From the IMG/VR virus record IMGVR_UViG_3300046777_000190, positions 1-22,914 of that record: 22,914 nucleotides of DNA. One strand, 5' to 3'. The DNA comes from a virus. The stretch's first letter is position 1. Every line of letters starts with the position of its first letter. Positions 1 to 22,914 of the stretch are shown here, piece by piece. The notes beneath the pieces are model-generated. The model did no database searches and was not told the origin of the DNA. It was given only the letters and a program-made list of their open reading frames with translations. Made by a program: the position numbers and the translations under genes.

Positions 1-243
1 CTGTGCAAAAGGATGATAGCTGAAGACGATGCGGCACTGGATCACTGCCACAAGACAGGAATGATACGGTACGTTCTGCACAGATGGTGCAATGCAGTAC
101 TAGGGCGAGTTGAGAACTGGGCTGGTAGGAGTGGAGTCGATAAGATTCAATTCCTCAAAGCGGTGGTACACTACTTGGAGGCTCCACAGACCACTGTGAT
201 GCACCCGAGTCATGGGAAGCGCAGACGCAGGAGACGCAAATGA
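1..243 (+). CDS. Recombination endonuclease VII-like nuclease, C-terminal part (5' end outside window)
   Basis: The frame is open from base 1, so the gene begins upstream of the window. The visible part holds the signature of the phage endonuclease VII family: LDHCHKTG (visible residues 13-20), then an arginine and VLHRWCNAVLG. In the family this is the DHxH...G..RG.LC..CN..LG zinc and active-site region of a beta-beta-alpha metal nuclease that cleaves branched DNA such as Holliday junctions before packaging. The first cysteine of the usual LCxxCN pair is a histidine here (LHRWCN). The earlier CxxC zinc pair would lie outside the window. The protein ends in a basic run (GKRRRRRRK). The stop overlaps the next start as ATGA. 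Family call good; the substrate is inferred from the family. Confidence 0.82.
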   Translation: MCKRMIAEDDAALDHCHKTGMIRYVLHRWCNAVLGRVENWAGRSGVDKIQFLKAVVHYLEAPQTTVMHPSHGKRRRRRRK

Positions 244-422
244 AGGTGTACATTGTGGAGACTAGGGATACGATATTCTGGTCAGATCGTAAGCTGGATG
301 CAACGTACAAGCACGTAGAGTTCCTGTACGGCCAAGCTAGATTCGGCGAGATGAACAAGGATGATCTCGCTAGAAAGGGAAAGAAGTTGATCCAGATCCA
401 ACTTGAGGAGCAGAAGCAATGA
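240..422 (+). CDS. Small phage protein of unknown function (60 aa)
   Basis: I do not recognise this protein. It starts at an ATG overlapping the previous stop (ATGA) and ends by overlapping the next start in the same way, which makes a real, translationally coupled gene likely. It begins with a short beta-like stretch (MKVYIVETRDTIFW) and has a charged helical second half ending in LIQIQLEEQKQ. There is no membrane segment, signal peptide or cysteine motif. Its place between a recombination nuclease and nucleotide-metabolism genes suggests an early accessory role, but that is context only. Confidence 0.7.
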   Translation: MKVYIVETRDTIFWSDRKLDATYKHVEFLYGQARFGEMNKDDLARKGKKLIQIQLEEQKQ

Positions 423-604
423 AAACGGACGAGTATCGTGTTCTTCAAATAGCTGTTGAAGAAGGTGTAATGAATGGCTTTTTGAAAATCTATCGGGAAG
501 ATGACGACGTTTTCGATTCTTACAAAGAGGATGCTATGGTTGACGCAGTGATGGATTCTATCCTGGGATGGTTCCATATCGAGCGTCCTTGGATCAAGGA
601 ATAA
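419..604 (+). CDS. Small acidic phage protein of unknown function (61 aa)
   Basis: Unrecognised. The ATG at 419 overlaps the previous stop codon (ATGA) and its own stop TAA shares one base with the next start (TAATG). The protein is strongly acidic, with clusters such as YREDDDVFDSYKED, and is probably mostly helical with an aromatic C-terminus (ILGWFHIERPWIKE). Small acidic early phage proteins are often inhibitors of host proteins or DNA mimics, but nothing specific supports that here. Coupling on both sides is the main evidence that it is translated. Confidence 0.68.
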   Translation: MKTDEYRVLQIAVEEGVMNGFLKIYREDDDVFDSYKEDAMVDAVMDSILGWFHIERPWIKE

Positions 605-795
605 TGTCGGATCTGGAGTTGTACGCTAAGTCGCTCAATGCCCGAGTGAAGGTAGAGAACGAACTCTGGCAGGTAGCGATAGGAGCAGCAGAGTTGCCTA
701 CCCGAGAGAAGTGCAGGGAATGGGCGCAGAGGCTAGGCATACCTGATGATGTCCTAGCTAAATTCAAGGAACTCTTTGGAGACAAGTATGGCTGA
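604..795 (+). CDS. Small phage protein of unknown function (63 aa)
   Basis: Unrecognised. I chose ATG 604 although the frame is open further upstream, because it forms a TAATG overlap with the preceding gene and has AAGGA at 596-600 a few bases upstream. The protein is short, helical and rich in charged residues (for example REKCREWAQRLGIPDDVLAKF, whose core looks like a small helix-turn-helix or helical hairpin without a clear family match). It overlaps the next gene by 8 bases. Confidence 0.7.
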   Translation: MSDLELYAKSLNARVKVENELWQVAIGAAELPTREKCREWAQRLGIPDDVLAKFKELFGDKYG

Positions 796-973
796 CATCG
801 CAATGTGTACCGGGAAGGATTGTCCATTCAAGTACAGATGCTACAGGGCTATGGCCCAATCTCATGAGTTGTACCAAGCGTACTTCGCAATCCCTCCGTA
901 CGATGCAGAGAGGGGAGCCTGTGAGCACTTCTGGGATCTTAACCCTGACATGGAAGATGTATGCGGATCATAG
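788..973 (+). CDS. Small four-cysteine phage protein (61 aa)
   Basis: ATG 788 is preferred over the TTG at 776 because GGAG at 778-781 sits six bases upstream of it. The N-terminal half has three spaced cysteines, C7, C12 and C18, in CTGKDCPFKYRCYR, and a fourth, C45, follows in GACEHFW. The C-x4-CP-x4-CYR pattern resembles small phage proteins of unknown function. Four cysteines in 61 residues suggest a bound zinc ion or iron-sulphur cluster, though the spacing is not a standard zinc finger. It overlaps the previous gene by 8 bases and the metallophosphoesterase start by 13. The role is unknown. Confidence 0.72.
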   Translation: MADIAMCTGKDCPFKYRCYRAMAQSHELYQAYFAIPPYDAERGACEHFWDLNPDMEDVCGS

Positions 974-1728
974 TTATCCCGGATACGCAGGTTAAACAGG
1001 GCGTCCCTATGTCGCACCTTAGTGCGCTCGGGAACTACATCTTGGACAAGAAACCCGAGTGCATCGTGCACATAGGCGATCACTTCGATATGCCATCCTT
1101 GGGGCAGCATAACTCCAAGGGGCACATTGTCTATGAGGGAGCACGGATGCTCTCGGACTTGGAGGCTGGATGGGAGGGCATGGAGGCTCTTCTTTCCCCG
1201 CTGAACAGGCACAACGACATCCAGATCCGCAGCAAGCACAGGCCCTACAGACCGAGGAAGGTATTCTGCTATGGCAATCACGAAGCTAGAAGGGACAGAC
1301 TCATTGCCCAGGAGCCTTTTTTGCAGGGGGCCTTGCCTGGTTACGATCTGTGTAGACGCTATGGATGGGAGGAACATGATTTCCTTAGCCCTGTCCGAAT
1401 CAACGGAGTTAATTTCTGTCACTATGCGCAAGGAGGAGCCATGGGAAGAGCAATCTCCCGTGCCCACCTGATTGCTACCAAGAAGCACGAGTCGTGGATC
1501 GTAGGGCACCAGCAGACCTTCGATTACTACATCTCTCCGCATGTAAAGACGGATGGATCCCGAGTACAGTGCATCATTGCTGGAGCGTTCTACCAGCATG
1601 AAGAAGATTATATGCAGTACCAAGGGAACCAGCACTGGCGTGGCGCTCTGATGTTGACAGAGGTACAGAACGGTTCCTACGATATCGTCACTCTATCCGT
1701 TGACTATCTACTGAGGAATTGGTTGTGA
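961..1728 (+). CDS. Calcineurin-like metallophosphoesterase
   Basis: A 255-residue protein with the ordered metal-binding motifs of the calcineurin-like phosphoesterase superfamily: D8 in IPDTQ, GDHFD at 39-43, GNHE at 105-108, H154 in NFCHYAQGG and GHQQ at 182-185. Together these make the usual di-metal centre for hydrolysing phosphoesters. Family members act on DNA ends, cyclic nucleotides, protein phosphates or small phosphate esters, so the substrate cannot be told from the motifs. It is embedded in the nucleotide-metabolism operon: the ATG overlaps the previous gene, GGAAG lies just upstream (952-956), and the stop overlaps the next start as GTGA. A complete, probably cytoplasmic enzyme; no signal peptide. 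Confidence 0.88.
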   Translation: MRIIVIPDTQVKQGVPMSHLSALGNYILDKKPECIVHIGDHFDMPSLGQHNSKGHIVYEGARMLSDLEAGWEGMEALLSPLNRHNDIQIRSKHRPYRPRKVFCYGNHEARRDRLIAQEPFLQGALPGYDLCRRYGWEEHDFLSPVRINGVNFCHYAQGGAMGRAISRAHLIATKKHESWIVGHQQTFDYYISPHVKTDGSRVQCIIAGAFYQHEEDYMQYQGNQHWRGALMLTEVQNGSYDIVTLSVDYLLRNWL

Positions 1729-2270
1729 AGGTACTGGTAGCTTGTGAGTACAGTGCAACTGTCCGAGAAGCCTTTAAAGCCAAAAGGCACTACGCACTGT
1801 CTTGCGATCTACTGCCTACAGAGATTCCTGGAGAACACTACGAAGGAGATGTACGAGATATCCTGCACGATGGATGGGATCTGATGATCGCGCATCCTCC
1901 TTGCACTCACCTCGCGGTCAGTGGTGCGCGTTGGTTCAAGGATAAGCGAGAGGAACAAAAGGAAGCTCTTGCGTTCGTACAAGAGTTGCTGGATGCACCA
2001 ATCCCAAGGATTGCACTGGAGAATCCCATCTCCATCATCTCCTCCAAGATACGCAAGCCGGATCAGATCATACAGCCTTGGATGTTCGGACACGGAGAGA
2101 CTAAGGCAACCTGTCTCTGGCTGAAGAACTTGCCTGACCTTGTTCCTACGAATATCGTGGATGGCAGGGAGGCTAGGGTACACAAGATGGCACCTAGCCC
2201 TGATCGTTGGAAAGAGAGATCCCGAACCTTTACCGGAGTAGCTCAAGCAATGGCAGAACAGTGGGGTTAA
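1725..2270 (+). CDS. Cytosine-5 DNA methyltransferase-like protein, short form
   Basis: A 181-residue protein of a conserved phage family often annotated as a DNA methyltransferase. It opens with a Rossmann-type motif (KVLVACEYSATVREAF), has an acidic strand end (LSCDLLP), then HPPCTHL at about 57-63 with C60 in the place of the catalytic cysteine of C5 methyltransferase motif IV, and LENP at 98-101 resembling motif VI (ENV). No target-recognition domain is present and the protein is about half the length of ordinary C5 enzymes, so sequence-specific methylation is unproven. I chose GTG 1725 over TTG 1719: it makes a GTGA overlap with the previous stop and lies 8 bases after GAGG (1713-1716), whereas the TTG is too close. 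It could protect phage DNA or modify a nucleotide. Confidence 0.72.
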   Translation: MKVLVACEYSATVREAFKAKRHYALSCDLLPTEIPGEHYEGDVRDILHDGWDLMIAHPPCTHLAVSGARWFKDKREEQKEALAFVQELLDAPIPRIALENPISIISSKIRKPDQIIQPWMFGHGETKATCLWLKNLPDLVPTNIVDGREARVHKMAPSPDRWKERSRTFTGVAQAMAEQWG

Positions 2271-2271
2271 T

Positions 2272-2514
2272 ATGGACGATTCCGAAATCGACTTCAATCT
2301 CAGCGACTATACAGGAGATCGTGTAAATCATCCTAGGCACTACACGCAGCACCCATCTGGAATAGAGTGCATCCAGGTTACGGAGCACTTCAATTTCTGT
2401 GTTGGTAATGCAATCAAATACCTCTGGAGGGCAGGACTGAAGGACGATACAATACAGGATCTACGCAAGGCCATTTGGTACATTGAACGTGAGATTGAAA
2501 GGAGAATAGCATGA
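2272..2514 (+). CDS. DUF3310 family protein (T7 gp1.7-like, putative nucleotide kinase)
   Basis: An 80-residue protein with the DUF3310 signature: NHPRHY at 19-24, a central VTEHFNFCVGNAIKYLWRAG (C-terminal part at 45-55), and a closing amphipathic helix ending in a charged tail. Many phage members are annotated as nucleotide kinases because T7 gp1.7, a much longer relative, phosphorylates thymidine nucleotides; whether this short form has activity is unknown. It starts one base after the methyltransferase stop. Its stop overlaps ATG 2511 as ATGA, which was evidently the original start of the ribonucleotide reductase, so the two nucleotide-metabolism genes were once directly coupled. Confidence 0.85.
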   Translation: MDDSEIDFNLSDYTGDRVNHPRHYTQHPSGIECIQVTEHFNFCVGNAIKYLWRAGLKDDTIQDLRKAIWYIEREIERRIA

Positions 2515-2552
2515 GTGAGTTCCGCAACAGCTTCGGTGTTATTCTTGAGTAA
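2511..2552 (+). pseudogene. Remnant of the original 5' end of the ribonucleotide reductase gene
   Basis: ATG 2511 overlaps the DUF3310 stop (ATGA) and has GGAG at 2501-2504, six bases upstream. It encodes MSEFRNSFGVILE followed by a TAA at 2550-2552. The intact reductase downstream begins MVGTDQNESGEFRNTFGRRVFE, so the first nine codons here match the downstream peptide (EFRNSFG against EFRNTFG) although most codons differ. The best reading is that this was the original reductase start, cut off when the HNH gene entered. It may still be translated, with ribosomes terminating at 2552 and reinitiating on the HNH gene. Confidence 0.7.
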
Positions 2553-3081
2553 AAACAGCAAGAAAATTTGTAGATGCGGAGCCGAGCATTATAGGCAGCA
2601 CAATCTATGCCGAGCTTGCCATGCCTTAATTCAACCCGTACCGAATGGCGGTATTTGCACTAAGTGCGGGAAAGAGCACACAAACAGGCATTCCTGGTGC
2701 AAAGAATGCTTCAGAGAATACGATAGGAGCAGAAGTTCAATTACCAATGAACGAGCAAGAACGAAAAGTAAGAATCCAAAAAGCAGACTGAAGGCAATTC
2801 TTGCCACTAATAGTGTTGATAGGAGTTTGTTATCTTTTGACACCATGTGGAATAGACTTGTTGCCAATGATTTTAGATGTGAAATTACAGGAGAACATTT
2901 TGTCTATGAATCTAGACACCCAAAGTCTATGTCTATTGACAGAATAGATTCTAAACTTCCTTACATTGAGAGTAACGTTAGGTTTGTTTGTCTTTGGGTA
3001 AACCTAGCAATGAGCAACTGGGGCCTTGAAACACTTAAGGAGTTAATCGATGGTTGGTACAGATCAGAACGAAAGTGGTGA
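2515..3081 (+). CDS. HNH homing-type endonuclease inserted at the start of the reductase gene
   Basis: Up to 188 residues, numbered from GTG 2515. Two N-terminal zinc ribbons are visible: C19/C21 with C32/C35, and C48/C51 with C62/C65. An HNH nuclease core follows: C122 in RCEITG, H135 in SRHPKS, IDRID at 141-145, N154 in IESNVRFVC and N163. Zinc ribbons plus an HNH core are typical of freestanding phage homing endonucleases. The start is unsettled. GTG 2515 lies in sequence that is really reductase coding in another frame; GTG 2536 or TTG 2545 (MSKNSKK) may be the true start, coupled to the stop at 2552. Base composition is far poorer in GC than the reductase (42 of 120 bases by hand at 2821-2940), which suggests recent arrival. 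Its last 32 bases overlap the reductase start. Confidence 0.85.
   Translation: MSSATASVLFLSKNSKKICRCGAEHYRQHNLCRACHALIQPVPNGGICTKCGKEHTNRHSWCKECFREYDRSRSSITNERARTKSKNPKSRLKAILATNSVDRSLLSFDTMWNRLVANDFRCEITGEHFVYESRHPKSMSIDRIDSKLPYIESNVRFVCLWVNLAMSNWGLETLKELIDGWYRSERKW
3037..3042 (+). promoter_or_regulatory. Shine-Dalgarno for the ribonucleotide reductase, inside the HNH gene
   Basis: AAGGAG lies seven bases before ATG 3050 and is the strongest ribosome-binding site nearby. It fixes the reductase start. Because it lies in the HNH coding sequence, the inserted gene supplies the initiation signal for the interrupted host gene. Confidence 0.75.
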
Positions 3082-4702
3082 GTTCAGAAATACCTTTGGG
3101 CGTCGCGTTTTTGAGAACAAGTACGCTCTCTTCCCCGACCAGACTTGGGCAGAGAAGTCCAAGGACATCGTGCATGATGTCACTACGAATCTCTTTGCCA
3201 AGGATCACCAAGAGGCACTGGAGAAGTTCATCGCATCGTTCAAGTTTATTCCTGGCGGCCGGTACGTCTATTACGCAGGACGACAAGCTCGCTTCTACAA
3301 TAACTGCTATTTGTTAAAGGGAGAGGAGGATACAAGGGAGGAATGGGGTCGCCTCCTTAAAAGAGCTAGTGATTGCCTGATGTCAGGCGGCGGTATTGGA
3401 GTGGACTACTCTATCTTCCGTCCTCATGGCGCAACTCTGGGCCGCACTGGAGGCCGCGCGAGCGGGCCTATTCCTCTCATGCACTCTATCAACGAAGTCG
3501 GACGAAATGTTATGCAGGGTGGAAGCCGACGCTCTGCGATCTATGCCAGCATCAACTGGCGACACGGGGACGCAGAAGCCTTCCTGAAGGTAAAGAACTG
3601 GAAGGACATGCCTGTGCACGCAGGGTACTCTTTGCATGATGCGAAGAACGACAACTTCAACTTCCCTGCTCCTCTGGACATGACCAACGTATCCCTTAAC
3701 TACGATGACGCATTCTTGGATGCAGTGCAGCAGGGGTACATTCCCTCTGTGTTCGTAGAGAACTGCCGCCAAGCTATGTCATCCGGTGAGCCCGGATTCT
3801 CCTTTAACTTCGGAGACAAAGAGAATGAAACGCTACGTAATGCGTGCACTGAAGTTACTTCTGCTGATGACTCTGATGTGTGCAACCTTGGCTCTATTAA
3901 CATTGGCAGGATTGATACACTACAGGAATTCAGGGAAGTCGTTCGGCTTGCGTCTGGGTTCCTGGTATGCGGAACTATTACGGCGGACCTTCCCTACAAA
4001 AAGGTATACGAGGTTCGCAAGAAGAACCGCCGATTGGGTCTTGGACTCATGGGAATACATGAATGGCTTCTGAAGCGCGGCTACAAGTACGAGATGGTTC
4101 CTGAACTTCGTCAGTGGATGGAGGTGTACCGTGAGGAATCCGAGCGTGCTGCTAATAGTCTTTGTGATAGGCTTAGCATTAGTCGCCCTGTGGCTTACCG
4201 AGCAATTGCACCCACTGGTTCTATTGGCATCCTCGCTGGGACTACAACTGGTATTGAACCTTTATTTGCTGTGGCTTACAAGCGACGATACCTTGTAGAT
4301 GGTACGAAGTGGAAGTACGAGTACGTTGTGGATGCTACTGCGGATGCTCTGATCCGTGAAGGAATCAATCCCGATACCATCGAGACTGCTATTGATCTAG
4401 TTCCCGATTGGGAACGCCGAGTAAGGTTCCAAGCTGATGTCCAGGATTATGTCGATATGTCTATCTCTAGCACCATTAATCTCCCTTCTTGGGGTAGCGA
4501 TCTCAATAACGATGATCGCGTTGGGGAGTTCTCTGGAATTCTGGCTAGGTACGCTCATCGTCTGCGTGGCTTTACTTGCTATCCCGATGGTGCAAGAGGA
4601 GGCCAGCCGTTAGAGGCTGTATCGTACAAGGAAGCCATGAAGCACAAGGGCGTTGTGTACGAAGAGAATGACGCCTGCAAAGGAGGAGTTTGTGGATTGT
4701 AG
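3050..4702 (+). CDS. nrdJ: Adenosylcobalamin-dependent (class II) ribonucleotide reductase
   Basis: A 550-residue reductase that makes deoxyribonucleotides for phage DNA synthesis using coenzyme B12 as radical source. The key parts are present: C86 in FYNNCYLL (first redox cysteine), MSGGGIGVDYS at 111-121, N264-A-C266-T-E268 (active-site Asn, thiyl-radical Cys and Glu), C278 in DVCNLGSINIG (second redox cysteine), APTGSIGILAGTTTGIEP (phosphate-binding region), and a C-terminal C543-x4-C548 pair that re-reduces the active site. The GGGIG segment and lack of a separate radical subunit point to the monomeric class II type (L. leichmannii-like), but it is shorter than that 739-residue enzyme. 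The first ten residues (MVGTDQNESG) are new sequence shared with the HNH gene; homology to the old start resumes at EFRNTFG. No cobalamin riboswitch is seen upstream. Confidence 0.93.
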   Translation: MVGTDQNESGEFRNTFGRRVFENKYALFPDQTWAEKSKDIVHDVTTNLFAKDHQEALEKFIASFKFIPGGRYVYYAGRQARFYNNCYLLKGEEDTREEWGRLLKRASDCLMSGGGIGVDYSIFRPHGATLGRTGGRASGPIPLMHSINEVGRNVMQGGSRRSAIYASINWRHGDAEAFLKVKNWKDMPVHAGYSLHDAKNDNFNFPAPLDMTNVSLNYDDAFLDAVQQGYIPSVFVENCRQAMSSGEPGFSFNFGDKENETLRNACTEVTSADDSDVCNLGSINIGRIDTLQEFREVVRLASGFLVCGTITADLPYKKVYEVRKKNRRLGLGLMGIHEWLLKRGYKYEMVPELRQWMEVYREESERAANSLCDRLSISRPVAYRAIAPTGSIGILAGTTTGIEPLFAVAYKRRYLVDGTKWKYEYVVDATADALIREGINPDTIETAIDLVPDWERRVRFQADVQDYVDMSISSTINLPSWGSDLNNDDRVGEFSGILARYAHRLRGFTCYPDGARGGQPLEAVSYKEAMKHKGVVYEENDACKGGVCGL

Positions 4703-5054
4703 TAAATATCATCCTGATGACCCTAATTCCCCCAAGAATAGGCGTATTCCGTCTTCTTTGGAAGAAGCCTTAAAAAAAGGATATAATTTTTTTGAACATG
4801 TTAAAGAAAACGTGTTATATATTAACGAAGAGCACCAACTCCAATGTCCTCATTGCAAGGAGTACAATATTTTTCCTATCAAAATAGATAATTATGCTGA
4901 TCGTGACAATGTTTACGGTTCTAGGCAATGGTTTGTTTGCGAGTTATGCCAAGGAATAAGCATATTTCAGACAGAGTTTTACAAAGGAAATATATATGTA
5001 GCGATGAATAAGGCTTTTGCCTTTCGACCTTCACCTTCCGTTGAGGTTTCTTGA
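4692..5054 (+). CDS. AT-rich zinc-ribbon protein of unknown function (120 aa)
   Basis: I chose GTG 4692 because AGGAGG at 4681-4686 lies five bases upstream; upstream starts such as ATG 4668 have no such signal. The gene overlaps the reductase by 11 bases. Visible features are an N-terminal polar segment, a SLEEALKKGYNFF helix, then two CxxC pairs, CPHC and CELC, about 33 residues apart, which look like a zinc ribbon. I do not recognise the family. Local sequence is much poorer in GC than the neighbours (42 of 120 bases by hand at 4741-4860), similar to the HNH gene, suggesting separate acquisition. It might regulate reductase or be a mobile accessory gene; neither is shown. Confidence 0.72.
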   Translation: MDCSKYHPDDPNSPKNRRIPSSLEEALKKGYNFFEHVKENVLYINEEHQLQCPHCKEYNIFPIKIDNYADRDNVYGSRQWFVCELCQGISIFQTEFYKGNIYVAMNKAFAFRPSPSVEVS

Positions 5055-5270
5055 ATGTCAGATAAGATAACGAACTTTCCCAAAGCAAAGAGGCAGACTC
5101 CGGAGGATCTAGATGCTCTGCCTTTAGCTCACGTATGCTCTGTGGACGATAACATCCAGTCATTTAAATGGGCCATCCACATGAAAGGAGATGGCCTGTG
5201 GTTCATCTGCTCTAACTGTGGATTGGGTCTGGATATGCAGACTGTACTGGACTGTTTCGAGGGAGAGTGA
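5055..5270 (+). CDS. Small phage protein with H-x-C / C-x2-C motif (71 aa)
   Basis: Unrecognised. ATG 5055 directly follows the previous stop and has GAGG at 5043-5046. The basic, proline-containing N-terminus (NFPKAKRQTPEDL) is followed by H26 and C28 (AHVCSV), a tryptophan-containing strand region and C52-S-N-C55, which together could bind one zinc ion. It is the last gene of the rightward operon. Its stop codon ends exactly where the stop codon of the leftward endolysin gene begins, so the operons meet tail to tail with no spacer. Function unknown. Confidence 0.72.
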   Translation: MSDKITNFPKAKRQTPEDLDALPLAHVCSVDDNIQSFKWAIHMKGDGLWFICSNCGLGLDMQTVLDCFEGE

Positions 5271-5606
5271 TTACTTAAACCCGTCATGCTCAAGGGAGTA
5301 ATGGTTGGCATCTTGGAATCGTCCACCCCAGGATCCACCCATTGACTCCCACTTCTCTCCCAGAGGCTTGTGCGCCTCTCCATCCGTACAGTACTTGCCG
5401 TTGACGAACAGATTGAGATCCATTGCGAGTCTCAACTTATGGCAAGAGTTCCTTGAGCTATAGCCTACCTTCTCTCCCAGTGCCCCGTGCAATCGGGGAT
5501 CCCTGTACGCATCACCTAGAGTAATCTCATAGCCCTTGTCGTAGGCCCAGAGGATCAACTCTGCGATCATCTTGGAGAACAGTCTCTGCTTCTGGGAGAG
5601 TGTCAC
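5271..5606 (-). CDS. M15-type peptidase endolysin (L-alanyl-D-glutamate / D-Ala-D-Ala peptidase-like)
   Basis: A 111-residue, single-domain zinc peptidase. H56 (SCHK), D63 (AMDL) and H102 (NHYSLEH) form the zinc triad of family M15, and D99, three residues before the last histidine, matches the catalytic aspartate of the T5 endolysin-type enzyme. GDAYRDP near 31-37 is the usual region before the first zinc ligand. The likely role is cutting peptidoglycan stem peptides at lysis. There is no signal peptide or SAR helix, so release would need a holin, which is not visible in the window. The GTG start overlaps the upstream stop as GTGA. Because it is coupled to an ejection-protein gene, a virion-associated wall-opening role is an alternative. 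Confidence 0.86.
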   Translation of the reverse strand: MTLSQKQRLFSKMIAELILWAYDKGYEITLGDAYRDPRLHGALGEKVGYSSRNSCHKLRLAMDLNLFVNGKYCTDGEAHKPLGEKWESMGGSWGGRFQDANHYSLEHDGFK

Positions 5607-7459
5607 TGTACAGGCTCCTCAAGCAATCCCTTGATACCCAGTACATTCTGAGCGTACCAGAGTTTAGGGTTGACTCCTTTCGGTACTCGACGGTCCAAGA
5701 CCGATACCGCTGCCATCGAGTTCATCAGGTTATTCAGTCGAGTAGCTGCACGATTAAGACGCTTGGGATCTCCAGTACCGCCCTCTACAAAGAACTCCCC
5801 GCTTTCCTTGTCAATCTGTAGCGTCCCAGCCTCAGCGGGTACAGCCTGAGCGGCAGATACAAGAGAAGATCCAATACTAGGCAACGCAGTAACCATGGAC
5901 ATCATTACTTCCTTGGCTACGCCTTTATCAGCAGGAAGAAGTTCATTGAACTTAGATACGAAGGTGCTGTTAAACACGGTCTTTGTGAGTACATCCGCGT
6001 CAGACGCATTCAAACCATCCTCTCCTGCTGCAACAAGGAACAACTTCCCCCACTGTGCAGGAGATTCTATCTTGATCGGATTCTTTGGATCAGCGTTACC
6101 TTCGAGGTTGCGTACGGCACTTGCCTGTACACTGGGCCTCAAATCAATAGGAACACCATCCAAATTTCCTCTCTCGATAGAGCCCATAAGAAGTTCAACT
6201 TGTTTGCTATCCAACTGGGATCCCGTAAGGCCAGCGTACTCTTGCCTCATCCTCAATTGAACGCCCGTATCTTCGTTAATAGCATTCTGAATAACGGCAG
6301 TTGCTCCCTGCGCTCCACCAAAAGAAAACGCTTGAAACAACAACGGAGCATTTTCTGCTGCGCTAAGTCGAGTGTTAAGAGTCATTCTCTCAAGCTGTTC
6401 TGCTTTAATCTTTATATCGGACAACGGACCAGTAAAGATTTGCTCGATGCCCGCAATCTGCCTTTCCATATCGGCAACGAGTTTATCTCGTTCAACAGTA
6501 TCGGTCCAAGGATACGTAGAGACAACTTCGTTAACTCCGGCTCTAAGTTCCATTATCTTGGTTGCAGCGTCTTTCTTTATTTCTTCTTCGCCTTGTACAA
6601 GCTGTCCGCTTTTAAGATTAGTATTGAACTGTTTAATAGCGTTGTTAACTCGACCGCTTATAGAAGTACGAATGCTTCGCGAATAATCTGAATCACGGAG
6701 TTCTCCAGTTCTTTTCTGCTCAGCAAATAACGCAGTACGTTCAGTAGCAATAGCGGTTCTTTCAGATGCTCTTGCTGCTTTTTCTTGCGCAGCTAATTGT
6801 GCAGCTTCTCTAATTTCTTGTGCTTCTTTTTCAGCACCAGAGATTCTTTGAGCTTCCAAAAGATAGGCATTTACATCTTCAATAGGCGCGGTATTTAAAT
6901 TCATTCCAGGATTTAAAAAAGATTGCGCCTGCAAAGCTATAGCTTGTTTTCTAGTTGCTTTTTCAGCATCAGCGCCTGCCCCAGCAGCAGTTTGCAGAGC
7001 CTCTTCCATCTTTGAGAACAGAGCAAGTTGATCGCTGTAGTTACTCAGGACTTGGTTACCGATCTGTGCATACGTGTTAGCAAACCAAGGATTCTCTGCG
7101 CTCTTCTTACGGATAAGAGACTTCACCCGAAGTGTTGCTCGATCCTGAGCATTCAGTCCACCGATCTCCATAGCCTGGTTTGCCCTAGCCAAGGACTCTC
7201 GGTACTGCTCAAGACTAGGAGGCTTCTCTCCTTCCTTGAAGATATCCGCAAGCATGCCTACTTCCGTAGCTACCTCAGTCTCTGCGGCTTGAGTAATGTC
7301 GCTAACCTTTTTGGTTTTGTAGAGTTGGAGTCCTCCCTCGATAGCAGAACCCGCTGCACCGATCAGCATCTCTCCACTGCGATCTACTACCCCTGCTTGA
7401 GGACTTACCGCATTCTGGACATTGTAAGTTCCAGTTGCATCAATTCCGAACTGAGCCAT
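5603..7459 (-). CDS. Internal virion (ejection) protein, about 618 aa
   Basis: A large protein without cysteine motifs or catalytic signatures, in the place of an internal core protein. Its N-terminus has glycine and alanine-rich sequence (GEMLIGAAGSAIEGGLQLY), the middle (about residues 200-260) is a long Ala/Glu/Arg-rich probable coiled coil (QAAQLAAQEKAARASE), and the C-terminal half is mixed helix. In T7 the comparable core protein is gp15 (about 750 residues), part of the tube that conducts DNA across the envelope. The start overlaps the stop of the 1586-residue gene by one base (TAATG). The assignment rests on position, size and composition, not on recognised motifs. Confidence 0.62.
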   Translation of the reverse strand: MAQFGIDATGTYNVQNAVSPQAGVVDRSGEMLIGAAGSAIEGGLQLYKTKKVSDITQAAETEVATEVGMLADIFKEGEKPPSLEQYRESLARANQAMEIGGLNAQDRATLRVKSLIRKKSAENPWFANTYAQIGNQVLSNYSDQLALFSKMEEALQTAAGAGADAEKATRKQAIALQAQSFLNPGMNLNTAPIEDVNAYLLEAQRISGAEKEAQEIREAAQLAAQEKAARASERTAIATERTALFAEQKRTGELRDSDYSRSIRTSISGRVNNAIKQFNTNLKSGQLVQGEEEIKKDAATKIMELRAGVNEVVSTYPWTDTVERDKLVADMERQIAGIEQIFTGPLSDIKIKAEQLERMTLNTRLSAAENAPLLFQAFSFGGAQGATAVIQNAINEDTGVQLRMRQEYAGLTGSQLDSKQVELLMGSIERGNLDGVPIDLRPSVQASAVRNLEGNADPKNPIKIESPAQWGKLFLVAAGEDGLNASDADVLTKTVFNSTFVSKFNELLPADKGVAKEVMMSMVTALPSIGSSLVSAAQAVPAEAGTLQIDKESGEFFVEGGTGDPKRLNRAATRLNNLMNSMAAVSVLDRRVPKGVNPKLWYAQNVLGIKGLLEEPVQ

Positions 7460-10400
7460 TACTCTTGCACCTCTTTATCTGGGTTGTACCGCAATGATTT
7501 CTTTTCTTTATCCATGAAGTCATCAACATCGCGCTGTCTAATTGATGTAGCTATTTTAACAACTTCGTTAGCGTCTTCCAAATCCATTCCAGCATTGAAC
7601 GTTTTAGCGAATTCCAGTTTGGAAACGAATTTATCTACATCACCATCTTGGTAGTACGCGATATCCGCTTGCGCCATGTACTTTCCGTATATCTGGGCAG
7701 TTTCGTACAGTCGCTTTTCTCTGGACTTCTTGGATTCACGAATATCCCAAGACCTGAACTCCGACATACTGCGGATACCTAGCGCAGTCATCAACGCGGA
7801 GTGTTTAGTCTGTGCGTCTATTGGATTACCTTTCCCATCAAGCAGTACACCGTACTTGTATACGTAGTAAGCCCGAGTAGCGTTAGAGGCTGATCTCAGC
7901 AGAGAACCCAACTCCGTCAATGAAGCAACAGTTGGCTCTTCAATCCCTTCGTGGAAGTTCTCGTTACCAATAACTCCTGACCATATACGCCAGAGATTCT
8001 GGAGAGTTCCGGTAGTACGGGTAAGCAGGCTGTACGAGATACCACCAGCGATTGCCAAAGGCTTACCGTCAGAGTACAGATCCGTAAGGAACCGCCCAGC
8101 AAAGTCACCGCCAGCCATGGTCAATGAATACGCTGCGTCCGTACCTAGTATTTTATTGACTAGCTCGTTACCGACACCCAGCATTGCTCGTTCGTATTCT
8201 TCTTGGCTGATATTCTCTTTGTTTAAGGATGCAGCAACCTCTGTTATCTCTGGTCCGAAAGGAATACCGTACGCCCCAAACATGAACGCATTTCCAATAA
8301 CAAAACGCATATGCTCTTGAGGAGTGAACTGCTTGTTCATTCCCAGAAATACCTCAGCGTACTTGAACGGATACTGCATAAACTGGGTAGGAATACTGGC
8401 AATCTTGTTTCTTTGCCACCACGTTTCCATACCACTCATCATATTCAGAGTGTACTTGTTGGTCATTGCACGGATGTAGTTGTAGTACTCAGGACTGCCT
8501 TGCTTGAATACTCCCTTGGACACTTGCTCCATTGCCTCACGGCGAGCAATACCGAACGATACCATACGACCAATGCGTTCACCTTCATGCAAAGGGAGGA
8601 CAGCAAGATCAGAGGCTACATCCATAGCCTTGCCTGTTTTCGTAAACTTGGATCTTGAAACTTTATCAAGCACAGGATCAGTTCTGCCTACCATGTGCAG
8701 ACCAGTCTTTCTGTACTCTTTGACCAGATCGATGAACTCTCCCTTCTTCTTAAGTTTAGAAGCGCTGAGCATCTTGTCGAGTTCTTTAATTACTCTTGAG
8801 TCATCATCAAAGAACATTGCTAATCGAAGCGGGAAGTAATCCCCCATCGCAGCAACACCGTACACAGGATGAATCATAGTGGCAGTCAGGGCAGCAGTAC
8901 CCTGCATGATTAGCTGGCCAAAGTTAAAGAAACCCAGTGTTACATGGTACGCAGCGCTACGAATGGATTGCGTTATATTTGCATCCAGTGCAAGCCTTCC
9001 GGTACGTACGGACTCGAACTTGCTATCGTTGAACAAACGAGCCATCTTCTGTGCATTACGAGAAGCAAGCTGGTTAAAGAAGATATCGCTAGTTCCTGGT
9101 TGCAGGAGCATCCGCTTGATGTACATCCTCTGGGACTCAGCGATATTTCGAATCCTGTAAGACTCGGGAGAATTTCCCCCTATCCATACGCCATACTTCA
9201 AACGTTCATCGGCGGTAGGAAGAATTGTCCCCGGAACATCGTAAAGTTTTCCAAATGCTACTGCCCATTCACCAACTTCCCTAATCATGAAGTTCTTGTA
9301 GGCTACGGTCTGGATAACCGAACCCATTTGATTGGACAACGCTACAAAAGGATTGATGAGAGGAGCCTTCTCTCCATCTTCCAGAAGATGGTCCCCCCTG
9401 TTTCCTACATACAACTTTCCTTTACGCTGATACGTTTGAAGTCTCTCAAAGTTAGGTCCAGTTTCTCCTGGCAGCGTATCCCTATCAAACAACAACTTCA
9501 TCTCAGTCGATGGATCAAAGTCATCACTTGCAATCAGGTCTTCCAACTTAGCCAAAGACATCTTGGAATCAATCTTCTCAATTTCAACAGAAGCAAGTGC
9601 GCGTATCTCATCGATGGACTTGAAACTCTTGCCAGCTTCAATCGCCTTAGCGTCCTTCTTGTACTGGTTGTACACATCACGAATATCGTTCATGCGCTTA
9701 ACGTACTGCTCTCCCTTGGCAGCATCGTCGAACACACCGTGTACTCTCGGAGCTTTTGCGTAATCCTTGTTCTTCCATTTACCTTTACGAGAGGACTTAG
9801 CGAACCAAGTGCCAAGGTAGTTACGAGTACCGCCTTCGGTATATCCCATCACACGAAGATCCAAGCCAGTAGTGCTGACATCTTCGGATGCAGAAAGAAC
9901 GTGGCTTATCTCAACACCGTTGTAATCCATCGAACCGTTGACGCGGATAAGCGTGTTGCTGTCTTCTTTCAACAGACCAGCGGCTTCTTCTACGCTAAGG
10001 ATTTGTCCGTCTTGTGTAAGAATCCTGGCTTCTGGGTTGATTGATCCTTTATTAAGAACTTTGTTCCCAACGATGGAATCGATAGCAGCAGATTTGAATC
10101 TCCAAGTATTCATGCCTTGAGCAAGTAGACTTGCCCGTTCTGCTTCATTCAGGAGTTCGTAGGCAACATCCGATACCAACTGGTACGACCTGTACGCAAC
10201 GTACTCCTCGTCAGTGATGCCTCTTCCGTACATCCTGTGGTACTGCGTATCCAGTTCGTTATAGTTCATCCAACGGCCAGTAGCGTCAGGATCATTCCTA
10301 CTAGGAAGAGTCTTGCCGTAGTTAATGATCTCGCCGAGGTTCTCTTGTTGCTTGCTATTTAGGCTAGCAATAGGCGTAAGCAAATCATCCACCATAGCGG

Positions 10401-12219
10401 ACAACTTAGCCCGCTCTAGTGCTGAAGCAGTAGCTTCCGTAGTAGCCCTACGCAAAGCAATCACAGCAGGCGACCAAAAGTAACCACGGAGGCCTTTCTC
10501 TGCTGCTACAAGAGATTCGATTCCTCTGGCCTTCTTCCACTTATCAATAGCCTGAGCAAGTCTAGTCCTTGACGCTCCTTCTGCCCGAACTTCCTGTACC
10601 ATTTCTCCAGTGTACCAACCGGATTCATTGACACTGCGTCGAACCTGTACAAGAAAGCCTTCTCCGTTAGGATTAGGAATTACTTCGTAGTTTCCACCAA
10701 GGCTCTTTCCAAAATTATCGGCGGACTCCGCAGTAGAGTACGCAGAGCCATCTTCTTTCCTACCAAGGTAGATCCGCATCTCTTGTTGCAGACCTTCCTG
10801 AGTGTATTTAGCGCCTACGAACTCAGAGCCGTAATCGTTCTTGATAACAGCTACTTCTTCTTCTATCTGCCCAGCGGTTGGCTTAACTCTAGCAGCAACA
10901 ATTCTGTCAGCCATAGCCGCTTCGGCTTTAGCGTACAGAGTATCAATCTCTGCTTTAACACCAGGTGTAATACCTGAGTCATCAGGAGAGAGCGATACAA
11001 GATTCCTGAGATCCTTGGGACCAGAAGGATCCGTTGATGCTTTTATGCCAGCATTCACAATGGCTCTTTGGTACGCTTTGTTACCGAAGAACTTGGATAC
11101 TACTGAACCGGTTTTCATTGCAGCTGAGAATGCAGAGGCTACGTCAAAGAAGTTCAAAGCGTTCTGGACGTGCTCATCGTTCATCATAGAATCAAAAGAA
11201 GCAACTTCTTCGCTGCCGGTATATCCGGTTCTAGCTTTAGTTGCCTCCATCTCGAACTTGCCTCTCTTTTGAGTAGGCGTGTACAGATCCTTCAGAGGGT
11301 TAGGCTTGCCGGATACTTCAGCCAAAGCAAGCAACTTTAGCAGTTCAGGATTCTCTGATTGAGAAGTAAATAGTCCTTCGTACAGAGCAATGAAATACAA
11401 AAGAGGAGCGTAGGATAGTCTGTCTCCCAGTTTCTTCTTGAAAGACTCCAGACGATTGACGAACTCCTCATCGCTTATCCCTTTCTCAAAGGTGTAAGAA
11501 GCCTCTTCTCGTATCTGAGTACCAGGAGCAAGGATGTCAAATAGGTAGTTACTCTCTACGTTGCCCTCTGCTCCCGCAACTTGAGCAGCATACGAGAAAG
11601 GCACAATCATGTTTGTCAGATCGGCTACGTACTTTCCACTAGTAATAAAATCAGCCATTGCTCGACTGACTTCATCCATTGGAGTAGCAGGATCTGTGAA
11701 CTGCGGCAGAAGATCGTTTACTTCCCCGAACACTTTCATAATAGCCAGTGCCCGAGTCTCTGCGGAGTTATTCGCTACCCTCTGTTCCTCTGGCTTTTGG
11801 AATTCAAATCGAGCTTGATCGGAGTCTGTCTGCCGCATGGCAGCGGCACCTTCTACTGCAACCGTCTCAGTAACGAGTTGCTTAGGTACAGGCTTGATGC
11901 CTATCTTAATCAAATTCTCTGCCGTATCCACATCCCCAAGTGCCAGTGCCTTGGACATCATGGTTTCTTTGAGAGCGTTCTGTTCACGCTGGAGCTTGAG
12001 AGAAAGGTTCTCTCGCATCATTGGCTCTTCGCCAGTTTCTATACGGTACTCATTGGTACGGATAGTTGCTTCATCCAAAGCATTCTCTGCTATGGCGTAC
12101 TGAAGCGCATAGATTTCCGAAAGCCCCTTGGATACCTTTGGCTTAGGATCGTCTGTTACAAGATCCGCAGGAGGTATCGTAGAGGATTTACCTATGTCCG
12201 TACTGAAGCCAATTGCCAT
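7459..12219 (-). CDS. Giant internal virion (ejection) protein, 1586 aa
   Basis: The largest gene in the window. It follows the gp13- and gp14-like genes and precedes the 618-residue protein, so it occupies the slot of large podovirus ejection proteins such as T7 gp16 (about 1320 residues). Mostly predicted helical; non-polar segments near residues 1090-1120 (GFFNFGQLIMQGTAALTATM) and about 1300-1325 (FVIGNAFMFGAYGIPFG) could insert in membrane. I see no lytic transglycosylase signature at the N-terminus, where T7 gp16 has one, and no RNA polymerase motifs. The conserved-looking IPTQFMQYPFKYAE stretch lies in the C-terminal third. The start follows the gp14-like stop by six bases, with AAGG upstream. 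Role by position; chemistry unknown. Confidence 0.68.
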   Translation of the reverse strand: MAIGFSTDIGKSSTIPPADLVTDDPKPKVSKGLSEIYALQYAIAENALDEATIRTNEYRIETGEEPMMRENLSLKLQREQNALKETMMSKALALGDVDTAENLIKIGIKPVPKQLVTETVAVEGAAAMRQTDSDQARFEFQKPEEQRVANNSAETRALAIMKVFGEVNDLLPQFTDPATPMDEVSRAMADFITSGKYVADLTNMIVPFSYAAQVAGAEGNVESNYLFDILAPGTQIREEASYTFEKGISDEEFVNRLESFKKKLGDRLSYAPLLYFIALYEGLFTSQSENPELLKLLALAEVSGKPNPLKDLYTPTQKRGKFEMEATKARTGYTGSEEVASFDSMMNDEHVQNALNFFDVASAFSAAMKTGSVVSKFFGNKAYQRAIVNAGIKASTDPSGPKDLRNLVSLSPDDSGITPGVKAEIDTLYAKAEAAMADRIVAARVKPTAGQIEEEVAVIKNDYGSEFVGAKYTQEGLQQEMRIYLGRKEDGSAYSTAESADNFGKSLGGNYEVIPNPNGEGFLVQVRRSVNESGWYTGEMVQEVRAEGASRTRLAQAIDKWKKARGIESLVAAEKGLRGYFWSPAVIALRRATTEATASALERAKLSAMVDDLLTPIASLNSKQQENLGEIINYGKTLPSRNDPDATGRWMNYNELDTQYHRMYGRGITDEEYVAYRSYQLVSDVAYELLNEAERASLLAQGMNTWRFKSAAIDSIVGNKVLNKGSINPEARILTQDGQILSVEEAAGLLKEDSNTLIRVNGSMDYNGVEISHVLSASEDVSTTGLDLRVMGYTEGGTRNYLGTWFAKSSRKGKWKNKDYAKAPRVHGVFDDAAKGEQYVKRMNDIRDVYNQYKKDAKAIEAGKSFKSIDEIRALASVEIEKIDSKMSLAKLEDLIASDDFDPSTEMKLLFDRDTLPGETGPNFERLQTYQRKGKLYVGNRGDHLLEDGEKAPLINPFVALSNQMGSVIQTVAYKNFMIREVGEWAVAFGKLYDVPGTILPTADERLKYGVWIGGNSPESYRIRNIAESQRMYIKRMLLQPGTSDIFFNQLASRNAQKMARLFNDSKFESVRTGRLALDANITQSIRSAAYHVTLGFFNFGQLIMQGTAALTATMIHPVYGVAAMGDYFPLRLAMFFDDDSRVIKELDKMLSASKLKKKGEFIDLVKEYRKTGLHMVGRTDPVLDKVSRSKFTKTGKAMDVASDLAVLPLHEGERIGRMVSFGIARREAMEQVSKGVFKQGSPEYYNYIRAMTNKYTLNMMSGMETWWQRNKIASIPTQFMQYPFKYAEVFLGMNKQFTPQEHMRFVIGNAFMFGAYGIPFGPEITEVAASLNKENISQEEYERAMLGVGNELVNKILGTDAAYSLTMAGGDFAGRFLTDLYSDGKPLAIAGGISYSLLTRTTGTLQNLWRIWSGVIGNENFHEGIEEPTVASLTELGSLLRSASNATRAYYVYKYGVLLDGKGNPIDAQTKHSALMTALGIRSMSEFRSWDIRESKKSREKRLYETAQIYGKYMAQADIAYYQDGDVDKFVSKLEFAKTFNAGMDLEDANEVVKIATSIRQRDVDDFMDKEKKSLRYNPDKEVQE

Positions 12220-12225
12220 TAAGCT

Positions 12226-12678
12226 TTACCTTGTTTCGCCTTGTTTCACCTGAAGGCCAAAACTTGCGAGTTGACCAAATAGATCCGCTGCCGCTCCGAA
12301 TTGCCCAGCACGGCTCTGTGCCCTAGAAGCATTAGCCAAGAACTGCGATTGGTTCAGTGCTGCTTGCTGCTGCATACCCTGGAAGCCAATGGCTGCTCCT
12401 GCTTGACTGCGGATACTGCCCATAGCTCCTGCTTGCCCTGAGCCTGTAGCTCCGGTATTCATAGCGGACTGTTGTACCATAGCGGAACGGATACGAGCCT
12501 CACGCATTGCTTGCACAGCGTTCTTCTTGTTCTGCTCCATCTGGATAGCAGTCTCTACTTTCTGTGCTTTGCGTTGTTGGTTTGCCGCCTCTTTAGCTTC
12601 TTTTGCAGCCATGACTTGAGAACCAACACTGGCAGTCTGAGCCGCAATTGCAAAAACCGTTAACGGATCCATTCCCAT
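12226..12678 (-). CDS. T7 gp14-like internal virion protein B
   Basis: A 150-residue protein rich in Ala, Gln, Ser and Met. It has an N-terminal hydrophobic-amphipathic stretch (PLTVFAIAAQTASVGSQVMA), then a charged coiled-coil (AKEAKEAANQQRKAQKVE) and a Gly/Gln/Ala-rich C-terminal half. That architecture and position (after tail tubular B and a small gp13-like gene) match the small ejection protein gp14 of T7-like phages, which forms a pore in the outer membrane. ATG 12678 directly follows the previous stop, with GAGGT eight bases upstream. A short tandem of TTGTTTCGCC/TTGTTTCACC is found at its 3' end. Confidence 0.7.
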   Translation of the reverse strand: MGMDPLTVFAIAAQTASVGSQVMAAKEAKEAANQQRKAQKVETAIQMEQNKKNAVQAMREARIRSAMVQQSAMNTGATGSGQAGAMGSIRSQAGAAIGFQGMQQQAALNQSQFLANASRAQSRAGQFGAAADLFGQLASFGLQVKQGETR

Positions 12679-12969
12679 TTAATGCACCTCGAACTTATAC
12701 AATTGATAAACATTCTGATCAATACCCAGCATGTACTTATTAGTGGGATAGAATCCCATCATGCCGAGGAACTTCTCTTGTTTCTTTGATATCCAAGGAG
12801 CGTACAGCACTTCCTTGATTTGCATCTGCAACTGGCACACAGTGGACATAAGTGCTTTGTAGATCGAGTGCGTCCACTTCTTTACAGTGCAATGCAGAAT
12901 AACTTCGCCCGTAGGCGCTCTATCCCCTGAGATCCTCCAGTACAGATTCTCATCCAGTACAGTCATCAT
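12679..12969 (-). CDS. T7 gp13-like internal virion protein A
   Basis: A 96-residue protein in the gp13 slot between tail tubular protein B and the gp14-like gene. It contains LYWRISGD, several aromatic residues, and KKQEKFLGMMGFYPTNKYM, which resembles the acyltransferase-like fold of small podovirus gp13 relatives. T7 gp13 is somewhat longer and is needed for correct core assembly. The start ATGA overlaps the stop of the upstream gene; a second ATG follows immediately. The call is by position and modest sequence resemblance, so it could also be an unrelated small assembly factor. Confidence 0.55.
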   Translation of the reverse strand: MMTVLDENLYWRISGDRAPTGEVILHCTVKKWTHSIYKALMSTVCQLQMQIKEVLYAPWISKKQEKFLGMMGFYPTNKYMLGIDQNVYQLYKFEVH

Positions 12970-15185
12970 GGTTCTCTATTCGCTCCCATCTCGATATTCC
13001 ATCCAAGCAATTGGAGATCCTTGCCTGCTTCCGTGGAGAACTTGAAGGAGAGCGCTCTACCGTTACCCCGAATCTTATTCCGAGTGGTAATCACAGAGTA
13101 CCCGTAGCTTAAACTTCCTGCGCTAGAAGGAATAAAGTTCTGCCTGTAGCGGTAAGCCTGGAACTGCTGGCCCCATCGACCAGCATCCTCAGAGGTACAC
13201 CATTCCCATTGAGCTTGAATCAAGCAGCTAGAAGGAGCAGAGAGAGTAAGCGTACCCGAGCCTTCGTCAGTCCAATTAGTCTCAGTACGGTTACAGTGAA
13301 CAGTCAGGTACGGAGCGTACTTCTTCCTAGCACTATCGCCAGCAGTGATGTACCCCGTAACAAGATAAGCAGCAGCATCCGTACCGCTAGTACCAGTATA
13401 CCAATCCCTGAAAGAATTGTCCTTAAAATACGATGCAGTCATTAGGTACGTACCGGATACATCCGATCGCATTGTGCTGTACTTGAAGTCCGAATTAGCG
13501 AGAGTTCTGGATTGCACAGGAACAGGAATGTATCCCGTTACTAGAGGACTGCGAGAGCTTGCATCCTTGAACGTGAACCTACTCCACGCTGGCATGGATA
13601 GATCCAGAATCAGTTCGTGCGTGTACCTGTGCCTGTACAAGAAACGATTCTCAACAGCCCTGTACAACCAACGGCAACGCTGGGATACGTCATCGAAGTA
13701 ACCCACTGCGTACTTCTTGGAACTGTACGGAATAGAATTGTACAAAGTCTGGATAGTGAACTCGGTCAAGGACTGGATCTCAATCCCACCTTGTCCCATG
13801 CCAAGAGCAAAGATACCGTTACGGCTCCAGTACAGAACCGCATCAGTTGTTACGATAATACTCTCAGCCGCAATTGCTCCGTTATTGGTCAGGAACTGGG
13901 ACTGGTACTCCGTAGCAGTAAAGCCTCGATCACCACCAGCAATAGCCCATACACCGTTATCAGCAAAGACAAGCAGGGATGACTTGAATGGGATAAGTGC
14001 TTTGATGTTAACAGCATCGGGCAATTGCAAGTAACCGCCATCTGTGTCAATTAGATCGCTTATGTCCTCAGCAGTAGGATCAGCCTCTTGGTAGCAAGCT
14101 TCCAGATCGGTCAGGTTATCCACTAACTGCGAGAACAGAACGAACGTACCGATCTTGGGACTCTTGGAATCTCCTCCGGTCTCTCCAGGAGAGCACGCAA
14201 AGAAGATCCTGCCAGCATACGCAGCAACAGCTTTGATGCCTCCAGTGGATTGGTCGGTTGGAATGGATGACTTGTAGTTCCTACGAGCAGACCAGCCAGA
14301 AGCAAGATCCTCGTCGTAAGTATCCTTACGGCCTTGACTGCGATCAAAAAGATCGATGATGTAATGACCGGAAGCAGCAGGAGTATTGCCTGCCACAATG
14401 TTATCCAGAGCGTGAGGATAGAATGCTTTACGGCCATTCTGAAGGAACGTCATAGCGGATACCATGACATCCGCATTGCTGGGGTACACTCCCAGAGAAG
14501 TTTTGGTGCGCTCTACTGGATCCTCTACCGTACCGTTGTTCATGGTACTGGGATTCTCTGGATCAGCAGAGCAGAAGAACTCAGGAGGCCAACCTTGGTT
14601 GTACAGATTGTAAGCGTGCAGATCCGTCAGAGTGCTTGTGCGCTCATCGGTAGCGAATCCATCATCCACGCCCCAGAAGTCACGCACCTTCAGGCGAGCA
14701 AAGGTCAACGTGTAAGTGCTGGTTACGGGTTCAATTACTCTAAGGGACTGATCGCCTACAGCAACAATCAAGTTTCCTTGGATACTGGCAAACGAGAATC
14801 GCTCTCGAACAGTAGCTGTCAAAGAGATAGCGCCACCAAAGAGGATGTTACTGGAGACAGCAGTAGTATCCGCATCGAATACGTACAGCTTGTTGCCGAA
14901 CTGATGCACCAAGTAATTGGCTTGAGGATCCTGACCTACGTTCTCCCACAGATAGTTCTGTACAGCGCACGTAGTTGCAGTAGCGGTAACAGCTAGGTTA
15001 ACCAAAGAGTACTGGGACTCGTAGTCCATACCAAGACGACGAGCACGAGAACCATTCCTATCAAGGATAAAGTTCTCTTCATCAACAGACGAGCCCTCAG
15101 GGAAGTTAAGAGGGGATGCCTCTGTAATCAGTCCCTTGACCCACTGGTTCGCTTCAACCGGTTGCCGTTGCGTTCTCGCTCGCAC
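12966..15185 (-). CDS. Tail tubular protein B (T7 gp12-like)
   Basis: A 739-residue tail protein close in length to T7 gp12 (794). The N-terminus has the recognisable podovirus pattern KGLITEASPLNFPEGSS, VDEENFILDRNGSRARRLG, then long beta-rich repeats with loops such as LLVFADNGVWAIAGGDRG, typical of the propeller-like tail nozzle below the adaptor ring. It begins at a GTG; GGAG lies about five bases before it, and the gene overlaps the 3' end of the small upstream gene by 32 bases. The stop overlaps the next start (ATGA). In the virion it would form the distal tail tube through which DNA leaves. Confidence 0.85.
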   Translation of the reverse strand: MRARTQRQPVEANQWVKGLITEASPLNFPEGSSVDEENFILDRNGSRARRLGMDYESQYSLVNLAVTATATTCAVQNYLWENVGQDPQANYLVHQFGNKLYVFDADTTAVSSNILFGGAISLTATVRERFSFASIQGNLIVAVGDQSLRVIEPVTSTYTLTFARLKVRDFWGVDDGFATDERTSTLTDLHAYNLYNQGWPPEFFCSADPENPSTMNNGTVEDPVERTKTSLGVYPSNADVMVSAMTFLQNGRKAFYPHALDNIVAGNTPAASGHYIIDLFDRSQGRKDTYDEDLASGWSARRNYKSSIPTDQSTGGIKAVAAYAGRIFFACSPGETGGDSKSPKIGTFVLFSQLVDNLTDLEACYQEADPTAEDISDLIDTDGGYLQLPDAVNIKALIPFKSSLLVFADNGVWAIAGGDRGFTATEYQSQFLTNNGAIAAESIIVTTDAVLYWSRNGIFALGMGQGGIEIQSLTEFTIQTLYNSIPYSSKKYAVGYFDDVSQRCRWLYRAVENRFLYRHRYTHELILDLSMPAWSRFTFKDASSRSPLVTGYIPVPVQSRTLANSDFKYSTMRSDVSGTYLMTASYFKDNSFRDWYTGTSGTDAAAYLVTGYITAGDSARKKYAPYLTVHCNRTETNWTDEGSGTLTLSAPSSCLIQAQWEWCTSEDAGRWGQQFQAYRYRQNFIPSSAGSLSYGYSVITTRNKIRGNGRALSFKFSTEAGKDLQLLGWNIEMGANREP

Positions 15186-15366
15186 GTTCTCTCCGTTCTC
15201 TGCTACGCTGACTTACGTTAACTGCTCGACTCTGTACTTGCTTCTGAAACATACGAACTGCTTCTTCAGCCCTAGACTTGGATACCCAATCCCCGTCCAG
15301 TACTTTGGGCACAGGCCCACGAGTGTTCTTGACTATCCAGTAAATTCCATTAGGCACTACTTCCAT
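15154..15366 (-). CDS. Small basic protein between the two tail tubular genes (70 aa)
   Basis: ATG 15366 lies two bases after the tail tubular A stop and has AAGGA upstream. The first half is a compact strand-rich segment (MEVVPNGIYWIVKNTRG) followed by SRAEEAVRMFQKQ, a helix. The C-terminus is Arg/Glu/Ser-rich and overlaps the tail tubular B start by 32 bases in another frame, which constrains its sequence. I do not recognise it. Small genes at this place occur in related podophages, and a tail or assembly role is plausible from context alone. Confidence 0.62.
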   Translation of the reverse strand: MEVVPNGIYWIVKNTRGPVPKVLDGDWVSKSRAEEAVRMFQKQVQSRAVNVSQRSRERRERASENATATG

Positions 15367-15368
15367 GT

Positions 15369-16157
15369 TTATCCTTTATCCAAGAGTGGGTTCTTTTCAT
15401 AGCCAGAGAAAGCCTTTCTCCGACCGTAGTTAGGAAGGCGAATGCCCCCCTTAGCTCTCCATGCTCTGCGAGAAAGCCATCGATGCTGACGCGAAGCTTT
15501 CTGTTCAGCCTTCTCATTTGCAGCCTGACGAAGCGTATAGAAAGCAGTGCTCTTCGCTTCTTCCAGGAGCGCAGGAAAAGCCTCAGCGGGAAGATCAGGC
15601 ACGCTGTTATCCAAGCCAGACCACTGAGGATTCTTAATGCCCCAACAAGAATTCTTTCCTGTTTGTAGCACTGAATCCACTGCGCTATCCCAAGAATCCA
15701 AGACGAGGGCGGAGTCATCGAATGTAGTCCAGTACGTTGGAGCAACGTCGTTACGAATGTTGAGTTTAACGCCAGAGATATCCACAACCTGTACGTTACT
15801 GGCAGAGGAGTCCCTACCTGCACAGTGCGTAAAGAAATCCTCTGGCTGGAGGTACGAGAGTTCATCCCACTTGTCCTTAGCATCCGTACTCGTGCGCTTG
15901 TTGTACTTGATCCAGCGCAGTTCCTTGATGTTCTCAGGAAGAGCCAAAGAGGTGGGATAATCTACATCGGTAAAAGATGTGCAACTGAATCCTGTTTGCA
16001 GATGCGGCCAGTTGCGGTTAGCCATCATCTCAAGGTACGTAGTCTTTACAATCTGGGCTACTTGCTGGGCTTCTACCGTATCGTCAATCGAGTTAATAGT
16101 ATCGCCATCCATTTCGTTGAGGCAATCTTGTACGATATCCAGCAGACTTAGCTTCAT
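15369..16157 (-). CDS. Tail tubular protein A / head-tail adaptor (T7 gp11-like)
   Basis: A 262-residue protein whose N-terminus (MKLSLLDIVQDCLNEMDGD, then EAQQVAQIVKTTYLEMMANR) matches the helical adaptor family of podoviruses that forms a twelve-fold ring between portal and nozzle (T7 gp11, 196 residues). It is followed by a beta-rich middle and a basic C-terminal tail (ASRQHRWLSRRAWRAKGGIRLPNYG in outline, at about 227-250). AGGA sits six bases before the ATG. The gene is the first after the intrinsic terminator that closes the capsid cassette, so its expression relies on read-through. Confidence 0.84.
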   Translation of the reverse strand: MKLSLLDIVQDCLNEMDGDTINSIDDTVEAQQVAQIVKTTYLEMMANRNWPHLQTGFSCTSFTDVDYPTSLALPENIKELRWIKYNKRTSTDAKDKWDELSYLQPEDFFTHCAGRDSSASNVQVVDISGVKLNIRNDVAPTYWTTFDDSALVLDSWDSAVDSVLQTGKNSCWGIKNPQWSGLDNSVPDLPAEAFPALLEEAKSTAFYTLRQAANEKAEQKASRQHRWLSRRAWRAKGGIRLPNYGRRKAFSGYEKNPLLDKG

Positions 16158-16172
16158 GTTATGTCCTGAAAT

Positions 16173-16210
16173 AAAAAAGGGGTGGGAGGGATCACTCCCG
16201 CCGCACCCCT
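16173..16210 (-). terminator. Intrinsic terminator after the capsid genes
   Basis: On the minus strand AGGGGTG (16210-16204) pairs with CACCCCT (16184-16178), and an inner GGGAG/CTCCC pair extends the hairpin; a run of T (16178-16173) follows. It lies between the capsid accessory gene and the tail genes, as T7's T-phi terminator lies after gene 10. It would reduce tail gene transcription relative to capsid genes. Confidence 0.85.
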
Positions 16211-16226
16211 AATGGGTTACTCGTTA

Positions 16227-16676
16227 TTAGACTTTGAGGTACTCAATAACGAATCGACCGGAGCCCTCGTTGATCGAACCGCCGGCTACACCAATTACAA
16301 CCGTAGTCGTAGCGGTAATACCCGTCGAGAACGTACCCTTGAGAGCAGCAGCAGCAAAGCCTACACCCTTAGCCGTACCGGAGATATCGGCACTGTCCGT
16401 ACCGAGAGCCCCTTGACGACCAAAGGAGAGTGCTGCGCCTGCACCTGAGAGCGAGAGAGCCGTCTCTACTTCTACCCACGCACGAAGCGGGAGGCAGTTG
16501 AAGAGGATCGTAGTGGGAGCGTTAATGCTGTCGTTGTTGATCTTGTCAGCAGAGAACTCTACCGTCAGATAGTTCAACGCGCCTTTGCTCGCAATGTTAC
16601 CGCGAGCCCCATCGGGGATCGAGATAGCGCCATAACGAGTGTTAACGCCAAGACCGGAGCTATTTTCTTTAGCCAT
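16227..16676 (-). CDS. Beta-rich structural protein after the capsid gene (putative capsid decoration or stabilising protein)
   Basis: A 149-residue protein, rich in Gly, Ala, Ser, Thr and Val, with alternating beta-strand patterns (TTTVVIGVAGGSINEGSGRF near the C-terminus) and almost no charged helices, consistent with a jelly-roll or beta-sandwich surface protein. It has the strongest Shine-Dalgarno of the late operon (AGGAGG at 16690-16685), sits directly downstream of the major capsid gene and just before the terminator, so it should be made in large amounts with the capsid. A capsid decoration, stabilising or head-fibre role fits; no family motif is recognised. Confidence 0.6.
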   Translation of the reverse strand: MAKENSSGLGVNTRYGAISIPDGARGNIASKGALNYLTVEFSADKINNDSINAPTTILFNCLPLRAWVEVETALSLSGAGAALSFGRQGALGTDSADISGTAKGVGFAAAALKGTFSTGITATTTVVIGVAGGSINEGSGRFVIEYLKV

Positions 16677-16691
16677 TGTGCATTCCTCCTA

Positions 16692-17027
16692 TTAAGCCGT
16701 CTTTACGGCATCGGATACAACAACGCCAAGGGTGTCCTTGCGCTGAAGACCCATGCCCCAACGAGCAGTGGTAAGGAACTCATCACGCTGCCGATCCTTG
16801 TTCCGCTCACCCTCTACCTTCGGCTGTTGACGCCAGGCATTCATCACGGGCTTGCAGTTATCGTCCGCAATGCACATGAACAGGTTAGCAACACAAGTGG
16901 TGGAAGCGGATGCCGAACCATCAACCGAAGTGCCAGCCGCTACTTGCGGAAGCAGGTTGGAAGTCCAGATGTCCCAGCCGTGGATTCGCATAACGAACTG
17001 GTGCTCGTTAGCAAAACCGTTCATCAT
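16692..17027 (-). CDS. Major capsid protein, C-terminal fragment (frameshifted)
   Basis: From ATG 17027 this frame gives 111 residues, but the coding signal continues upstream with no start codon to about 17144, giving AYVPQFGRVAVVDPVVAATF and QKKVVITSQLDRHPAYQEV ahead of MMNGFANEHQF. That extension contains the typical HK97-fold capsid phrases lost from the end of the upstream fragment. So this is the continuation of the capsid gene, one base out of phase, not an independent gene. No good ribosome site precedes ATG 17027. The last residues (VVVSDAVKTA) look like a natural C-terminus, with the next gene's strong Shine-Dalgarno shortly after. Confidence 0.8.
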   Translation of the reverse strand: MMNGFANEHQFVMRIHGWDIWTSNLLPQVAAGTSVDGSASASTTCVANLFMCIADDNCKPVMNAWRQQPKVEGERNKDRQRDEFLTTARWGMGLQRKDTLGVVVSDAVKTA

Positions 17028-17071
17028 TACTTCTTGGTACGCCGGATGACGATCAAGCTGCGAAGTGATGA

Positions 17072-17635
17072 CTACTTTCTTCTGGAAGGTAGCAGCAACA
17101 ACCGGATCAACAACAGCAACACGACCGAACTGCGGTACGTACGCATCGAGATCAGATCGTCCTCGCTCATCGTCCAGTTAGCGCCCGTAGCACGCTGGCG
17201 GTGTGCGAAACCGTTGACGAGGTTCTGGTTAGCAGCCGTCTGGCCATTGTAAGCCACTTGATAGAAGCGGCTCTCAAAGCGCTGCTGGATTGCACGGGTT
17301 GCCTCTTGGGCGCGTGCAGCCATCAGGGCCTCGATCTGCGAACCATCTTGACGAAGAATATCGGTTACGTACCAAGCATCGCCAATGTAATCGGTGATGG
17401 ACAGGGTTACGTTGCCGGTTTCGATCGCGTTATAGATAAGAGGCGAATCCTCTTCTACTTCTTGGATCGTGGCCGTACCGATAGTTTTGATGTTCAGCGT
17501 CGAACCCGCACCGAAATCCGATACATCCCGATAGAAACCTTGGGGAAGGATCGCAGTCGGCAGGGTGCGAAGGATGAACTGACTGTACTGCTGGGCTTCG
17601 ATAAACGAAGGGGTATTCAGCGTATAGTTGGACAT
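17072..17635 (-). CDS. Major capsid protein, N-terminal fragment (frameshifted)
   Basis: The open frame encodes 187 residues but only the first 165 (up to ...SEDDLISMR) look like capsid protein: MSNYTLNTPSFIEAQQYSQF, the DVSDFGAGSTLNIK strand region and VTLSITDYIGDAWYV. The last 22 are a leucine-rich out-of-frame tail ending at a TAG. Moving one base back near 17138-17146 joins it to the downstream frame and gives a protein of about 315 residues, a usual size for a podovirus capsid subunit. The position after the scaffold gene supports the call. GGAG lies six bases before the start. The frame change may be a sequencing error, a real mutation or a frameshift event. Confidence 0.85.
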   Translation of the reverse strand: MSNYTLNTPSFIEAQQYSQFILRTLPTAILPQGFYRDVSDFGAGSTLNIKTIGTATIQEVEEDSPLIYNAIETGNVTLSITDYIGDAWYVTDILRQDGSQIEALMAARAQEATRAIQQRFESRFYQVAYNGQTAANQNLVNGFAHRQRATGANWTMSEDDLISMRTYRSSVVLLLLIRLLLLPSRRK

Positions 17636-17647
17636 AGTAGTCTCCTA

Positions 17648-18361
17648 TTATGCTAGTCCGAGTTCCTTATTCACTTCCTCTTTGACCTGACGGAAGAACC
17701 CGACAACATCCTTGGTGCTTGCGCCCCACATGATATTCTCTGGTGCCTTCACCTCAGTTGCCTTCGGAGAAAGAGCCTGCGTGTTTACCGTACTCTGTAC
17801 GGAAGGAGCTGCCGCCCTCGTATCGAAGTAACCAAGAACTGCTTTAGGTGAGCGCGCAGCCAAGGCACCAAGTTCCGCTACGCTAAGACCGAGGTCATTA
17901 GCTTTTGCTTGAAGAGCATCTTGGACTTTATCTCCAAACTTCCCTTTAAGCGATTCAAGAACTTGTTCCCTATTCTGTCGTTCACGAAGAGCCTGTTCTC
18001 GCTTCTCCAGTACAGAGAGTACGATCTGCTCCTGATCCTCGACTTTCGGCATCGGGGCTTGGTCGGAACCCTTACCTTGTTCAAGGCGTTGAAGGAGTTG
18101 TTCCATCGTATCGACCTTCTTAGCAACCGTCCTGAGTTCAGCGTTCTCAGCCTCAATTCGCTGGATATGCTCCTGCGCTTTAGCTGCACCAATCAGTGCG
18201 TCCGCTACGGTCTTGTACTTAGGCTTTCCTTCAGGGTTGGTAATCGCTTGAAGGAACTCGCCGTATTCTGGCTTACCCTCTTGCTTTACCTGCGCTTCAA
18301 CTGCCGGTTGGCTAGTCTCTGCCATCTGGGCGTTGGTCGTGCCCAAGAATTCTTCAGACAT
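17648..18361 (-). CDS. Scaffolding (capsid assembly) protein
   Basis: A 237-residue, highly charged, helical protein directly upstream of the capsid gene. Residues about 60-100 and 110-160 are Glu/Gln/Lys-rich coiled coil (QRIEAENAELRTVAKK; MEQLLQRLEQGKG), the next region is Ala/Pro-rich and probably flexible, and the C-terminal helix (KDVVGFFRQVKEEVNKELG, about 217-235) resembles the capsid-binding tail of scaffold proteins. No protease motif is seen. It would guide procapsid assembly and leave before DNA packaging. It starts just after the stop of the 85-residue gene. Confidence 0.85.
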   Translation of the reverse strand: MSEEFLGTTNAQMAETSQPAVEAQVKQEGKPEYGEFLQAITNPEGKPKYKTVADALIGAAKAQEHIQRIEAENAELRTVAKKVDTMEQLLQRLEQGKGSDQAPMPKVEDQEQIVLSVLEKREQALRERQNREQVLESLKGKFGDKVQDALQAKANDLGLSVAELGALAARSPKAVLGYFDTRAAAPSVQSTVNTQALSPKATEVKAPENIMWGASTKDVVGFFRQVKEEVNKELGLA

Positions 18362-18363
18362 AT

Positions 18364-18621
18364 TTAATCCTTTCCTTGTAGGTCAATAATGCTTTGCACT
18401 TCCCGAAGCGCCCGAATATAACCGGACGCATCTGCTTGAAAGTACCCGAACCCTGCGAGTTCGTAGCATTTCGGCAGATTCCTTTCTGACTCTTTTTCCT
18501 TAATCTTTTCCTCAAGGATTCCGGTCAGAACCTCTAGAGCTTTGGCTGCTGAAACGACCTGGGACTTTCTGTCCGACTTGGCTTGATTGTCTCTAGCACC
18601 CTTGAACCAAACTGTTTTCAC
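18364..18621 (-). CDS. Small helical protein of unknown function (85 aa)
   Basis: Unrecognised. The GTG start overlaps the stop of the 38-residue gene (GTGA). The protein has a basic N-terminus (KGARDNQAKSDRKSQ), a central helix with coiled-coil character (LEVLTGILEEKIKEKESERN) and a second helix near the end (YIRALREVQSIIDL). No cysteine pair or membrane segment. It belongs to the cluster of small genes between portal and scaffold, so an assembly role is possible, but nothing in the sequence proves it. Confidence 0.7.
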   Translation of the reverse strand: MKTVWFKGARDNQAKSDRKSQVVSAAKALEVLTGILEEKIKEKESERNLPKCYELAGFGYFQADASGYIRALREVQSIIDLQGKD

Positions 18622-18734
18622 TTCTTAGCTTTTTTCTTCTTGGCCTTAGCCATTTTCATTTCAGCCATCTCTTCTTTCATCTTCTTGCCTTTCATACCTT
18701 TCATTTCTTTCTTGTGGCCGTAGTGCATGGGCAT
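18618..18734 (-). CDS. Very small Met/Lys-rich protein (38 aa)
   Basis: A 38-residue protein beginning MPMHYGHKKEMKGMKGKK and ending in AKAKKKKAKK. It contains about eight methionines and a very high share of lysine, with no acidic balance except a few Glu in the middle. GGAG at 18746-18743 lies eight bases before the ATG, and the stop overlaps the next start (GTGA), so translation is likely. It fills what would otherwise be a 126-base gap between genes. Similar small basic proteins occur in marine podophages. It may bind DNA, RNA or the acidic scaffold; that is inference. Confidence 0.68.
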   Translation of the reverse strand: MPMHYGHKKEMKGMKGKKMKEEMAEMKMAKAKKKKAKK

Positions 18735-18747
18735 TGGGTTGTCTCCT

Positions 18748-19008
18748 CTAACATTGCCAGGCTCTGAGTGATTTATTGATCCTACTATCAGGATCACGTT
18801 TAGTTTTCTCGCTGGTCAGTTTGTCTTTCATGCCTTGCATACGAGCACAAAAGGACTTACGCCTACCAGCATCCTTCTTCGTCTTAGGATTAGGCGCAGG
18901 AGGTTTTAGATTACCTCCAGTAGCTTTGTTGTAAGAGGCTCGACCTTTGGCGTTCAATCCGCCTTTAGGGTTCTTGCCTTCTTTACGCTGCCATGCAGGA
19001 GAAGCCAT
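18748..19008 (-). CDS. DUF6321-like small basic protein (86 aa)
   Basis: An 86-residue, very basic protein with the phrases SPAWQRKEGKNPKGGLNAKGR at the N-terminus and RRKSFCARMQGMKDKLTS in the second half, then DPDSRINKSLRAWQC. I recognise this as a conserved family of small proteins (DUF6321) common in phages of aquatic bacteria. Its function is unknown. The ATG shares one base with the upstream TAA stop (TAATG), so it is coupled to the HNH-like gene. High Lys/Arg content suggests nucleic-acid or scaffold binding. Confidence 0.75.
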   Translation of the reverse strand: MASPAWQRKEGKNPKGGLNAKGRASYNKATGGNLKPPAPNPKTKKDAGRRKSFCARMQGMKDKLTSEKTKRDPDSRINKSLRAWQC

Positions 19009-19283
19009 TATCGCTTTCCTCCTAGACTTCCACCCCTAGTCCTGTTAGCACTTCTGCTAACTACTCTGCGGTTGGACTTATGATTAGTGCCGCCTTCCAT
19101 CAGTTGTCTCTTGTGATCTACGTCCTTTCCGTCACCTTTAGTGACCTTCCCATCACGTAGAGCTTCTCGACGAGCCTGATTCCTGTCTGCACGGTTCTTC
19201 TTTTGTTCTGGCTGGCTATTGTACTTGCGCTGTCGGACACTATCCGCAGTCGCTGTACTTTTGTATTCGCCCTTTTTAGCCAT
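19008..19283 (-). CDS. Small HNH-like protein (91 aa)
   Basis: A 91-residue, strongly basic protein. The C-terminal half contains VDH (55-57), then LMEGGTNHKSNRRVVSRSANR: D56-H57, N71 and N80 are spaced like the D/H-N-H/N core of HNH nucleases, but there are no zinc cysteines. The N-terminal half is Lys/Arg/Gln-rich and probably disordered. Small HNH proteins next to terminase and portal genes aid packaging in some phages; here it could also be a structural relic. It is the first gene after the promoter at 19298-19326, and GGAG lies about nine bases before the start. Confidence 0.7.
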   Translation of the reverse strand: MAKKGEYKSTATADSVRQRKYNSQPEQKKNRADRNQARREALRDGKVTKGDGKDVDHKRQLMEGGTNHKSNRRVVSRSANRTRGGSLGGKR

Positions 19284-19297
19284 AGTTATAGTCTCCG

Positions 19298-19326
19298 ATT
19301 ATCGCAGAATATAGTTGACGTGTCAA
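19298..19326 (-). promoter_or_regulatory. Near-consensus sigma-70 promoter for the capsid-assembly cassette
   Basis: On the minus strand TTGACA (19326-19321) is followed after exactly 17 bases by GATAAT (19303-19298), one mismatch from the -10 consensus. It lies in a 39-base gap, one of the few in the late operon, and the portal stop codon TGA is part of the -35 element. A 5-base inverted repeat (TTGAC/GTCAA) overlaps the -35. It would let host RNA polymerase start just before the HNH-like gene. No start site has been measured. Confidence 0.7.
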
Positions 19327-21083
19327 CCAACTGGCATACCGGGAGGCATTCCGCCCTGATCCGCAGCCATCATTGCAGCATCCTCGCCTACAGCTTGCTC
19401 CTGAAGCACTGCGATGAGGCGCTGTTGCTCGGACTGCTCGATCAAAGCAATGTTGTCAGAGATCAACTGGTAGCGCTCAACACCAAAGAGATCCTCTGCC
19501 AGACGAGCCAACTGCTTGGACGATACGTGCGGAGCAATCAACTGACCAACAGGGCTATTGAACAGTCCCGTAAGGTTCTGGATAAGCTGCTGTTGACTAA
19601 AGAAGTGCCGTGCTCCTACAGGGCGCAGCTTACCATTAGCAGTGATATTCTCCTTGGTTACCGTGCTGAAGATCTGTGCGCCTAGTTCATCATCAAAGAC
19701 TCGAACAATATCGGCTGCATCCATGTTCCTGCGGGAGATTTCCAGCATGGCATTCAGGATAGGCTCCAGCATTTCTACTTCAAAGTTCTGGATCTTCTCT
19801 TGGAAGATACGGCAAGCAGTTTTCTCGCCAGGAGTACGGATACCCATAGCCTGCTTAGGTGCGCCTGCGTAGTCCTCCATTCGCTGTTCGAGAATAGCGA
19901 TTTGTGTGTCCGCAGCCAGTGCCGTAGTGTCAGGCACAAGCATAGTGACATCGCCTTCTACATCCATATGGATCTCAGCACCGGGTGCCCAGTCGAACTC
20001 CTCGATCTCTCCACGGATCTTCAGGGGAGGGAATGCAATCAGATCGAATACGTCCGCCTTGATGTTCTCAAGGTGATCGATCCTGTACTGCATGCCCACG
20101 AGATTGTGCAGCGGTCCCATGGCGTACAGGTTGTCAGGACGCAAGCGCCAACCAACGTGAGCCTTGGAGCCCTTGGGGAACCAGCTAGGATTGACTTCTT
20201 TGCGGATTACTTTCGAGCGATCAATAACCGTAATGCAATGATTCCGCAGCAGAGTATCAGTGTTAGGATCATACAGGTCACCCTCGAATTCAATCAGTTC
20301 AACATACGGGGATTGGTAGTACTCGTACAGGTTACCGAACCCATCAATGGTGTACCCAGCAGCTTTGTCGAAGTCCTCGATGCTGTACTGGCCATTAGCA
20401 ATGTCATGCCGGAACTTCATGGCTTTGGACAGAGCTTCTTTTACCCAACCTTCGTTAGGGAAGTCCTCTGCCAGCGCCTTCAACTCCCCGAGGTTCATGA
20501 TCTTCCGCGTCATCTTGGGAGAGTTCTTGAATGCAGAGGCTGCCGGATTGATCAGGATATCCAAAGGCGAGATCCGCATAACACGCGGACCCACATAGCC
20601 CGGAATCATTTCTCCTGTGAGTTGATCCTCTTTAGTTTCATTCACCCACTCAACATCCGCAAAGGCATTGCCGTAATCAATGTAGTCGTACAGAAGCTGA
20701 GAGATTGCGGTACGGAACCCACCGAGGCGAGTCTTGTTCTGCATGTAGGATTCAATGGCTTCACGCTTTGCTTTGGTAGCGTCATCCAGAGAGAAGCCTT
20801 CCCACTTCATCCACTGATCGTTAGGGAACAGAGCAGCCATGTAGTTAGCGTGCAGGTTATCCCGGATCTGGGTGAGCTTAGGCGTAGTTGTGCTGTTCCT
20901 CCAAGGAAGAGTCCTGTTGGAAGTCTTGCTTGTATCCGTAGCGAACAGATAGTTCCTGAGTTCCTTCTGTTCCTCTACCCACGGCTTACGCTGATTATGG
21001 AAGTCATTCCACATCATGTATATCTGACCAGCAAGGTTGTCCGGCCGAAGCTGGTCCCTGAGTTGTGCTACATTACCTGCCAT
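19323..21083 (-). CDS. Portal protein (head-tail connector)
   Basis: A 586-residue protein directly after the large terminase, comparable with podovirus portals (T7 gp8, 536). Typical phrases include LFPNDQWMKWEGF near residue 85, RISPLDILINP at about 170-180 and the helical stem region QEKIQNFEVEMLEPILNAML. The C-terminus is Gln/Ala-rich and ends GGMPPGMPVG. It forms the dodecameric ring through which the terminase pumps DNA. The start overlaps the terminase end by 11 bases; the stop is inside the -35 of the downstream promoter. Complete, with no oddities. Confidence 0.9.
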   Translation of the reverse strand: MAGNVAQLRDQLRPDNLAGQIYMMWNDFHNQRKPWVEEQKELRNYLFATDTSKTSNRTLPWRNSTTTPKLTQIRDNLHANYMAALFPNDQWMKWEGFSLDDATKAKREAIESYMQNKTRLGGFRTAISQLLYDYIDYGNAFADVEWVNETKEDQLTGEMIPGYVGPRVMRISPLDILINPAASAFKNSPKMTRKIMNLGELKALAEDFPNEGWVKEALSKAMKFRHDIANGQYSIEDFDKAAGYTIDGFGNLYEYYQSPYVELIEFEGDLYDPNTDTLLRNHCITVIDRSKVIRKEVNPSWFPKGSKAHVGWRLRPDNLYAMGPLHNLVGMQYRIDHLENIKADVFDLIAFPPLKIRGEIEEFDWAPGAEIHMDVEGDVTMLVPDTTALAADTQIAILEQRMEDYAGAPKQAMGIRTPGEKTACRIFQEKIQNFEVEMLEPILNAMLEISRRNMDAADIVRVFDDELGAQIFSTVTKENITANGKLRPVGARHFFSQQQLIQNLTGLFNSPVGQLIAPHVSSKQLARLAEDLFGVERYQLISDNIALIEQSEQQRLIAVLQEQAVGEDAAMMAADQGGMPPGMPVG

Positions 21084-22629
21084 ATGCTATTCCGCCCATT
21101 GTGGTCCCAAAGCCTCCGAACCTCTTGTTAAACAACGCAAGCCCGGAAGTATTCTTTACTTTCTCAGTTCGCTCTCGTGGCTTCTGAGCAATCTCTACGA
21201 TACTGGCTAGAGTATCCACTACGTCATCGTGCGCGGGTCTAGCCAAAAGGATCTCATCTTCCAGTACAGGGATGTACCCTCCACGGTAGTGCCACATTGC
21301 CTGCTGTTGGTACCGAGGTTCCAGCACCGCTGCAATGCGTTCTTCCTTTGAACCCTGGTTCCTGTTAGGCCTGTACTCATCGATCTTGAGAGAGACGCCT
21401 CCCTCTTTGAATCTCTGCTTCAGGTCATTCACGATGACTTGTTGGGCTGTTGTGACTTCTGCTCTGAGCTTCTTGAATTGCCACTTGTTGTACATACCCA
21501 CGAGCCTATCGTAGTACTCGCTGATCTTATCGCTCTTGAAGCGGTCAATATCGAGTACATAGATATCGTTAGTGGCATCAACGCCAATGACAACGATAGC
21601 CGTATAATCGGATTTTTTTGATAGACTGAACGCAAAGTCAACTCCTGCGTATACGTTGAGTCGGTTCTCTTTAAAGAACCAAGTGCCTGCTACTTGCTTA
21701 AGGAACTTCTGATCGTAGTACTGGAACCTGGATCGATCCACTCGATTGGATTCAGGATCGTTAGGGTTATTGTAGTACTGTGCATAGAACTGAGTCTTGT
21801 CTGTGTACTCAGCATAGATCCTGGAGAGGATCTTCCGATCAAAGCCAAAGCGTTTCCCGTCCGGCCTAGCCTCTCTGGGCCAAGTAAATACCCCATCAAC
21901 CTCTACAACTTCTTCCATCATATCCCAAACTGGGATGTACTTAACGATTTCATCTTTATCGTTATAGATGGCTTCCTCTTGATTAAGCCATACGCTGTAC
22001 TGATCCGAAGGATGGTACCGAGTACCCGCTGCCTTAACCATTCCACCAGCGTTCTTGATGGAGGACATCTGGGACATAGCAGCAGCAGTCTTCCTACGAC
22101 CTTCTTCAGTGTAAGCATTATCAGGAACTACTACGTCATCCGCTATGACTACATCAGCGTGCCAGCCTGTGGTGTTCGTAGTCAGGCCAGCAGTCCGGAT
22201 CGTATTGTCCCGCACCATCTCTTTAGCCCGAGCAGGATGGTCCACGTTGATTGCCGTAGTACTCCACTTGCTCCTGCGTCCCTCATCCTTATCCAGCATC
22301 TCAGGCCAGTACCTTTGGTACACTGGAGAATCAATAATGCACTTGATGGCATACAATTGATCCTCTGCCAGTTGTGCAGTAGCCGAGATGTACAGGATCG
22401 TAGTCTCAGGATGCTTCGTTATCCACCAAGCGCACCATACTGCCAGACAGTGGGACTTTTGGTGTCCCCGAGGAAGCATGATGAGTTGGTTCAGATCATT
22501 TCCTGAATGCTGCAAGAACCTGAATACCCTTTCATGGATCTCGCCATAGATCCGCATAGGGTTCACAAGTTTAGCGAAGGTACAGAGATCACTCTCTGCT
22601 GCTTCTCTCAGTTCTTGTTTAGTTGTCAT
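21073..22629 (-). CDS. terL: Terminase large subunit
   Basis: A 518-residue packaging motor. The ATPase half has a Walker A-like MLPRGHQKS at 51-59 (a glutamine replaces the usual glycine before the lysine), a Walker B VVIADD ending at 165 and a coupling motif AGTRY at 201-205. The nuclease half has GVDFAFS at 329-335, with D331 as probable metal ligand, a second strand with VLDIDRF near 358-364, and HDDVVDTLA near the C-terminus, as in the RNase H-like nuclease fold. It cuts concatemeric DNA and drives it through the portal. No clear Shine-Dalgarno lies close to ATG 22629. No small subunit gene is recognised in the window. Confidence 0.92.
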   Translation of the reverse strand: MTTKQELREAAESDLCTFAKLVNPMRIYGEIHERVFRFLQHSGNDLNQLIMLPRGHQKSHCLAVWCAWWITKHPETTILYISATAQLAEDQLYAIKCIIDSPVYQRYWPEMLDKDEGRRSKWSTTAINVDHPARAKEMVRDNTIRTAGLTTNTTGWHADVVIADDVVVPDNAYTEEGRRKTAAAMSQMSSIKNAGGMVKAAGTRYHPSDQYSVWLNQEEAIYNDKDEIVKYIPVWDMMEEVVEVDGVFTWPREARPDGKRFGFDRKILSRIYAEYTDKTQFYAQYYNNPNDPESNRVDRSRFQYYDQKFLKQVAGTWFFKENRLNVYAGVDFAFSLSKKSDYTAIVVIGVDATNDIYVLDIDRFKSDKISEYYDRLVGMYNKWQFKKLRAEVTTAQQVIVNDLKQRFKEGGVSLKIDEYRPNRNQGSKEERIAAVLEPRYQQQAMWHYRGGYIPVLEDEILLARPAHDDVVDTLASIVEIAQKPRERTEKVKNTSGLALFNKRFGGFGTTMGGIAYGR

Positions 22630-22684
22630 GCATTAAATTGCCGTTCCAGTAGATGAGGTTGTCTTTTGGTTTGTCGCGGGCCAT
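22619..22684 (-). CDS. Possible 21-residue leader ORF before the terminase
   Basis: Reads MARDKPKDNLIYWNGNLMHDN. Its ATG shares one base with the fibre stop (TGATG) and it runs 11 bases into the terminase gene. It could pass ribosomes from the fibre gene to the terminase, whose own start lacks a good Shine-Dalgarno. Too short to be certain; the 54-base gap holds nothing else that I can identify. Confidence 0.3.
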   Translation of the reverse strand: MARDKPKDNLIYWNGNLMHDN

Positions 22685-22914
22685 CACATTGCCGCCCGCC
22701 AGGAGAAAGTCGCCCCTGATCCTCCGGGCGCGACATCGACGTTGATTACAAACGTAGTTGCGCCGACAGTGCTGACCCAGAACCGAGCAGCAGACCCCAG
22801 ACTGCTGGTCGGCGTGACGGAAATGTTTGCAACACTTGGTGTCACCGCAATTCCATGCGTTACCGTCACTGAGGTTGCGCCGCTGGCAACCGTGGCGGTG
22901 CCGGTGTTTTCCGT
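22684..22914 (-). CDS. Tail fibre / receptor-binding protein, C-terminal end (5' end outside window)
   Basis: The frame is open to the window edge, giving the last 76 residues. They contain TGTATVASGATSVTVTHG, then VTPTSSLGSAARFWVS and a closing SGATFSWRA, a repeat-poor beta-structure module I recognise as a common C-terminal domain of phage tail fibres and other surface-exposed structural proteins. It probably contributes to trimerisation or host recognition. Local sequence is clearly richer in GC than the terminase (40 of 60 bases by hand at 22681-22740), a sign of module exchange. The stop is 54 bases from the terminase start, making the fibre gene the upstream neighbour in the late operon. 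Confidence 0.7.
   Translation of the reverse strand, partial: TENTGTATVASGATSVTVTHGIAVTPSVANISVTPTSSLGSAARFWVSTVGATTFVINVDVAPGGSGATFSWRAAM

Follow-up and report, generated by a model that had tools for sequence, protein, structure and literature searches.

This work describes a bacterial virus in which a nuclease gene interrupts the start of a ribonucleotide reductase gene and in which that start has been replaced. The 22,914 bases of DNA analyzed here, referred to as the window, constitute a virus contig in IMG/VR. It carries the gene of an HNH-type, PacI-like nuclease inside the beginning of a class II (B12-type) reductase gene. The original reductase start is retained upstream as a stub of 13 codons, and the complete reductase restarts downstream with a recoded 5' end. 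Comparison with nuclease-free relatives confirms that the interrupted start, with its stub and its replacement, is real. We interpret it as the insertion of a freestanding homing-type nuclease gene at reductase codon 9/10, which brought a changed target start along, and we give this interpretation a probability of roughly 0.6.

Sequence collection and screening

IMG/VR was scanned with the reductase, and 80 loci were collected for each of three queries. The screen for a second copy of the reductase start covered 129 distinct reductase loci, 120 of which had at least 700 bases upstream. Nucleases sharing the motif of the window nuclease were gathered from other phages by motif pattern, resulting in a survey set of approximately 72 proteins.

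An interrupted and replaced reductase start

The region of the window concerned contains the following features:

2272-2514, + strand: DUF3310 gene, the upstream neighbor (Pfam PF11753, E=6e-15)
2500-2504, + strand: AGGAG, Shine-Dalgarno-like site that belonged to the original reductase start and now precedes the stub; identical in L001, L002, L005 and L006
2511-2552, + strand: stub formed by the original reductase start, encoding MSEFRNSFG and then VILE before a stop; equals the empty allele through base 2538
2538-2539, no strand: left junction at native reductase codon 9/10, where blastn alignments to L001-L006 end at 2538; in the base-level alignment the G at 2538 is common to both alleles
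2545-3081, + strand: HNH-type (PacI-like, DRID motif) nuclease gene, 178 aa from TTG 2545 (PHROG, PacI profile, predicted beta-beta-alpha core)
3037-3042, + strand: AAGGAG, new Shine-Dalgarno-like site within the nuclease gene; the new ATG follows after 7 bases
3050-3081, + strand: 32-base overlap between the nuclease 3' end and the new reductase start (MVGTDQNESG), from the ORF coordinates
3050-4702, + strand: full-length class II (B12-type) ribonucleotide reductase, 550 aa (Pfam PF02867, 1.8e-46)
3077-3117, + strand: recoded reductase 5' segment, EFRNTFGRRVFE replacing EFRNSFGENVFK, with 27/41 bases equal to L002; over the 500 bases that follow, 481 are equal

The frame from ATG 2511 reads MSEFRNSFGVILE, that is, 13 codons closed by a TAA at 2550-2552, and its ATG overlaps the DUF3310 stop as ATGA. 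The first-pass annotation had placed this overlap, the MSEFRNSFG stub and the stop at 2552 correctly in every coordinate, as checked against the sequence and its ORFs. It had also noted that the stub and the intact copy (EFRNTFG at residues 11-17) differ at several third codon positions, which they do, with 17/24 DNA bases equal between the stub and the downstream reductase start. The flanking-repeat score of the window is 9.5, which corresponds to the 90th percentile of control ORFs (the 99th percentile is 12.5). The DNA repeat alone is therefore not above chance, and relatives are essential for proving the stub.

Such relatives are available in four IMG/VR contigs (L001, L002, L005 and L006), in all of which the site is empty. 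The window stub ATGAGTGAGTTCCGCAACAGCTTCGGT equals the true start of their uninterrupted reductase (MSEFRNSFGENVF) at 27/27 bases. A chance DNA repeat as the source of the stub is ruled out by these empty-site relatives. Upstream of the stub, the window and L002 are equal at 238/238 bases; the match is lost after base 2538 and regained after 3117, beyond which 481/500 bases are equal. Because the match breaks and returns at these positions, the stub is identified as the old start, codon 9/10 as the point of entry and the codons up to approximately 14 as replaced. The contrast in identity between the recoded segment and the bases beyond it is significant (Fisher p=6e-9). The insert has a GC content of 0.40, versus 0.51 for the reductase. 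Further upstream in the window, a methyltransferase-like gene at 1719-2270 (phrog_757) is missing in L002, the flanks being otherwise 95-100% identical.

The earlier proposal of an old start left as the stub and a replacement start downstream is borne out by the nuclease-free relatives, which open with the ATGA overlap to DUF3310 and with MSEFRNSFG. The continuation into RRVFE that had been predicted for them did not hold, as the uninterrupted relatives read MSEFRNSFG-ENVFKNKY. Since they continue with FG-ENVFK and not with FG-RRVFE, the replaced stretch extends beyond the duplicated part to approximately base 3117, in native codon 14. No uninterrupted relative starting with MVGTDQNESGEFRN, the outcome named beforehand as contradicting the proposal, was seen.

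The downstream reductase has an N-terminal extension compared to its relatives, and ATG 3050 is the sole possible in-frame start at the nuclease 3' end. Its best NCBIfam match is NrdJ_Z (8.3e-62, below the cut-off of that family) and its best PDB match is 1xje, a B12-dependent RNR (1.3e-31). A split two-chain reductase of the Aeh1 mobE type was rejected, as the ORF at 3050-4702 spans the full length of the relatives. Both the old ribosome site AGGAG and ATG 2511 are retained in the window, and a promoter and terminator scan of the + strand over 2200-3400 returned nothing.

The inserted PacI-like nuclease

The nuclease ORF extends over no more than 2515-3081 and probably begins at TTG 2545, which overlaps the stub stop (TTGAGTAA), with GTG 2515 and GTG 2536 as alternatives. 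The protein matches the PHROG families 3322 (endonuclease, 2.9e-14), 1035 (endonuclease VII, 4.1e-11) and 3118 (HNH, 1.1e-9), and its N-terminus is double zinc-ribbon-like. It belongs to a phage protein class of 35 members with the invariant pattern C...DRID...Y...NV...N. Searched against solved structures, the profile of this class matches PacI (E=2.5e-5). Two strands and a helix of the beta-beta-alpha core are predicted at residues 128-159 in the AlphaFold model, whose mean pLDDT is 84. A Foldseek search with this model gave no match at E<=0.001, and Pfam HNH gave no match on the protein. The Pfam families iSTAND and DZR both scored below their cut-offs; the iSTAND hit was taken as spurious.

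The PHROG matches, the PacI profile and the predicted core place the protein in the HNH/beta-beta-alpha-metal superfamily. The canonical catalytic histidine is absent, however, an arginine replacing it in all 35 DRID members, and the nuclease is for this reason termed PacI-like and not canonical HNH. PacI itself also deviates from the canonical active site, with a tyrosine as its proposed catalytic residue. In the window nuclease, the invariant Tyr140 would fit this role. The nuclease sequence does not occur in any of the 80 reductase loci from the first IMG/VR scan, and no close relative was found in the viral contigs, phages or bacterial genomes searched.

A second, independent case

When the 129 distinct reductase loci were screened for a repeated start, L020 emerged as the single true match, and the arrangement is present in only two among these loci plus the window. 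L020 is a second, independent case of a nuclease at the reductase start. Here, a stub (MNEFRNSFGETA and a stop) is followed by a 167-codon ORF from TTG 2684 and by the reductase again from ATG 3180. The ORF sits at reductase codon 11 and its TTG overlaps the TGA of the stub (TTGA); a nuclease TTG start overlapping the stub stop is thus common to the window and L020. The encoded protein is a different one, without BLAST similarity to the window nuclease, and is related to phage HNH endonucleases (40% identity to Citrobacter phage Ursula; PHROG 3118).

A near-isogenic sister with an empty site, L123, matches L020 at 499/500 bases on the left and 495/500 on the right. Compared to L123, the only change in the regenerated L020 start is GGAGAGACG to GGCTCCACA in codons 9-11, at the insertion point, a clustering with a chance probability of approximately 3e-7. 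Within L020, the two start copies agree over an initial 26 bases, their only differences being located at the insertion point. This insertion point lies approximately 4 bases from that of the window. Residue 10 of the reductase is Glu in 78/90 comparable reductases and is lost in both interrupted alleles (Arg, Ser). The independent L020/L123 case makes the reading of an interrupted start stronger than it would be from the window alone.

Related insertions at other gene ends

A third case fits a nuclease inserted at a gene start. At 1999-2600 of L005 and L006, a PacI-like nuclease of the same class as that of the window starts at the ATG of a metallophosphoesterase gene, for which window position 961 is the empty site. 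The phosphoesterase restarts inside the nuclease 3' end with a new ATG and approximately 140 bp of diverged 5' sequence, past which it is approximately 97% identical to the empty allele of the window. The changed tract of L005 is AT-rich (GC 0.376 versus 0.518), which points to foreign DNA. This insertion is equal at 630/630 bases across two samples.

Toward the opposite gene end, L223 carries a nuclease of the class directly behind the reductase, at 3481-4101; this nuclease ends in RGTCGS and a stop. The conserved reductase C-terminus is GGTCGS, whereas the L223 reductase now ends in LRGGGVCGS. These few residues weakly suggest that L223 is a likely 3' mirror image, with a displaced reductase C-terminus. 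In another lineage, a DRID-type nuclease ORF overlaps the reductase 3' end (L142, 4183-4743). A further DRID-type nuclease ORF, at 7018-7692 of L285, is located between perfect 18-base AT-rich direct repeats. Among the approximately 72 nucleases of the motif class, flanking gene-start repeats are rare outside the cases described here and are not the rule.

Two non-nuclease ORFs show a comparable position. In the window, the reductase is followed by a 120-aa ORF with two CxxC pairs (4692-5054, GC 0.355), which separates it from the next gene and is lacking in relatives. The ORF starts at the GTG used by relatives for that next gene, whose restart in the window is ATG 5055. In L007 (620-1100), a 143-aa ORF (phrog_24928) has been inserted at a gene start behind a 12-codon stub (MSDSHFVCDIGG and a stop); the stub stop overlaps the ATG of the inserted ORF, and ATGTCTGAT recurs at the restarted gene. 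As these ORFs also capture starts, start capture is not special to nucleases.

Proposed mechanism and alternative explanations

According to the interpretation that we prefer, the nuclease would cut the reductase of nuclease-free relatives near codons 9-12. During repair, the left break end would be joined to the nuclease gene and the right side would recombine within the reductase at approximately codon 15; both resulting junctions are present in the window, and the insert would in this way carry a changed reductase start. The new 5' end would have arrived together with the nuclease from a donor phage. No donor with the recoded reductase start was found in the viral contigs, phages or bacterial genomes searched, and there was no reductase start among 82 pattern matches from these searches. 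The retained ribosome site and ATG would serve to translate the 13-codon stub, and the overlap of the stub stop with the nuclease TTG may permit a low, coupled translation of the nuclease. Overlapping, weakly started or coupled ORFs are typical of freestanding phage homing genes (PMC2988022). As read directly from the DNA, the nuclease 3' end supplies a ribosome site and ATG from which the intact reductase would be made. The changed codons at the insertion point may render the new allele resistant to the nuclease, and the regenerated start of L020, which is changed only at that point, gives circumstantial support to protection by recoding. The net effect would be a natural 'cut and rescue' cassette, which disrupts the target start and carries a resistant replacement.

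Several points count against this explanation: neither a donor of the new start nor a close relative of the nuclease was found in the collections searched, the DRID class lacks the usual histidine and Foldseek gave no significant match, gene-start repeats are not the rule, non-nuclease ORFs are also inserted at starts, and the arrangement is rare. A broader version is more tentative, and we consider the odds to be somewhat against it. In that version, this nuclease class spreads in the form of compact cut-and-rescue cassettes with a resistant recoded terminus, a stub of the old terminus and the old start signals used for its own coupled, low-level translation, and reductase codons 9-12 are a recurrent, independent target.

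A local duplication could also account for two start copies. The first 27-33 bases or so of the reductase itself would have been copied, and the downstream copy would then have changed under selection against cutting. In L020, where the copies are equal over 26 bases and differ only at the insertion point, local duplication with later cut-site changes is equally possible. The window copy, in contrast, differs at 14/41 sites, mostly silent, compared to 19/500 in the adjoining gene, and the changed tract of L005 is some 140 bp long and AT-rich. In both, the length and silent character of the divergence favor foreign DNA, and we consider local duplication unlikely as the general explanation.

A neutral insertion of cassettes, with a slightly lower probability again, would mean that compact operons accept genes only at starts, that cutting is irrelevant and that the recoded tract reflects ordinary mosaic recombination. 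The non-nuclease ORF at window 4692-5054, which uses the GTG of the next gene, and the one behind the ATGTCTGAT stub in L007 are in line with this. It leaves unexplained why two different nucleases in distant phages have entered one gene at almost identical codons (9/10 and 11), and why the regenerated start has changed at exactly the insertion point in both the window and L020.

Given that the window is a single metagenomic viral contig, an assembly chimera or strain-mixture artefact was considered as well. This is very improbable, as L020 has the same architecture in another sample and lineage, the junctions are clean at the codon level with overlapping start and stop signals, and the L005-type insertion is equal in two samples. 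Least probable of all is a group I intron or intein, with the reductase made by splicing from ATG 2511: phage reductase genes often host such elements (PMC3653736), but Rfam gave no match even at E<=1 across 2300-3300, the ORF fills the 540-base insert and leaves no room for a ribozyme, the stub runs into a stop, the reductase possesses a ribosome site and an ATG of its own as well as a complete N-terminus, and the insertion sites of the window and L020 are some 4 bases apart. A group I intron-encoded endonuclease was rejected on the same Rfam result and filled insert, and the intron that the first-pass annotation had raised as an objection to its own reading was not found across this region.

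Intron-less homing genes must spare essential genes, for which a position between genes is the usual answer. The insertion preferred here would represent a phage alternative, in which the coding sequence is entered at its start and a working, altered start is brought along. Should the altered codons confer resistance, engineered cleave-and-rescue drives would have a natural counterpart here. The presence of a different nuclease at nearly the same spot in L020 suggests that an important gene can be invaded repeatably and without being broken. The L020/L123 and window/L002 pairs are ready substrates for studying cutting, resistance and biased inheritance.

Comparison with known systems

The open literature searched, a set outside which most subscription papers fall, yielded no description of a phage that keeps its old start as a stub and carries a recoded replacement. 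A class of PacI-like HNH nucleases has been named, and in Skunavirus divergence near insertion sites was read as altered nuclease sensitivity (PMC12724721). PacI (PDB 3ldy/3m7k) resembles the window protein in the profile match of its catalytic region (E=2.5e-5) and in the predicted beta-beta-alpha core. PacI is a restriction enzyme, however, whereas the window protein has a different N-terminus and its Foldseek match is not significant.

The freestanding T4-type nucleases mobE, mobC, segF and segG likewise lie beside a nucleotide-metabolism gene (nrd), with overlapping ORFs that suggest coupled translation and with a divergent neighboring target in the carrier (PMC2988022). They are located between intact genes, whereas the insert of the window lies inside the coding sequence of its target and has left the old start as a stub. 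In Aeromonas phage Aeh1, mobE is an intron-free HNH gene within the reductase gene nrdA (PMC2988022, PMC3653736). The Aeh1 NrdA consists of two assembling polypeptides, whereas the window reductase remains a single complete chain whose N-terminus is regenerated.

The closest described cases are the terminus-replacing nuclease insertions of fungal mitochondria, in which nuclease genes displace and replace the 3' ends of atp6, rps3, cox2 and cob; examples are Allomyces atp6, Ophiostoma rps3, Phlebia atp6/cox2 and Endoconidiophora cob/atp6 (PMC4019555, PMC6279837). They have in common with the window a nuclease near a gene end, a displaced terminus and a fused homologous replacement, in several fungal cases without splicing. 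The displaced terminus and its replacement are present in the window as the stub and the recoded start, and are recognized as such through the empty-site relatives. The fungal nucleases are of the LAGLIDADG or GIY-YIG type, whereas that of the window is HNH/PacI-like and encoded by a bacterial virus. In the fungal cases it is the 3' end, encoding the C-terminus, that is displaced and duplicated, a form that only L223 resembles here. In the window it is the 5' end, and the insert must therefore also supply a start codon and a ribosome site. On the preferred interpretation, the insertion in the window is the 5' counterpart of these fungal ones.
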